Below are positions 1-64,000 of a stretch of 64,000 bases of DNA, piece after piece. Source of the stretch: Hyphomicrobium sp. D-2 (GTDB taxonomy: Bacteria > Pseudomonadota > Alphaproteobacteria > Rhizobiales > Hyphomicrobiaceae); the NCBI RefSeq assembly GCF_029872155.1, contig NZ_JARXLA010000003.1:310001-374000 (forward strand), written 5' to 3'. A program made the translations under genes and the position numbers. Below the pieces are notes generated by a model. That model had not been told where the DNA came from, searched no databases, and saw nothing but the letters and a program-made list of their open reading frames with translations. Every line of letters begins with the position of its first letter. Position 1 is the stretch's first letter.

Positions 1-2
1 CA

Positions 3-1040
3 TCGCCAGAAATTCGATGCAGCACGGCAGCGCGTGTACGCTGCTTTGTTCCGCGTACATGGTTGGTGCTGGCGGCGATAGCTGCGCTGGTGCTGACACC
101 TGCACTAGCGCCTTCCCACGCAAACGCGGAGCCACGCTGCGCCGGCATCGATTACAACGCGAAGGTCATGGAGATCATCCGCGCACTGCCGACAGGCGGT
201 GGATACAGTCGCGGAAATTCGTTCGTTTCGCCCAAATTCCAGACCCACAACATCGGCGGCGGCAATTGGGAGCTGCGGGTGTATGACGGTTTCCCGTCTC
301 ACTGCACGAGTGCGACGTATGCCCTGTTCGGCCATCTCGTTGCGCTACTCCATAACGGCGGCAAGATCTCCCTGACTGCTGATCAGTTGCGTTGGCTTGA
401 GGTGAGTTGGCGCACACCGGACGGAGCGGCGCTGGTCGACGGTCAGGATCCCTGGTGGATATTCAATGCCAATGGCGCGGGTGCCGCGGCGCTCATCAAG
501 CACACGGGCATTGGCGTCAGTTTTCGTGACGACAAGCTGGCGGAAGCCCGGGCCGGCGACTTCCTGAAAATATTCTGGAACGGCAACGTCGGCGCATCGG
601 AGCAGGGCCATCAGGTGGTGTACACTGGGCGGCGTCAGGTGGGCGGCGGTGAAATGATCTGTTTCTGGGGCAGCCAGAAGCAGGGGACGCGCAAACGCAA
701 CGGACGCCGCCAGCCGCTGTATTTTCCTGCGCGCGAAGGTGGCAAGGTGCACAACGGTTACGGCGAGGTGTGTCGACCGCGGGGCGATATCAAGCACATG
801 GTGTTTTCGCGCATTACCTGCATGGAGCAGTTGTCCGCAGGCCTTGCTGACATGCGCGCGCGCGCCGATGAGAATGGCGAGGGGCCTCTGCGGATGCTGC
901 GGCCGTTCGAGGACACCTACCTGATGTCGCTGCGCAAGAAATCATCGGACCATACGACGCTCGACAGCGCCTATGACATCAGGCCCGATGCATCAAGCCT
1001 TGCAAGTGTTGGCTCGTTGCCAAACGAACCGACGCAGTAA
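3..1040 (+). CDS. Secreted protein of unknown function, 5' end outside window
   Basis: The reading frame is open to the left edge of the window. The residues before the first internal start (TTG at 63) look like the positively charged n-region of a Sec signal peptide, so the true start probably lies upstream. A hydrophobic stretch ends in a PSHANA-type cleavage region. The mature part is about 300 residues, with a Cys in SHCTSATY and a His in EQGHQVVY preceded by GDFLKIFW. That order recalls papain-like NlpC/P60 or CHAP hydrolases, but this is a shape resemblance only and I do not recognise a family. The basic, low-complexity tail ends in PNEPTQ. The next gene is convergent. Confidence 0.7.
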   Translation, partial: SPEIRCSTAARVRCFVPRTWLVLAAIAALVLTPALAPSHANAEPRCAGIDYNAKVMEIIRALPTGGGYSRGNSFVSPKFQTHNIGGGNWELRVYDGFPSHCTSATYALFGHLVALLHNGGKISLTADQLRWLEVSWRTPDGAALVDGQDPWWIFNANGAGAAALIKHTGIGVSFRDDKLAEARAGDFLKIFWNGNVGASEQGHQVVYTGRRQVGGGEMICFWGSQKQGTRKRNGRRQPLYFPAREGGKVHNGYGEVCRPRGDIKHMVFSRITCMEQLSAGLADMRARADENGEGPLRMLRPFEDTYLMSLRKKSSDHTTLDSAYDIRPDASSLASVGSLPNEPTQ

Positions 1041-1231
1041 GGCACCACCGTTGGCCGTGAAGGCTGCTGCTTCACAGAGCTTCCCCACCTGAATGTGCAG
1101 GATGCGTCAGTTTCTGATGTGTCTCCCTGCAGGGGTAATCACAACAGGGCAAGCGCACTGAAGAACGCGCCACGTAACTGTATACTGTACAGACGCACGC
1201 CATTCTTCAGTGCTTGTGGCCTTCGTACTCG

Positions 1232-1669
1232 TCAGTCCTTTACGTCGATGACTTCGAGATCAAAAATCACCGGCGAATTTGGCGGTACATCCTTGCCGAA
1301 GCCCTTTTCGCCGTAGCCGAGCTCCGCCGGGATCAGCAGCGTGCGCCGTCCGCCAACCTTCATGCCAACGATGCCTTCGTCCCATGCGGGCATTACCTCG
1401 CCCTTGCCAACGGTGAAGGTGAACGGCTTGCCTTCGCGCGATGTATCGACTTGCCGACCCTTGGTGTTCTTGATGTAGAGCCAGCCCGTGTAGTGCACTT
1501 CGACGGTTTTGCCGGCCTGTACTTCCTTGCCGGTGCCAACTTCGACGTCAGCAATACCCAATCCGGAGTCCGTGGTGGTCAGCACAAACGCGCTTGCCGC
1601 CGCCAGCGGAATGGAGATCAGCGCGAGCGTAGCGAAGGCCGCGGAACGTAGGCGCGGAGCGAGTGGCAT
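1232..1669 (-). CDS. Exported FKBP-type peptidyl-prolyl cis-trans isomerase
   Basis: This small periplasmic prolyl isomerase has about 145 residues: a signal peptide (basic start, hydrophobic core, cleavage near ASAFV) followed by one FKBP domain. Family hallmarks visible are VEVHYTGWL near the domain start, the FTFTVGKGEVMPAWDEGIVGMKVGG segment read in pieces as FTFTVG and WDEGI, IPAELGYGEKG, and the closing FDLEVIDV. It catalyses cis-trans isomerisation of X-Pro bonds in exported proteins. The ATG at 1669 has a strong ribosome site (GGGAGG, 6 nt away). It stands alone, downstream of and on the same strand as the autotransporter, with about 230 bases between them. Confidence 0.93.
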   Translation of the reverse strand: MPLAPRLRSAAFATLALISIPLAAASAFVLTTTDSGLGIADVEVGTGKEVQAGKTVEVHYTGWLYIKNTKGRQVDTSREGKPFTFTVGKGEVMPAWDEGIVGMKVGGRRTLLIPAELGYGEKGFGKDVPPNSPVIFDLEVIDVKD

Positions 1670-1900
1670 TCAGTTCCTCCCGGATTTCTTTGTCGGTTGG
1701 CGCCGACTATAGGGAGTTCGGTGACGCCGATGCAACGCTTACGGCTCCGGGCCGGCTCCGCTGATGCAATCGTGATGCAATGTGAGAAATAGTGTTGTTA
1801 CCCGAGCGAAGGGCGTGAAGCACTGGCCTGCCGCCGTCGCTCATTTTTGTGGGCCTGAAGATGTTGGCCGGTTCGGACGCCCGAGTTGCTAGCCTCTACA

Positions 1901-4483
1901 TCACCACGCAACCTTGACGCCGAGTTTGCCGTCGTAGGCGTTGCCGTCGGCGTTTTCGCTGATGCCGACAAGATATGACGCGTTGGCGTAGATCGCAGCG
2001 CCGTCGCCGATGTCAGTCGAGAAGCCGGTGTTGATCTCGAACGTGGTGCCACCCATGTCGGCCGCGAACGGAATGAAGCCGGTGGCAGACGAGAACTTCG
2101 TCTTTGGATCGCCGAGGAACTCGTACCAGAAGTTCGGCCGCACCCAGGCGGTGAAGGTAGATGGTTCACCCGTCAGCCAGGTCGGTGTGCCGAAGTCCTG
2201 CGCGAAGCGCACACCCACACGGCCCACCAGCGAGTTGACATTGTCGAAGTGCACCTGCGCGGCGACATCCGATCCGTTGTTGAGGTTGACTGTCTGATAG
2301 GCGAGCTGCGCCTGCGGTTCGATGCTGAAGCCGCCGGGACCGGAGTAAACCGGATAGCCACCTTCCAGAGACGCTCCGAACGCGCCGCCATCTGTTTTCA
2401 TCTTCGGGATGCGGTTGGACTTGGCATCAATATCGTACCACGATCCTAACAGCAGCGCGTCGACGTAAGCATTTTCTGGCGTGTAGTGGGTCCAGTAGGC
2501 GCCCCAGCTGTAGGCCATGAAGCTGTTCTCACCCGCTTTGCCATCGCCGATGTGCTGAACATCGCCGGAGCCATGGCCGATAGCGAAGAACGCACCGGCG
2601 TGATTGCGTGATGTTCCGACACCGCCGTCGCGGTAGAGGTCCATGCCGCCCTGGAAGGCCCAGAAGTCATAGTCGTATTTCGGGCCGGCGCCGTAGATGC
2701 CGCCCTTACCGCCATCCCGATCACCATGCTGACCGATGACACGCGCCCAGGCTGCGTTCGGTGCGCCTTCTGCGTAGGCGCTGACGGCTGTACCGCGACG
2801 CTCATGCAGCGTGTCGAGCATCAAGCGGCCATACAGCAGCGTCATCGCCGGAACAGCGGCGTAGAGCGACGTTTCCTGCCGCCAGTCGGGGATGTCATCG
2901 CCGCCGCCACCGTTACAAACCGCTGCAGACGGATCAAGTGCACAATCCAGATCGGAGCGCAGATACCAGTTGTCAGGGTTGGCGCCATTTTCACCGCCGC
3001 GATAGAGCGAGTATTCGTACGGGCCAGCGATAACCGGCGCAGCGAGTGAAAACAAGCCCGGCACCGTTGTGCCGCCGTTGATCGCGTCGACGACCAGGAT
3101 ACCGTTGAGTTGGGTAAGGTCGCCAAGCCCTCCGACGTTGTTGACCACGAGTTGGGACGTACCGGTGCCCGTTCCGCCATCGATCACAAGCTTATCGGAA
3201 GGCGATCCATCAGCACCTAGCACAGTGTTGATGCCCAGCGTGCCACCCTGACCGACGTAGTTCACAGTTGTCAGTGTTTTGAACGGTCCCGCACTCGAAC
3301 CCGGCGGCGTGAAGTGTACAACGCTGCCTGCTCCGTTTGTCATGCTCGTCACGTTGGAATCGCCCGTAACGGTCCAGTTGGTCGATTGAAGATTAAGGTT
3401 TGACGTGCCACCAGCAGATGTCGTTGCGGCCCCCGTTAGAGTGGATCCGACTGAGTTAAGTTCCACCGTGCCGCTGAACACATCAACGAGATTAGGACTT
3501 CCAGTGGCAACAACGCGATCCAGCGTAACGTCGAGAACGCCGCCAAACGATTGGAAAACTGCTCCGTTTGTGGCTGTCAGGGTGCTCAGGGATATGGTTG
3601 CGGAATTGGCACCGCCAGCGTTGGCAATGGTCGCGGTGCCTACGCCGTTGGCACTAACGGTGCTTTCCTGGATGTTCAGGATGGAGGTGCCAATGCTGTT
3701 GAGCAGGATGGCATGATCGCCCGGTGTGTTACTGATGATGTTCGAGCCATCGCGGATGATCGCGTTATTGCCCGCAAACACGAGCCCCATTGCCGATGCG
3801 TTGACCAGTGTGCCGCTCAGATCAATGTCGGCGTCGGCTTCAATGACAATGCCGTCGCCAGTTCCGGTGACGATTGAATCGTTGAGTGTAACGAGTGTGC
3901 CAACGCCGCCAGCGTGCACCGTTGATGCAACTCCGAAGGTATCCAGTGTGGCACCGGTGATTGTAACATTGCTGCCGCCCAAGGCTACGAGGGCGCGCTC
4001 TGACAAAGAGGTTATAGAGCCACCGGACATAGTTAAAGTGGCGCTATTATCAACGTATGCTCCAAAGCCATGCATGACGCTGACTGTGGTGTCATGGAGT
4101 TCAATCGCTGCTCCGGGGTTCTGAACCATTAGGCCGAAAGCTGATGTGCCGGACACAGTGATGGAAGAGCCGCTAGCTATGAATATTGTGCTGCTATCAG
4201 CATGGGCACCGTCTGCGAGTGGTCCATCCGTGATGATTGTCAGCGGCGTACTGCTTTGAATGATGCCGCCATTTATTGCGTAGAGTGCGATGCCTGTTGG
4301 CGCCGGATCTGGACGCGTATCGATGGTGCCAGTAGCGGTCTCAGTGGTCCCGTCAGCGAAAACCTGTTGTGCCTGACTGGGTGAAGTCAGCAACGGCAAT
4401 GATATCGCGACGCACGCGGCTGTTATGAACAGCGACAGACGTTCAGGCAGGTGTTTATGTCGGAACGGACGCGCACGAGTCAT
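1901..4483 (-). CDS. Pertactin-like autotransporter (type Va secretion)
   Basis: The product is an outer-membrane autotransporter of about 860 residues. Residues 1-38 form a signal peptide ending SQAQ. Residues 39-500 are a Gly/Thr/Ser/Asn-rich passenger with repeated short beta segments (TITGATL, SGTSAFG), as in right-handed beta-helices. A pertactin-type junction follows (YSLYRGG...NWYLRSD, about 490-515), then a Gly/Asp linker. The barrel occupies about 540-860 and ends in an aromatic residue (VKVAW). Two adjacent ATGs are possible; the second (4483) is 6 nt from GGAGG and the first (4486) is only 3 nt, so I chose the second. The passenger function is unknown. No protease triad is evident. 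Confidence 0.9.
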   Translation of the reverse strand: MTRARPFRHKHLPERLSLFITAACVAISLPLLTSPSQAQQVFADGTTETATGTIDTRPDPAPTGIALYAINGGIIQSSTPLTIITDGPLADGAHADSSTIFIASGSSITVSGTSAFGLMVQNPGAAIELHDTTVSVMHGFGAYVDNSATLTMSGGSITSLSERALVALGGSNVTITGATLDTFGVASTVHAGGVGTLVTLNDSIVTGTGDGIVIEADADIDLSGTLVNASAMGLVFAGNNAIIRDGSNIISNTPGDHAILLNSIGTSILNIQESTVSANGVGTATIANAGGANSATISLSTLTATNGAVFQSFGGVLDVTLDRVVATGSPNLVDVFSGTVELNSVGSTLTGAATTSAGGTSNLNLQSTNWTVTGDSNVTSMTNGAGSVVHFTPPGSSAGPFKTLTTVNYVGQGGTLGINTVLGADGSPSDKLVIDGGTGTGTSQLVVNNVGGLGDLTQLNGILVVDAINGGTTVPGLFSLAAPVIAGPYEYSLYRGGENGANPDNWYLRSDLDCALDPSAAVCNGGGGDDIPDWRQETSLYAAVPAMTLLYGRLMLDTLHERRGTAVSAYAEGAPNAAWARVIGQHGDRDGGKGGIYGAGPKYDYDFWAFQGGMDLYRDGGVGTSRNHAGAFFAIGHGSGDVQHIGDGKAGENSFMAYSWGAYWTHYTPENAYVDALLLGSWYDIDAKSNRIPKMKTDGGAFGASLEGGYPVYSGPGGFSIEPQAQLAYQTVNLNNGSDVAAQVHFDNVNSLVGRVGVRFAQDFGTPTWLTGEPSTFTAWVRPNFWYEFLGDPKTKFSSATGFIPFAADMGGTTFEINTGFSTDIGDGAAIYANASYLVGISENADGNAYDGKLGVKVAW

Positions 4484-4883
4484 CATCCACCTCCCTTGAG
4501 AGACAGTGTCATGGGCTGTCGGGATGCAGGTGTGCCGGTTAAAAGCCGGGAAAAATGCAGTTTCTGAAACGCACGGAAGTTCTGTGGCCAGTAGTGATAA
4601 AATATCCGGAACAAAATATACGCACACGGAACAACAGTGTTGCGACTGTGTCTGATTCGGAGCGGGGCATGTCGAGTGTGCTACACGCGTAGGTCGTGCG
4701 AGCGGTGAATTGTGATTGCTGTTGGAAAAAAAGCACGCTCATAGGAAGAGCAGTGTCTGTTGCAAATACTGTGTGCTGCAGTGAAGTCGTGCGCGGGTCT
4801 AGATCGGGCCAAAGTCGGACAGGGAACATTATCAGCCGCGCTGTACTGCGACCGATAATGTTGAGCTGACAAAAGCCTGAAGC
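4484..4883. other. Intergenic region, autotransporter leader
   Basis: About 400 bases separate the end of uvrB from the autotransporter start, both on the minus strand. The stretch is AT-richer than its neighbours and presumably holds the autotransporter promoter and the uvrB 3' end. The only clear element is the AGGGAGG ribosome site next to the autotransporter start. I see no convincing gene, RNA or terminator here. Confidence 0.5.
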
Positions 4884-7880
4884 TTACTTTCCCGGTCTGC
4901 CGGTTTTGCGCGCACGGCCGCGTCGGCTTTTCTTTTCGGTATCCGTTGGCACGTCGATGGTACGCGTTGCTCGCTGCGGCGAAGTTCCGCTGCGAGGAGG
5001 CAGCATCGCGTGCGGACCCATCTCATCAAGGGTCGGTTTATGCGGCCCACGCACGCCTTCGCCAAATGCTCCCGCCTTTGTGCGCGGATCAACATTGGGC
5101 GCGCGTGCTGTGGGCATGCTTTCAGGGTCACGGCGCGGAATTGCACGATCAGTTCCGGGCCCCATGTCATCCAGCGAAGGCTTTTTGATCTTTGACGCGC
5201 TTGGCGACCGGCTCCCCGCAGGGGAGTCGCCGGGCGCAAAGGAAGAAGGCGCACCACCATATTTGCGCTCGCCCTTATAGGCTCCGGCGCGGTCTTCAAT
5301 GTCTGACTGGCGCGCCAGTGGATCGTCGGAAACGGCGAGTTCTGTTTCGCGCAGGCGCTTGACCTCGTCGCGCAGGCGCGCGGCGGTTTCAAAGTCAAGA
5401 TCGGCGGCGGCCGCATGCATGCGCCGCTCCATATCCTCGATGATCGCAGTGAGATTGTGCCCGACCGCGGGCGCATCGGCGAGGCCTGTATCGACTGTGA
5501 CGTGATCCTGCTCGTAAACGGAGCTAAGCACGTCGGCGATGTTCTTCTTTACACTTGCGGGCGTGATGCCATGTTCTGTGTTGTAAGCGACCTGCTTCTC
5601 GCGCCGGCGGTTGGTTTCAGCGATGGCGCGCTCCATCGATCCCGTCATTGTGTCGGCATAGAGAATGACACGGCCGTCGACGTTACGCGCGGCGCGGCCG
5701 ATGGTCTGGATCAATGATGTTTCAGAACGCAGGAAGCCTTCCTTGTCGGCATCGAGAATCGCGACGAGACCGCACTCGGGAATGTCGAGGCCTTCGCGCA
5801 GCAGGTTGATGCCGATGAGAACGTCGAACGCACCGAGGCGCAGGTCGCGGATAATCTCGATGCGCTCCAGCGTTTCGATGTCCGAGTGCATGTAGCGCAC
5901 GCGGATGCCAGCTTCGTGCATGTATTCGGTGAGGTCTTCAGCCATGCGCTTGGTCAGAGTGGTGACGAGTGTGCGATAGCCGCGGTTGGCGTTTTCGCGG
6001 GCTTCAAACAGCAGATCGTCAACCTGTGACTTTGCCGGCCGGATGATCACTTCAGGGTCGATAAGGCCCGTCGGCCGAATGACCTGCTCGACGAACGAGC
6101 CACCCGTTTCGTCCATCTCCCAGCCGCCCGGCGTTGCGGAAACGAACAGCGTTTGCGGGCGCATTGCGTCCCACTCTTCGAAGCGCAGCGGGCGATTGTC
6201 GAGGCACGACGGCAGGCGGAAGCCGTATTCGGCCAGCGTCGCCTTGCGCCGGTAGTCGCCCCGGAACATGGCGCCGATCTGCGGCACGGTAACGTGGCTT
6301 TCGTCGATGAACACGAGCGCGTTGTCGGGCAGGTATTCGAACAGCGTCGGCGGCGGATCACCCGGCTTGCGGCCGGTAAGATAGCGCGAATAGTTCTCGA
6401 TGCCCGCGCACGAGCCGGTCGCCTCCATCATCTCCATGTCGAACAGCGTGCGCTGCTCCAGCCGTTGCGCCTCCAGCAGCTTGCCGTTGTCGTAAAGCTC
6501 TTCGAGACGCAGCTTGAGCTCGCTCTTGATGAGCTTGATGGCCTGCTGCAGGGTCGGTTTGGGCGTCACGTAGTGCGAGTTGGAGTAGATCTTGACCAGA
6601 GACAGCTCGTCGGATTTCTGTCCGGTCAGCGGATCGAACTCGACGATGCTTTCGACATCATCGCCGAACAGCGAGATACGCCAGGCGCGGTCCTCCAAGT
6701 GGGCCGGAAACAATTCGATAGTGTCGCCGCGCACCCGGAAATTGCCGCGTACGAAATTGATGTCGTTGCGCCGATAGTGCAGGGCCACAAGGTCGGCAAT
6801 GAGCTGGTCGCGTGACAACCGCTCGCCCACCTGTACGGTGAAGGTCATCGCGGTATAGGTTTCAACCGATCCGATACCGTAGATGCAGGAAACGGACGCA
6901 ACGATGATCACATCGTCCCGTTCTAGCAGGGCGCGCGTTGCTGCGTGGCGCATGCGGTCGATCTGCTCGTTGATCGACGATTCCTTCTCGATATAGGTAT
7001 CGGTGCGCGGCACGTATGCTTCGGGCTGATAATAGTCGTAGTACGATACGAAGTATTCGACAGCGTTGTCGGGGAAGAAACTCTTGAACTCGCCATAGAG
7101 CTGCGCCGCCAGCGTCTTGTTGGGCGCGAGGACAAGCGCGGGACGTTGCGTGCGCTCAATCACCTGAGCCATGGTGAAGGTCTTGCCGGAACCCGTCACG
7201 CCCAGCAGCACCTGACTGCGATCATGCTTGCTGACGCCGTCAACAAGCTCGGCGATCGCGGTTGGCTGGTCGCCGCGCGGCTCGTACTCGGACACAATGT
7301 TGAAGTGCACGCCGCCCTCGGACTTGTCAGGTCGGGGTGGACGGTGCGGCGTGAAGGCAGCCTGTTCGCCGGAAACCAGCGGATGCGAAGCCATCATCGG
7401 CTGGCTGAGCAGAATTTCCTTCGCGTGGGCAGAACGCTGCTCCGGTTTGGCGAGCAACGCGTCGAGATACTTGCCCGGTGCTTCGCCCCCGAACGGCGGA
7501 CGCGGCCCCTGCTGCCGCAGTGCGGGCAGTGGAATGTGGCTCGCTTCGCTGTCGTAGGCCGGTCGATCGGGATCGGTCGTCGCGGCCGGAATGCCACCCA
7601 GCTCCTGAAGTGCCTCGAACACGGCCTGGGGCCGCTCGGCCAAACCCGGCGTAACTTCCGGCGCCGGCAACTCTTGAGCGCTGCCCTCCGAAGGCGAAGG
7701 TTTGCGGGGCGACTTACGGCGCGCGCGCACTTCAGGCGTGCCGGCAGCGGTTTCGGCTGGCGGGGGCGTCGGCTTGCCGGATCTGACGCGCGACGGGCGC
7801 GGCTTGGGGATGCGCTCGGCATCGACGCCAGCGGGTCCGGGCTTCTTTGCAGGCGAGGGATCTTTTGGGGGTGGCGTCAT
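4884..7880 (-). CDS. uvrB: UvrABC excinuclease subunit B with long tails
   Basis: UvrB is the damage-verifying helicase-like subunit of nucleotide excision repair. Visible hallmarks are [14 protein letters not shown] at the core start, Walker A GVTGSGKT, the beta-hairpin region [18 protein letters not shown], the DESH box, [21 protein letters not shown], and a UVR coiled-coil motif ([15 protein letters not shown] region). The core is preceded by about 180-190 residues rich in Pro, Ala, Lys and Arg, and followed by a basic tail of about 120 residues, giving about 998 residues against roughly 670 for typical UvrB. The tail contains an in-frame palindromic repeat (5203-5240). The ATG at 7880 was chosen over a TTG at 7916; neither has a strong ribosome site. 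Confidence 0.95.
5203..5240. repeat. Palindromic repeat copy inside uvrB
   Basis: This 38-base segment matches the intergenic repeat unit at 17800-17847 with only a few substitutions and one extra base. Shared are GGCG-CCGGCTCCCCG, AGGGG and GTCGCCGG, ending GCAAA. It can fold on itself around CTCCCC/GGGGAG. It is translated in frame on the minus strand as [10 protein letters not shown] in the low-complexity C-terminal tail of UvrB, after the UVR motif, where an insertion is likely to be tolerated. Confidence 0.75.
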
Positions 7881-8067
7881 GGGCGTGAATATGGCCCCGG
7901 GCGTCGCGCCGCTCAAGCCGCCATCTGCCGCCGTCCCTTCCTTAACCGTCAGGCATGGGGCGCGACCTTATAACGGGATAACGCCGCAGTCCGGCGGGGG
8001 CGGTTTGCCCCATCCGCGCCGTGATTTGGCGGGAACACTGCCTATGCAAGTTGGCGAGAGGTTTTCT

Positions 8068-8802
8068 ATGCGTGTGAAGATTTTAGCGGCAGTGACCAGC
8101 GTGCTGGCGATAGCGCCGCTGGCCTTTTCAGGTTCCGCCGTTGCAGGCCCGCGCGCGGTGCTGGAACTGTTCACCAGCCCATTCTGCTCCGCATGCCCGC
8201 CCGCCGATGCGTTGTTCACCGAGTTGGCCCGCAGCCCAGACCTCATCACGCTGGTGATGCCGGTGGATTCGATGGATCGGCCGGGCCGCACCGACCCGCT
8301 CGCCAAGCCCGCATTCACTGACCGTCAGGCGGCCTACGCCGAGCGGCGCAACTCCGACATGCTGTTCACGCCGCAGGCGGTGATCAATGGCGCCGCTGAG
8401 GCGCAAGGCTCCGACGCCGACGAAATTCGCGAGGGGATCGCCCAGACGCTGAACGTGCTGACGGTTCCCGTCGATGCCAAGGCAGCCGGCAAGCACATCA
8501 ATCTTTCCGTCGGTGGCGCGGGTAAAGCAGCTGCTAAAACCGGAGTCATCACCGTGCTGCCGTTCATGCGCGATCACACCGAGCCGCTGCGTGGCGGCCG
8601 CAGTGCGCATTACGCAAATCTCGTGCGCGATGTCATTCCCGTTGACACCTGGAACGGCGAGCCGTTCAAGGCGCGCCTGTTGCGACAGGACTTTGCCCAG
8701 TACGACGGCATTGTCGTGCTGCTGCAGGCTGGAACGAATGAGCGTCCTGGCGCGATCATCGGAGCAACACGCATCGCGTTTGCGAAGTCGGGCCGTTCCT
8801 GA
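8068..8802 (+). CDS. DUF1223 secreted thioredoxin-like protein
   Basis: This exported protein has about 244 residues. The signal peptide (MRVKILAAV... to SAVAG) is followed by the DUF1223 hallmark VLELFTSPFCSACPPAD, a thioredoxin-like beginning with a CxxC pair followed by PPAD. Later family-like segments are MLFTPQAVINGAAEAQG and GIVVLLQAG near the end. Members are predicted periplasmic with a thioredoxin-like fold; their substrates are unknown. The ATG at 8068 has GAGAGG 6 nt upstream and directly precedes the signal sequence. The gene is divergent from uvrB and may share the intergenic promoter region. Confidence 0.9.
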   Translation: MRVKILAAVTSVLAIAPLAFSGSAVAGPRAVLELFTSPFCSACPPADALFTELARSPDLITLVMPVDSMDRPGRTDPLAKPAFTDRQAAYAERRNSDMLFTPQAVINGAAEAQGSDADEIREGIAQTLNVLTVPVDAKAAGKHINLSVGGAGKAAAKTGVITVLPFMRDHTEPLRGGRSAHYANLVRDVIPVDTWNGEPFKARLLRQDFAQYDGIVVLLQAGTNERPGAIIGATRIAFAKSGRS

Positions 8803-8925
8803 CAGTGAGCGCCTGAGCGCCATCCAGCCAGCCTGCTCCGTCGCGGGTATCGCGTGTAATTTTCTCTGGGCGCGTGGTGTGGAAGCGAATACAACGCGCG
8901 CAAACAATCGCGACGGAGCGTGCGC

Positions 8926-9357
8926 ATGGGATCGCCTTCTCTTTCACTGTCTTTGCTCACGCTCGGGGTCGATGATCTGGCTCGGGCTCGTGCGTTTTAT
9001 GAGCAGATGGGGCTGGTGATATCGCCACAGAGCGGCGAGAACGTCATCTTCTTCCAGATGCCGGGTGGCGTGCTTGGTCTGTATCCGCGCACGCTGCTGG
9101 CGGAGGACGCAATGGTCCACGCGCAGGGCAGCGGTTTTTCCGGTGTCGCACTCGCGTGCAATCTCGACAGCCCCGAGGCGGTCGACGCGATGCTGGAGCG
9201 TGCTGTGCAGGCTGGCGGCAAATTGGTGAAACCGGGACAGGCCGTGTTCTGGGGCGGTTACTCAGGGTACTTCGCCGATCCGGACGGCCATCTATGGGAG
9301 GTGGCGCACAATCCGTTCTTCCCGAAAGACGAGCGCGGTGTGCTGGCCATCGGATAG
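8926..9357 (+). CDS. VOC (glyoxalase-fold) family protein
   Basis: This protein of about 143 residues has a single vicinal-oxygen-chelate module set. LLTLGVDDLARARAFYEQMGL is the classic first beta-alpha segment, followed by a paired segment with VFWGGYSGYFADPDGHLWEVAHNP, typical of lyase and dioxygenase relatives. Metal-binding residues are plausible (the terminal Glu of LWEV), but the substrate cannot be assigned. The ATG at 8926 has GGAG 7 nt upstream, preferable to the GTG at 8920. The following membrane-protein gene begins about 60 bases downstream on the same strand. Confidence 0.88.
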   Translation: MGSPSLSLSLLTLGVDDLARARAFYEQMGLVISPQSGENVIFFQMPGGVLGLYPRTLLAEDAMVHAQGSGFSGVALACNLDSPEAVDAMLERAVQAGGKLVKPGQAVFWGGYSGYFADPDGHLWEVAHNPFFPKDERGVLAIG

Positions 9358-9415
9358 CACGCACATCGGCCGACGTGCGTACCGCTTCGAACGCGTGGCC
9401 CCATTCACTTTGCCA

Positions 9416-10423
9416 ATGGATGTGAGGGTTGGGTTGACCTACAAGAGCAGCAAACCAGCAACTGGCACCGACACTGCGCAGGGCAAACGCGGCCCGATTG
9501 CGACGGTGATCGTGCATGTCCTGTTTGCGGCGCTGATGTATCTGGCCGTGGCAGTTGCGATCGGCGGGGTGAATTCCATTCGTCACGCGCCGACCGAAAA
9601 GTCGATTACCGCTGGTGTCGTGGCGTTGGTCGTCGGCAGCATCTTCGCTGTCGTAATCGGCGCTGTCTGGTATCTGCTGTTCGTCATCGAGCCGCGCAGG
9701 GAAGCTTACGCTGCGCGCATGGTGGCGCTGCACCCCGGTGCACCATGGATGCAGAATGAGATGTGGGCCAAGCGTATTGTTACGGACCGCGCCAACCTTG
9801 GGTTGACGATATTTCTGTGGGTCTGGTCAATTGGCTGGTGTGGCGGGCTGTGGCTGATCTGGAATGCAAACGGCCACCGGATACTGGCTTCAGCGCGCGA
9901 TAGCTGGGTCGAGACGCTCATCTTCCCACTGTTTCCGATTGCGGGGGTGCTGGGCATTCTCGCGGCCATTGGTGCCACGCGCATCTGGTTTCGCGATGGT
10001 CCGTCCACGCTGCGCATCGATACGCTGCCCGGATACATGGGTGAAACGTTTCGCGGTGTTGTGACGGTGCGCATGCCTGAGCCGGTGCCGCTGGAAATCG
10101 AAGCTGCATGCGAACGCTTGAGCTATCGCACGTCAATCGATGGCAAAGGACGCCGACGCAAGATCTGGAAAACGACAACGGTGTGGTCGCACACCGCCAG
10201 AATTGCAGCGGGCGACCTGATGCCGGTTCTCAAAGGTGTGGTCAGCATCCCGATCGAGGTGCCGTTGCCGCGGAGATATATGCCAAGCGGCCTCGGCGCT
10301 GACGGAGCAGGGGTGCAGTGGATGCTCTATGTGCGTGATGTTCGCCGGGCGGACGTTGACGGCAGTCGGCATTATGCGGCGCAGTTTTCCATCCCGGTAT
10401 TCGAGCGCCACCGCAGTCGCTGA
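9416..10423 (+). CDS. Membrane protein of unknown function
   Basis: The product is about 335 residues with four hydrophobic segments: around residues 25-50, 60-90 (ALVVGSIFAVVIGAVWYLLF), 125-150 (TIFLWVWSIGWCGGLWLIW) and 165-190. A soluble C-terminal half follows, made of beta-strand-like segments (FRGVVTVRMPEPVPLEIEA, QWMLYVRDV, AAQFSIPVFER). That half resembles arrestin-like beta modules of DUF3592-type membrane proteins, which is inference from pattern only. The start is uncertain: ATG 9416 has no clear ribosome site, and a TTG at 9434 lies after GAGG. It may be co-transcribed with the VOC gene. Confidence 0.75.
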   Translation: MDVRVGLTYKSSKPATGTDTAQGKRGPIATVIVHVLFAALMYLAVAVAIGGVNSIRHAPTEKSITAGVVALVVGSIFAVVIGAVWYLLFVIEPRREAYAARMVALHPGAPWMQNEMWAKRIVTDRANLGLTIFLWVWSIGWCGGLWLIWNANGHRILASARDSWVETLIFPLFPIAGVLGILAAIGATRIWFRDGPSTLRIDTLPGYMGETFRGVVTVRMPEPVPLEIEAACERLSYRTSIDGKGRRRKIWKTTTVWSHTARIAAGDLMPVLKGVVSIPIEVPLPRRYMPSGLGADGAGVQWMLYVRDVRRADVDGSRHYAAQFSIPVFERHRSR

Positions 10424-10497
10424 CGCCACGACACTGCATGAGCAACGGGCGCCGCGCTTGTCGGCAGCACCCGATGGCCCGGCTCCCGTTGTTGCGC

Positions 10498-12354
10498 TCA
10501 GGCTGTGGACACCGCCGCTTTTTCATCATCGGCTTGATCGCTGGCCACCGGTGCCTTGGCGCCCCATAGCAACGCAACGCCGATGACGGCTGAAGCAATC
10601 GACGCAACAAACACCGCGATCTTGGCCGCCGCAAAATCCGATGCCTGCGGGAAGGACTGTCCGGCGATGAACAGCGACATGGTGAAACCGATACCGGCCA
10701 TTGCGCCCGCGCCTGCAAGTTGGCGCCAAGAATAGGCGGCAGGCTTGATGGCGAGCTTGCATGCCACCGCCAGCAACGATGCAAGCAGAAGGCCAAACGG
10801 TTTGCCGACAACCAGGCCGACGATGATGGCGAGCATCAGCGGCTCGTGATTTTCGATCACACCGAGCGACAGCGGCACACCGGCATTTGCCAAGGCAAAC
10901 ACCGGCAGGATGATGTAGCTCGACTCTGCGCCGGCATGGCGCAGCAGGCGATCAGCGGGTGACTGGATGCGATCGTAAATGGCGTCGATTGCGCGTATAG
11001 CCGGCAGCGAGGGACCATGGTGCAGCACCTCGCTGCCGTGGCGCGCTTCTTCCGCGACGATGCTTGAGAACTGCGCAGTGAGTGCTTTGAGATTGGCGGG
11101 TGGCCGTGTCGGGATGAACAGCGCCAGCAGCACACCGGCCAGGGTGGCGTGCAGACCGCCAGCGTGCACAAACGCCCACAACACGATGCCTAGCAGCAGG
11201 TAAGGCGCGAGACGATAAACGCGCGAGTAGCTGAGCGCAGCCAGTGCAATGAGTACGCCAACGGCGCCAAGCAGATATATCCATTGAATGGCGCTGGAAT
11301 AGAATATCGCCACAACAATGATGGCGCCAATGTCGTCGACGATAGCGGCGGCGGTGAGAAAGATGCGCAGTTCCACCGGTACGCGCGATCCCATCATGAC
11401 GATCAGCGCAACGGCAAAGGCCGTGTCCGTTGCCATGGGGATACCCCAGCCGTGCGCCCATGGACCTGTCGGCAGCACCAGCATGTAGAGCAATGCGGGC
11501 ACGGCCATACCGCCAATCGCAGCAGCAATCGGCAGCGCGGCCGCCTTCACGTCGGCGAGTTGGCCGACGGTGAATTCGCGTTTTATTTCCAGCCCGACAA
11601 CGAGGAAGAAGACGGTCAGCAGGCCATCGTTGACCCAGTGCCGCAACGACATGTCGAAGCTCAACGGCCCGAGTGTGAAGCCCAGGTGCTGGTGCCAGAA
11701 TGCTTCGAAGCTCGTAGCCCAGACCGAATTGGTGAGCACGATGGCAAGCACGGTTGCGAGCAGCAGCAGAATACCGGCTGATGGGCCCCAGCTGGCAAAA
11801 TCGACTGCGGCGGAGCGCACCCGGTGGCCCAGCGTGCCGCGCATTGCATCGGAAAACGAGCTTTCATCCCAGGCGCCATCATAGCGGCGCCGGTTGATGA
11901 AGAACGTGGGTGTGATGAGTACGCCGCTGGCTGCCGCACTGCGCTCGTCGGCCTCAACACGGGCGCGAGCCGGGTGCAGCGTTTCTGGCGCCGAGAGGTC
12001 GACGCCAAGATCCTGCGCAACGGCGATGATGTCCTGCTCGGTCAACACCTCCGACCGGGTCATCAACGTAACGTGCGCCCGCCAGAAGCTGTCATCGTCG
12101 GGGGCCATTTCCACCAGTTCGGCGGCGCGACGGGCCAAATCGTTGTTGCGCAGCGGACGGTGGCGGAACACGTAGCGCAGGCGTTGGCCGAACTCATCAC
12201 GGGCTTCCGCGACACGCTCGTTGGCGGCGCGGCACGAAGCGCAGGCATAGCTGCCATATTCCACCAGCGTGATGGGGGCGTTGTCGGGTCCAAGTGTATG
12301 GTCGTCCGGGCCTACTGCCCGGTCCAGCCGGTTGCGTTGGACTGTCTGGCTCAC
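10498..12354 (-). CDS. nhaA: Thioredoxin-NhaA fusion Na+/H+ antiporter
   Basis: This is a two-domain protein of about 618 residues. The first ~190 residues are a DsbA/thioredoxin-like domain with the redox pair in SYACASC and a cis-Pro region GVLITPTFFINRRRYDG. The rest is a full NhaA antiporter: LRHWVNDGLLTVFFLVVGLEIKRE, the paired aspartates in TAAAIVDDIGA, GIPMATDTAFA and GIGFTMSLFIA, about 11-12 membrane helices. NhaA exchanges 2 H+ for 1 Na+ across the inner membrane. Such DsbA-NhaA fusions are known in several bacteria; the redox role is unclear. GTG at 12354 follows CAGGGGG; an upstream GTG at 12438 would add 28 non-conserved residues. Confidence 0.93.
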   Translation of the reverse strand: MSQTVQRNRLDRAVGPDDHTLGPDNAPITLVEYGSYACASCRAANERVAEARDEFGQRLRYVFRHRPLRNNDLARRAAELVEMAPDDDSFWRAHVTLMTRSEVLTEQDIIAVAQDLGVDLSAPETLHPARARVEADERSAAASGVLITPTFFINRRRYDGAWDESSFSDAMRGTLGHRVRSAAVDFASWGPSAGILLLLATVLAIVLTNSVWATSFEAFWHQHLGFTLGPLSFDMSLRHWVNDGLLTVFFLVVGLEIKREFTVGQLADVKAAALPIAAAIGGMAVPALLYMLVLPTGPWAHGWGIPMATDTAFAVALIVMMGSRVPVELRIFLTAAAIVDDIGAIIVVAIFYSSAIQWIYLLGAVGVLIALAALSYSRVYRLAPYLLLGIVLWAFVHAGGLHATLAGVLLALFIPTRPPANLKALTAQFSSIVAEEARHGSEVLHHGPSLPAIRAIDAIYDRIQSPADRLLRHAGAESSYIILPVFALANAGVPLSLGVIENHEPLMLAIIVGLVVGKPFGLLLASLLAVACKLAIKPAAYSWRQLAGAGAMAGIGFTMSLFIAGQSFPQASDFAAAKIAVFVASIASAVIGVALLWGAKAPVASDQADDEKAAVSTA

Positions 12355-12481
12355 GCGGCCCCCTGGGATGCTGCTAATCCGTAACCGTAACGGTCGTGGC
12401 GGAGCTGCTTTTTTATATGCGAGATCGGGAGGCGTCACGCGCTCTCATGGGGATGCGTCACACGGACGTTCACCACCATGA

Positions 12482-12961
12482 TTAACGGCTGGCACTGATG
12501 GCTCGGCGGACAGCAAGCTCAAGGGCTTCCAGAAAGCGCGAGCGGTCCTGGCGGGTGAAGGATGCGTTGTAACCCTTGCTTTCGCCGGTTTCGCGCAAAT
12601 GGGCGGAAAGCTCGCGCATTGCGAGCGCCATGCCGATGCTGGATTCCGTAAATGGTTTGCCGGTGGGTCCGATCGCCTGGGCGCCCTTTTTCAGGCAGCG
12701 GGCTGCGAGAGGGATGTCCGCAGTCACTGCGACATCGTTGGGGCCGATACGCTCCGCGATCCAGTCATCCGCAATGTCCGGGCCTTCCGGTACGATCACG
12801 CGCTTGGTCAGAGGACCTTCTGGTAGGCGCATCCAGGCGTTGGAAACGAAGTGCACCGGTAGTCCATGGCGTTCGGCAACGCGCACGGCCTCATCCTTCA
12901 CCGGGCACGCGTCAGCGTCGATGAAGATGGCGGGCGATGATGGGGGCGCGGCTGTTGTCAC
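12482..12961 (-). CDS. YaiI/YqxD (UPF0178) family protein
   Basis: This protein of 159 residues has the UPF0178 signature: IFIDADACPVKDEA at the start, VAVTADIPLAARCLKKGA in the middle (a PIN-like pattern of acidic residues), and GMALAMRELSAHLRE later. Family members have a PIN-like nuclease-type fold; the cellular role is not established. The GTG start at 12961 is inferred from family N-terminus placement, since no strong ribosome site is visible. The upstream gene on the same strand ends about 40 bases away, so the two may form an operon. Confidence 0.9.
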   Translation of the reverse strand: MTTAAPPSSPAIFIDADACPVKDEAVRVAERHGLPVHFVSNAWMRLPEGPLTKRVIVPEGPDIADDWIAERIGPNDVAVTADIPLAARCLKKGAQAIGPTGKPFTESSIGMALAMRELSAHLRETGESKGYNASFTRQDRSRFLEALELAVRRAISASR

Positions 12962-13002
12962 CCGATGTTTGTAGCGGCCCGCACACGCAATGCAAAGCGG
13001 CG

Positions 13003-13539
13003 TCACATCGGCTCGGCAAGCAAGGCCTCGATTGCGACGGCATCCGGCACGCGATCGTGCATACCGGCGCCGGGTGTTGCTGTGTCGGCGTCCATGACCG
13101 GGCCGGGGGTGACAATGGCAACGAGCCGATCCCACAGTGCATTCGGCATCGACGGCCGGTCGCGCGCTGCTGACAGCAAATAGCGGAACTTGGCGTGCAT
13201 GCGGGCCGCTTCCTCCAGCGGCGCAATCACCCGCACACCGTGCATTTTCAGCAGCGGCTCAAGCGCGCTGACGGTGAGCAGCTCGACGTGCGCAACGGTG
13301 CGGCACTCGTTGATGGCGGTCAACAGGAAGGCAACCCCGGCATCGGGGGCGTATTGCACCATCTCGGTGATGCAGGAATAGGCGCGAATGCGACCCTGGC
13401 CGCACGATTCATCCGGGTTATCGGTCGTGTCCAGGAGCAGGCGGGCCAGGCGTCGAAAATCCGTGGCGCCGTCCGGCGTGGTGCACAGCGGCGCGGCCTG
13501 TGAAAATTGGCACTCCAAGCAACTCCACGTGCGATCCAT
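13003..13539 (-). CDS. Hypothetical protein, possibly DUF6869-like
   Basis: This protein of 178 residues is mostly alpha-helical by pattern, with no signal peptide or membrane segment. It begins with a small Cys cluster (WSCLECQF...PLC). The middle, with HVELLTVSALEPLLKMHG followed by an acidic and basic helix and FRYLLSAAR, recalls DUF6869-type HEAT-like segments, but I am not certain of that family. The C-terminal part, rich in Pro and Ala, looks disordered. The ATG at 13539 is the first start in frame. It lies upstream of the UPF0178 gene on the same strand; I cannot propose a function. Confidence 0.6.
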   Translation of the reverse strand: MDRTWSCLECQFSQAAPLCTTPDGATDFRRLARLLLDTTDNPDESCGQGRIRAYSCITEMVQYAPDAGVAFLLTAINECRTVAHVELLTVSALEPLLKMHGVRVIAPLEEAARMHAKFRYLLSAARDRPSMPNALWDRLVAIVTPGPVMDADTATPGAGMHDRVPDAVAIEALLAEPM

Positions 13540-13754
13540 GGGATGCTTTCCGGCGATGTTTCCGGTCGGACAGAACCTCTGGGCAAAGCGACTGGCGGTG
13601 CGTGATGCGGCAAACTACAGCATGCATTGTGCGGAAGAAACCTTCGGTTGCAAGACCGAAGGGACCGCGGATCGAAACACAGGCGGGATAGCGCGCACGG
13701 CCGCACGTAGGCGCTGGAAGCGCCTGCGTGCGATGCAACTGCCGTGAGCGATCG

Positions 13755-14642
13755 TTAGTGGTTCGCGGTTTTACGTTGGCGCGCGCGTTTGCGCGGAGTG
13801 GGCGAGGCAGGCTCGACAGCGGCCACAGCCTCCAGCTTCGACTTCGGCACAATGTGCACGACCTTGTACCCACGCTTTTTCAGCTCTGCGAGCAGTGTCG
13901 GCATGGCCGCCGCTGTGCGCGCCTGAATGTCGTGGAACAGGATGATACCCTTGCCCTTGCGGTCGAGGCCGGTCAGCACGTTGCGGATCACCATCTCCGG
14001 CGAGCGAACCCGCCAGTCCCATGAATCGACGTCAATGCCGAACACGGCGATATTGCGCTTGGCCAGATAGTCCCGCACCCGCTTCGGATCGCTGAGATAG
14101 GGGAAGCGGAAGAACGGCGCGACGCCATCGGGCAGCACTTCGTCCGCAATATTGAAAGTGCTTTCGATCTGCTGCTCGGCGCTGCCCAGAGACGTGGCGC
14201 CGAGGTTGCGGTGGGAATAGGTGTGCGTGCCAACCGTATGCCCTTCCGCCTGCACCTGCTTGGCGATCTCGGGGAAGTTCTTCAGCATCCGGCCGACATA
14301 GAAGAATGTGGCCTTGGTGCATTCAGCCGCCAGCGCGTCCAGAATTTCGCGGGTGTGAACGGGATGGGGGCCGTCGTCGAAGGTCAGAACGACTTCCTTG
14401 TCCTGCAGCAGCGGTGTCGGGCGATACTGCTCGCCATATTCGCCACCGCCCGCAGTGTCGACCTCTGCAACACGGGTGACGCCAAGGCCGTCGCTGCAAT
14501 TGATTGACTGATCGGTGACAGCATTATCGGTCGCCGTGGCGATGACTTCTTCCGATGCGGCGGCAACCCGCGCTGCTTCGGTTTCTGCGCGGGCAACAAT
14601 CGCCGGCAGCATCAGCGCGGCAACCAGAAGCAGCTTCTTCAT
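13755..14642 (-). CDS. Exported polysaccharide deacetylase
   Basis: This protein of about 295 residues has a signal peptide (MKKLLLVAALMLPAIVARA) and a NodB-homology carbohydrate esterase 4 domain. Motif 1 is LTFDDGPHP (catalytic Asp and metal Asp), motif 2 HTYSHRNL (metal His pair), motif 3 FFRFPYL, motif 4 DVDSWDW and motif 5 IILFHDIQ, all intact. It should remove N-acetyl groups from a cell-envelope polysaccharide or peptidoglycan in the periplasm; the substrate is not defined by sequence. The C-terminal tail is basic (RKRARQRK). The ATG at 14642 has GGGGAG about 7 nt upstream. Confidence 0.93.
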   Translation of the reverse strand: MKKLLLVAALMLPAIVARAETEAARVAAASEEVIATATDNAVTDQSINCSDGLGVTRVAEVDTAGGGEYGEQYRPTPLLQDKEVVLTFDDGPHPVHTREILDALAAECTKATFFYVGRMLKNFPEIAKQVQAEGHTVGTHTYSHRNLGATSLGSAEQQIESTFNIADEVLPDGVAPFFRFPYLSDPKRVRDYLAKRNIAVFGIDVDSWDWRVRSPEMVIRNVLTGLDRKGKGIILFHDIQARTAAAMPTLLAELKKRGYKVVHIVPKSKLEAVAAVEPASPTPRKRARQRKTANH

Positions 14643-15342
14643 CTCGGTTCTCCCCAACCAGTTGCCCCACGCGAAACAGGCTTGGTCGCTCCGACCACGG
14701 CGGCGGAGCATTGCATCGATGCATTTAACCCAGCGTAAAGGATAGTGCGCTTCGGCCTGAATGGCATACCGTTTCCAGCTTCGATAGCCACCGGTAGCGC
14801 GATCGTGCTCGGCCTGTGCTGCATCGGTGACGCCCGCTTTCCGCTCCTCACCGCGAAAACTGACACCAGACCCAGCAAAGAGAAGCAAAGAGAGGCACCG
14901 GGGGCGTGGCAACCTCTCTTTGCGCCCGGCGGTGGCTGGCCGGGGGATGTCGCGCAGGGCGCCGCTGCAGGCTTCGGCGGATCCGCACACGACAATCTCT
15001 CTTCGGTGCGTATCAAGCCGAGGATGGTGTGGCTGTCTGCGCTCCAGCATTGACGCATTGAAACATGAAACCGGGGTTTGATCCGCGTCGAGAATATCGA
15101 GCGTTATTTCAGCAATATCGCGGGCATTGCATGGCTTTGCCGCCCGGTTGACTGACCGTATACACCGCGCGCGGCTGGCAACGACGGGCAGCACCACGGG
15201 CTTCGAACGCCCGCCGCGTGATAAGCGTGCCGCCGCTTTTCCCGGTCTTTGCTTCGGTTGCCATCGGCGATATCAGGTCTGCGCTTGTCTGCCGATCAGG
15301 CATGGGGCTAAGTCGGGCGTCCACCTTTGGAGCCTGCGCAGC
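14643..15342. other. 700-base intergenic region with hairpin and short repeats
   Basis: No convincing gene is visible between the deacetylase and the DUF486 gene. Contained elements are a perfect two-copy 10-base direct repeat (AGCAAAGAGA at 14874-14883 and 14884-14893) and an 11-bp perfect inverted repeat (14885-14895 with 14913-14923) around a 17-base loop. It should also hold the divergent promoters of the flanking genes. Short open frames here have no recognisable features. Confidence 0.5.
14885..14923. repeat. Inverted repeat, 11-bp arms
   Basis: GCAAAGAGAGG and its exact complement are separated by 17 GC-rich bases. There is no T-run on either side, so a simple rho-independent terminator is unlikely. 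The left arm partly overlaps the 10-base direct repeat. It could act as an RNA hairpin or a regulator site; nothing here decides. Confidence 0.5.
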
Positions 15343-15705
15343 ATGCCACTCCCATCCTTTTCCATGCCCTACATTCTGCCGATCGTACTTCTGGTTTTCT
15401 CCAACGTCTTCATGACGTTCGCCTGGTATGGCCACCTGCGGTTCAAGGAGCAGCCGATCCTGCTGGTCATTCTTGTGTCGTGGATGATCGCGTTCTTTGA
15501 ATACTGTCTGGTCATTCCGGCCAACCGCTACGGCAGCGATGTCTATTCCGCCGCCCAGCTCAAGACGATCCAGGAAGTGATTACGCTGATCGTCTTTGCA
15601 GTGTTCTCGGTGCTCTATCTCAAGCAGCCGATTGGCATGCATCAGCTCATTGGGTTCGGGTTTATAGCGCTGGGTGCATTCTTTATCTTCTCGGGGCGGC
15701 CCTGA
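15343..15705 (+). CDS. DUF486 small membrane protein
   Basis: This integral membrane protein of about 120 residues has four helices. The DUF486 family pattern is visible: ILPIVLLVFSNVFMTFAWYGHL, SWMIAFFEYCLVIPANRYG, then QLKTIQEVITLIVFAVFSVLY and LIGFGFIALGAFFIF. The family is distantly drug/metabolite-transporter-like with no defined substrate. ATG 15343 has GGAG 10 nt upstream; an internal ATG at 15364 would begin exactly at the first helix and is an alternative. The SDR gene follows about 50 bases downstream on the same strand. Confidence 0.9.
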   Translation: MPLPSFSMPYILPIVLLVFSNVFMTFAWYGHLRFKEQPILLVILVSWMIAFFEYCLVIPANRYGSDVYSAAQLKTIQEVITLIVFAVFSVLYLKQPIGMHQLIGFGFIALGAFFIFSGRP

Positions 15706-15756
15706 AGCAGTTAAGGTCGCACGGAAACAAAGACCGCTCCGCGGCGCGAGGGGGAA

Positions 15757-16473
15757 ATGGCTGAGACACGCATTGCAATGGTCACGGGTGCCAACCGTGG
15801 GATCGGGCTGGAGATCGTAAAGCAGCTATCGCGCGGCGGTATGCTGGCGGTGCTCTGTTCGCGCGACGTTGAAAAGGGGAAGCAGGCGGCGTCGAAGCTG
15901 GCATCGGAGGGGCTTGAGCCGCCGGTGGTTGCTCTGGACGTGACGGATGATGCCAGCGTCGCTAATGCGGTGGCCGAGGTCATGAACCTTTTCGGGCGCA
16001 TCGATGTGCTGGTGAACAATGCTGCGATCCAGCGGGAAGGGATGACGGCTGAGCAGGCGAGCGTTCTTGATGTTGCGCCGGAACTTGCGCTGGAAGTGTT
16101 CAACGCCAATACGCTGGGGCCGTTGCGACTGACCAAAGCCGTTGTGCCTATCATGCGCGAGGGCGGCTATGGCCGGATCGTCAATATTTCCTCCGGCGCG
16201 GGCCAACTCGCGGAAATGGCGGCCGGGTTTCCATCCTATCGGATGTCGAAGGCGGCGCTGAACGCGCTGACGAAAGTAACTGCTGCGGAGCTGGGGCCAT
16301 CGCCGATCAAGGTCAATGCCATGTGTCCCGGCTGGGTGCGCACCGACATGGGCGGACCGGACGCGACACGCTCGGTGGAGCAGGGCGCGGAAACGGCGAT
16401 CTGGCTTGCCACTCTGCCCGATACCGGCTCTACCGGCGGTTTCTTCCGTGATAAGACGCCGATCCCCTGGTAA
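15757..16473 (+). CDS. SDR family oxidoreductase
   Basis: This is a classical short-chain dehydrogenase/reductase of 238 residues with a Rossmann fold. The cofactor motif TGANRGIG is at about residue 10, NNAA at about 87, the catalytic Ser sits in IVNISSGAGQ, and the Tyr-x-x-x-Lys pair is in YRMSKAAL. CSRD after the second strand (Arg) favours NADPH. The C-terminal GGFFRDKTPIPW resembles carbonyl-reductase-type SDRs. The substrate is not predictable. The ATG at 15757 follows GAGGGGG, about 3 nt away. It may be co-transcribed with the preceding DUF486 gene. Confidence 0.93.
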   Translation: MAETRIAMVTGANRGIGLEIVKQLSRGGMLAVLCSRDVEKGKQAASKLASEGLEPPVVALDVTDDASVANAVAEVMNLFGRIDVLVNNAAIQREGMTAEQASVLDVAPELALEVFNANTLGPLRLTKAVVPIMREGGYGRIVNISSGAGQLAEMAAGFPSYRMSKAALNALTKVTAAELGPSPIKVNAMCPGWVRTDMGGPDATRSVEQGAETAIWLATLPDTGSTGGFFRDKTPIPW

Positions 16474-16539
16474 TATTGGCTAGGCGTAGTCCAGAAGTTT
16501 GGACTGATAGGTGCGCTGCCGTACAGGCAGTCGTTTTGC

Positions 16540-16719
16540 TTACACGCCGCGCACCAGATTGCCGATCATCAGCGTGATGTAGGCGCTGATCGCAAGCCAG
16601 AATTCCTGATGCGGCAAGTATCGCGGCACGCCGATAAAGCCCAGCTTGGTCACCAGCGCGAGAAGAGCGAGGGTGAGCGCGATCAGGAAGATGGTGATGG
16701 TTGGCGGATTGAGGCGCAT
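16540..16719 (-). CDS. Small two-helix membrane protein (59 aa)
   Basis: This 59-residue frame begins MRLNPPTITIFLIALTLAL and ends IGNLVRGV. It has two hydrophobic helices, the first at about residues 8-24 and the second at about 41-55, joined by a short GVPRYLPHQEFW loop. The ATG at 16719 has GGGGAGGA about 9 nt upstream. I recognise no named family, but the membrane pattern, ribosome site and coding-like codon choice support a real gene. It is convergent with the SDR gene. Confidence 0.7.
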   Translation of the reverse strand: MRLNPPTITIFLIALTLALLALVTKLGFIGVPRYLPHQEFWLAISAYITLMIGNLVRGV

Positions 16720-17097
16720 GGGTCTGGTATCCTCCCCTTAGGTCGCGATGCGGCACGGCGCATGAAGCCAACGCCTATACGCTCCGGTCATGGCACGGAT
16801 TTGATCGGCCGGAACCCTAAAACCGTCAATTGGCGGGGTGCGTATAGCTGACCGCAGCGTGGCACTCCGCGCCGTGCCGCATGATGGCATTTTTTTCAGA
16901 ACCTGAAACAACGTGATACGAGACAGTGGTCTTGTTAATCGTCCCCACCGACGGATTGGGCGCGATCGTAGCGCGATGTTTCAGGCGCCCGACATTCTGT
17001 CGCTGCTTGCTCGTATGACCCTGCAAGGGTCCGTGAAGACGGCGAGGCCGGGCAATCGATGATCGCCCGGCCTCCGCATTCCGAAATTGTGCAGGCT
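16720..17097. other. Intergenic region without recognised gene
   Basis: About 380 bases between the small membrane protein and the DUF6481 gene, both on the minus strand. It presumably includes the promoter of the former and the 3' end of the latter. I see no tRNA, no convincing small gene and no clear terminator. Confidence 0.4.
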
Positions 17098-17454
17098 TTA
17101 GCCCGCCTTGCGAGCCTTGCGGGCGGCGTAGCGCGCGTCGCGATCCTTCTTGCGCTGCGTCTCAAGCTCAACCTGCTCGTCGATTTCCCGCGCCAGGCGC
17201 GCTTCGTTCTCTAGGCGCGCGGCCAGTTCATCGGCCGCAACTTGTGCTGCTTGCCGCTCCTGTTCGACGCGGCGTGCCTCTGCCCGCTCGGCGGCTAGCT
17301 TCTGCCGTTCGGCCGCCGCCAGGGCACGCGCCGCCCTTTGTTCAGCGACTGCCGGGTCTTCTGCTCGTGCGCGGAATCGCGCCAACGCGGCGCTTTTGGC
17401 GGCTACGGATGTGGCCTGCCGGTCGTTGAAATTCGGGTTCTTGAAGGCTTTCAT
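17098..17454 (-). CDS. DUF6481 family protein
   Basis: This highly charged 118-residue protein is almost all helix, predicted as a long single coiled coil: repeated Ala, Arg, Glu, Gln and Lys (AARALAAAERQKLAAERAEARR and similar). It opens with MKAFKNPNFNDRQ, the DUF6481 hallmark. There is no signal or membrane segment. The family is common in Hyphomicrobiales and its function is unknown. The ATG at 17454 was chosen because it opens the conserved N-terminus and has GGAG just upstream; an earlier in-frame ATG at 17505 adds residues unlike the family. Confidence 0.85.
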   Translation of the reverse strand: MKAFKNPNFNDRQATSVAAKSAALARFRARAEDPAVAEQRAARALAAAERQKLAAERAEARRVEQERQAAQVAADELAARLENEARLAREIDEQVELETQRKKDRDARYAARKARKAG

Positions 17455-17701
17455 CTTGCTCCAGTCAATTGGTTCAGTTTGCTGACCCGAACACGGTGCT
17501 TCCATCTCGGGGAAACAGCTGGCGGCTCCTTAGCACGGAATTCGCCACCTCGCGAAATGCTCCTGATGCGTCATCCTTGGCTTATCCATCTCGAGACTCG
17601 GGCGCCCGGTGCGGTGCGGCCTGCGATACGGATCTCGGCATTAAGGTCGACGACGCGATTGAGATCATACCGGTACGACCGGACGCCGTCGGCGGCGCAA
17701 G

Positions 17702-17847
17702 GGATAATCACCGGCGGCTGGTTGTTCCCCGCAGGGGCGCCGGTGCGAAAGGACACAACACCGGCGGCTGGTTCCCCGGAGGGGTGTCGCCGGTGCAAAG
17801 GATAATCACCGGCGGCCGGCTCCCCGGAGGGGTGTCGCCGGTGCAAA
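17702..17847. repeat. Three tandem copies of a 48-49 bp palindromic repeat
   Basis: Units lie at 17702-17750, 17751-17799 and 17800-17847. Each has ACCGGCGGC at its left, CCCCGSAGGGG at its centre and CGCCGGTGC followed by AAA at its right, so each unit can fold into a GC-rich hairpin with a second small hairpin at its tip. Units 2 and 3 are nearly identical and unit 1 is more diverged. A fourth copy sits inside uvrB (5203-5240). The array lies between DUF6481 and the sortase-like gene. Confidence 0.85.
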
Positions 17848-17850
17848 AAA

Positions 17851-17887
17851 GTCTCAAAAACAAAACGCCGGCGCGAAGGCCGGCGTT
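17851..17887 (-). terminator. Rho-independent terminator of the sortase-like gene
   Basis: Read on the minus strand, a perfect 9-bp stem (AACGCCGGC/GCCGGCGTT, loop CTTCGC) is followed by TTTTGTTTTT. It lies about 47 bases beyond the stop of the sortase-like gene at 17934, as expected for its terminator. Confidence 0.85.
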
Positions 17888-17933
17888 GAATGGATTTCTG
17901 TATGGTCGAGAGGATCGCTCCTCAGCCCTGAGA

Positions 17934-18428
17934 TCAAAGCGTGCGGATGGTCTTGGCCGTTGACGACACATCCGGCATCTCCTGGCCTGCCTCGATCACG
18001 AAGCGGACGGGGAGCGCACGGGGGTTGCTTTCATCCCGGCAGGTCACCAGCAGAAGCGGGGTTGGACGGCCAGCCGACGAAACAGGCACCACATTATTGT
18101 CGATGACGCGGTCGACGGTCACGACGTTCAACACGCGATCGTGCCCGTTGGCCGAGATGGTGATGCGATCGCCGATCGATACCGGTTTGGCGTCGAGAGC
18201 GCTGACATGCGCAACATTCGACAGCCAGAAGTCTTCCGTACCTGCCACCACCGGGCTGACCCGTGCAGCAGAAGCCGTTTGCACATCCATATCCGCGATG
18301 GCGGTCTGGAAGCCACGCGCCACCACGCCTTCACCATTGCCTATCGACACCGCTGCGGCACCTAGGCCGGTGGCGGCGGAAGCCAAAACCGCGATCGGAA
18401 GCGCTTTTCGGATTGCGCCAGTGCCCAT
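17934..18428 (-). CDS. Secreted sortase-like domain protein
   Basis: This 164-residue protein has an N-terminal signal or anchor segment (KALPIAVLASAATGLGAAAVS). The remaining part has the sortase order of features: a His in NVAHVSAL, then SIGDRITIS, a VVTVDRVID strand, LLLVTC (compare TLVTC, the catalytic Cys motif), and an Arg in PVRFVIEAG. His, Cys and Arg would form the transpeptidase triad. The region before the His is shorter than in full-length sortases, so activity is uncertain. Sortases are uncommon in alphaproteobacteria. An unrecognised two-helix membrane protein is encoded 122 bases upstream on the same strand. The ATG at 18428 precedes the signal sequence. Confidence 0.55.
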   Translation of the reverse strand: MGTGAIRKALPIAVLASAATGLGAAAVSIGNGEGVVARGFQTAIADMDVQTASAARVSPVVAGTEDFWLSNVAHVSALDAKPVSIGDRITISANGHDRVLNVVTVDRVIDNNVVPVSSAGRPTPLLLVTCRDESNPRALPVRFVIEAGQEMPDVSSTAKTIRTL

Positions 18429-18550
18429 GGTCAGCTCCGCTGTTCCGTTTTCAGCTTTATATGCATTTCGCGCCTAACTCGGGTACGAGGCCGAAGCAGA
18501 CAGATTAGCCGCTCCTGCCCAGTGCGCAAGATTACTAGACCAACCCACCA

Positions 18551-19015
18551 TTACCGAAATGTTAGGGGTGGAGCGTCGGTCTTCAAGTCCCCCGCAGGAA
18601 ATGGGGCTTTCACGCCTGCTCCCGCCGGTTCTGCCATTGCAGCTGGGTTAACATAGGCTCGCCGCAGATGACGAAAGAAGGCCAGATTGAGGGCAACGAT
18701 TAACGAAACAATCCCGGCCAGCAGGCTAACCGCCAGACTTTGCGGAATGGGACGGGGCCCTGACATAGCCTCCTGAGGAACAGGGATTGCGGTCGCGACA
18801 ACCGCGGCCGCAATCAGTGGGCTATCGTCCAGGGAGAATTTCATGAGGTCGCCCGTGCTCGGTGCCGCAGCCAGCAGGCCAGACAGGCTGTATTGATATT
18901 CCCGATCGTGATTGTAGGTGGCGACTGCAAAAGCGAGGGTGGCAAATAGTACGAGGCCGAAGCCAATGTCGGCCACGGTGCGCCCCAAAAGTCTGAACGT
19001 TCCAGCTCCGGACAT
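18551..19015 (-). CDS. Two-helix membrane protein, unknown function
   Basis: This 154-residue protein has a membrane helix at about residues 13-32 (ADIGFGLVLFATLAFAVAT) and another at about 92-113 (LAVSLLAGIVSLIVALNLAFF). The segment of about 60 residues between them would lie in the periplasm if the N-terminus is inside. The tail is Pro- and Ala-rich and ends PPLTFR. I do not recognise a family. Orientation and the 122-base gap suggest it may be transcribed with the sortase-like gene, and it could be a membrane partner for it (inference). Confidence 0.65.
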   Translation of the reverse strand: MSGAGTFRLLGRTVADIGFGLVLFATLAFAVATYNHDREYQYSLSGLLAAAPSTGDLMKFSLDDSPLIAAAVVATAIPVPQEAMSGPRPIPQSLAVSLLAGIVSLIVALNLAFFRHLRRAYVNPAAMAEPAGAGVKAPFPAGDLKTDAPPLTFR

Positions 19016-20557
<1,542 letters not shown>

Positions 20558-20684
20558 GGCTTGAGCATCGCTTTTCTATCGGATTGCGATGCGGCTCTGG
20601 TCTTTTGATGCGGCCGAGATTGCACGCTGCCTGATGGATCTCGAAGCGATCAGGGACCGGGTTTGAAAGGGGCGGGGCGAGGCA

Positions 20685-20834
20685 ATGGACAAGAAATGTT
20701 CCGCCGCGCCCCGGCTTGGCTGCTCCGACGGGGCGAAGGTGGGCTCTAAATGCTCATCCTGCCGCTTCTGGCGCGTCGGTCTTTTTCTCGCTCTGGCGGG
20801 GCTCGCTCTGAGCTGGCTGATTGGCAAGGGGTGA
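20685..20834 (+). CDS. Possible small Cys-rich membrane protein (49 aa)
   Basis: The frame encodes 49 residues: a basic N-terminal half with four Cys, two of them in KCSSC, then one hydrophobic helix (GLFLALAGLALSWLIG). GAGG lies a few bases before the ATG. The layout, a short Cys pair followed by a helix, is plausible for a small membrane protein, but the length is too short to be sure and no family is recognised. It lies about 130 bases after aatA on the same strand. Confidence 0.35.
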   Translation: MDKKCSAAPRLGCSDGAKVGSKCSSCRFWRVGLFLALAGLALSWLIGKG

Positions 20835-20877
20835 CGGCAACCGCGACTGCCCACTCCGAACGGGGCAAAATCGGATA

Positions 20878-20911
20878 CTAAAAAACGGCGCGTCCCTGCG
20901 GATGCGCCGTT
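20878..20911 (-). terminator. Rho-independent terminator, minus strand
   Basis: Read on the minus strand, a perfect 8-bp stem (AACGGCGC/GCGCCGTT) with a 12-base loop is followed by a run of T. It would end transcription arriving from about 20.9-21.3 kb, which supports a small gene on that strand (see 21045-21287). Confidence 0.65.
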
Positions 20912-21044
20912 GCCATTTTCACCGTCGTACACTTCCCAGCGTCGTCATTTCGAGGGGTGGCTGCTTAATCTCTTGCCCACCCGCCAGTTACTCGTCAGAT
21001 CGTCAACTGGATCGTATTACGACCCCACTTGTGCGCCGCACCAA

Positions 21045-21287
21045 TCAGGCGGCTGCACCGCGGTGTCCAACGAACTCAACCGTAAGGGCGCGAAGCCACA
21101 GACGACGCAGCGAACGCTGGGTGCTGGCCAGCAAGCTGCGCTGCGTTGTTGGCACCACAACAAGTGCAGTTGAAGGTACACGGGCAACCTTTGCCTGTGT
21201 GCGGTTCAGATCATCGGTTGCCATGTCTTCAGCGGCCATTGCGTATCCCGCCGCGTGGGCTGCAGACATCAGCGATTTCATACCCAT
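21045..21287 (-). CDS. Possible small hypothetical protein (80 aa)
   Basis: The frame begins MGMKSLMSAAHAAG and ends VEFVGHRGAAA. It has a short helix-like start and a basic C-terminal half (RSLLASTQRSLRRLWLRAL). GAGG lies 6 nt before the ATG at 21287, and a minus-strand terminator sits about 130 bases beyond the stop. I recognise no family. The two flanking signals are the main reason to list it. The surrounding plus-strand frames look worse. Confidence 0.35.
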   Translation of the reverse strand: MGMKSLMSAAHAAGYAMAAEDMATDDLNRTQAKVARVPSTALVVVPTTQRSLLASTQRSLRRLWLRALTVEFVGHRGAAA

Positions 21288-21299
21288 CGCACGCCTCAT

Positions 21300-21657
21300 T
21301 CCGACTTCAGCTTCGACACGTGTAACGCGTGTCGCTCAGATCCGGTTCACTTCGATAATAAGCTATCGAACCGATATATTTATAATGGCCCAAATATCGG
21401 GCAGAGCAAGCTATTTCGGTTGTGCTGATGCGAATGAAAACGCATTCAGTTTTTCGCGCTGCAAGCGCTGCATTGCAAAAATATGACTGTCATCCGTCAA
21501 CGTTTTTCAAAGCCGGGATGAAATGCGGCGCCAGCTATCGAAGGCTTGCGCTGGCGCCAACGAAGGATCAACATTGAGTTCTGTCGCGCTCCTCCGAGAG
21601 GCGCGAGGCGTGCGGCCGAGAGCGGTTGCGTGCGCCTCCAACCGAAGGAGGAAGCGA
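21300..21657. other. Intergenic region before EF-G-like gene
   Basis: About 360 bases, AT-rich between 21340 and 21490, presumably holding the promoter of the EF-G-like gene and of the small minus-strand gene. No gene is recognised. The AAGGAGGAAG ribosome site for the next gene lies at its end. Confidence 0.45.
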
Positions 21658-23745
21658 ATGGCACAGTCCGAAGTTTCCAGTCGTTGCGGTGTGGCCGATG
21701 GTCATGCGAAAGCGCATGGCGGAACCGGTCCCCGCTGCATCGCATTGATCGGCCCTTACCTCAGCGGCAAGACATCCCTTCTTGAAGCGATACTGGCACG
21801 CACCGGTGCCATTCCGCGCGCCGGAAGCGTCACGGCGAAAACGTCGGTCGGGGATGGCAGTCCAGAGGCGCGCGAACACGGAATGAGCGTGTCGCTGAAT
21901 GTCGCCGACACCACTTTCCTGGATGACAGCTTCACATTTCTCGATTGTCCTGGATCAGTTGAGTTCCAACACGAAGGCTGTGCTGCATTGACAGTGTGCG
22001 ACGCGGCCGTTGTCGTGTGCGAGGCTGACGCGCGCCGCGTTCCGGCGCTTCAGACCATCATGAAGCAGCTTGAGGACCGCGGCATTCCGCACTTCCTGTT
22101 CCTCAACAAAATCGATGAGACGACAGTTCCGCTGCGTGATCTCATTCCCATGCTGCAGCCTGCCAGTACACGGCCGCTGGTGTTGCGGCAGATTCCGATC
22201 TGGGAAAACGGCGCGGTGAACGGCTTTGTCGATCTGGCTTCCGAACGCGCGTTTGTCTATCGGGTCGATGCGCCTTCGGAAATCGTGGAGTTGCCGGCAA
22301 GCCTGAGCGAGCGCGAGCAGCAGGCGCGTTTTCAGATGCTGGAGCAGCTTGCCGATCACGACGATGAGCTAATGGAGCAGTTGCTGTCCGATGTTCCGAC
22401 GCCGCGCGATCGCGTGTTCACCGATCTGACGCAGGAATTCCGCGATGGCGTAATTTGTCCGGTTTTTCTTGGATCGGCGAAGGATCAGCACGGCATTTTC
22501 CGGTTGCTGAAAGCGTTGCGTCACGAGGTGCCTGGCGTTGAAAGGACAGCCCAGCGGCTCGGCGTGGAAGACGCAACATCCGCGGCATGCGTTTTCAAGA
22601 CGCTGCATACGCAGCATGGCGGCAAGCTGTCCGTGGCCCGCGTGTTAAAGGGCGAATTTGCCGATGGCACAGTGGTGACGGGACCCGATGGTAGCGATCG
22701 CATCGCCGGTGTGTTTTCGATACGTGGCGAGGAAGCGGCGAAACGCGGCCCTGCCGCCGCAGGCGATACGGTCGCGTTCGGTCGACTGGAAAGCGTGCAA
22801 ACCGGTCAGACGATAAGCACTGACAGGATTGCCGGTGCGCAGGTGTTCAGTCCGGTTGCACCGGAAGCGGTGTTTGCGGTTGGCCTGGGTTTGAAGGACC
22901 GCAAGGACGAAGTGAAACTCACCGCCGCGTTGGCAAAACTGCAGGAAGAAGATCCATCGCTTGTCGTCGAGAGCAATGGCGATACCCACCAGATGTTGCT
23001 GCTGGGGCAGGGCGAGATGCACCTGCGCGTGACGCTGGAACGGCTGCAGCGCAAGTATGGCATCGCGGTTGAACGTCAGCAGCGGCAGATTCCGTATAAG
23101 GAGACGATCCGCGTTGCCACGCAGGTGCGCGGTCGGCACAAGAAGCAGTCGGGTGGCCACGGTCAATTCGGCGATGTGGTGCTGGAGATATCGCCACTGC
23201 CGCGCGGTGCTGGATTTGCATTCAACGAAAAGATCACCGGGGGCGTCGTGCCGCGTCAGTTCATTCCTTCGGTAGAAATCGGCGTGAAGGATTATCTGCA
23301 GCACGGTCCGCTGGGTTTTCCGGTGGTCGACGTCGCGGTGACGCTGCTCGATGGCTCGTACCATTCGGTCGACTCCTCTGACATGGCTTTCAGGCAGGCA
23401 GCGCGTTTGGGCATGGATGAGGGATTGCCAAAGTGCACGCCGGTGTTGCTGGAACCGGTGATGGAGGTGAACATCGCGGTGCCGAATGAGGCGACGGCGC
23501 GTGTCAATGGCATCATCTCGCAACGGCGCGGGCAAATACTCGGTTTCGATAGCCGCGAAGGCTGGGCCGGCTGGGATGTCGTGCAGGCGCAGATGCCGGC
23601 GTCCGAAATGGAAGGGCTGATTGTCGATCTGCGCTCGGCGACGTCGGGCGTCGGCACCTACACGGCCCGCTTCGATCATATGGCGGAGTTGACTGGCAGG
23701 CTGGCCGATCAGGTGTTGGCGCATCAGCGAAACGTGGCCGCATAA
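21658..23745 (+). CDS. Elongation factor G-like translational GTPase
   Basis: This protein of about 695 residues has the EF-G domain order but differs from canonical fusA. G1 is GPYLSGKTS (32-40), HGMSVSLN stands in place of the usual RGITI region, G3 is DCPGS and G4 NKID. Domain IV begins around the QIPYKETIR segment, with GGHGQFGDVVLEI following; VMEVNIAVPNEATARVNGIISQRRG is domain V. It belongs to the EF-G-like subgroup often annotated EF-G2, whose cellular role is not settled. AAGGAGGA lies 6 nt before the ATG at 21658, so longer upstream frames are rejected. It stands alone on its strand. Confidence 0.92.
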   Translation: MAQSEVSSRCGVADGHAKAHGGTGPRCIALIGPYLSGKTSLLEAILARTGAIPRAGSVTAKTSVGDGSPEAREHGMSVSLNVADTTFLDDSFTFLDCPGSVEFQHEGCAALTVCDAAVVVCEADARRVPALQTIMKQLEDRGIPHFLFLNKIDETTVPLRDLIPMLQPASTRPLVLRQIPIWENGAVNGFVDLASERAFVYRVDAPSEIVELPASLSEREQQARFQMLEQLADHDDELMEQLLSDVPTPRDRVFTDLTQEFRDGVICPVFLGSAKDQHGIFRLLKALRHEVPGVERTAQRLGVEDATSAACVFKTLHTQHGGKLSVARVLKGEFADGTVVTGPDGSDRIAGVFSIRGEEAAKRGPAAAGDTVAFGRLESVQTGQTISTDRIAGAQVFSPVAPEAVFAVGLGLKDRKDEVKLTAALAKLQEEDPSLVVESNGDTHQMLLLGQGEMHLRVTLERLQRKYGIAVERQQRQIPYKETIRVATQVRGRHKKQSGGHGQFGDVVLEISPLPRGAGFAFNEKITGGVVPRQFIPSVEIGVKDYLQHGPLGFPVVDVAVTLLDGSYHSVDSSDMAFRQAARLGMDEGLPKCTPVLLEPVMEVNIAVPNEATARVNGIISQRRGQILGFDSREGWAGWDVVQAQMPASEMEGLIVDLRSATSGVGTYTARFDHMAELTGRLADQVLAHQRNVAA

Positions 23746-24080
23746 CTCAGGTGGGGTAGATGGTGTCGGAGCGCGCGGCCGTGGCGGTTGCGCTCCGGCA
23801 TCGATATGTAAGTCGCCAGGTGACCACCTGTATGGGATGTGTCGCTGCCACGATCACTCCCTAGAGCCTTTCAGCGTTTCAACGAAACGCTGAAAGGCTC
23901 TAGGTGTTTGTTTGCCGTGCTTCCTGTCGGAAAATCGGCTCCCACTTTTCCGGAAGCACTCTAGAACGCGCAATCTCCTCTTGACCGGAAGAACTGCGGC
24001 GAGCATGTCGGACACCGATCCGCGCAAGCGACCTTTTGCGCGTAAGTCCATGTCGCCATGGCGTGGAATAGGAGACGTTC
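23746..24080. other. Intergenic region with palindromic element, before crcB
   Basis: About 335 bases between the EF-G-like gene and crcB. Most of the middle is the palindromic element at 23861-23964. I looked for a fluoride riboswitch upstream of crcB and do not recognise its conserved core. AGGAGA lies just before the crcB GTG. Confidence 0.5.
23861..23964. repeat. CTAG-bounded palindromic intergenic element
   Basis: The element begins with a perfect 20-bp inverted repeat (23861-23880 and 23884-23903, loop AAC) whose outer ends are CTAG. It continues through a segment with CCCACTTTTCCGG and ends with CTCTAG at 23964. This composition matches a widespread intergenic repeat type in Hyphomicrobiales genomes, recognised from memory of the pattern. 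In RNA it would form a very stable hairpin and could end transcription from either side. Confidence 0.75.
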
Positions 24081-24470
24081 GTGCAGGCATATTTATGGGT
24101 AGCGTTGGGCAGTGCGCTGGGCGGAATGGCGCGTTTCTGGCTGACCGGCGTAGGTGCGCGGTTGTTCGGCGAGACGTTTCCGTGGGGCACGCTGCTGATC
24201 AACATCATCGGTTCGTTTGTCATCGGATTGTTCGTTGCGATGACGGTGCCTGAAGGGCGCTTTGTCGTTGAGCCGGATTTCCGCGCTTTCGTGACGGTTG
24301 GTCTGTGCGGTGGCTTCACGACATTTTCCGCTTTCAGCCTACAGACGATGGTGCTCATGCAGGAGGGCCAGTGGCTGGCAGCGGGCGGATATGTTGCCGC
24401 TTCGGTGTTGCTGTGCTTGCTCGCTGTCTGGGCGGGTTACGCAATTGCCATGCAACTCAATCCGCTATAA
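24081..24470 (+). CDS. crcB: Fluoride channel CrcB/FluC
   Basis: This 129-residue inner-membrane protein with four helices is the dual-topology fluoride channel that relieves fluoride toxicity. Family features are GGMARFWLTG in the first helix, LLINIIGSFVIGLF (the Asn that lines the pore), and GGFTTFSAFSLQT, whose Phe and Thr residues contact fluoride. The GTG start at 24081 follows AGGAGA, about 6 nt away. The next gene, a carotenoid oxygenase, starts about 60 bases downstream on the same strand; the pairing has no obvious functional logic. Confidence 0.93.
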   Translation: MQAYLWVALGSALGGMARFWLTGVGARLFGETFPWGTLLINIIGSFVIGLFVAMTVPEGRFVVEPDFRAFVTVGLCGGFTTFSAFSLQTMVLMQEGQWLAAGGYVAASVLLCLLAVWAGYAIAMQLNPL

Positions 24471-24528
24471 TGCGACCGCTTGGCCCGGTTTTGAGCATTC
24501 CTTTGCCTTTGTGTGTCAGGGTTGCCGC

Positions 24529-25977
24529 ATGGCTGGCTCAGATCGCACATCATTTGTTCGCGGATTTTCGGATCTCGATGTCGAGACGACCGTCGCGCGA
24601 CTGCCCGTGAAAGGCACATTTCCACCGTGGCTGCGCGGCACGCTGCTGCGGACGGGGCCTGCGAAATTCGATATTGGCGGGACAAGCGTCAACCATTGGT
24701 TTGATGGTCTGGCGATGTTGCATCGGTTCAGTTTTGCCGATGGCGAGGTCGCCTATTCCAATCGGTTTTTGCGCTCAGACACTTTCAAGCGCTCAATGGA
24801 TCGGGGCGCGCTGGCTGACGGCGGTTTTGCAACCGATCCGTGTCGCACGTTATTCCAGCGCGTCGCTTCGGTTTTTTCGCCCCGATTTACTGACAATGGC
24901 AACGTCAACATTGACAGTTTCGGCGGCGAGCCGGTGGCGTTGACGGAAACGCTGCTGCCGGTCCGGTTCGATCTGGAAACGCTGGCGGTGCTTGGCCATC
25001 ATCCGATGAGCGCCGAGGTGGGCGGGATGATTTCAATCGCCCATCCCCATCACGATGCTGGGCGCCGGTGTCGCTACAGCTATGTGGTCGAGTTTGGCCG
25101 TCGCTCCCAATATCGCCTGTTCGCCATCCCCGATGATGGCTCGGCACAGCGCGTGGTGGCGACGATGGAGGTCGATAAGCCATCCTACATGCACTCGTTC
25201 GCGATGACCGAGCGGTATCTGATCCTGACGGAATTTCCGTTGGTGGTCGATCCGCTGCGAATGATGCTGAACCTGTCGCCGTTCATCCGCAACTATCGCT
25301 GGTTGCCGGAGCGCGGGCTGCGCTTCCACGTGTTCGACAAGGACAGCGGCCGCCATGTTATTTCGCACACGGCTGAGGCCGCGTTCGCCTTCCATCACAT
25401 AAATGCGTTTGAAGCGGACGGTGAGCTGAAGATCGATGCGGTTGTCTATCCGGACGCTGCCATCATCGATCAGCTTTATCTTTCGCGGCTGCGTGCAGGC
25501 GAACCGGTGACTGCTACCGGCCAGCCGACACGTTTCACGGTGCCGCTGGGGGATAATGGAACTGTCACAGCCGCATCACTTGCAAGTGGCATGCTGGAAC
25601 TGCCGCGGGTCGACTATGATCGCTGTGCGGGCAAGGACTATCGTTATATGTGGGGCAATGGCCGCACGCCCGATGGCCTTTTTCTCGACAGCATCGTTCG
25701 CATTGATTTGGAAACCGGTGCGGTCGCGCGTTGGTTCGTAGACGGATGCTATCCCGGCGAGCCGGTATTTGTTCCGCGTCCGGGAAGCACCGACGAAGGT
25801 GACGGCGTTATAATTTCAGTTGTGCTTGATGCGCACCGTGGAACGTCATTTTTGCAAGTCATGGATTCAATATCGCTCTCCGATATAGCTCGCGCACAGT
25901 GCCCGCACACAATTCCGTTCGGGTTACACAGTTGTTACTATCCGGGCGCTGAAGAAGGGCGTATGGCTCAAATGTGA
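24529..25977 (+). CDS. Carotenoid oxygenase family protein
   Basis: This protein of about 482 residues belongs to the seven-bladed propeller non-heme iron family that cleaves carotenoids, apocarotenoids or stilbenes. Four candidate iron-binding His are visible in the expected order: HPHHDAG, PSYMHSFAMTE, FAFHHINAFE, and LHSCYYPG near the C-terminus. Other family segments are LLRTGPAKFD, HWFDGLAMLHRFSF, and MWGNG near the middle-end. The substrate cannot be set from sequence. No membrane insertion patch is obvious. The ATG at 24529 has only AGG upstream. The peroxidase gene downstream is on the same strand. Confidence 0.92.
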   Translation: MAGSDRTSFVRGFSDLDVETTVARLPVKGTFPPWLRGTLLRTGPAKFDIGGTSVNHWFDGLAMLHRFSFADGEVAYSNRFLRSDTFKRSMDRGALADGGFATDPCRTLFQRVASVFSPRFTDNGNVNIDSFGGEPVALTETLLPVRFDLETLAVLGHHPMSAEVGGMISIAHPHHDAGRRCRYSYVVEFGRRSQYRLFAIPDDGSAQRVVATMEVDKPSYMHSFAMTERYLILTEFPLVVDPLRMMLNLSPFIRNYRWLPERGLRFHVFDKDSGRHVISHTAEAAFAFHHINAFEADGELKIDAVVYPDAAIIDQLYLSRLRAGEPVTATGQPTRFTVPLGDNGTVTAASLASGMLELPRVDYDRCAGKDYRYMWGNGRTPDGLFLDSIVRIDLETGAVARWFVDGCYPGEPVFVPRPGSTDEGDGVIISVVLDAHRGTSFLQVMDSISLSDIARAQCPHTIPFGLHSCYYPGAEEGRMAQM

Positions 25978-26132
25978 GCCAGCGTCGCGAATGAACTGGG
26001 GTCATACTGCCCGTAAAGAGGCATTTTGTATACCTCTTTGGTTTGAGCAGTGTTACAAACTGCCCGTTCGCGGCGAAAAGCTCTCATTCAGGGGAGGCTG
26101 TGCTGGGGTGCAGCCAAGTGATGGAGCCATTC

Positions 26133-27095
26133 ATGGGTGCTTTTCGGGTGTTGGGTGCGGGCGTTGCGGCGCTGGCGCTGCTGGGGAATGCTGCTGTAGC
26201 GGAGCCGGCTACGGGCGAACAACTCGTTGATGTATTGAACAAAATATTCGGTGCGCATGAAAAAACGCGCGCCTCTCACGCGAAGGGCATTTGCGTGAAA
26301 GGAGACTTCAAGCCGACAACCGATGCCGCAACGCTTAGCAAGGCGCCGCAGTTTTCGGCGTCTGTGCCGCTCATCGGCCGGTATTCCCTCGGCGGCGGCA
26401 ATCCTGCTGCATCGGACGGCCAGAAAGATAACGTCCGGGCCATCGCGCTGCATTTCAATTTGCCGGACGGCAGCGTCAGCGATCTGCTGATGATCACCGC
26501 GCCTGTGTTCCCGGCCAAAAATCCGGATCAGTTTCTTGAGATGCTGACGGCTGTAGCGTCTAAGGACAAAGAGAAAGTTGCTGCCTACTTCGCGGCCAAT
26601 CCGGAATCGACAGGGCAGAAGAAATACTTGATGGCGCGGCAGGTGCCGGCCAGCTACGGGACGGCCGATTACTTCGGCGTGCACACGTTCTATCTCACCA
26701 ACAGTGATGGGCAACGCCAGGCGGTGAAGTGGAAGGCGGTGCCGGTTGGCGGCTTTGTCGGGCTTGACGATGAGGCAGCCAAAGAAAGCGGCACCGATTT
26801 CTATCGCAAGGAGCTGGAGCAGCGGCTTGCCAAAGGGCCCGCCAGCTATGAACTGTTTGCAGTTCTTGGCCAGCCGGGGGATCAGGACGACGATCCGACC
26901 GCAGAATGGCCTGCCGATCGCAAGAGCGTGAAGATGGGAACGATCACGATCAGCGGGCTGGAGCCAGAGGCGACGTGCGATGCGGGCGTGTTTGATCCGA
27001 ACGTCGTGGCCGACGGGATTGAACCATCGCCTAACGATAAGATCCTGCCAATGCGCACTGAAAGCTATGCGGTGTCATTCGGACGCCGTCAGTAG
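26133..27095 (+). CDS. Exported catalase-related heme peroxidase
   Basis: This protein of about 320 residues is the small catalase-family peroxidase type, exported. The signal peptide MGAFRVLGAGVAALALLGNAAVAEP is followed by the active-site His in ASHAKGICVKGDF, a heme-cavity segment FSASVPLIGRYS, RAIALHFNLPDG, and a proximal Tyr in TESYAVSFGRR at the end. It should reduce peroxides in the periplasm using heme. The start at 26133 has GGAG 6 nt upstream; an ATG at 26121 lacks one. It is convergent with msrB, another oxidative-damage gene, which may be coincidence. Confidence 0.9.
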   Translation: MGAFRVLGAGVAALALLGNAAVAEPATGEQLVDVLNKIFGAHEKTRASHAKGICVKGDFKPTTDAATLSKAPQFSASVPLIGRYSLGGGNPAASDGQKDNVRAIALHFNLPDGSVSDLLMITAPVFPAKNPDQFLEMLTAVASKDKEKVAAYFAANPESTGQKKYLMARQVPASYGTADYFGVHTFYLTNSDGQRQAVKWKAVPVGGFVGLDDEAAKESGTDFYRKELEQRLAKGPASYELFAVLGQPGDQDDDPTAEWPADRKSVKMGTITISGLEPEATCDAGVFDPNVVADGIEPSPNDKILPMRTESYAVSFGRRQ

Positions 27096-27123
27096 AAAAT
27101 CCCGAACGTAAGAACGGTGGGCT

Positions 27124-27141
27124 CGGCAGCATGCGCTGCCG
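27124..27141. terminator. Hairpin between convergent catalase-like gene and msrB
   Basis: CGGCAGC and GCTGCCG form a perfect 7-bp stem with an ATGC loop in the 49-base gap between two convergent stops. There is no long T-run, so it is only a possible bidirectional terminator. Confidence 0.45.
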
Positions 27142-27144
27142 GGC

Positions 27145-27573
27145 CTATGCCTTATCGCGCTCTGATTCAGACGGGATGAACTTCAGGGCGACGCCGTTGA
27201 TGCAGAAACGCAGTCCGGTAGGCTCAGGGCCGTCGCGGAACACATGCCCCAGGTGGCCACCGCAGCGGCGGCAATGGATTTCCGTGCGCACCATGAAATA
27301 GCGGCGATCGACGCTGTCGCCGACGGCGTTACCGAGTGGGCGATAGAAGCTGGGCCAGCCGCATCCGGCGTTGAATTTCGTCTCGGAGGCAAACAGCGGA
27401 TGCCCGCATCCGACGCACACATACGTGCCTTCATCGAAGTTGGCGTCGAGGGGGCTTGTGCCGGCGCGTTCGGTGCCATGTTCGCGCAGAATACGGAACT
27501 GCTCCGGATCAAGTTCGCGCCGCCATTCCTCGGGCGTCTTTTCGATTTCGAATTTGGATTTCGATTTTGTCAC
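27145..27573 (-). CDS. msrB: Peptide-methionine (R)-S-oxide reductase
   Basis: MsrB reduces the R-epimer of methionine sulfoxide in proteins, using thioredoxin. The 142-residue frame shows PEEWRRELDPEQFRILREHGTE at the start, the structural zinc CxxC pairs in CVGCGHPLF and CRRCGGHLGHVF, FNAGCGWPSFY, and the catalytic Cys in RFCINGVALKF. No signal peptide is present, so it is cytosolic. The GTG start at 27573 is chosen from family length; an upstream in-frame start would overlap sfsA. Confidence 0.94.
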   Translation of the reverse strand: MTKSKSKFEIEKTPEEWRRELDPEQFRILREHGTERAGTSPLDANFDEGTYVCVGCGHPLFASETKFNAGCGWPSFYRPLGNAVGDSVDRRYFMVRTEIHCRRCGGHLGHVFRDGPEPTGLRFCINGVALKFIPSESERDKA

Positions 27574-27637
27574 GCTGCATCCGTCTGCGTGCTGGAGAGT
27601 TTCAGTTCGCGTAGCGCCGTGGCCGAAGCCGTATCTC

Positions 27638-28354
27638 TTAATCCATGAAAGGGACGAGGCGGTCCAGCACGATTTCCTCAGTGGAAAGCCTGCAGTTGTA
27701 GGCGACTGCTTCCACACCGGCCGCTGTGGCGGTGCGGAATGCTTCCGCATAGGCGGGATCAAACTCGGAGCAGATCGAAAAGCGCTGCGCGTCGGCGCGC
27801 TGGATCAAGTACAGCATCACGGCGCGGTGGCCTTGTGCAACCATGGCCGACAACTCGCGCAGGTGTTTGGCGCCGCGCGCCGTCGAGCAATCTGGAAATT
27901 CGGCGTGGCCGGAGGCGCGCATGAGGTGGACGTTCTTCACCTCGACATAGCACAGGCCCTTCGCGTCATCCTCAAGCAGGAAATCGATGCGGCTTTTCTC
28001 GTCGCCATACTTCACTTCAGGCCGCACGGTTTCATAGCCACTCAGGGGCTCGATGGCGCCATTTGCCAGCGCCTCCGCGACGAGCCGATTGGGATGCATG
28101 GGATTGATGCCAACCAGCGTCGGTCCATCACCCAGATCGTCTTCAATCATCTCCCAGGTGTGGGGATATTTGCGCGTTGCAGCATCGCTGCGCGACAGCC
28201 ACACCACGGAACCGGGCGCCTGCAACCCGAGCAGTGAGCCGGTGTTGGGGCACGCAACCGTGGCCCGCCCGCCGTCATCGAACACAACATCGGCCAGAAA
28301 GCGCTTGTAACGGCGCTCGAGACGGGCGCGGACAAGGGCAGAGGTGAATCGCAT
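27638..28354 (-). CDS. sfsA: SfsA family DNA-binding/nuclease-like protein
   Basis: The 238-residue SfsA protein shows the family pattern throughout: RARLERRYKRFLADV, CPNTGSLLGL, KYPHTWEMIEDD, NPMHPNRLVAEAL, then DFLLEDDAKGLCYVEVKNVHLM, which has the acidic and Lys residues of a PD-(D/E)XK-like core, and LDRLVPFMD at the end. In E. coli it was named for sugar fermentation stimulation and binds DNA; its biochemical role is unsettled. It is divergent from the molybdopterin-binding-domain gene and upstream of msrB on the same strand, with about 64 bases between them. Confidence 0.93.
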   Translation of the reverse strand: MRFTSALVRARLERRYKRFLADVVFDDGGRATVACPNTGSLLGLQAPGSVVWLSRSDAATRKYPHTWEMIEDDLGDGPTLVGINPMHPNRLVAEALANGAIEPLSGYETVRPEVKYGDEKSRIDFLLEDDAKGLCYVEVKNVHLMRASGHAEFPDCSTARGAKHLRELSAMVAQGHRAVMLYLIQRADAQRFSICSEFDPAYAEAFRTATAAGVEAVAYNCRLSTEEIVLDRLVPFMD

Positions 28355-28429
28355 GGGCGCAGCCTAAATGCTAAGATGGTGCTTCTATCGGCGGCCGGTT
28401 AGGCCGATGCAATGCCACGGAGAGAAGCT

Positions 28430-29173
28430 TTGAGCGGCGAGGAAACCGTCACAGCGGCGGTGCTGGTGATCGGCGACGAAATTCTGTCCGGCCGCACGCC
28501 GGATCGCAATATCAACTACATCGCAGCCCACATGACCAGCATCGGTATTCGTCTGCGCGAAGTGCGCGTAGTGGCCGATGATGAGCGCGATATCGTTGAT
28601 GCCGTGAATGCTCTGCGCGCGCGCTACACGTATCTCATCACCACCGGCGGCATAGGCCCGACGCACGACGACATAACAGCTGATGCAATTGCAAAGGCGC
28701 TAGGCGTGCCGATCGATCACGACCCGCGCGCGGTGGAACTGCTGGAAGCTTACTTCGTCCGTCGCGGCGTTACGTCGACGCCAGCGCGCATGCGCATGGC
28801 GCGCATTCCCCATGGCGCAGAACTTATCGCCAATCCTGTTTCAGTCGCTCCGGGCTTCATGATCGACAATGTCATCGTGCTCGCGGGCGTGCCGGATGTG
28901 ATGCAGGTGATGCTCGATGACGTGACGGTGAGACTGCGCACAGGCGCGAAAATGTTAACCGCAACGATCAAACTTTCGCGGCCCGAAGGTGATGTTGCTG
29001 ATCTGTTCGCTGCGCATCAACAAGCATTTCCCGATGTTGCTATGGGCAGCTATCCATCGTTTGCCGATGGAGTGATCTCCACGCAACTTGTTCTGCGATC
29101 TACAGATTCTGAAATGCTGGAGCGCGCAAAACAGGGTTTGCTGGCGCAGCTCAACAGTCGTGGAATGGTTTAA
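28430..29173 (+). CDS. MoaB/CinA-type molybdopterin-binding domain protein
   Basis: This protein of about 247 residues contains one MoCF-biosynthesis (MPT-binding) domain: TAAVLVIGDEILSGRTPDRN at the start, TYLITTGGIGPTHDDIT in the middle, and VAPGFMIDNVIVLAGVPDVM as in the N-terminal half of CinA. The C-terminal amidase half of CinA is absent, as in many alphaproteobacterial relatives. The real activity is unknown; it may be a nucleotide or molybdopterin hydrolase (inference). The TTG at 28430 has GGAGAG 5 nt upstream and is preferred to an ATG at 28412 without a ribosome site. Confidence 0.88.
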   Translation: MSGEETVTAAVLVIGDEILSGRTPDRNINYIAAHMTSIGIRLREVRVVADDERDIVDAVNALRARYTYLITTGGIGPTHDDITADAIAKALGVPIDHDPRAVELLEAYFVRRGVTSTPARMRMARIPHGAELIANPVSVAPGFMIDNVIVLAGVPDVMQVMLDDVTVRLRTGAKMLTATIKLSRPEGDVADLFAAHQQAFPDVAMGSYPSFADGVISTQLVLRSTDSEMLERAKQGLLAQLNSRGMV

Positions 29174-29338
29174 AAGTAGCGGCCTTGCGTCGCACTGACC
29201 GCATTAACTAGTGATTCGCCATCGTATTTCCGCTTCCTGCTGTTCCGACAGTGCCGCTCCGGGGGGTGTGGAGGTAGAACTCACGTGTTCTGCGACCCGT
29301 TCTCGCGGCGAACGGATAAACAGATACGGAGTTCTGCA

Positions 29339-30700
29339 ATGGCGTGGAGTACGTCCACCTGGGCGAAGCGAATTCGCCTTGTGTGCATCGCCTCGATCGC
29401 ACCGGCGATCACTGCGATGGCCATTCCTGCAACCGTCATATCGTCAGCCGAGGCGAAGACGCCGGGTAAGACCTATTGCTTCGTTGGCAAGTGCCATCGC
29501 GTGAAGACGATCGCGGAAACCGAAGCACTCGTCGGTAAAGAGCAATCAGTTGTCGCCTCTCACTATGACGACTGTAAGAAGGATCGCTACAACCCTTGCG
29601 GTCTGACATCGTCGGGTGAGCGTTTCCATCCCGATCGTCCCGATAACACCGCAAGCCCGGTTTATCCTGACGGCACCACGTTGCTGGTCTGGAATCCCAA
29701 CAACAAGCGCGCGCTTGTTGTTCGCGTGAACAACGCCGGGCCCTATTGGGGTAATCGCACGCTTGATCTTTCTCGCGCCGCTGCTGAAAAACTCGGCTTC
29801 GCCGGGCAGGGCGTTGCAAAGCTCAAGATGAAAGTCGTCAAGGCGCCAGAAGCGCACGAAGCGCGCTACAAAAAGAACCGTAACTATGATCCGGTTCCCG
29901 GCGACATTGGCCAGTATGCAAGCATCACCGATGCGCATCGCGGCATGGCTGTTGTGATGGCGTTCAAGGCCACGACCGGTTCGCCGTTCGCGCCGGTCAC
30001 GACTGCGAATGCGTTCGCAGGCCAGACGGTTGGTTCCGCGCGTCTGCTCGTTGCCGAAGCGCCGCAAGCTATCGGCCGCATCACGACAGTTGCCTATTCT
30101 GCACCGAATACGCCTCTGGCTTTCGGTGGTTTCCGCACCCAGAGCCGCGCTGTGCGCAGCGCTGCAAGCTCGCTCGGTTCGGAGCACAGCCTGGGTAAGG
30201 CCAACCGTGCCGAGTGGGATGAGGATGGCGTTGTCGATGGTCCGGTGCGTCTGTCGCAGGATCTCGTGACGGCGTCGATCGCAACACCGCCCGTTGCAGA
30301 CAAATCGCAAGCCGTGAAGTCGGTAGCCACCTCAGATAAGGCCGAAGCAAAGTCGAAGTCGGCTGCAAAATCTGCCAAGAAGTCTGACAAGGCGCGCATC
30401 GCAGCCGCTGTCTACGCCGACACACCAAAGCCTGAGGCGAGCAAGAGTTCGTCGAAGAAGCAGGACGACAGCAGCAAAGCGGAAAAGTCTGGCGCGAAGG
30501 TCGAGAAGAAATCGACATCCAAGTCGCGGAAGTCTGCGAAGTCCAAGCGCGGCAGCGGATCAAAGAGCAAGGTCGCCAACTACGAGAGCCGTGGCGGCAG
30601 CTACTACGGCTCGTCCTACGGCAACAGCTATTCGGACCGCAGTTACACGTCGAGCCGCAGCGCTGGCCAGCTCATGTCGGATAACCTGCGCCGACTATAA
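29339..30700 (+). CDS. RlpA-like septal ring protein with basic repetitive tail
   Basis: This exported protein of about 453 residues has a signal peptide (RIRLVCIASIAPAIT... SSAEA) and then an RlpA-like double-psi beta-barrel domain at about residues 65-165: QSVVASHYDD, GLTSSGERFHPDRP, TLLVWNPNNKRALVVRVNNAGPYW (read in parts) and LDLSRAAAEKLGF. RlpA proteins act on peptidoglycan at the septum, some as lytic transglycosylases. The C-terminal 150 residues are Lys-, Ser- and Ala-rich, ending in Tyr-rich SYYGSSYG and RSAGQLM. No SPOR domain is visible. ATG 29339 has GGAG about 7 nt upstream. Confidence 0.85.
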   Translation: MAWSTSTWAKRIRLVCIASIAPAITAMAIPATVISSAEAKTPGKTYCFVGKCHRVKTIAETEALVGKEQSVVASHYDDCKKDRYNPCGLTSSGERFHPDRPDNTASPVYPDGTTLLVWNPNNKRALVVRVNNAGPYWGNRTLDLSRAAAEKLGFAGQGVAKLKMKVVKAPEAHEARYKKNRNYDPVPGDIGQYASITDAHRGMAVVMAFKATTGSPFAPVTTANAFAGQTVGSARLLVAEAPQAIGRITTVAYSAPNTPLAFGGFRTQSRAVRSAASSLGSEHSLGKANRAEWDEDGVVDGPVRLSQDLVTASIATPPVADKSQAVKSVATSDKAEAKSKSAAKSAKKSDKARIAAAVYADTPKPEASKSSSKKQDDSSKAEKSGAKVEKKSTSKSRKSAKSKRGSGSKSKVANYESRGGSYYGSSYGNSYSDRSYTSSRSAGQLMSDNLRRL

Positions 30701-30811
30701 CGCAGGCGGTTGAACGGGGAGTTTCGCTGCAACCAGTGCTCCGCTCGTTTGCGGGGTGCCGGTTGCAGCGCCTGGCCTGGCGGCGACATCCGTGTTCGCG
30801 TGCGGTTTCAC

Positions 30812-30844
30812 AAACAGAAAACGCTCCGATTTGCATCGGAGCGT
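30812..30844 (-). terminator. Rho-independent terminator, minus strand
   Basis: A perfect 10-bp stem (ACGCTCCGAT/ATCGGAGCGT) with a 4-base loop. On the minus strand it is followed by TTTTCTGTTTG. It ends the 30873-31490 gene and may also stop read-through from the RlpA-like gene. Confidence 0.8.
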
Positions 30845-30872
30845 ATAAGCCTTCACCGTTTCTGATGCGTAA

Positions 30873-31490
30873 TCAGCGCAGCAGGAATGCTGGCAGGTCG
30901 AACGCGGCTGTTTCACCCTGCTTCTCGAAGCGGAAGAACAGCTCGTACTCGGCTTCGAGCGTGTCGAGAAACTTCGCGACCAGGTCGAGCAGGGCGCCGA
31001 GCGGAATACGCTTGGCGATGAGGAAGTCTTCGCTGGCGCATAGCGGCGCGGTGTCCGACAGTGTCGGTGCATCGGCGGCGATCATGCCGCGACTGCGCAC
31101 GTAGCTGATCAGGCTGTCGCCGGCATCGAAGTCGGTGCCGCTGACATCTGCGCATTCCGCAACGGCGTCGAGCAGGATCGCGGTGCCGGAAAGGTAAAGC
31201 TTGGCCATGAATGCGAAGTTTTCTTCGCTTTCGGCAACCTCAGCTGCCCACTCGCGCCCCTTCAGGATGCGCGACAGCAAGGCCAGCTCGAACGTGCGGA
31301 TGCGCTCGATGGCTTCGCGCTGACCGGCGCGCAGCTCAGCGATGCGCTCGGCTTCGCGTGGCGGCGGACCGGACCAGATGTAAAGCACGCTGGTCAGATC
31401 TTCGCCGGCAGCCAGCGCAGCATCCAGGTGCTCAGCCAGCAGATAGACGCTGACAGGCGCCTCGTAGCGCGAGATCCTGGTATCAGTCAT
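30873..31490 (-). CDS. Conserved-looking hypothetical cytosolic protein
   Basis: The 205-residue protein is mainly helical by pattern, with no signal or membrane segment. Segments such as RAGQREAIERIRTFELALLSRI and GALLDLVAKFLDTLEAEYELFF suggest two or three long amphipathic helices. It begins TDTRISRYEAPVSVYLLAEHL. I do not recognise a family and assign no function. The ATG at 31490 has AGGA 7 nt upstream. A strong terminator follows. It sits downstream of nrdJ on the same strand, but nrdJ has its own terminator, so it is probably an independent unit. Confidence 0.75.
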   Translation of the reverse strand: MTDTRISRYEAPVSVYLLAEHLDAALAAGEDLTSVLYIWSGPPPREAERIAELRAGQREAIERIRTFELALLSRILKGREWAAEVAESEENFAFMAKLYLSGTAILLDAVAECADVSGTDFDAGDSLISYVRSRGMIAADAPTLSDTAPLCASEDFLIAKRIPLGALLDLVAKFLDTLEAEYELFFRFEKQGETAAFDLPAFLLR

Positions 31491-31616
31491 TGCACGTCCT
31501 GCACATCATTCCCCAATTTGGGATGGTGCTGTGATTCTCCCTTAGCTGCACCGTATGTCCCCAATCTGTCCACAGGTCGGCCGTGTTGCGGCGGAGCTTG
31601 AATTCGGATGCGAAGG

Positions 31617-31656
31617 CGTAAAACACAAAGGGCGCGCGATGGTTTCGCGCGCCCTT
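31617..31656 (-). terminator. Rho-independent terminator of nrdJ
   Basis: On the minus strand a 12-bp perfect stem (AAGGGCGCGCGA and its complement, loop AACCA) is followed by TGTGTTTT. It lies about 20 bases beyond the nrdJ stop. Confidence 0.85.
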
Positions 31657-31673
31657 CGCTTATTTCATGCCGA

Positions 31674-34600
31674 TCACGAGCAGCCCGATGTGCCGCCGCA
31701 GGTGTCGCACTTCAAGCACGTGCCGTTACGCACCAGCGTGAAGTTTCCGCATTCGCGGCAGGCTTCACCCTCATAGCCACGGATGCGTGCTTCAGCGCGC
31801 AGATCGGCGTCGCGGGTGCGCACTGAAACCTCGGTGCGCTTCAGCGTCGTCTGCGAATACATCACCGATGTATCGGCCTTCAGCGCCGTGGCCCCATCCG
31901 TCACCGGATAAACCGCGGTGTCGGTTTCGACGGTTGGATAACGGGCGGTGAGATCGGTGTAACCGCCGGCATCATCGCTTGCTGCGCGTCCGCCCGAGGC
32001 AAGCCGCAGGTTGCCGCGCATGAAGCCCTTCGAAACAACCTTGGTCACCTGCTCCGGCAGATCGAGCGCCAGTGCCTCGTCGGTTTCTTCGTCGGAGGAA
32101 CCGAGCCCGGTTTCGCCAACGATCTCGCGTGGATCGACGTGCGCCAGATCGTGACGGCCGAGATAGGAAACAGCCAACTCGCGGAAGATGTAGTCCAGCA
32201 CCGACGTTGCGTTCTTGATCGTCTCGTTGCCGGTGACGAGGCCCGCCGGTTCGAAGCGCGTGAACGTGAACGCCTCGACGAACTCTTCCAGCGGCACGCC
32301 GTATTGCAGACCCAGCGAGATAGCGATGGCGAAGTTGTTCATCAGCGACCGGAAGGCAGCGCCTTCCTTGTGCATGTCGATGAAGATTTCACCCAGCTTG
32401 CCGTCTTCGTATTCGCCGGTGTGCAGGTAGACCTTGTGGCCGCCAACGGTTGCCTTCTGCGTGTAGCTCTTGCGGCGGTTGGGCAGCTTCGTCCGTTCGC
32501 GGATGGCCGCGCGGCGCTCAGCTTCCTTCGCCTTGGTTTCAAGCTCGGCAACGCGCTTGGCCAGCGCTTCGGCGGCGGCAAGAGCACGCTGAAGCTGCGG
32601 CTTGTCGGCCAGCATCTGCTCGGCTGCTTCATCCTGCTCGTCAACGTCGTCGCCCAGCACCTGCGCGTTGAGCGGCTGTGAAAGCTTTGAGCCGTCGCGA
32701 TAGAGCGCGTTGGCCTTCAGCGCCAGCTTCCACGACAGCATGTAGGACGCCTTGCAGTCGTCTACCGTTGCTTCGTTCGGCATGTTGATGGTCTTGGAGA
32801 TCGCACCCGAAATGAACGGCTGCGCGGCGGCCATCATGTAGATGTGGCTGTCGACCGAGAGATAGCGCTTGCCCTTGCGGCCGCAGGGGTTGGCGCAATC
32901 GAACACCGGCAGGTGCTCGGTCTTCAGGTGAGGCGCGCCCTCAAGCGTCATCGCTCCGCAGACATGCTCGTTTGCGGCCTCGATGTCCTTCTTGGAGAAG
33001 CCGAGCGCGGTTAGAAGATCGAATGCCGGATCCTGCACGCGTTCAGCATCGATCTTCAGCTTGCTGACGACAAAGTCTTCGCCCAGCGTCCACTTGTTGA
33101 AGACGAATTTGATGTCGAATGCGCTTTCGAGTGCACCTTCAACCTTGGCCAGCGCAGCGTCGTCAAAGCCCTTGGCGCGTAGCGTCGAGGGGTTGATCGC
33201 CGGAGCCTGCGCCAGCGAGCCGTGGCCCACTGCATAGGCTTCGATCTCCGCGATCTCGCTTTCACGATAACCGAGTGTACGCAGCGCTTCGGGCACCGCG
33301 CGGTTGATGATCTTGAAGTAACCGCCGCCGGCAAGCTTCTTGAACTTCACCAGCGCGAAGTCTGGCTCGATGCCGGTGGTGTCGCAATCCATCACCAGAC
33401 CGATGGTGCCGGTGGGCGCGATAACGGTTGCCTGCGCGTTGCGATAGCCGTGGCGCTGACCAAGCGACAGGGCGTTATCCCAGGCGCGCTTGGCGGCTTC
33501 GATCAGCTCCACTTCCGGGCACGCATTGTGATCGAGCGGTACCGGTGCAATGGCGAGCTGCTCGTAACCCTCGCTCTGGCCATGGGCCGCGCGGCGATGG
33601 TTGCGCATCACGCGCAGCATGTCGGCGGCGTTGTCGTGATAGCCGGCGAAGGGCCCAAGCTCGCGCGCCATTTCTGCTGACGTGGCGTAGGCAACGCCGG
33701 TCATCACAGCGGAGATAGCACCGCAGGTCGCGCGGCCTTCGTCCGAGTCATAACCGATGCCGCCTGCCATCAGCAGACCGCCGATGTTGGCGAAGCCGAG
33801 GCCGAGCGTGCGGTAGCGATAGGATAGTTCGGCGATCTGGCGCGACGGGAACTGCGCCATCAGAACCGACACTTCCAGCACGATGGTCCACAGGCGGCAC
33901 GCGTGCTCGAAACCGGCGACGTCGAACGTACCGTCCTTACGGCGGAACAGCATCAGGTTGACCGATGCCAGGTTGCACGCCGTGTCGTCCAGGAACATGT
34001 ATTCCGAGCACGGATTTGATGCGCGGATCGGGCCGGACTGCGGGCAGGTGTGCCAGTCGTTGATGGTGGTGTGGAACTGGATGCCGGGATCTGCAGAAGC
34101 CCAGGCGGCATGGCCGATCTGCTCCCACAGATCACGGGCGCGCAGCGTCTTGTGCGGCTTGCCGTTGAGGCGGCTCGTCAGGTTCCATTCGCCATCTTCC
34201 TCGACACGGCGCAGGAACTCATCGGTGACGCGCACCGAGTTGTTCGAGTTCTGGCCCGAGACGGTGAGATAGGCTTCTGAATCCCAATCGGTGTCGTAGG
34301 TCGCAAAGTCGATGTTGGTGTAGCCCTGCCGCGCGAACTGGATCACGCGATAGACGTAATTCATCGGCACGTCGTCGCGGCGCGCTTCCTTGATGGCGCG
34401 CTTCAGCGCCGGATTCTTGGCCGGATCGAAGCAGGCGTCACCATCGGCGTCGCAGTTCACGCAGGCCTTCATCACCGCCTGCAGGCGCTTCTGGCAGATC
34501 TTGGAACCGGTGACGAGCGCAGCAACCTTCTGCTCCTCCTTCACCTTCCAGTTGATGTATTCCTCGATGTCCGGATGGTCGACATCCACCACCACCATCT

Positions 34601-35435
34601 TGGCGGCGCGACGCGTGGTGCCGCCCGACTTGATGGCGCCCGCAGCGCGATCGCCGATCTTCAGGAAGCTCATCAGCCCTGACGACTTGCCACCGCCGGA
34701 AAGCTTCTCGTTGGCGCCGCGCAGGCTGGAGAAATTGGAGCCGGTGCCCGAGCCGTACTTGAACAGGCGCGCCTCGCGCACCCACAGATCCATGATGCCG
34801 TTCTCGTTGACGAGATCGTCCTCGACCGACTGGATGAAGCAGGCATGCGGCTGCGGATGCTCATAGGCCGAGGCCGAGAGCGTCAGTTCGCCGGTCTGAT
34901 AATCGACGTACATGTGGCCCTGGCCGGGGCCGTCGATGCCATAGGCCCAGTGCAGACCGGTGTTGAACCACTGCGGGCTGTTGGGCGCCGCCATCTGCAT
35001 GGCGAGCATGTAGCGCATCTCGTCGAAGAATGCGTGCGCGTCTTCCTCGGTGGTGAAGTAGCCGCCCTTGAGGCCCCAATAGGTCCATGTGCCGGCAAGG
35101 CGATCGAACACCTGGCGGGCATCGTTTTCGCCGCCAAAGCGCTCGTCCTGCGCCAGTTTGGCCAGCGCGTCCTGATCGGGCGCCGAGCGCCAGGCCCATG
35201 ACGGAATCTGCGTCTCTTCCACCTTCTTCAGGTGGCGGGCGACTCCGGCCTTGCGGAAATACTTCTGCGCCAGAATGTCGGCAGCGACCTGGCTCCACTG
35301 CGCCGGCACCATGAAGCCTTCCAGCCGGAAGACAACAGAACCGTCGGGGTTCTTGATTTCGCTCGTCGCGCGGCGAAATTCGATGGTGTCGTACGGCGAG
35401 GTGCCTGCAGTCGTGAAGCGCCGCGTAATCTTCAT
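31674..35435 (-). CDS. nrdJ: Adenosylcobalamin-dependent class II ribonucleotide reductase
   Basis: NrdJ makes deoxyribonucleotides without oxygen, using coenzyme B12 to generate a thiyl radical. The 1253-residue chain shows [12 protein letters not shown] near the N-terminus, [38 protein letters not shown] (the active-site region), [23 protein letters not shown], and a C-terminal Cys-rich tail ([23 protein letters not shown]) typical of the family's thiol-recycling end. A Lys/Glu-rich linker sits at about residues 950-1010. I do not recognise a cobalamin riboswitch upstream. NrdR, the usual RNR repressor, is encoded at 47249. The ATG at 35435 opens MKITRRF, typical for the family. Confidence 0.96.
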
Positions 35436-36050
35436 TAGTGTCCCCCGAATGGTCCGTGGCCGGCGCCTACGCAGCTACAATTGGCGCGATACAATTAGGT
35501 GGCGATGCCGTTCCCGGCGCCGCCGCTGGTTACTCGGTGCACGACAGATCCCTTGCAGGCGCATTAGGGGTGCGCTCGCTCTTTAAGTTTTTATTTTTCA
35601 AGGGAACGGGTCCTCAGACCCAACGCGTACCAATGTGCCGACGGCCAGGGACAACTGCCCCTTGGCGCTACCCCTACAAGAGGTTCCGCCACGTCGCCGC
35701 GACACCCCCTCAAGTTGGCTCGATTCGAGGGTGAGGTCTAGCACTAGTATGGTTGTCGCCACATCGGCACCAGCAACCTACTAGATGTAGATATCTGCAG
35801 CATAACCGCTGGAGAACCGGTGGATTTCCTGTGGGATATGCTGCAGACCGGCGTCAGGATGTGCTTATAAGGGGCGCATCGGGCGGGTGTGCAGAGTTGG
35901 GGACCCAATTCATCCAGTCTAGGGTGAGTCTGCCGGGGTACCCTGTGGCCGATCTGCCGCGCATCCCGAAAGACGTGATTGGATTGCCGCCGCGGCCGAT
36001 ATCGGCCATGGTGCAACCGCGAACAAAGACACGGGGATTTGGTCCGGAAC
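35436..36050. other. 615-base intergenic region upstream of nrdJ and NDUFA12
   Basis: This gap lies between divergent genes. It contains a repeated word (TACAATT at about 35475 and again at about 35490), a short hairpin (GGGTC-CTCA-GACCC near 35610) beside an AT-rich run (about 35582-35602), and GC-rich stretches without a coding pattern. I checked for tRNA, cobalamin riboswitch, tmRNA and SRP RNA and recognise none. It probably holds both promoters and could hold a small RNA. Confidence 0.45.
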
Positions 36051-36455
36051 ATGGGCTTTTTCAGCGAGATCTTCTGCTGGTGGGGTGGCAACACCTTGGG
36101 CACGCGCCTCACGCTCTGGCGTAAGGGGCACCACATCGGAACCGACGAGTTCGGCAACCGGTACTACGAGCAGAAAAAGGGCGTTGGGCCGCTGGGCCGT
36201 CCGCGCCGCTGGGTCACCTATAAGGGCTTTGCCGATGCCTCGAAGGTGCCGGCGGGCTGGTTCGGCTGGCTGCACTATACTTATGACACGCCGCCGTCGG
36301 AGCAGAACTATCAGCCGCGCCCCTGGCAGCGGCCGCATATGATGAACCAGACCGGCACCGCCAACGCTTACCGGCCGCCGGGCTCGATCCTTGGTGAAGC
36401 CAAGCGGCCCACGGGTACGGCTGACTACAAGCCCTGGCGCCCAGAAGCGGGCTGA
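36051..36455 (+). CDS. NDUFA12-type NADH:ubiquinone oxidoreductase subunit
   Basis: This 134-residue protein is a homologue of the eukaryotic complex I accessory subunit NDUFA12 (B17.2), found in alphaproteobacterial complex I. Family features are GTRLTLWRKG, HIGTDEFGNRYYE, RRWVTYKGFADASKVPAGWFGWLHYTYDTPP (conserved W-H core), a Pro-rich middle with WQRPHMMNQTGT, and ending YKPWRPEAG. It binds the membrane-side arm of complex I at the inner membrane. The ATG at 36051 is the family start. A DUF2155 gene follows on the same strand, a pairing frequent in this class. Confidence 0.95.
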   Translation: MGFFSEIFCWWGGNTLGTRLTLWRKGHHIGTDEFGNRYYEQKKGVGPLGRPRRWVTYKGFADASKVPAGWFGWLHYTYDTPPSEQNYQPRPWQRPHMMNQTGTANAYRPPGSILGEAKRPTGTADYKPWRPEAG

Positions 36456-36571
36456 TCGGAGCGGGCTCGGGCTGGTCACGGGGTGCGGGGTATTCAAACT
36501 TCGGCCGCACTCAAGGCGCAGGCATTGGGGCACCTCGGGGCGTCAGCCGCCAATATGATCGACGATAGGGA

Positions 36572-37096
36572 ATGATCAGTATCGCCAGCTCACGGCAGCG
36601 CTTTTGTTTCACCGCGACAGCCCTTTGCGCTGTGGCGCTGTTCGGCCTGCCGGGTGAGGCCCGCGCGGATCGTATTGAAAATCAGGTGGCCGTGTTCTCC
36701 GCGCTCGACAAGGTGACGGCGCGGACGTCGAAATTCGAAGTGCCGCTCAATTCCACGGTGCAGTTCGGAGCTCTCAAGGTCACGCCGCGCGTGTGCTATT
36801 CGCGCCCGCCCGAGGAGCAGCCGAAGACGACCTCATTCGTCGAAGTCGAGGAAGTACAACTCGACGGCGAGGAAAAGCGCATTTTCAGCGGCTGGATGTT
36901 TGCTGAAAGCCCCGGCCTCAATGCGGTCGAGCATCCGGTGTTCGACGTCTGGCTGGCTGAATGCCAGAAGCCGCGCGGCTCGTTCGCGCAGCGTGGCAAT
37001 GCGGGTGATGCGGCAGCTGGCGCCGCTGCTGCGGGCGAAGAAATGCCGCCCGCCGAAGATGATTTCTTCCAGCCACGCCGCCGCGTACGCCGCTAA
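36572..37096 (+). CDS. DUF2155 exported protein
   Basis: This 174-residue exported protein has a signal peptide (TATALCAVALFGLPGEARA) and a DUF2155 domain at about residues 45-130: AVFSALDKVTARTSKFEVPL, FGALKVTPRVCYSRPPEE, IFSGWMFAESPGLNAVEHPVFDVWLAEC. The two Cys could form a disulfide in the periplasm. The tail is Ala- and acid-rich, then RRRVRR. The family has no assigned function but is conserved beside NDUFA12 in many alphaproteobacteria. The ATG at 36572 follows AGGGA with very short spacing. Confidence 0.9.
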   Translation: MISIASSRQRFCFTATALCAVALFGLPGEARADRIENQVAVFSALDKVTARTSKFEVPLNSTVQFGALKVTPRVCYSRPPEEQPKTTSFVEVEEVQLDGEEKRIFSGWMFAESPGLNAVEHPVFDVWLAECQKPRGSFAQRGNAGDAAAGAAAAGEEMPPAEDDFFQPRRRVRR

Positions 37097-37139
37097 ACAC
37101 CCGATCGTCGATGTGGGCCTGTGCCGACGGGACGATGCA

Positions 37140-37721
37140 TCACGCGAAGCCGCGGCCTTGCTCGTCCAGCGCTTCCGGCTCCCGACCCAGCCACTTCTTG
37201 GAAATCGCGCGCCAGGTTTTTAGACGCTCCCACTTGGGTTCGGGTTCGTTCGTATCCTCATCGGTCAGGAACGGATTGGGGAAGAACAGCGCGATCATCG
37301 ACATGCCCTTGCCGTTCCACATCTCAAAGCCCCACGTCACCGGATGGCGCTCGCGCGTCAGCGCGCGGAAGATGATGGCGCGCGATGGACGGCGCGGTTC
37401 CAGATGCTCGGTCGTTTCTTCGGGTCCATCAACGCACAGATGGAAGTGGCCGCCCTTGCTGAAGAAGATCGTCAGGTAGCCGCCGGAAACTGAGAAGCGG
37501 CTCGGCCCAGCGGCGCACATGATCTCGTAGGCGGCGCCGGGCACGAGCGGTCCGTAACGCAGCTCCTGCCAGTGGTTTTCGAACACGTCGGTGAAAAACG
37601 CGATCAGAAAATCCTTGGTGACCGGCAGTTCCCATTCCTGCCGCAGCGCCACGCCACCGCATCCGCCGGCCTTGATCTCCTTCGGTTCGGGATCGATGTT
37701 CCAGCGTTGCGGCATGTCCAT
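37140..37721 (-). CDS. Hypothetical cytosolic protein
   Basis: This 193-residue protein has no signal peptide and no membrane helix. Its sequence, with WELPVTKDFLIAFFTDVFENHW, SVSGGYLTIFFSKGGHFHLCVDGP and WGFEMWNGKGMSMIALFFPNPF, suggests a compact alpha/beta fold with a conserved-looking Gly- and aromatic-rich core. I do not recognise a family. The only Cys residues are in GGCGG, IMCAAG and HLCVDG. It is convergent with the DUF2155 gene and separate from hemB, which lies about 220 bases downstream on the same strand. Confidence 0.75.
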   Translation of the reverse strand: MDMPQRWNIDPEPKEIKAGGCGGVALRQEWELPVTKDFLIAFFTDVFENHWQELRYGPLVPGAAYEIMCAAGPSRFSVSGGYLTIFFSKGGHFHLCVDGPEETTEHLEPRRPSRAIIFRALTRERHPVTWGFEMWNGKGMSMIALFFPNPFLTDEDTNEPEPKWERLKTWRAISKKWLGREPEALDEQGRGFA

Positions 37722-37873
37722 TGGAAAGCTCCAGTCTGGCGCTGGTCAAAGCTGGATCAGCGCGGCTATCGGATAAGTCGGGATTGTTATAGCCAACGTC
37801 GCGCGCAGATGCAGCCGCGTACGGCGCAAGCGGATGCTGAAACTGCAAAGTCTGTAACAACATCAATTCGCTG

Positions 37874-37912
37874 ATTTGCAAAACGCAGCCGCGGCGGACT
37901 GCGCAGCTGCGT
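37874..37912 (-). terminator. Possible terminator downstream of the 37140-37721 unit or hemB
   Basis: Minus-strand reading gives ACGCAGC and its complement GCTGCGT around a 16-base GC-rich loop, followed by TTTTGC. It lies just beyond the hemB stop (37943), the expected place for its terminator. The T-run is short, so confidence is moderate. Confidence 0.5.
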
Positions 37913-37942
37913 GTCAGTGCGATCAGCTTTCGCGCTTAGCCT

Positions 37943-39097
<1,155 letters not shown>

Positions 39098-39160
39098 TCA
39101 GACCGTACACCGGACGCGATGATCCATGCGCGGTCGCTCTCGTTCAAGGGCTCCCAGCGA

Positions 39161-40468
39161 TCAGCGGCAGATGTGCTTGACGTTTTTGCGCTGCGCCATG
39201 TCGACGTGAAAGTGATTGAGGTGGGCTCGGTTGGCCTCTGGGCCGAGTGTGGTGCCGAAGATTTTGCATGCCGACGCATGGGCTTCGCGTAGGAAGCGCG
39301 CTTCGGGTGTGTTGGCGGGCATGGGGACCGGATGCTCAATGGCGATGGCGGCGACGGAAGCGTCTTTAGCCAGACCGGTGTGCGCCGCTTGGCGAGGCTG
39401 AGCAGTCTTCTGTGTGGTCTTCTGCCCGTCGTCGTCCGGGCCACCCAGCCAGGCAGCGCCTTGCGACTGCCGCGAAGTGCCGGGCAACAGGGCGGCCACC
39501 ATCTCCTTGCCAGATCCCAGTGAAACGCCGGCGCGCAGGGCAACCGTCTCGGCGTTATCACCCGCTGCGGCGGCTTGGCGGCTGGCCCGGTTATGGTCGG
39601 CCTGCTCGGCCTGGGCCTTGATTGCTGCTTCGGCCAGTTGCGTCTGACGCAACTTCTCCAGCTTCTCCTCAGCCTTGGCGATCTCCCGCTTGGTCGGCCC
39701 CCATGCATTCAAAACGTGGATGCGGTGGCCTTTGGCGGTGGTGAAGCCGCGAATGTCGAGCGCGTCCAGATAAGCATGCTGGCTCAGCCGGTTGCCTACA
39801 CGGCCAAGCGCTGTACGGCAGGAGTAATCGCTCATCACTTCGATCGAGGTGATGCGGGCCCCGAACTTGCGGGAGGCTGCGGGCTGCAGATTGCGCGTAA
39901 TCCAGGTGTTGAGCGGAACCAGCATGCCGCAATTGATGCGGGCGGCGGGGGAAAAGGCCACATTTCCGATACGCGAGACGAGGATCGGGGCCGGATTGCC
40001 ACACTCGCCCTGTTTGATGGGCTCCTGATAGGTGAACGAGGCGTTGAGGCGCTTCATCGCCTCGGTGCACTGCGCCTTGGCGGCAGCGACCTCTTCCGGG
40101 CTCCAGATGTCCGGGGAGGTTGCCGGCGTGGCGGCAGCGTCTGCCGATTTTTCGCCCTTGGTGGTTTCTGCTGCAAGGCTGGCTGCGCCGGCATTTATTG
40201 CCGCGGCTTTGCCCGGCTTGGGAAATTCCGGCTCAGCCTTCCGGGCCGGAGCAGGGGGCGCCTTGATGGTCTTGGTGTTCCAGCTTGAGGGGGCGGCCGC
40301 GTTCTTGGTTCCAACCTTCAGAACCCGTGCCTTCTGGCTATGGCCGGCGCCGGTGGCTCCATGGCGCACAGTGAAAGCAGCCAGATCCGCATAGACAGGC
40401 GCCGTGCCCGCGAGCGCGGTGAGGGCGGCAGCCAGTGCCAACGGAAATACGGAGCCTAGTCGCAACAT
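39161..40468 (-). CDS. Exported extensin-like C-terminal domain protein
   Basis: This exported protein of about 435 residues has a signal peptide (MLRLGSVFPLALAAALTALAG... PVYA). A long Ala-, Pro- and Lys-rich region follows (about 30-140), then the bacterial extensin-like C-terminal domain: CGNPAPILV, INCGMLVPLNTWI, VMSDYSCRT, SQHAYLDALDIRGF, and after a coiled-coil insertion rich in Ala/Glu/Gln, DKPSV-like text ending ANRAHLNHFHVDMA. The HFHVD motif with the Asp in LDALDIRGF resembles metal peptidase-like M15/EXLD folds. The insertion splits the domain. Role: cell-envelope protein, substrate unknown. Confidence 0.88.
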   Translation of the reverse strand: MLRLGSVFPLALAAALTALAGTAPVYADLAAFTVRHGATGAGHSQKARVLKVGTKNAAAPSSWNTKTIKAPPAPARKAEPEFPKPGKAAAINAGAASLAAETTKGEKSADAAATPATSPDIWSPEEVAAAKAQCTEAMKRLNASFTYQEPIKQGECGNPAPILVSRIGNVAFSPAARINCGMLVPLNTWITRNLQPAASRKFGARITSIEVMSDYSCRTALGRVGNRLSQHAYLDALDIRGFTTAKGHRIHVLNAWGPTKREIAKAEEKLEKLRQTQLAEAAIKAQAEQADHNRASRQAAAAGDNAETVALRAGVSLGSGKEMVAALLPGTSRQSQGAAWLGGPDDDGQKTTQKTAQPRQAAHTGLAKDASVAAIAIEHPVPMPANTPEARFLREAHASACKIFGTTLGPEANRAHLNHFHVDMAQRKNVKHICR

Positions 40469-40632
40469 CGTTCGTGTCTCCACGGATTGGAGTGCGCGGG
40501 GCACGGGTACAAAGTGCGCCTGAAGAGGCGAATCGTCCGCGCAAGTTTCATCGCATTGCCGCTAAGTGTATAGGGAAATCGGCCCGATTATGGTGCGACG
40601 CCCTTCTGTCGCCAGCGAACAGGAAGAAAGTT

Positions 40633-41757
40633 GTGAGCGAGACCGCCTCTGCACAGGAAAAACCGGAACAGGCTGCCGTCCCATCGGCTGACGAGCTTCC
40701 TGTCGAACTCCAGGGATCGTGCGCGGTCATAACCTTGAATCGCCCCCGAGCGCTCAATGCACTTTCGCTCAATATGCGCACGAAATTTGCCGAGGCCTTT
40801 CCGAAGTTCGCCCGCGATCCGCAGGTTTACTGCTGCGTCATCCAGTCGGCCAGCGACCGCGCCTTCTCGGCCGGAGGCGATGTGCGCGAGATTGTGGCCA
40901 TGGCCCGCCAGGATTTGCCGGCAGCCCGTCAGGCCTTCCGCGAGGAATATTCGCTCAACTGGCTGCATGAGTGTTTTTCCAAGCCGACCATTTCACTTAT
41001 CGATGGTGCGGTCATGGGCTCGGGCGTGGGCATTTCGCTGTTCGGCACCCATCGCGTTGCGGGCGAACGGTATCGCTTCGCCATGCCCGAGACGGCAATC
41101 GGGCTGTTTCCTGATGTGGGCGTTTCATGGACGCTGGCGCGCATGCCCAATTCCATCGGCATGTATCTTGGGCTGACCGGGCGCACCATCGGTGCGGCGG
41201 ATGCCTTCGCGCTGGGGCTGCTGACGCATTGCATTCCTGCCGCGCATTTTGATGAAATCCGACACGCTCTCGCCGACGCCTGGCCGGTTGATACCGTACT
41301 TGATGACCGGCATGTCGATCCCGGGCCGGGAGAACTTGCGCCGCTGGCGGCAACGATCGCGCATTGCTTCTCTGCGCCGACGGTTGAAGAAATCATTGCA
41401 CGCCTGCAAGCCGTCGATGGCGATCATCGCGCGTGGGCGGGCGAAGTGGCCGATGAGCTTGCGACGCGCTCGCCGTTGTCGCTGAAGATCACGAACCGCC
41501 ACATTCGCGATGCAGCCGCGCTCGATCTGCGACAGACGCTTGCGATCGACTATCGCCTTGCGTGCAGATTTCTCGAAGGTGCGGACTTCTATGAGGGCGT
41601 TCGCGCGGTGCTCATAGATAAAGACGGACGACCACGCTGGAATCCTCACCGTCTGGCGGATGTCTCTGATGTTATGGTTGACGATTACTTTGCATCGTTT
41701 GACGATAGCGAACTGATCTTGCCTACGCGCCAACAAATGCAAGCCGCACGGGTGTAA
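40633..41757 (+). CDS. 3-hydroxyisobutyryl-CoA hydrolase-like crotonase
   Basis: This crotonase-fold protein has 374 residues. Near the N-terminus NRPRALNALSLNMR is followed by SAGGDVREI (first oxyanion segment), DGAVMGSGVGIS (second) and MPETAIGLFPDVG, which holds the catalytic Glu region. The extra C-terminal part, LEGADFYEGVRAVLIDKDGRPRWNP, is characteristic of 3-hydroxyisobutyryl-CoA hydrolases of valine breakdown rather than plain enoyl-CoA hydratases. The GTG at 40633 has AGGA 8 nt upstream. It is divergent from the extensin-like gene. Substrate preference remains to be shown. Confidence 0.88.
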   Translation: MSETASAQEKPEQAAVPSADELPVELQGSCAVITLNRPRALNALSLNMRTKFAEAFPKFARDPQVYCCVIQSASDRAFSAGGDVREIVAMARQDLPAARQAFREEYSLNWLHECFSKPTISLIDGAVMGSGVGISLFGTHRVAGERYRFAMPETAIGLFPDVGVSWTLARMPNSIGMYLGLTGRTIGAADAFALGLLTHCIPAAHFDEIRHALADAWPVDTVLDDRHVDPGPGELAPLAATIAHCFSAPTVEEIIARLQAVDGDHRAWAGEVADELATRSPLSLKITNRHIRDAAALDLRQTLAIDYRLACRFLEGADFYEGVRAVLIDKDGRPRWNPHRLADVSDVMVDDYFASFDDSELILPTRQQMQAARV

Positions 41758-41962
41758 ATGGTGAGTTTTCGCACATTTGTATGATGTGATCTCTCTTGCG
41801 TCTTCGCCACCCAAATTGATGAATGAACCGTTCCGCGGCACCCCCGTTACTATTCTTTTACTATAGGTATTTAGGTGACTTTTAGTTTTATGCCTTACCT
41901 CTCGACGCAACCCGGAGAAACAAAAAACATCCGGAACCGGCGTCAAACAGTGTGAGGCAGTT

Positions 41963-42484
41963 ATGAGTATTGCGCTTGATGTGGCGCGCCACCGCGCGCC
42001 AGTGCAGACCGACAGTGCCGAAGAAAACTTTCGCTCCGAATATCTTCAGGCTCTGCGTCTCGTTGAACGACTCCATCGCTTGTTGCTCGATGTGATCAAA
42101 GATGAGTTTGATCGTCTCGGCGGAGCAGATCTCAACAGCGTGCAGGCGCTGCTACTCTACAATATCGGTGATAGCGAATTGACTGCCGGCGAACTGAAAA
42201 CGCGCGGCTACTATCTCGGCTCGAACGTTTCTTACAATCTCAAGAAGCTCGTCGACATGGGCTACCTGCATTACAAGCGCTCGGAAACTGACCGCCGCAG
42301 CGTGCGGGTCAGCCTGACGCAAAAGGGCAAGGATGCCTGCGAAGTCGTGCAGAAGCTTTATAACCGTCAGCTCGGCTCGATCGAGACGGTTGGCGAAGTG
42401 TCCGAAGAGGATTTCCGCGGCTTGAACAAGGCGCTCGTTCGTCTTGAGCGGTTCTGGTCGGATCAGATCCGTTACCGGCTGTAG
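41963..42484 (+). CDS. ldtR: MarR-family regulator LdtR
   Basis: LdtR is a winged-helix repressor/activator that in Liberibacter and Sinorhizobium controls an adjacent L,D-transpeptidase gene and osmotic-stress traits. The 173-residue chain shows the helical dimerisation start (EYLQALRLVERLHRLLLDVI), LNSVQALLLYNIGDSELTAGELKTRGYYLGSNVSYNLKKLVDMGYL (helix-turn-helix), and the wing DRRSVRVSLTQKG. Its neighbour, an L,D-transpeptidase, follows on the same strand as in those species. The ~200 bases upstream are AT-rich and presumably hold its promoter. A strong terminator separates the two genes, so they are likely separate transcripts. Confidence 0.93.
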   Translation: MSIALDVARHRAPVQTDSAEENFRSEYLQALRLVERLHRLLLDVIKDEFDRLGGADLNSVQALLLYNIGDSELTAGELKTRGYYLGSNVSYNLKKLVDMGYLHYKRSETDRRSVRVSLTQKGKDACEVVQKLYNRQLGSIETVGEVSEEDFRGLNKALVRLERFWSDQIRYRL

Positions 42485-42526
42485 TTCCTCCTGTAGGCCA
42501 GGGCAGTAGCCCGGGCGCCGGTTTTT

Positions 42527-42563
42527 AAAGGAGCTGTGGGCAGATGCTCGCAGCTCCTTTTTT
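42527..42563 (+). terminator. Rho-independent terminator of ldtR
   Basis: AAAGGAGCTG and CAGCTCCTTT form a 10-bp perfect stem with a 14-base loop, ending in TTTTTT. It lies 43 bases beyond the ldtR stop. Confidence 0.92.
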
Positions 42564-42881
42564 ATTTGGCGGGCCGCGCGCCAGAAATTGCAGCGCAGCG
42601 CGGGCTGTTTCCAAACGCCCTATCGCCTCGATTACGCATCGCGTCTCAGCAAAGATCGCCTCTATCCGCCTCGCCGTATGTGCGCTGCAGCGTTCGCCCC
42701 CGCGCTTCAGACGTCCGCCATGCCGCGATTGGGCTGCGCTTGTCCGTTGCCGCCCATCCTTGCCATTGTCGCCATGCCCGGCGTACCTTCGCCGCGAGGT
42801 TGAAAAGCCCGGGCTTTCCGTGTTTTGACGTCTTCGGACTGGCGGTGCGACAGGTTTAAGCCGGACCTGCGGGAGGGATAT
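42564..42881. other. Leader region of the L,D-transpeptidase gene
   Basis: About 320 bases after the ldtR terminator. It should contain the promoter, and possibly the LdtR operator, of the L,D-transpeptidase gene, but I cannot point to a clear palindrome. GGGAGG lies 5 nt before the GTG start. No separate gene is recognised. Confidence 0.45.
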
Positions 42882-44144
42882 GTGAGCTTGAAGCGATGGG
42901 CAGCGCTGGCCGGGCCAGTGCTTGTTGCAGGCGGCGTGTTGGCGGTGAGCCATGCGGGTGCTCAGGAGTTTCTACGCTTCGGACCAGCGGGCGAGGGCCC
43001 ATCGGAGGCGCGCAGCGGCGGCTATGACCGCAGCTTCATCCGCGAATGGCAGGCCAATCCGCCTAAGGGCTATCCGACGCTCAACAAAGCCAATCTGGAG
43101 CCGACGCGCAAAGCAGTGGCGCGCTATGAGCAGATTGTTGCCACCGGCGGCTTTCCGCTGATGCCCCAGGTTGAGGTGGAGCCGGGCATGACCGACGCGG
43201 CTGTCAGCGTGCTGCGGCGGCGTCTGCAGCGTTCCGGCGATCTGGATGCGGCCGAGACCAATTATCCCGAGCACTATGGCTCCGATCTCGTCACGGCGGT
43301 GAAGCGCTTCCAGGCATCGAACGGTCTGGCGCCCACCGGTGTCGTCGACCGGCGCACCATTGCGGCTTTGAACGTCCCGTCCGAGGTGCGGCTGGCTCAA
43401 CTAAAGACCAATCTCACTCGCCTCAATGATCTCGCGGGCATGGTGCGCAAGCGCTACGTCATGGTGAACATTCCGGCCGCGCAGATTGAAGCGGTCGAGA
43501 ATAACGCTGTTGCGATGCGGTATTCAGGTGTGGTCGGCAAGCCGGATCGCCCGACGCCGCTGCTGCGCTCGACCATCACCGATCTGGCGTTCAATCCGCC
43601 GTGGACGCTGCCGCCAACGGTGATCAAGGAAGACCTGATCCCCAAGGGTCGCGACATGCAGAGCAAGGGCCAGAACGTGCTCGTGAAGTACGGCATCGAT
43701 GCCTATGAGGGCGGAAAGAAGCTCGATCCTGAATCAATCAATTGGGCCAGCAATCGGCCATTTCAGCTCACATATCGCCAGATTGCCGGCAAAGAAAACC
43801 CGCTCGGATTCTTGAAAATTAATTTCGCCAATTCGGAGTCGGTTTACATGCACGACAGTCCGAAAGAATCTCTATTCGGGCGCAATTTCCGAGCTGCCAG
43901 CTCGGGATGTGTGCGCGTGCAAAACATTGCCGATCTTGCAACGTGGCTATTGGCGGGGCAGGGAACTGCTGAACAGGTCGATCACCTGCGGGAAAGCGGT
44001 GAGACGCGCACGGTGCGGCTACGTAGACCAGTTCCGCTTTATTTTGCGTATGTTACAGCATGGGCGACGCCCGATGGCGTTATCCAGTTCCGCCCCGATC
44101 TTTATTTGAAAGACGGCGTCGGAAAAGTAGCTGCGGCGTATTAG
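42882..44144 (+). CDS. L,D-transpeptidase with peptidoglycan-binding domain
   Basis: This exported protein of about 420 residues starts with a signal peptide (LKRWAALAGPVLVAGGVLAVSHAGA). A peptidoglycan-binding-1 domain lies at about 105-165 (LRRRLQRSG...VKRFQASNGLAPTGVVDRRTI), then a YkuD domain from about 195. Catalytic motif: YMHDSPKESLFG...SSGCVRVQN, with the His and Cys in the family order. It forms 3-3 peptide cross-links in peptidoglycan or attaches proteins to it. Position after LdtR makes it the probable regulated target (LdtP equivalent). GTG at 42882 has GGGAGG 5 nt upstream. Confidence 0.94.
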   Translation: MSLKRWAALAGPVLVAGGVLAVSHAGAQEFLRFGPAGEGPSEARSGGYDRSFIREWQANPPKGYPTLNKANLEPTRKAVARYEQIVATGGFPLMPQVEVEPGMTDAAVSVLRRRLQRSGDLDAAETNYPEHYGSDLVTAVKRFQASNGLAPTGVVDRRTIAALNVPSEVRLAQLKTNLTRLNDLAGMVRKRYVMVNIPAAQIEAVENNAVAMRYSGVVGKPDRPTPLLRSTITDLAFNPPWTLPPTVIKEDLIPKGRDMQSKGQNVLVKYGIDAYEGGKKLDPESINWASNRPFQLTYRQIAGKENPLGFLKINFANSESVYMHDSPKESLFGRNFRAASSGCVRVQNIADLATWLLAGQGTAEQVDHLRESGETRTVRLRRPVPLYFAYVTAWATPDGVIQFRPDLYLKDGVGKVAAAY

Positions 44145-44160
44145 ATCGCGCGCTGGATGG

Positions 44161-44174
44161 TTGACCAACGTCAA
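44161..44174. promoter_or_regulatory. Candidate FNR/FixK box upstream of hemA
   Basis: TTGAC-CAAC-GTCAA is a perfect dyad matching the CRP/FNR-type consensus TTGAY-N4-RTCAA. It lies 176 bases upstream of the hemA start in the 205-base gap. In Rhodobacter and other alphaproteobacteria hemA is controlled by FnrL or FixK. A second imperfect dyad, GGTCAT-CCA-ATGACC, is at 44255-44269. Confidence 0.6.
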
Positions 44175-44349
44175 GGTTAGCCCTCATTTATTGGCCATGA
44201 TGTTGTTCGCGCGGGTGCCAATGTTCAATTCCACGCGACAACAGATACGTTGCTGGTCATCCAATGACCGGCGATGCTAAGGGAAACGGAAAAACAAAGT
44301 CGAAAACGACTGATGCAATGCACTGATCCTGGGGAGTGGAAGTCGGCGA

Positions 44350-45588
44350 ATGGACTACGCTGGAATTTTTAAGGACGCGCTCAACGCCGTCCACCGCGAA
44401 GGACGCTACCGTGTATTTGCCGATCTGAAGCGCGTACGCGGCTCCTTCCCAGCAGCTCAGCACTATAACAACGGTCCCGAGGCTTCGCGCCCGATCACCG
44501 TCTGGTGCTCCAACGATTATCTCGGCATGGGTCAGCATCCGGCGGTGCTGGCGGCTATGCATGAGGCCATCGATACGGTTGGTGCGGGCTCGGGCGGCAC
44601 GCGCAACATCTCCGGCACCACGCGCTATCACGTCCAGCTCGAGCAGGAGCTCGCGGATCTGCATGGCAAGGAAGCGGCGCTGCTGTTCACTTCAGCCTAT
44701 GTCGCCAACGATTCCACGCTGTCGACGCTGGCGCAGATGCTGCCGGGTGCGGTGATTTTCTCGGATGAAAAAAACCACGCCTCGATGATTGCCGGCATCC
44801 GTCACGGCCGCGGCCCCAAGCGCATCTGGCGCCACAACGACCTTGAGGATCTGGAAGCCCAGCTCAAGCAGTATGACCGCGCGACGCCGAAGATCATCGC
44901 TTTCGAGAGCGTCTACTCGATGGACGGCCATATCGCGCCGATCGCTGAAATCTGCGATCTGGCCGACAAGTACGGCGCGCTGACCTACCTCGACGAAGTG
45001 CACGCGGTTGGCCTTTATGGTCCGCGCGGTGGCGGCATCGCCGAACGTGACGGCGTGATGGACCGCGTCGACATCATCAACGGCACGCTGGCCAAGGGCT
45101 TTGGCGTCATGGGCGGCTACATCGCCGCCTCGCGCGATTGCTGCGACGCCATCCGCTCCTATGCTGCCGGTTTCATCTTCACCACCTCGCTGGCCCCGGC
45201 ATTGGCCGCCGGCGCGGTCGCGAGCATCCGGCATCTGAAGTCCAGCACCATTGAGCGCGAGCAGCTTCAGCAGCGCGCCAGCGAAGTGCGCGGTCGCTTG
45301 ATGGCCGCGAATGTGCCGGTCATTCCGTGCCCGAGCCACATCGTGCCGGTGCTGGTCGGCGATCCGGTGCACTGCAAGGCGGTGACGGATGCGCTGATGA
45401 CGCATTATGGCATCTATGCGCAGCCGATTAACTATCCGACCGTCCCGCGCGGCACCGAGCGCATCCGCCTGACGCCGTCGCCTGTGCACACGCCCGAGCA
45501 GATCGATCACCTGGTGGCGTCGCTTTCGGCGTTGTGGCAGGCCTGCCCGCTGGCGAAGGGGGAGTACGTTCGTTTGGCGGCCGAGTAA
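44350..45588 (+). CDS. hemA: 5-aminolevulinate synthase (C4 pathway)
   Basis: HemA condenses glycine and succinyl-CoA to 5-aminolevulinate, the committed step of tetrapyrrole synthesis in alphaproteobacteria. The 412-residue chain shows [87 protein letters not shown], and the PLP-binding Lys249 in [14 protein letters not shown] classic alpha-oxoamine synthase. A candidate FNR/FixK dyad precedes it. Its product is used by HemB, encoded about 5 kb upstream on the opposite strand. glyA, the next gene on the same strand, links to the same substrate glycine. Confidence 0.97.
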
Positions 45589-45739
45589 GGGCTAATCCGC
45601 TGCGCTTGCGCGCACCCCTAAAAAACGGCTAGTTCAAAAGTCCAATAAGCTGTATCCGATTGAGCCGGATGGGTCCCATGGGCGCGCCCACGCGCCTTAA
45701 CGAATATCTGTTATCTACGAAAACCAAGGACAAAGACCT

Positions 45740-47014
45740 ATGACCAGCGGATTTTTCACCGCCCGCGTAACTGAGAGCGATCCCGAGATCGCCGATGCGA
45801 TCAACAAGGAGCTCGGCCGTCAGCAGAACGAGATCGAGCTGATTGCTTCCGAAAACATCGTTTCTCGGGCCGTGCTTGATGCCGCTGGCAGCGTACTGAC
45901 CAACAAGTACGCCGAAGGCTATCCGGGCCGCCGTTACTACGGTGGTTGCCAGTACGTCGACATCGTCGAGCAGCTCGCGATCGACCGCGCCAAGCAGCTC
46001 TTCGGCTGTGAATTCGCCAACGTGCAGCCGAACTCCGGCAGCCAGGCCAACCAGGGCGTCTTCAATGCGCTGGCAAAGCCGGGTGACACGATCCTGGGCC
46101 TCAACCTGGCTCACGGCGGTCACCTTACGCATGGCGCGAAGGTCAATCAGTCGGGCAAGTGGTTCAACCCGGTGTCCTACCAGGTGCGTCCCGATACCCA
46201 CCTGATCGACATGGACGAGGTCTACAAGCTCGCCGTCGAGCATAAGCCGACCATCATCATCGCTGGCGGTTCGGCCTATCCGCGTCACATCGATTTCGCA
46301 GCTTTCCGCGCGATCGCCAACGAAGTCGGCGCCTACCTGATGGTAGACATGGCCCACTTCGCCGGTCTCGTCGCAGCCGGTCTGCACCCCAATCCGTTCC
46401 CGCATGCGCATGTCGTCACCACCACGACGCACAAGACGCTGCGCGGTCCGCGCGGTGGCATGATCCTGACGAACGACGAAGACATCGCCAAGAAGGTCAA
46501 CTCGGCCATCTTCCCTGGCATCCAGGGCGGTCCGTTGATGCATGCGATTGCCGGTAAGGCCGTTGCGTTCGGCGAAGCACTGCGTCCGGACTTCAAGGTC
46601 TATGCGCAGAGCGTGATCGACAACGCCAAGGCCATGGGCCAGGTGCTGGTTGATTCCGGTTTCGCCCTCGTTTCCGGCGGCACCGACACCCACCTCATCC
46701 TGGTTGACCTGCGTCCCAAGAAGCTGACCGGCAATATCTCCGAGAAGGCTCTGGGCCGCGCGTTCATCACCTGCAACAAGAACGGCGTTCCGTTCGATCC
46801 GGAGAAGCCGATGGTCACGTCGGGCATCCGTCTCGGCGCACCGGCTGGCACCTCGCGCGGATTCGGCGTTGCCGAGTTCCAGGAGATCGGCCGCATGATC
46901 GCCGAAGTGCTGGAAGGCCTCGCTGCCAACGGCGAAGAAGGCAACAAGGCCGTTGAAGAGAAGGTCAAGGCTCAGGCTATCGCACTGTGCCAGCGCTTCC
47001 CGATCTACTCCTGA
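45740..47014 (+). CDS. glyA: Serine hydroxymethyltransferase
   Basis: GlyA interconverts serine and glycine, charging tetrahydrofolate with a one-carbon unit. The 424-residue chain shows [61 protein letters not shown], and the PLP-binding Lys232 in [14 protein letters not shown]. The glycine it makes feeds HemA just upstream. It is followed by a strong terminator, then nrdR, a gene order (glyA-nrdR-ribD) common in alphaproteobacteria. Confidence 0.97.
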
Positions 47015-47036
47015 TCGGCTTCTCAGCTTAAAGTTT

Positions 47037-47075
47037 GCGGCGCGTCCGGTCCTGCCGGGCGCGCCGTGTTCGTTT
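47037..47075 (+). terminator. Terminator after glyA
   Basis: CGGCGCGTCCGG and CCGGGCGCGCCG pair around TCCTG with one mismatch, followed by TGTTCGTTT. It lies about 25 bases beyond the glyA stop, isolating glyA from the nrdR-rib unit. Confidence 0.7.
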
Positions 47076-47248
47076 CAGGGCGGCATATCGGGTGCGTATT
47101 TTGCCGGCTAGTCGGACAGCGCGTCATTTGTGCTCCGGCTTTATGCAATTTTCGGCCGGAATAGCGGTTTTCTCGCCGAGTGAAGCCATCTAAAAACATG
47201 ATCCGCCGTGACCCGTCCCACTCCTGATCGGCGGCGAGGGAGGCCCCT

Positions 47249-47776
47249 ATGCGCTGCCCGTACTGCGCTGGCGAAAACACCCAGGTGAAAGACAGCCGTC
47301 CGACGGAGGAAAACGCGGCCATCCGGCGTCGGCGCGTGTGCCCCGATTGCGGAGGCCGCTTCACCACGTTTGAGCGGGTGCAGTTACGTGAGCTGATCGT
47401 CGTGAAGCGGTCGGGCCGCAAGATGCCATTCGACCGCGATAAGCTGGTGCGCTCGGTGATGGTGGCGCTGCGCAAGCGGCCGATCGATACCGAGCGGGTG
47501 GAGCGCATGGTTTCGGGGCTGGTGCGCCAGCTCGAAAGCTCCGGCGAAACCGAGATTGCCTCTGACACCATTGGCAATCTGGTGATGGAGGCGCTGCGTG
47601 GCCTCGATCCGGTGGCCTATGTACGCTTTGCTTCTGTTTATCGCGACTTCCGCGAGGCCGCTGATTTTCACGAGGTGCTGGGCGAGATCGCCGAGCCAGT
47701 GGCTGATGACCCCGATGCTCCGCACATTCCTTTCGACGGGACTGTTGTTGGCGTTGCGCCGCTGAAAAAGCATTGA
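47249..47776 (+). CDS. nrdR: Transcriptional repressor NrdR
   Basis: NrdR senses ATP/dATP and represses ribonucleotide reductase genes through NrdR boxes. The 175-residue chain has the zinc ribbon [21 protein letters not shown] with Cys3, Cys6, Cys31 and Cys34, the [19 protein letters not shown] segment, then the ATP-cone. In this window the obvious target is nrdJ, the class II reductase at 31674. GGGAGG lies 5 nt before the ATG. It begins a closely spaced unit with the flavin genes (5 bases to ribD). Confidence 0.96.
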
Positions 47777-47781
47777 TCGCC

Positions 47782-48960
47782 ATGCCGAGTGCCGCTTACT
47801 CACGCTTCGACGCGCAGATGATGCGCCTTGCGTTGCGGGTGGCCGCGCGCGGGTTGGGGCGAACTGCGCCCAATCCCTCCGTCGGTGCGGTGATTGCCGA
47901 CGAGGCAAGCGGTGAGATCATCGCAACTGGCGTCACGGCTCCGGGTGGGCGGCCCCACGCCGAACCAGCAGCCATCGCCAAGGCAGGCGCGCGGGCAAAG
48001 GGCGCCACGCTTTACGTCACGCTTGAGCCCTGTTCCCATCACGGCGTCACCCGGCCGTGCGCCGATGCTATCGTCGAGGCAGGGCTTGGCCGCGTCGTGT
48101 GCGCGATCGAAGATCCCGATCCGCGTGTGGCTGGACGGGGGCTGGAGCGTCTGCGCGCTGCGGGCATCAAGGTGACCCGCGGCGTGTTGGCGGATGAGGC
48201 CCACTGGCTGACAGCAGGGCACATCCTGCGTGTCACAGAACGGCGGCCGCTGGTGACGGCAAAACTGGCGCTGGGCGCCGATGGCGGCGTGCCGAGGGGC
48301 GGGGCAGGTCAGCCGACCTGGGTTACGGGAGAGGTTGCCCGGGCCCATGGCCATCTGTTGCGCGCCCGCGCCGACGCGATTCTGGTTGGCCACCGTACGG
48401 TGCTGGATGACGACCCGATGCTCGATTGTCGTTTGCCGGGGCTGGAGGATCGCTCGCCAGTGCGGATCGTGCTGGCGCGCAATCCGGCGGGGCTTGAGAC
48501 GTCACGGCTGGCGCGCTCGGCGGACCGGATACCGCTTTGGGTGGTCTGCGCCCACGGTGCCGATGCTTCCGCGCTGGAAGCCATGGGCGCGCGCATCTTG
48601 CCGCTGCCGCTGGTGGATGGCGCATTGTGGTTGCCAGGCGTCGCGGAGGCGCTGGCTGAGGCCGGCATCACCCGCCTGCTGGTGGAGGGCGGTCCGGAAA
48701 CATGGCGCCGTTTCTCGCGGGCGCGCCTTATTGACGAGGTTGTCCTATACAAGTCTCGCGGTGCCACTGCGGCTGCCGCTGCGACCGGTTCGGGGGAAGT
48801 ATTTTTGCCCGCCGCTGCTGTTAGCGCCGCCCTCGATCCCTACATCTCAACGGCAGAATTCAGCATTTGTGGGCGGCGAAGTCTGGGCGGTGACGATATG
48901 ATTACGCTCCGCAGGCCATGGATGCGTGAAGCCACACGGCTGGCAGGCGCAGACAGATAA
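47782..48960 (+). CDS. ribD: Bifunctional riboflavin deaminase/reductase RibD
   Basis: RibD performs the second and third steps of riboflavin synthesis from GTP: deamination then ribosyl reduction. The 392-residue chain has an N-terminal deaminase (APNPSVGAVI, zinc His-Glu in RPHAEPAA, zinc Cys in TLEPCSHHGVTRPC) and a C-terminal reductase (VTAKLALGADGGV, VGHRTVLDDDPML, LVEGGPETWRRF). All zinc ligands are present. The ATG at 47782 starts 5 bases after the NrdR stop; a TTG at 47773 would overlap it. Confidence 0.96.
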   Translation: MPSAAYSRFDAQMMRLALRVAARGLGRTAPNPSVGAVIADEASGEIIATGVTAPGGRPHAEPAAIAKAGARAKGATLYVTLEPCSHHGVTRPCADAIVEAGLGRVVCAIEDPDPRVAGRGLERLRAAGIKVTRGVLADEAHWLTAGHILRVTERRPLVTAKLALGADGGVPRGGAGQPTWVTGEVARAHGHLLRARADAILVGHRTVLDDDPMLDCRLPGLEDRSPVRIVLARNPAGLETSRLARSADRIPLWVVCAHGADASALEAMGARILPLPLVDGALWLPGVAEALAEAGITRLLVEGGPETWRRFSRARLIDEVVLYKSRGATAAAAATGSGEVFLPAAAVSAALDPYISTAEFSICGRRSLGGDDMITLRRPWMREATRLAGADR

Positions 48961-48980
48961 AATTGCGAGGACGCTACAGC

Positions 48981-49586
48981 ATGTTCACGGGTATCGTCAC
49001 CGGCATCGGCGAGGTGATCGGGCGCAACGGCGGCAACTTCACGATCCGCTGTCCCTATCCAGCTGAGACGCTGGAAATCGGCGGCTCGATGGCGTGCAAC
49101 GGCTGCTGCCTGACCGTGACATCGATCCGCACCGACGATGGTGCTGTTGCCGGCAGCAGCATCTTCACCGCCGACGTTTCCAATGAGACCTGCGCCAAGA
49201 CCACGATTGATAGCTGGCAGCCGGGCACGCGCATCAATCTGGAGCGCCCGCTGGCGATGGGTCAGGAACTGGGCGGACATCTTGTCACCGGCCACGTCGA
49301 TGGCGTCGCGCGCATCGCCGACATCATTGCCGATGGCGACAGCCGCCGCTTTGTCATCGAGGCGCCCGATCACCTGGCGCCGTACATCGCGCCTAAGGGT
49401 TCCGTTGCATTGGACGGAGTTTCGCTGACAGTGAACGAGGTCAGCGACAATTGTTTCGGGGTCAACATCATCCCGCACACCTTGACGGTGACGACGTGGG
49501 GCGCGAAAACCGCCGGCCAATCGATCAATCTCGAAGTTGATCTGTTCTCGCGATATATCGCGCGCCTGCTGGAGTTCAGAACGTGA
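48981..49586 (+). CDS. ribE: Riboflavin synthase alpha subunit
   Basis: RibE dismutates two 6,7-dimethyl-8-ribityllumazines into riboflavin. The 201-residue chain shows two lumazine-binding repeats: MFTGIVTGIGEV with GSMACNGCCLTV in the first, then HLVTGHVDGVA and KGSVALDGVSLTV in the second. It acts as a trimer in the cytosol. It lies 20 bases after ribD, and its stop overlaps the ribBA start (GTGA), indicating translational coupling. Symbol follows the alphaproteobacterial usage; ribC is a synonym in other species. Confidence 0.96.
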   Translation: MFTGIVTGIGEVIGRNGGNFTIRCPYPAETLEIGGSMACNGCCLTVTSIRTDDGAVAGSSIFTADVSNETCAKTTIDSWQPGTRINLERPLAMGQELGGHLVTGHVDGVARIADIIADGDSRRFVIEAPDHLAPYIAPKGSVALDGVSLTVNEVSDNCFGVNIIPHTLTVTTWGAKTAGQSINLEVDLFSRYIARLLEFRT

Positions 49587-50725
49587 CGAACAGTGCTGGC
49601 GAACACGCTATCTCTGAAGGCCGTAGCTGCCTGTCTCCGATCTCCGAGATCCTGGAGGATATGCGCAACGGACGCATGGTCGTGCTTGTTGACGCGGAAG
49701 ACCGCGAGAACGAGGGCGATCTCGTCATCCCTGCGCAAATGGCGACGCCCGACGCCGTCAACTTCATGGCGCGGTATGGGCGTGGTCTCATATGCCTGAC
49801 GCTGACCGGCGCACGCGCCCGTGAGCTGCAGCTGCAGGCGATGGTCGGCACCAATCGCTCACGCAATCGCACCGCGTTCACGCAATCGATTGAAGCGCGC
49901 GAAGGCATCTCGACCGGCATCTCCGCTGCCGATCGTGCGCGCACGATTGCAACTGCGATCGATCCGACGCGCGGCGCTGACGATATCGTTTCGCCCGGAC
50001 ACGTCTTTCCGCTCGTCGCCCGTGAAGGCGGCGTGCTGATCCGCGCCGGTCATACGGAAGCGTCGGTGGATCTGGCGCGTCTGGCCGGGCTCTATCCTGC
50101 GGCCGTGATCTGCGAGATCATGAATGACGACGGCACCATGGCGCGGTTGCCGGATCTGGTCCCGTTTGCGCAGCGCCATGGCCTCAAGATCGGCGCGATC
50201 GAGGAGCTGATCGCCCATCGTCTGCGTAATGAGCATCTGGTGCGGGCTGCGGGCAAGACAAGCGTCGACACAACGGCGGGCCGCTTCGATCTTCACATCT
50301 ATGAAACGACTGTTGAGCCAAGTGAACATCTGGCGCTGGTCAAAGGCGATATCTCAGGGCCGGAGCCGGTGCTGGTTCGCGTGCATGCGGTCAATGTGCT
50401 GGGCGACGTCGTCGGCGTGGCACAGACCGATGGCCATGTGTTGAACTCGCTGCGCATGGTGGAGCAGGCGGGACGCGGTGTTGTTGTGTTGATCCGTGAC
50501 CTGCGTGCAAATTCGCTGTCCGAATGGGTGAAGGCGCGCGGACAGCCGAAAGCTGTACAACAGGGCGCGAAGGAGCGGCGGCAGGTCGAAATCGGCGTCG
50601 GTTCGCAGATCTTGCGTGATCTGGGCGTGCGCGACATGGTCCTGCTCTCCAATTCGCCGGCGCACGTTTATGTCGGACTTGAAGGGTTTGGTTTGCGCGT
50701 CGTCGAAACGCGCGGGATTGAGTGA
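49583..50725 (+). CDS. ribB: RibBA-type DHBP synthase with degenerate cyclohydrolase half
   Basis: This 380-residue protein has an N-terminal 3,4-dihydroxy-2-butanone-4-phosphate synthase domain with intact motifs (DAEDRENEGDLVIPA, RGLICLTL, HTEASVDLARLAGL, EIMNDDGTMARL). It makes the four-carbon precursor for RibH. The C-terminal half aligns with GTP cyclohydrolase II by its general sequence and end (GVGSQILRDLGVRDMVLLSN), but the zinc-binding C-x2-G-x6-C-x-C core is absent, so the cyclohydrolase half is probably inactive (the known RibBX type). A separate ribA is then needed elsewhere. GTG overlaps the ribE stop. Confidence 0.93.
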   Translation: MTNSAGEHAISEGRSCLSPISEILEDMRNGRMVVLVDAEDRENEGDLVIPAQMATPDAVNFMARYGRGLICLTLTGARARELQLQAMVGTNRSRNRTAFTQSIEAREGISTGISAADRARTIATAIDPTRGADDIVSPGHVFPLVAREGGVLIRAGHTEASVDLARLAGLYPAAVICEIMNDDGTMARLPDLVPFAQRHGLKIGAIEELIAHRLRNEHLVRAAGKTSVDTTAGRFDLHIYETTVEPSEHLALVKGDISGPEPVLVRVHAVNVLGDVVGVAQTDGHVLNSLRMVEQAGRGVVVLIRDLRANSLSEWVKARGQPKAVQQGAKERRQVEIGVGSQILRDLGVRDMVLLSNSPAHVYVGLEGFGLRVVETRGIE

Positions 50726-50728
50726 AAT

Positions 50729-51247
50729 ATGATTGTTAAAACCGATAGCCAGTCACACCAGCGGACGCCGCGCGGAAAACTCGACGCGCGCGTGCTGATC
50801 ATTGAGGGCCGGTACTACGAAGAAATCGGCGACCTGCTGCTGGAGCACGCGATTGCGGCACTGGATGCACGCGGCGTTTCTTACGAGCACATCGTGGTGC
50901 CGGGCGCTCTGGAAATCCCGCAGGTGCTGATCCAGGCTGCGAACTGGGGCCTGCTGACGCGCGATGCCGCGAACGGCTTTGACGGCGTGGTGGCGCTGGG
51001 CTGCGTCATTCGCGGTGAGACATCGCACTACGATATTGTCTGCAACAACGCCAACCACTGGATGATGGAAACGGCGGCACGGCATGCCACACCGGTCGGC
51101 AACGCCATCCTGACGGTCGACACCATGGAGCAGGCGTTGGCGCGCGCCAACGGCGGCAAGGGTGCCGACGCAGCGAATGCGTGCATGCAACTGATTGAGA
51201 TTGGCCGCGCGTTTGAAAGCAGGCGCGCCGAGGGGAAAAGTGCATGA
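50729..51247 (+). CDS. ribH: 6,7-dimethyl-8-ribityllumazine synthase
   Basis: RibH joins the RibB and RibD products to give lumazine. The 172-residue chain has RVLIIEGRYYEE near the start, VPGALEIPQVLI, ALGCVIRGETSHYDIVCNN with the catalytic His, and a C-terminal GGKGADAANACMQLIEI. It should form the usual icosahedral or decameric cytosolic assembly. Its ATG lies 3 bases after the ribBA stop and its own stop overlaps the nusB ATG, so the unit is tightly coupled. Confidence 0.96.
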   Translation: MIVKTDSQSHQRTPRGKLDARVLIIEGRYYEEIGDLLLEHAIAALDARGVSYEHIVVPGALEIPQVLIQAANWGLLTRDAANGFDGVVALGCVIRGETSHYDIVCNNANHWMMETAARHATPVGNAILTVDTMEQALARANGGKGADAANACMQLIEIGRAFESRRAEGKSA

Positions 51248-51756
51248 CATCCACCGGTAACGTGACGCCGCAACCGGGCAAGATCGCGCTGCAACCTCGC
51301 ACGGCTGCGCGGGTCGCTGCGGTGCAGGGCCTTTATCAGATGGATATGGCGGGCACCGACCTGAACGCGGTGATCGATGAGTTCGTCCGCCTGCGCTTTC
51401 CGCTGGAGCCGGGGGATGAGGCAGCGGCTGGTGCGGACGCGGCGTTTTTTGCCGAACTGATCCGTGGTGTTGTGCGGCGCCAGCGCGACATCGATCCGTT
51501 GGTCGATCAGCAGCTCGCCGAAGGCTGGCGGCTTGTGCGCGTCGACGCCATCCTGCGCGCTATTCTGCGTGCCGGTGTATTTGAGCTAATGGAACGCCGG
51601 GATGTACCGGGCCGCGTCGTGATCAACGAATACATTAACGTGGCGCACTCGTTCTTCTCGGATGATGAGCCCAAAGTCGTCAACGGCGTGTTGGACAAAC
51701 TGGGGCGCTCCCTGCGCGCGACGGAGTTCAACCGCAATGATACCCGATCCAAGTGA
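51244..51756 (+). CDS. nusB: Transcription antitermination factor NusB
   Basis: NusB with NusE (S10) binds boxA RNA and supports antitermination of rRNA operons. The 170-residue chain shows the helical NusB pattern: PRTAARVAAVQGLYQMDM, VDAILRAILRAGVFELM, VINEYINVAHSFFSDDEPKVVNGVLDKLGRSL. The ribH-nusB order is conserved across proteobacteria. ATGA overlap with ribH stop; the last 20 bases overlap the thiL start. Confidence 0.95.
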   Translation: MTSTGNVTPQPGKIALQPRTAARVAAVQGLYQMDMAGTDLNAVIDEFVRLRFPLEPGDEAAAGADAAFFAELIRGVVRRQRDIDPLVDQQLAEGWRLVRVDAILRAILRAGVFELMERRDVPGRVVINEYINVAHSFFSDDEPKVVNGVLDKLGRSLRATEFNRNDTRSK

Positions 51757-52771
51757 CGAGGCGGGGCTGGAGCACTTCAACAGCGATGAAGAAACGCTGA
51801 TTGCCGAATTCTGGGCGCCGCTGGCCAAGGGCTACGCCGGGGCTTACGATCTGAAGGACGATGCAGCATCCATTGCGGTGCCGCCGGGCGAAGAGCTCAT
51901 CGTCAGCACCGACGCGCTGATCGCGGGTGTGCATTTCTTTGCCGACGAAGATCCCGGTGCCATTGGCTGGAAGGCGCTGGCCGTCAACGTTTCCGATCTC
52001 GTCGCCAAGGGCGCCACGCCGCTCGCTTACCTCATGCACATCGCATTCCCCGCACGGCCGCAATCGCAATGGTTGCAGGCGTTTGTCGATGGCCTAAGCG
52101 CGGCGCAATCGGCGTTCGGTTGTCATCTGGCCGGCGGAGACACTGACCGCGCGCCCGGTCCGCTCAGCATTTCCATCACAGCATTTGGCGCGGTGCCCGC
52201 AGGCCGGCTGATCCGCCGCAGCGGTGCCGGTGTCGGCGACCGCGTTTATGTGACGGGCACGATCGGTGATGCCCACCTAGGGCTTGCGCTGAAGCGGGAT
52301 GCAGCAATGCTGGCGCGGTGGGATAATCCGGCAGGCACGGCGGAGCATCTCGTTGCGCGGCTTGTGAAGCCGCGGCCGCCGCTGAATGTCATTCCGGCTT
52401 TGCGCGACTTCGCCTCGGCGTCGATGGATATCTCCGACGGCCTGATGAAGGATTTCGAGCGCCTGTGCCGGGTATCAGCGGTCGGTGGTCAACTGCAGGC
52501 AGAGGCGGTGCCGCTGTCTCCCGCAGCGCGCGCTTTGCTGACTGCGGGCGAAACAACGCTGCCTGAATTGCTCAGCGGCGGCGAAGATTATGAAGTGCTG
52601 GCGTGTGTGCCGGAAGCGCGTGCCGCTGAATTTGAAGCGTCAGCGAATAAGCATCGCGTGCGTGTGACGCATATCGGGCGCATCACGCCTGCTGATACTG
52701 GCGTTTCAGCGCTGGATGCGGCGAACTTGCCCCTTCGCTTTCTGCATAAGGGTTGGGATCATTTTGCATGA
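51737..52771 (+). CDS. thiL: Thiamine-monophosphate kinase
   Basis: ThiL phosphorylates thiamine monophosphate to thiamine diphosphate using ATP. The 344-residue chain shows DDAASI near the start, VSTDALIAGVHF, ALAVNVSDLVAKGATPLAYL, HLAGGDTDRAPG, MDISDGLMKDFERLC, and LLSGGEDYEVLA. It follows nusB with a 20-base overlap, a gene order common in proteobacteria. The ATG at 51737 is the first start before the conserved N-terminus. It is the last gene of the nrdR-rib-nusB-thiL unit; a 218-base gap follows. Confidence 0.95.
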   Translation: MIPDPSDEAGLEHFNSDEETLIAEFWAPLAKGYAGAYDLKDDAASIAVPPGEELIVSTDALIAGVHFFADEDPGAIGWKALAVNVSDLVAKGATPLAYLMHIAFPARPQSQWLQAFVDGLSAAQSAFGCHLAGGDTDRAPGPLSISITAFGAVPAGRLIRRSGAGVGDRVYVTGTIGDAHLGLALKRDAAMLARWDNPAGTAEHLVARLVKPRPPLNVIPALRDFASASMDISDGLMKDFERLCRVSAVGGQLQAEAVPLSPAARALLTAGETTLPELLSGGEDYEVLACVPEARAAEFEASANKHRVRVTHIGRITPADTGVSALDAANLPLRFLHKGWDHFA

Positions 52772-52989
52772 GCACCAATCCATGGGTTAGCTTAGGTATC
52801 GGTTGTTCGGCGTCGCGGCTTTTTCTCTTGAATAGTTAGCCAACACATTGGTGTCTTGGTTTGGCCATATCCTGGCGACTATTGAGACGGCTCGTGCGAC
52901 GCTGAAGTTAGTGCGCATTGACAACTACTTGTGCTCATTCAGTGCGAAGTGGATGGGCTGAAGCAGTCGGGCAAAAGCAGGACGACTTT

Positions 52990-54390
52990 ATGCAGGTATA
53001 TCGCGCCCGTGCGCGGCACTTCGATCCGGATTTTGCTCCGCTTGGGGTGAAGGCTTTCAATCTCAGCGTGGGTATTGTCGTCGCTGTGCTAGCCGTTCTG
53101 CTGGCGACACTGCCGACACCGGCGAAGGCTCAGTCAAACTGGTGGGAGAGCCTGACCGGTTCAGGCACGCCCGATTACTCGGGTCGCCGCGAGGAAGAGC
53201 GCGCGCGCCAGCGACAGGCGCGGGCCACAGAGGTGCTTGACGATTTGCGTCCTGACGCCGTGCCGCTGCGTTCCGATGAGATGGTCCTGTTTATGGAATC
53301 GGCAATCGCGCGCTATCAGCAGATCGCTGCTGCTGGCGGTTGGCCTGTTGTGCCTCCGGGCCGCATGATGCGCGAAGGCGAGGACGACGATCGCGTCGCC
53401 ATCCTGCGCAAGCGTCTGATTGCATCCGGCGATCTGAAGCCGCGCTCGAACTACTACAACTCGTACAGCTTCGATGGCGATCTTGCCGACGCGGTGCGCA
53501 ATTTTCAGCGTCGCCACGGCTTGCGTCCAACGGGGCGCGTAGAGCGTTCAACCTATCCGGCGCTGAACGTTTCGGTCGATGAGCGCATCCAGCAATTGCG
53601 GCTCAATCTGAATCGCATTCGCGATCTGTTGTCGATGGGCGGTGAAGACCGCTACGTCCTGATCAATGTGCCGGGGTTTCAGCTTGAGGCCGTCGAGCGC
53701 TTTGAAGTGCAGCAGCGCCATCGCGTTATTGTTGGCCGCTCGGGGCGGGAGTCACCGTCGCTGAAGGCAACGATCCGCGGCTTGAACTTCTTTCCCTATT
53801 GGCGAGTGCCAGACAGCATCGCGCATGCCGATCTCATTCCGCGGCTGAAGAAAGAACCCGACTATCTGGCCAATGAAAAGATCCGCGTGCTTGATCCGAG
53901 CAGCACGACCGAATTCGATCCGCATTCCGTCAACTGGGATTTGCCGGAATCGCGCCGCCTGCGTTTCCGCCAGGATCCAGGGCCGCAGAACGCGCTCGGG
54001 CTGGTGCGCATCGACATGCCGAATGAGCACACGGTCTATCTGCACGATACGCCGATGAAGGAGCTGTTCCGTCAACGCTCGCGGGCCTTCAGTGCCGGCT
54101 GCGTGCGCGTGGAGGGCGTTTTCAATCTCGTTGACTGGCTGGCGGCGTACGAACCGAACTGGGGCGGCGCGGGCAGATCTCAAAGGATCGTGGAGAACGG
54201 TCAGGCGGTCGATATTACGTTGAGCCGTCCGGTTCCGGTCTACTTCACCTACATCACGGCCTGGGCGGAGCGTGACGGCGATGTTGAATTCCGGCCGGAC
54301 ATCTACGGCCGTGACGGAGCCGCCGATCAGATCGCCGAGATGGACCGTGATCCCAACGATCCCATGCCGGCGGCAAGTCTCGCGCCCTAG
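52990..54390 (+). CDS. Second L,D-transpeptidase (YkuD) with PG-binding domain
   Basis: This exported protein of about 466 residues is a paralogue of the one at 42882. It has an N-terminal hydrophobic segment (FNLSVGIVVAVLAVLLATLP... KAQS). The PG-binding domain is at about 165-205 (AVRNFQRRHGLRPTGRVERSTYPAL), then a YkuD domain with YLHDTPMKELF and FSAGCVRVEG. Active His and Cys present. It should cross-link peptidoglycan 3-3 in the periplasm. Two such enzymes within 10 kb in a genome carrying LdtR fits an L,D-cross-linked cell wall. The ATG at 52990 is the start before the signal sequence. Confidence 0.93.
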   Translation: MQVYRARARHFDPDFAPLGVKAFNLSVGIVVAVLAVLLATLPTPAKAQSNWWESLTGSGTPDYSGRREEERARQRQARATEVLDDLRPDAVPLRSDEMVLFMESAIARYQQIAAAGGWPVVPPGRMMREGEDDDRVAILRKRLIASGDLKPRSNYYNSYSFDGDLADAVRNFQRRHGLRPTGRVERSTYPALNVSVDERIQQLRLNLNRIRDLLSMGGEDRYVLINVPGFQLEAVERFEVQQRHRVIVGRSGRESPSLKATIRGLNFFPYWRVPDSIAHADLIPRLKKEPDYLANEKIRVLDPSSTTEFDPHSVNWDLPESRRLRFRQDPGPQNALGLVRIDMPNEHTVYLHDTPMKELFRQRSRAFSAGCVRVEGVFNLVDWLAAYEPNWGGAGRSQRIVENGQAVDITLSRPVPVYFTYITAWAERDGDVEFRPDIYGRDGAADQIAEMDRDPNDPMPAASLAP

Positions 54391-54816
54391 GCTTTTGTCG
54401 GGCAGATGATTCACGCACGCTTCGGACCGGTAGGGTCCGAAGCGATCATGGTCCAAGGCCCGGGTCCTTGTTGTGAATTGTTAAGCAGGGAGCCAAGCGC
54501 GCTTTCCTGCCTCGCGCATTTTGGTCGCACCGGAGGGATCAAGACGCGGAGCAGGGCGGTGTTTGCCGAGCCGTGCAGGCATTTCTCAGCCGGTTTCAAG
54601 GCGTTCTGCGCCCACTGTCGGAGCCGCGCCGGACAGCCCTATTTTACAAAAGCGTGACTAAGGCAAAATAACATCGAAGAATTCATCAGAACCCCTTGAT
54701 TAAAAAGTCCGATTGTGAGACCTCAAGGGCCGTGCCGACGGGGACTGGCTGCCACAAAATGCTGGTTCACCCCGTAGCTTTCTGCTAATAGGCGCGTTCG
54801 CCCTTCAAGGCAGTAT
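54391..54816. other. Intergenic region before tRNA-Asn
   Basis: About 430 bases with a perfect 11-bp inverted repeat (54418-54428 with 54434-54444, loop GGTAG) shortly after the transpeptidase stop; it lacks a T-run but may act as its terminator. The remainder includes GC-rich stretches and an AT-rich part near 54660-54710. No gene is recognised. The tRNA promoter should be near its end. Confidence 0.45.
54418..54444. terminator. Inverted repeat after the second transpeptidase gene
   Basis: CGCTTCGGACC and GGTCCGAAGCG form a perfect 11-bp stem with a 5-base loop 28 bases beyond the stop. No T-run follows on the plus strand, so it is a hairpin of uncertain terminator activity. Confidence 0.5.
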
Positions 54817-54891
54817 TCCGCGGTAGCTCAGTGGTAGAGCGTCCGACTGTTAATCGGATGGTCGTAGGTTCGAATCCTACCCGCGGAGCCA
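54817..54891 (+). tRNA. tRNA-Asn (anticodon GTT)
   Basis: The cloverleaf is complete: 7-bp acceptor stem (TCCGCGG with CCGCGGA), D arm with AGCTCAGTGGTAGAGC, anticodon loop CTGTTAAT with GTT, T arm with GTAGG-TTCGAAT-CCTAC. The 3' CCA is encoded (54889-54891). The anticodon reads AAY (Asn). The downstream scar region reuses its T-arm words, as at tRNA integration sites. Confidence 0.96.
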
Positions 54892-54907
54892 AAAATCCTT
54901 ATAAATC

Positions 54908-54959
54908 AATGACTTATTAGGTTCGAATCTGCCGGCGGATTCGAACCTGCTAAGTCATT
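54908..54959. repeat. Inverted repeat derived from tRNA T-arm words
   Basis: Two 22-base arms (54908-54929 and 54938-54959) are complementary with two mismatches around TGCCGGCG. Each arm contains AGGTTCGAATC, which is also the T-arm of tRNA-Asn (54866-54876). It could be a remnant attachment site or a terminator-like hairpin. Direct evidence is only the sequence identity. Confidence 0.6.
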
Positions 54960-55195
54960 TCAATGCCTTGCGGTAGGCGCGGCGAAATCATGTGGAACAA
55001 TAGGTCTCTGTCCACGTGCGAATTTCTCGCGTTCCTGGGCGACGCTCGACCCGTATTCCTTGAGTACTCGCCGCAGAGTCGCCTGGGAGATCGATAGCAC
55101 TTCCCGATTTCCGCGAGCGGGCGCCGTGATTGCGCATCGCGGATGGCAATCGCTCGTTGAGCAGCCGATAGCTTGGACGGACGGCCCAGTACATT
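54960..55195 (-). pseudogene. Decayed serine-recombinase/resolvase C-terminal fragment
   Basis: Translating the minus strand gives LGRPSKLSAAQRAIAIRD, then RRPLAEIG, typical of the helix-turn-helix of Tn3-type resolvases. The frame then shifts, and the continuation LSISQATLRRVLKEYGSSVAQE is found in the next frame, ending at a stop at 54960. A +1 or -1 change thus breaks the domain. The catalytic N-terminal resolvase domain is missing. It sits directly next to the tRNA-derived inverted repeat, as expected for the edge of a lost mobile element. Confidence 0.6.
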
Positions 55196-55480
55196 TCAGA
55201 CCTGATACTGGCGCGGCGATTTCTGCTCGAGCGCTGACTTGTTTGTGGCCAGCTTGCCGTCGAGGAGATCACCCCAATACTTCTGCAGGGTCGCATCGTA
55301 CTCACGAACGAGCTCAGTTGTACGGATTGCGTTGGGCTCCTGCCAGATGGGGATGCCGGCGGCATATAAAACCCAGCTCGGAGCGTGGCTGCCGTGCCAC
55401 AGCATCCATGATTTCGTGAGATCGGTGATGTCGGCTGTTACTGACCGAGATCTGCAGAAACGGTGTCGCGTAACGACTTG
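55196..55480 (-). pseudogene. Unidentified gene fragment in the scar
   Basis: A minus-strand frame reads WMLWHGSHAPSWVLYAAG and VREYDATLQKYWGDLLDGK before a stop at 55196. The composition looks like real protein, but no start with a ribosome site or full domain is visible and I recognise no family. It abuts the resolvase fragment and is best treated as a cargo remnant. Confidence 0.35.
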
Positions 55481-55599
55481 ATGCGCGACGTGCACGCTTC
55501 GCCGCGCCGAGGTTTGAAGGTGTCTAAATCTTTCAGATTGCGACCTCGAATTGTTGACTGTATCAGGCAACAATAATTTTGTTCGGGGTAGGGCGTTCA

Positions 55600-56100
55600 A
55601 TGTCGGGGCCAGCGCTCAGCATCTTCTCTTCGTCGTATGGGGAACTGCGTTCGTTTGCGCTGCGGAAGGTCGGCAGCATCTCGATCGCTGAAGAACTGGT
55701 TCAGGAAGCCTGCCTTCGCCTGACAGCCATGATGGAGCGGGACCGGATAGAGAATCCGCGCGCCTTCCTGTTCCATGTCATCGGCAATCTGATCATCGAT
55801 TATCAGCGGCGCGAAAACACGCGCGCGCGCCACGAGGGTGTTGTCAGCCCCGACTATGATTGTGTGGACGAGGGCGTCAACGTCGAGGCTCAGGTTGCGG
55901 CTCGCCAGGAACTCGCACTGCTCAGCGAAGCTATTGCAGAACTGCCGCCAAGATGCCGCGAGTGCTTCATCATGCGCCGCTTCGAGAACCGCTCGCAGGC
56001 TGAAATTGCCGAGCGTATGGGCATCACCCGCGGCATGGTCGAGAAGCATTTGCGCTATGCGGCCGAGTATTGCACCCGCCGTCTTTGGGGCGACGAGTAA
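55600..56100 (+). CDS. FecI-type ECF sigma factor
   Basis: This 166-residue extracytoplasmic-function sigma-70 factor is of the FecI type. Region 2 appears as FALRKVGSISIAEELVQEACLRL and FLFHVIGNLIIDYQRR, region 4 as IAELPPRCRECFIMRRFENRSQAEIAERMGITRGMVEKHL. FecR and a TonB-dependent receptor with an N-terminal signalling domain follow on the same strand, the standard layout of iron/heme-responsive cell-surface signalling. The ATG at 55600 has AGGG 6 nt upstream; the TTG at 55579 is less likely. Confidence 0.94.
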   Translation: MSGPALSIFSSSYGELRSFALRKVGSISIAEELVQEACLRLTAMMERDRIENPRAFLFHVIGNLIIDYQRRENTRARHEGVVSPDYDCVDEGVNVEAQVAARQELALLSEAIAELPPRCRECFIMRRFENRSQAEIAERMGITRGMVEKHLRYAAEYCTRRLWGDE

Positions 56101-56197
56101 ATTTTGTCGCCGGGACAGCTCCGGTCCTTTAGGACTCACCCGTCTTAAGAGATAAGGGGGCGATTCTCCGAACTCTCGCAGGGTGCGCACAACGCTG

Positions 56198-57157
56198 ATG
56201 ACCGAACAGAATGACAGGCGGGAGAAACGGGACGCCCTGGCGGAAGCCGCCGAGTGGTACTTTCGTCGCGACGCTGGACCGCTTTCGCCACGCGACGAGG
56301 CGGCGTTCAGGGACTGGATTTCATCGCCCCAGAACAGTCGCGCGTACGCACGCCTCGACAGCACCTGGGAGAAGCTCGGTCAGCTTCCGCATTCGGCGCC
56401 CGCTGTACGCACTTTCGGACGTGGGTCGTTTTCCCGTCAGGCAATTGCCGCATCTGTTGCTGTGCTCGCAATTTTCGGGATCGGCTATGTCTACGATCTG
56501 CCGATGCGTTTACAGGCTGATGCATTGACGGGACGGGGCGAGGTTCAAACCATCACGATGGCGGATGGTTCGGAAATCCTGCTGAACTCTGACACAGCCG
56601 TGGCCTTCGAATATACGCCGGAGGAAAGGCGTATACGTCTGTTGCGCGGCGAAGCGATCTTCCGCGTCGCCAAGGAACAGCCGGTTCGCCCGTTTGTCGT
56701 GGCGGCTACCGATGGCGAAGCGCGCGCGCTCGGCACGGCGTTTGCTGTCCGCGAGAGCGATGACGCAACTGTGGTGACGGTGCTGGAAAGCCGTGTCGAG
56801 GTGGTTTGCACAGTGTGCGCGCCGGGCGCGAAAACCACGGTGGAGCTCAATCTGGATCAGACGGTAGCGCTGGGTGCTGCAGGCATGGGAAATGTCGAGC
56901 CCATCAATGCAAATGATGCTTTGGCCTGGCAGCGGGGTAAGCTCGTGTTTGAGGATCGCCCGCTCCGTAGCGTGATCGAGGAGCTCAACCGGTATCATCC
57001 TGGTCGCATCCAGATCACTGACGCAGCGGTTGGCAACCATCGTGTGTCGGGCGTGTTCGACACCAAAGACCCGATTGCGGTTGTCGACGCGCTGGAAGGC
57101 TCGCTTGGCCTCAAGTCGACGCGCCTGACTAACTATCTTATTCTGCTTCATCTCTGA
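56198..57157 (+). CDS. FecR-type anti-sigma factor/signal transducer
   Basis: This protein of about 319 residues opens with the DUF4880 FecR N-terminal domain (LAEAAEWYFRRDAGPLSPRDEAAFRDWISSP) in the cytosol, then one membrane helix (AIAASVAVLAIFGIGYVY), and a periplasmic FecR domain (GEVQTITMADGSEILLNSDTAV, RRIRLLRGEAIFRVAKEQPVRPFVV, TAFAVR, VLESRV). The C-terminal STN-like part includes ALAWQRGKLVFEDRPL. It should hold the FecI factor inactive until the receptor signals. An earlier GTG at 56183 is possible. Confidence 0.93.
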   Translation: MTEQNDRREKRDALAEAAEWYFRRDAGPLSPRDEAAFRDWISSPQNSRAYARLDSTWEKLGQLPHSAPAVRTFGRGSFSRQAIAASVAVLAIFGIGYVYDLPMRLQADALTGRGEVQTITMADGSEILLNSDTAVAFEYTPEERRIRLLRGEAIFRVAKEQPVRPFVVAATDGEARALGTAFAVRESDDATVVTVLESRVEVVCTVCAPGAKTTVELNLDQTVALGAAGMGNVEPINANDALAWQRGKLVFEDRPLRSVIEELNRYHPGRIQITDAAVGNHRVSGVFDTKDPIAVVDALEGSLGLKSTRLTNYLILLHL

Positions 57158-57284
57158 TGCGATCGGACGCCGCGTAAAAAAACTACTACGCCGACGTCAG
57201 GTTTTTCCAACACGCCCGTCTTCACTGATGAGGGGTTAGTACCAGGTACCCAAGCTTGGCCCCTCGCGTGTATGGGGGCGAGTA

Positions 57285-60200
57285 ATGCGTATCAGGCGTT
57301 CGGCGGGCGTATCCGCCAGGCGTAATCGGCGTTGGGCGGGCGTAGCCCCGCTGCTGTCCGCGGCGACGGCGCTGACAATCATTCCTTTCATTCTTGATCC
57401 GGCTTCGGCGGTTGCGCAGACAGCAGCGCAGACGCGCAGCTACAGTATTCCGGCGGGATCGCTGCCGGCGGCGCTCAACCGCTTTGCTGAAACGTCACAG
57501 ATCCAGCTTGTTTACAGCGGTGAGACGACGCGCGGCCTGAACACCTTGGGGCTCAGCGGAACCTATACAGCGGAGCAGGCGCTGGGCATCCTGCTCGGCG
57601 GCACCGGGCTTACATATCGCTTTACGAGTGCGGGGACGGTCACGATCGAAAACCCGGCCGCACCGGCATCCATCGGCGGTGCGAGCGTTGACGGTGCTAT
57701 CGCTCTCGACACCATCGATGTTTCCGGCGGCTCGGGTGCAGCTTCAGATGAGCCCTATGTTACATCGTCGACCGCAAGCTACATCTCGGCGGAGCAGATC
57801 GAGCGCTATCGAGGTACATCGCCTGCCGACATTCTCAAAAATGCTCCCGGCATTTTCTCGGGCGAGAGCCGCAACAGCGGTGGCCTTGATGTAAATATTC
57901 GCGGCATGCAGGGCATGGGGCGCGTTGCTGTATCGGTGGACGGTGCGCAGAACGCCACCACGGTTTATCGCGGCTATCAGGGCATCGCCAACCGCAGTTT
58001 CATCGATCCTGATTTCATCGGCGGCATCGAAATCGATCGCGGGCCGAACATGGGCCCAGGTGGCGCCAGTGCTATCGGTGGCACGGTGGCGCTGCGGACG
58101 CTGAATGCTGATGACATCGTTCCCGCAGGGCAAAGCATTGCGGCGCGCGTCAAGGTGGAAGGCACCAGCAATACGTCGGATCCATGGACGCCGGCGAACA
58201 AGACCAACGCCGTGGCGCTGAATGGAACACCGGGTCTGGAATACAGCTATGTGCGCCCCGGCGTGTCGATCTCCGACGGAGATTCTTTGAGCTTCGGCTC
58301 AACCAGCACCGTATTCGCCGGCAAGAGCGAGAACATTGATTTCGTCGCCGGCTTTTCGCGCCGCCGCGTTGGCAACTACCACGCAGGCAAGAATGGCGAT
58401 GGCGCGTCGAAAAAAGTGGATTGCGATCCAGCCGCCGGACGTCCCTGCAATAATCTTGACTGGTACAAGATGGGGCTGACGCTCTATCTGCCCGGCGAAG
58501 AAGTGCTGAACACATCGCAGGACAGCTATTCAACGCTGCTGAAAAGCACTGTGCGCCTCGGCAACGATCAGACGCTGGATGTTGGCTACTCGTATTTTTC
58601 CAACATGTACGGCGAGACCTATCCCTGGCTGACGAACAACAACTTCAACATCACCGACCAGCGCCTGCCGTCGCTTACGCGAGTGAGCAACTACACGGCG
58701 CGCTATCGCTGGAATCCTGACAACGATCTGATTGATCTCAAATGGAACACGTGGCTGGCAAAGGTTGAGGACGACAGCCAGGTTTCTGTTGGCGACCCGG
58801 CCCGCAAGTTCACCGACATGTGGGGCGTCGATCTTTCCAACACGTCGCTGATCGAGACGGACTTCGGCAAGCTGAAGTTTCAATACGGCGCGTCGCATCA
58901 AAGCGAGGAAACGGGACCGCGCGATGACTACACGCGCTACAATCTGGCGCCGCCGCGGGAAGGCGTGCGCGAGGAATCGGCCGTGTTCCTGAATTCGCAG
59001 TACGCGCCTGTGGATTGGCTGAAGTTCGACGGCGGTGTTCGCTATCACGTCTATGAAAGCCGCAACAAGCGTCCGGGCAACACCGATGAGGCGGCGATAG
59101 ATGATGCGATGGATTACTCAGCTGGCGTCACACTGGAGCCCGTGAAGGGCTGGCAGTTGTTCGCCAACTACAAGGAGGCATCGCGCCTGCCATCGCTGTT
59201 TGAGGCGAGTGGCGGGTTCATGACGCTGATCGATCCAAACCTTGCGCCGGAGCGGCTGACAGGATTTGAACTTGGCACCAATCTCAGCTTTGACCGTGTG
59301 TTGCGCGACGACGATGCCGTGCGGCTGAAGCTTGCGTACTTCAACAACGACATCAAGGATTACATCAACCGCGACTGGGTCAACTGGATGATGTTGATCA
59401 GCAACATCGATGCCGCCAAGTTCGCCGGTTATGAAATGTCCGGTCGTTATGACATCGGCGGCTTCAGCGCCGAGGTTTCCGGCACCTACTACACCAACGT
59501 AGAGTTCTGCCGCACCAGTGCCAACTGCAAGAACAGCTCGTTGGCAGAGGACTATGCGACCAATCAGGTGCCGCCGAAATACTCGGGCAGCCTGACACTT
59601 TCGCAGCGCTTGCTGGACGACAAGCTGCTCGTCAGTGGCCGCGTCACGCACGTTGGACCGCGTGCAGCGGCAGCGGAAACACCGGCCGGCGGTGCCAATC
59701 CGTTTATCGGTCTGATCAAGTGGAAGCCGTACACGCTGTTCGATCTCAATGCGTCCTATCAATGGACCGACAGCATTAAATTCCACGCCAGCGTGGAGAA
59801 CCTCACCGACATCTATTACGTCGATCCGCTCAATCTCGCGGCTATCCCTTCGCCGGGCCGTACGATCCGCATCGGTGCAACGACGGATCTTTCCGCAGCG
59901 CCGGGAAGCTGGTCGCTGTGGAGCGATGAAGAACGCGCGACCTACAACTGGACCGGCCTTTACGCCGGTGTGCATGGCGGCGCATTCAACGCCCATTCTG
60001 AGCTGCGGGACTTCTGGCCCCATCGCATCATTGAAATGACCGACCGCCATCGCGGCGTGCAGGCTGGCATCAATCATCACTTCGCCAACGATATCGTTGC
60101 CGGCATTGAGGTGGACTACACCAGCCTGAAAGGCAGCTACGCGGCGAACAGTGTCGCGATGAGCTACGGCTGGACGGCATCCGCAAGGGCACGGCTCGGC

Positions 60201-60476
60201 ATGGCCTTCGACAGAGCGCTGCTCTACGGCACAGGCGGCTGGGCGTATGTCGGCAGCAACAGCGGTGCGCGATCGGGTTGGGGGCCGTTGTTCTCGTCCG
60301 TTGAGCAGAGCGGATGGACGCTCGGAGCAGGCGCTGAATATGCAGTCTTCGATCACTGGACGGTGAAGGGTGAGTACAGCTTCATCAACGTCGACGGTGA
60401 GCAGGGATCGGACAAGGCGCCGAACGCTTTCACGCGCATCGACAAGTTCAGCGTCGGCGTGAATTACAAATTCTGA
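57285..60476 (+). CDS. TonB-dependent receptor with STN domain and extra C-terminal barrel
   Basis: This protein of 1063 residues begins with a signal segment, then a secretin/TonB N-terminal signalling domain (about 45-120: YSIPAGSLPAALNRFAETS, LVYSGETT). A plug follows (about 155-290: ILKNAPGIFSGESRN, NIRGMQGMGRVAVSVDG) and a large TonB-dependent barrel to about residue 870 (ending GRTIRIGATTDL). Features such as DPDFIGGIEIDRGPN resemble heme/hemoglobin-type receptors. Unusually, about 178 further residues (886-1063) form an Omp25/Omp31-like small barrel (YNWTGLYAGVHGG, ARARLGMAFDRALLYGTGGWAY, ending FSVGVNYKF). The substrate is unproven. The FecI and FecR genes upstream should control it. 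Confidence 0.93.
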   Translation: MRIRRSAGVSARRNRRWAGVAPLLSAATALTIIPFILDPASAVAQTAAQTRSYSIPAGSLPAALNRFAETSQIQLVYSGETTRGLNTLGLSGTYTAEQALGILLGGTGLTYRFTSAGTVTIENPAAPASIGGASVDGAIALDTIDVSGGSGAASDEPYVTSSTASYISAEQIERYRGTSPADILKNAPGIFSGESRNSGGLDVNIRGMQGMGRVAVSVDGAQNATTVYRGYQGIANRSFIDPDFIGGIEIDRGPNMGPGGASAIGGTVALRTLNADDIVPAGQSIAARVKVEGTSNTSDPWTPANKTNAVALNGTPGLEYSYVRPGVSISDGDSLSFGSTSTVFAGKSENIDFVAGFSRRRVGNYHAGKNGDGASKKVDCDPAAGRPCNNLDWYKMGLTLYLPGEEVLNTSQDSYSTLLKSTVRLGNDQTLDVGYSYFSNMYGETYPWLTNNNFNITDQRLPSLTRVSNYTARYRWNPDNDLIDLKWNTWLAKVEDDSQVSVGDPARKFTDMWGVDLSNTSLIETDFGKLKFQYGASHQSEETGPRDDYTRYNLAPPREGVREESAVFLNSQYAPVDWLKFDGGVRYHVYESRNKRPGNTDEAAIDDAMDYSAGVTLEPVKGWQLFANYKEASRLPSLFEASGGFMTLIDPNLAPERLTGFELGTNLSFDRVLRDDDAVRLKLAYFNNDIKDYINRDWVNWMMLISNIDAAKFAGYEMSGRYDIGGFSAEVSGTYYTNVEFCRTSANCKNSSLAEDYATNQVPPKYSGSLTLSQRLLDDKLLVSGRVTHVGPRAAAAETPAGGANPFIGLIKWKPYTLFDLNASYQWTDSIKFHASVENLTDIYYVDPLNLAAIPSPGRTIRIGATTDLSAAPGSWSLWSDEERATYNWTGLYAGVHGGAFNAHSELRDFWPHRIIEMTDRHRGVQAGINHHFANDIVAGIEVDYTSLKGSYAANSVAMSYGWTASARARLGMAFDRALLYGTGGWAYVGSNSGARSGWGPLFSSVEQSGWTLGAGAEYAVFDHWTVKGEYSFINVDGEQGSDKAPNAFTRIDKFSVGVNYKF

Positions 60477-60502
60477 CGCTGCGCCGGTGCGCAACAAAGG
60501 CT

Positions 60503-60522
60503 CTGTCGCGTCAGCGCGACAG
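60503..60522 (+). terminator. Hairpin after the receptor gene
   Basis: CTGTCGCG and CGCGACAG pair around TCAG about 30 bases beyond the receptor stop. The following bases are not T-rich, so terminator activity is only possible. Confidence 0.45.
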
Positions 60523-60642
60523 GGCAAGAAAACCTCAGCAAATGCGGATTTCTGACGTCCGTTTTTCGCGACATGGACGTCATCACAAACAGAGGGGCGT
60601 GCAGCGTATTGCACAGTCGGCCCCAAGCGTTCGGAGCCTAGT

Positions 60643-63609
60643 ATGCGTATCCATTCAGTTAAGCGTTCTGCAGCCAGAAAGACATCGCAGCGTCTCATTG
60701 CATTGTTGATGTCGACGACAGCGCTGACGACTTCAGCGTTGGCGCAGCAGTTTTCCTATAGCGGTGACGTAACACCCGCTCCGACGTTCGATGAGAACAA
60801 CATCTGGACGCCGGGCGCGATCGTTTATATCGGCAACAACGTCGGTGACGGATCATTGACGACGGGCAGCGATGTCACTGTGAACGGCACGCAAATCTAC
60901 GTGGCGGCGGTTGCTGGCCGGAATGGCTCGCTGACGATAGACGGCTCAACGTACAATCTTACCGGCAATCTGTTTGCCGGTATGTCTGGTAACGGTACCA
61001 TCAAGATCATCAACGGTGCGAAGGTCGAAGCGCTGGGAGGCATCGGCTACAGCAATACGGGGGTCGGTAATGTGTTGATTGATGGCCCCGGATCGGTCTG
61101 GACGACACGCGGTAATTTTCAAGTCGGCAGGCTCGGAACTGGTACGCTTAGAATTGAAAATGGCGGCATTTTCAACGCACAAACACTGAACCTTGGCTAT
61201 TCTGCAGCTGGCAACGGAACGGTGATCGTCAGTGGTGCCGGATCGCAATTGAATGCGACGCAAAGCCTGGTCTTGGGCTCAGGGGGAGTCACGGCCACGA
61301 GCAGCGGCACGCTGACTATCCGTGACGGCGGAAGCGTAACCAACCCGTGGAGCAGCTTCCTTGAGCTGACCGTAAACGCGAACAGCCGCGCCACGATAAA
61401 TATCGGCGGCGCGGAGGATGAAGCCGCTGCCGGTGCGGGTACATTGACGACAGGAACCGGCATTCGGTTCAACGCGGGCACCGCCACGCTCGTCTTCAAT
61501 CACACCGACGACAATTACGAATTTTCCTCGCGTCTGGTGAACGACGGTTCTGGCACTGCAACCATCAAACATCTTGCCGGCACGACGCTGATGACGGCGG
61601 ACAGTTCCGAATTTCTCGGCACCACGAATGTCACCGGCGGCTTGTTGCTGCTGGGTAGCGACAACGCCAAGCTCGGAGGTACGTTTAATGTGAGCGGAGC
61701 AGGTCTGCTGGGTGGCCTCGGAACAATTGGATCGGCTGGCCGCACAACAACCATCGGCAGCGGCGGCACACTTGCGCCGGGCCTCATTGGCCAGATCGGC
61801 ACGATGAACGTCGACGGCAACCTGGCGTTTGAGGACGGATCGATCTACGCGGTGAATGTTGATGGTAACGGCGCGAATGATTTCCTGAGCGTTGCCGGCA
61901 CGGTCACGATTGCAAACGGCGCGCTGCTGCAGGTCTATGCGCTTGGTGGGCAGGGCGACTACGTCAGCTATCAGGGCACCGGCCATACTTACACGATCAT
62001 CACCTCGCAAGGCGAGTTGAGCGGCAACTTCACGCCCGTGCAGCAGGAAACTGCGTTCCTCACCTACACGACGTCGACCGACGCCAACAACGCCTATGTG
62101 AAAGTTCAGCTGAAGGGTTCGGAACCGGAACCGACTCCGGAACCCACCCCAGAACCGACTCCTGAGCCAACGCCTGAGCCCACTCCAGAGCCCACGCCGG
62201 AACCCACTCCAGAACCCACCCCAGAGCCGACGCCGGAGCCCACTCCTGAGCCAACGTCTGAGCCCACGCCGGAACCAACACCGGAACCGACTCCGGAACC
62301 GACCCCGGAGCCCACTCCGGAGCCCACCCCAGAACCGACTCCTGAGCCAACGCCAGAGCCGACACCCGAGCCGACTCCAGAACCGACACCAGAGCCGACA
62401 CCAGAGCCCACGCCGGAACCAACACCGGAACCGACTCCAGAACCGGCAGTGTTCACTCCGTCCGCACGCACGCCGAACCAGATCGCGACGGCACAGGCGC
62501 TGGATCTGCTCTCGCACGGCAATGCGCTGTGGTGGGGCGTTGCCAACCTGCCGAACTACGAAGCTGCGCGCACGGCCTTCGAGCAGCTTTCCGGCGAGCA
62601 GTATGCATCGTCAAAGTCGGTGTTCATCCAGGGCGCCTACATGTTGCAGAACATCGTCACCGATCGTATCCGCGGTGCGTTCGGTTCGGTTGGCGCGAAG
62701 TCTGCTCCGGTGATGGCCTACCCGCCGGGGATGATGGGGCTTGGCCATTCGCAGAAGTCGAAGCAGCAGCGCCTGCAGCAGGCAGAGGCTGACACACGTC
62801 GCTTCGCTTTCTGGGGCAGCGGTTTCGGTGCCTGGGGCAATAGCGATGGTAGCTCAGGCGTCGGCAAACTCGATTACACCACCGGCGGCGTCATCCTTGG
62901 CGCGGATGGATATGTCACCGATAATTGGCGTGTCGGTCTCTTCGGTGGCTACAGCGCATCGGCGTTCGACACAGCGCATGCCGAAGGTGAATCCGACAAC
63001 TACCACCTCGGCGCCTATGCTGGCACCGAGTTCGGTCGCTTGGCGTTCCGCAGCGGGCTTGGCTACACTTGGCACCAGAATGAAACGACGCGTTCGATTG
63101 CCATTCTCGGTCAGCGTGTCGAAGGCGATTATTCCAGCCAGACGTTCCAGGCCTTCGGTGAACTTGGCTATCGTATGGGGACTGCTACGGACGGGTTCGA
63201 GCCGTTTGCCAACCTGTCCTACATTCAGCTGAAGACGGACACGTTCACCGAGACCGGTGGTTCGGCTGCGCTGACTGTTCGCGGGGATACAACACAGGCG
63301 GTGTTCTCGACGTTGGGCGTTAGGATGTCATCCACGCTGGACTTCGTGGGCTTCAATGCAGTTGCACGAGGCACGCTCGCCTGGCGTCACGCATTCAGCG
63401 ACATTGACCTGCGCTCGGTGCATCAATTCTCTGAGGGTGACAGCTTCGTCATCCAGGGCGTGCCGATTGCTGAGAATGCGTTGGTGGTGAACACCGGGTT
63501 GGATTTCAACCTGTCGGATAGCGGCGCCTTCGGCGTCAACTACACCGGTCAGTTTGGCGATGGTGCAACGGAGAGCGTGTTCAACGCACGCATGAAGTTG
63601 AAGTTCTGA
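60643..63609 (+). CDS. Autotransporter with T5SS-type repeats and (PEPT)n stalk
   Basis: This 988-residue autotransporter has a signal peptide ([20 protein letters not shown]). Its passenger shows repeats of the T5SS/PEP-CTERM-associated type ([62 protein letters not shown]) and further beta-helix material to about residue 490. An unusual tract of about 108 residues follows, nearly all PEPT, then the C-terminal barrel (about 720-988, ending ARMKLKF). The PEPT stalk should be extended and rigid. GGAG lies 6 nt before the ATG. The passenger function is unknown. It follows the FecI/FecR/receptor cluster on the same strand. Confidence 0.93.
62122..62445 (+). repeat. 12-bp minisatellite encoding (PEPT)n
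   Basis: About 27 tandem copies of a 12-base unit coding PEPT occupy 324 bases in frame. Codon choice varies between units (CCN GAR CCN ACN), and one unit reads SEPT. Because the unit is a multiple of three, copy-number change would alter stalk length without shifting the frame. The opposite strand gives a GSGV repeat frame that is a shadow. Confidence 0.92.
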
Positions 63610-63635
63610 CACTACGCGCAAGCATGGTGCTGACG

Positions 63636-63661
63636 GGAGGGGATCAATATGCATCCCCTCC
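63636..63661 (+). terminator. Hairpin after the autotransporter gene
   Basis: GGAGGGGAT and ATCCCCTCC form a perfect 9-bp stem around CAATATGC, 27 bases after the autotransporter stop. TGTTTCG follows, so a weak terminator is plausible. Confidence 0.6.
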
Positions 63662-63744
63662 TGTTTCGCATTGTGCACGCCCCAAGTGTTATAGCGGGGT
63701 GCCTTTGATCGATTGCAACGGAACGATGCGGCCAAGGACTCGGC

Positions 63745-64000
63745 ATGAATTCGAAGCGTATATTCGTCAGCGTCGCCAGCTTTTGTGATCCACTGCTGGA
63801 GTTCACGATAAGGAATGCGGTTGCGACCGCGCGCCATCCGGAGCGGCTATCATTCGGTATCGTCGAACAGAATGATGTAAGTGTTGAAAGTGCGCTGCCG
63901 ACAGGGCGTTGGCGCACGGCGTTTCTGCATGTCAATCCGCGTCATTCGCGCGGGGCATGTTGGGCGCGCGCACTGGCGATGACGCTTTACGCGGGCGAGG
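63745..64000 (+). CDS. GlcNAc-type glycosyltransferase, truncated by window end
   Basis: The frame begins with ATG at 63745 and is open at the right edge (85 codons visible). MNSKRIFVSVASFCDPLLEFTIRNAVATA and LSFGIVEQND, then NPRHSRGACWARALAMTLYAGE, match the opening of the GlcNAc glycosyltransferase family (GT60/Skp1-type relatives): IFVSxASYxDP at the start and RGxxWARxxAxxLYxGE. AAGGA lies 7 nt before the ATG. Homologues transfer sugar to a protein acceptor, but the bacterial role is unclear. The partner gene order cannot be judged because the window ends. Confidence 0.75.
   Translation, partial: MNSKRIFVSVASFCDPLLEFTIRNAVATARHPERLSFGIVEQNDVSVESALPTGRWRTAFLHVNPRHSRGACWARALAMTLYAGE

Follow-up and report, generated by a model that had tools for sequence, protein, structure and literature searches.

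What is a GC-rich palindrome that otherwise lies between genes doing within the coding sequence of a DNA repair protein? We analyzed 64,000 nt from Hyphomicrobium sp. D-2 (the window), in which a sequence-only reading had noticed a repeat in three tandem intergenic copies and in frame inside uvrB. The letters that it quoted are where it placed them. The 38-base block that it compared with the intergenic units (5203-5240) does belong to the same family as those units, which we call R1 as a working name, and the full unit extends to 47 nt (5194-5240). There are indeed three units between the genes, in an array that begins at 17704; the stretch that was given for them, 17751-17847, covers just the last two. 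Below, G000 is the genome studied and G001 is its sister. We think it likely that R1 is a non-autonomous REP-like hairpin element that is dispersed through the genome, tolerated in the linkers of proteins, and altered in place after insertion.

A dispersed 47-nt hairpin

R1 is a bulged hairpin with 16 pairs and a 3-nt GNA loop, and its predicted fold is stable. The units of the intergenic array are spaced 48-50 nt apart (Table 1). We searched the window with a core pattern that has 16 fixed bases and is broken by two short gaps. It hits three places (array units 2 and 3 and the copy in uvrB), and it has no matches in 100 dinucleotide shuffles of the window. We built a model of R1 from 11 sequences. 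Those same three copies are among the 11, so their scores are not independent, while unit 1 and most of the 137 copies described below are outside of the seed. At its gathering thresholds, Rfam identifies only a tRNA in the whole window.

Table 1. R1 copies and the uvrB gene in the window
Feature	Position	Strand	Evidence and remarks
R1 in uvrB	5194..5240	+ (uvrB on minus)	58.1 bits; one of 11 seed copies; translation and fold; 15-letter peptide
R1 array unit 1	17704..17750	+	36.8 bits; most diverged; outside model seed
R1 array unit 2	17754..17800	+	60.6 bits; seed copy
R1 array unit 3	17802..17848	+	69.1 bits; seed copy
uvrB	4884..7916	-	Excinuclease ABC subunit B; NCBIfam NF003673, TIGR00631; Pfam UvrB_inter, UvrB, UVR; ORF starts at TTG, predicted gene model starts at 7880

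If the repeat is mobile, then many more copies should be present in the genome, as the earlier reading had expected. A whole-genome search of G000 found at least 142 matches at E ≤ 1, which is a lower bound as 150 of 4372 first-look candidates were scored, and the window together with 54 further stretches of G000 contains 137 copies at E ≤ 0.01. Among 60 genomes, R1 was matched in 18, all from one family (18 of its 36 genomes, with G000 included), and in none of the 24 genomes from other families. The distribution is patchy among close relatives as well: three of eight genus members have no match and another three have one to three. Among the papers listed by a literature search with sequence words, no title concerned this repeat, and a search by terms that included Hyphomicrobium found no paper. 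We suggest that R1 is confined to one bacterial family (presumably of the Hyphomicrobiales) and that its abundance arose in the lineage of G000 and G001.

Placement, covariation, and change in place

R1 is REP-like in the broad sense, with short hairpin copies that are mostly intergenic and in convergent or unidirectional gaps. More precisely, 122 of the 137 copies are wholly outside of predicted genes. Eight copies are inside predicted genes, including two in weak ORFs that are probably not genes (L170 and L208, with scores of 10 and 8), and internal in-frame copies are few (2/137). If each cluster is given the class of its first copy and genes are as predicted in this analysis, then there are 77 clusters whose gap is bounded by called genes at either end, of which 44 are in convergent gaps, 31 in unidirectional gaps, and 2 in divergent gaps. 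As a baseline, the 8259 placeable positions in the window include 1522 in convergent gaps and 2267 in divergent gaps. Also, 65 of 182 flanking 3' ends are within 50 nt of R1, as compared to 6 of 56 flanking 5' ends. Neighboring copies less than 150 nt apart are usually head-to-tail (37 of 42, with the other 5 inverted).

Could R1 be selected as an RNA element at the 3' ends of mRNAs, with a role in stability or termination? The paired changes in its arms would then be compensatory mutations. The stable fold, the placement in convergent gaps and near 3' ends, the avoidance of divergent gaps, and the strong covariation would all fit. Across the 137 copies, in an alignment that was fitted to the structure and hence leans towards it, there are 362 two-sided cells versus 98.7 in shuffles and a covariation score of 0.447 versus 0.139, with at most 0.085 for slid controls. 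In the 11 seed copies, which were aligned without the structure, two-sided changes affect 6 of 16 pairs and the score was 0.174 versus 0.101. On the other hand, the downstream side of R1 in its forward orientation is A-rich, not U-rich (in a logo of 101 of the 137 copies, which also has no conserved upstream motif). Furthermore, many members of the genus have few copies or none, the size of the arrays is unstable, and the arms have changed in concert within thiC, where a function in the mRNA is less likely.

The changes in place come from comparing G000 to G001. Of 90 clusters, 48 were mapped on G001 (at 46 distinct sites), and 42 were unmapped, including the triple array in the window. Array copy number differs at 21 of the 46 sites. 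We found no new insertion: all 17 of the unselected sites are occupied in both genomes, where "unselected" refers to sites outside of the 28 stretches (of 40 from G001) that were picked since G001 has a copy there. So these sites give no sign that R1 is active at present.

As for the arms, in a first count of 47-nt copies from clusters of equal number and orientation (21 copies), 19 of 336 pairs had two-sided changes, with 3.6 expected; the changes were confined to 5 copies, and some of the copies that were matched in this count are probably not orthologues (at site 70, they certainly are not). A strict recount with equal-length spans leaves 7 copies, with both-sided changes in thiC alone (3 of 112 pairs, with 0.5 expected) and 9 pairs that changed on one side. 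Within thiC, three pairs changed on both sides and none on one side. The strict recount leaves little besides thiC to argue against compensatory mutation. Overall, we consider it rather unlikely that R1 is maintained as an RNA element.

The arms of R1 might also change jointly by template switching between them. Because the concerted change is seen in thiC alone, this part of our explanation is tentative. Site 1 has 36 nt that read in G001 as the precise inverse of the G000 sequence, and 9 of these nt are beyond the model's paired positions. This tentatively resembles a polymerase template switch. This is the only long mark of its kind at the 46 sites; sites 16 and 78 have inverse matches of 13-15 nt that may be due to chance (these lack a shuffle control). 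According to PMC8794818 and PMC8604942, template switching at hairpins homogenizes arms and inverts spacers, including in coding DNA. The published cases are RNA genes and yeast genes, and those for R1 are one site and thiC. After insertion, the hairpins are altered where they lie: arrays expand and contract, copies become inverted or give way to others, and the two arms can change jointly. If template switching keeps the arms complementary, then the strong covariation of such repeats would not suffice to indicate RNA function.

Known repeats and the search for a mobilizing enzyme

Intragenic REPs, including one in uvrB, have already been published. The GTAG and CGTC REPs are short dispersed hairpins that lie mostly in convergent or unidirectional gaps and are spread unevenly among relatives; some are intragenic, including in repair genes such as uvrB of R. 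conorii; and no transposase is associated with the CGTC type (Di Nocera, De Gregorio, Rocco 2013, PMC3733652). Like these, R1 is dispersed and patchy, lies mostly in such gaps, and has some copies in genes. Unlike these, it shows neither a GTAG nor a CGTC tag, and it has a long bulged stem, head-to-tail arrays, and a GNA loop. GTAG REPs have an unpaired tag at one end and flank a RAYT gene; in 101 copies of R1, there is no conserved motif upstream and the downstream side is A-rich, and none of the RAYT-type matches examined (see below) is flanked by R1.

The sequence-only reading had raised the possibility of kinship with the Rickettsia palindromic elements (RPEs). As with RPEs, R1 is read in frame as an extra peptide in conserved proteins (UvrB and ThiC), and the RPE/CGTC class does include short alphaproteobacterial palindromes with in-frame intragenic copies and without transposase association (PMC3733652). 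Di Nocera et al. (2013, PMC3733652) class RPE-4 and RPE-6 as CGTC repeats, which have stems of 8-9 bp, loops of 4-5 nt, and in most cases a CCA tail. In contrast, R1 has a bulged stem of 16 bp, a 3-nt loop, no CGTC tag, and an A-rich side instead of CCA, and it is arranged head-to-tail whereas CGTC repeats are mostly head-to-head dimers. RPEs are 105-146 bp (as reviewed in PMC2229807), as compared to 47 nt for R1, of which only 2 of 137 copies are internal and in frame; this comparison is by published size and tag. Stem, loop, tag, tail, and dimer arrangement do not fit, and we think it very improbable that R1 belongs to this class.

The CIR repeats of Caulobacter have a length of about 110 bp, two arms, GANTC at a loop, and stops in all frames, and they reportedly were not found intragenically (Chen and Shapiro 2003, as reviewed in PMC2229807). 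R1 is likewise an alphaproteobacterial repeat with GANTC (in 82 of 137 copies). Unlike CIR, it is shorter, has nearly stop-free frames, and has intragenic copies.

No enzyme stands out as the mover of R1. A search with PF01797 (RAYT-type) found no match in G000 or G001, although a RAYT might escape this model. PF01797 matched in 10 of the 60 genomes, and we examined 10 of the 12 matches listed in relatives, none of which has an adjoining R1 at E ≤ 0.01 (the best E-value in the DNA around those 10 places is 0.031). We rejected a RAYT as the mover, and also a composite transposon: in the stretches that we read, only three genes have an R1 copy to each side at a distance of up to 250 nt (they encode a class II aldolase, a Grx4 glutaredoxin, and a DUF2794 protein), and there is no transposase between R1 copies. 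We presume that R1 moved in trans, by means of an enzyme that has since been lost or that we do not recognize. Most copies are just downstream of genes, chiefly between convergent genes.

Hairpins in the linkers of UvrB and ThiC

The uvrB product has a long N-terminal extension and a C-terminal tail. As the earlier reading held, the R1 copy is translated in frame with uvrB (on the minus strand) and is downstream of the UVR motif (Pfam UVR spans residues 825-857; the ORF as called has 1010 aa). That reading also proposed to examine the tails of close relatives. R1 is absent from uvrB in genus members G002, G006, and G007, which were the ones compared (G003-G005 were left out), but the site does not make a clean empty/filled pair, since both G000 and G001 lack the S(R/K)IxT(E/D)YEPVQPT linker segment of the relatives. 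At the same place in G001, there is an inverted R1 that is read in another frame (38.6 bits, outside the model seed). Although the uvrB tail is variable among relatives, this copy and the shuffles refute the idea that the segment is an ordinary low-complexity tail whose likeness to the intergenic units is due to chance. In G062, which is from another genus, R1 is in the N-terminal extension of UvrB. The frame is the same in uvrB and thiC of G000 and, as judged by the peptide, in uvrB of G062; this is one of three R1 frames that are nearly free of stops (in 101 copies), and it gives xxxGDSPxxSRPP.

The interdomain linker of ThiC contains R1 in both G000 and G001, with the reading frame that it has in uvrB of G000. 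The insert falls between two Pfam domains, ThiC-associated (to 91) and ThiC_Rad_SAM (from 139). We read 30 thiC loci, out of 53 genomes with a match. Among the 28 readable orthologues, 25 have a short linker, and 24 of these have exactly 38 aa in the stretch compared, versus 46 in G000 and 45 in G001. This is a clean empty/filled pair and proof of insertion. Some of the empty orthologues contain a GGCGTCGG arm, which suggested that R1, on inserting, acquires its outer arms as copies of target sequence; we did not keep this idea because the arm positions are biased genome-wide. We infer that the few coding copies (uvrB and thiC of G000 and uvrB of G062) were retained where they keep the frame and fall within a linker or tail, and that they are tolerated rather than beneficial.

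R1 is not the only hairpin in these proteins. Among 30 relatives, 7 have another dispersed hairpin, the CCTCYCCC/GGGRGAGG repeat, in the tail of uvrB (the 30 loci read are out of 54 genomes with a match, and sameness of the linker was judged by eye from the peptides). There is a look-alike of this repeat in thiC of G080, and a third type of hairpin is found in another Hyphomicrobiales genome (L086). A further candidate, in the uvrB tail of L090, was set aside as unconfirmed, as its pattern occurs once in that genome. R1 and the second and third types share a CTCCCC..GGGGAG core and may have a common origin. The ends of UvrB and the interdomain linker of ThiC might be recurrent capture sites for all three types of hairpins, and the recurrence may exceed what tolerance would give, for example if insertion is preferential; we consider this less likely than not.

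Different hairpins that are repeatedly inserted in the same linkers of two housekeeping proteins amount to a natural experiment. As orthologues with an empty site are available, one can distinguish tolerance from benefit and from a preference for these sites. The system would also let one ask whether the covariation of dispersed bacterial hairpins reflects RNA function or a mutational process in the DNA.

A 47-nt hairpin in many copies

The sequence-only reading took the intergenic array and the block in uvrB to be the same repeat, and this holds: all are copies of a single 47-nt, REP-like hairpin, which we call R1. It folds into a 9-bp outer stem, a one-sided 4-nt bulge, a 7-bp inner stem that includes one G-T pair, and a GNA loop, with near-invariant bases around GGCGGCCGGC and GTCGCC. 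Many further copies had been expected if the repeat is mobile, and a covariance model built from 11 copies (including the one in uvrB and array units 2 and 3) gave at least 142 matches across the genome at E <= 1, which is a lower bound, as 150 of 4372 candidates were scored. The window together with 54 fetched stretches contains 137 matches at E <= 0.01. If these 137 copies are aligned by fitting them to the model, then 94.6% of the cells are paired, both-side changes occur at 13 of the 16 pairs, and covariation scores 0.447, versus 0.139 for shuffles and at most 0.085 for slid controls. The 11 seed copies score 0.174 (versus 0.101 for shuffles and at most 0.099 for slid controls), with both-side changes at 6 of 16 pairs. 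We also note that GANTC, the CcrM methylation site, is present in 82 of the 137 copies; its rate in the window is 1.1 per kb.

According to gene calls made in the present analysis, 8 of the 137 copies lie wholly within predicted genes (2 of these in weak ORFs) and 7 overlap them. Where genes were called on both sides of a cluster (n = 77), 44 clusters are in convergent gaps, 31 in unidirectional gaps, and 2 in divergent gaps; of 8259 gap positions available in the window, 1522 are convergent and 2267 are divergent. Neighbors less than 150 nt apart are usually head-to-tail (37 of 42) and typically spaced by 47-51 nt. Copies start at the stop codons of glyS and folC (position 2501 of stretches L208 and L211).

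Positions in the window, or carrier genomes, of hairpin repeats
Feature	Position	Genomes
R1 copy in uvrB	5194-5240	G000 (source of the window)
R1 intergenic array, three units	17704-17848	G000
Second repeat in uvrB tail		G011, G013, G026, G027, G062, G066, G078

Occupied linkers in UvrB and ThiC

The uvrB copy of G000 follows the UVR motif, and the thiC copy (L187) separates the ThiC-associated domain from the radical SAM domain. Both are read in one reverse frame that is free of stops in 100 of 101 copies, a level nearly reached by two forward frames (99 and 97). A third coding copy, in the UvrB N-terminal extension of G062, from another genus, has the same peptide pattern (YAPGDSPSSSRPPGA), as does a C-terminal copy in L215. 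The C-terminal copies in L166, L204, and L210 are read in other frames, and it is possible that stops were lost there. In the sister genome, G001, the uvrB copy is inverted relative to G000 and is read in a different frame.

R1 was found in 18 of 60 genomes: 18 of 36 from the same family (counting G000) and 0 of 24 from outside it. This is probably a family of the Hyphomicrobiales, given that UvrB has up to 79% identity to records of that order among the matches listed. Under stricter filters, G000 and G001 each have over 100 copies, two other members of the genus (G002 and G003) have three each, G005 has one, and the genome search gave no match in G004, G006, or G007; other genera of the family have up to 86. 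Among the 28 of 30 thiC loci that were readable, the linker holds R1 in G000 and G001, and 25 have no insert at all, with exactly equal length in 24 of these. In G080 (L266), a different hairpin lies in frame at R1's linker position (TPTPGPSPQGGG; CTCCCCGCAAGGGGGAG). For uvrB, the proposed insertion stands in part: R1 is absent from the gene in G002, G006, and G007, but the site is not cleanly empty. These three hold S(R/K)IxT(E/D)YEPVQPT at the place of the element in G000 and G001, so R1 replaced or displaced a linker segment.

Other hairpins use these linkers too. Of 54 genomes with a uvrB match, we compared 30 tails, and 7 of these, from five genera, contain a second repeat, CCTCYCCC..GGGRGAGG (see table). 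Judged by eye, it shares R1's linker in 6 of the 7, and in G011 it lies further on. Its strict pattern is absent from the 2.4 kb preceding the tail in the same seven genes, and the R1 model has no match on these tails: besides G000 and G001, its sole uvrB match is the N-terminal copy in G062. Genomes that carry the second repeat in the uvrB tail have 13-69 instances of the pattern, and the reversed control gave 0 in 12 of 12 genomes. The second repeat was not found in the uvrB tails of the genus mates G077, G067, G016, G074, and G085. Across genomes, its count is 0 in the R1-rich G000 and G001 and 6-69 in all ten others searched. It also lies in the UvrB N-terminal extension of G077 and G017 (L065 and L066), a second tolerated place; the G017 tail is interrupted by a contig end. 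In G027 (L062), the uvrB tail seems to be put out of frame by its hairpin inserts, so that translation would miss the C-terminus typical of the family.

The uvrB tail of G072 has another hairpin, by fold. That of L086 (Rhizobiales R129_K) has a third repeat, for which a pattern search of the same genome gave 36 sites and the control 0. A hairpin in the tail of L090 (Rhizobium sp. L1K21, 8194-8274) was not confirmed as a dispersed repeat, as its pattern occurs only once in the genome. Since R1 and the second and third repeats have a CTCCCC..GGGGAG core in common, and some forms of the second resemble the third, we view them as different rather than proven to be unrelated.

Dispersal and change in place

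The number of copies and the occupied site in thiC suggest that R1 was dispersed in trans by an enzyme. We sought a RAYT (PF01797) as the mover: neither G000 nor G001 has a match, and at 10 of the 12 PF01797 matches listed in relatives, the surrounding DNA has no R1 match at E <= 0.01.

When R1 clusters were mapped onto G001, 48 of 90 could be placed (46 distinct). At one of them, G001 has a decayed hairpin in place of an R1 match. In unselected stretches, 17 of 17 sites are filled in both genomes. Number and orientation are alike at 23 of 46 sites, number differs at 21, and orientation alone differs at 2, including uvrB. Across 21 paired copies, both sides changed at 19 of 336 base pairs (3.6 expected), all still paired, although these 19 fall in just 5 copies and some of the paired copies are non-orthologous (site 70); one-side changes affect 32 pairs. 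Requiring equal spans leaves 7 copies, with both-side changes in thiC only (3 of 112 pairs versus 0.5 expected) and one-side changes at 9 of 112. In thiC, the two genomes share an identical inner part, while their outer arms differ in concert.

Site 1 fits a template switch: a 36-nt stretch of G001 is exactly inverted relative to G000, and 9 of these nt lie outside the positions paired in the model. The remaining inverse matches are 13-15 nt and may be due to chance. According to the available text of two papers (PMC8604942, PMC8794818), template switching can homogenize arms and invert spacers. We tentatively suggest that it acts on R1, on the basis of site 1, the inverted uvrB copy, and thiC.

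Relation to known REPs

Di Nocera et al. 2013 (PMC3733652) described the GTAG and CGTC REPs. As far as the available text of that paper goes, R1 works like these, but it shows neither tag and has a long bulged stem and head-to-tail arrays. Intragenic REPs are already known from the same text, including one in uvrB of R. conorii and insertions at about the same site in recB of two Xanthomonas. Compared with the available text of the papers cited here, what appears to be new is the R1 family, its insertion in thiC, and the finding that different repeats have repeatedly come to occupy the same linkers in uvrB and thiC.
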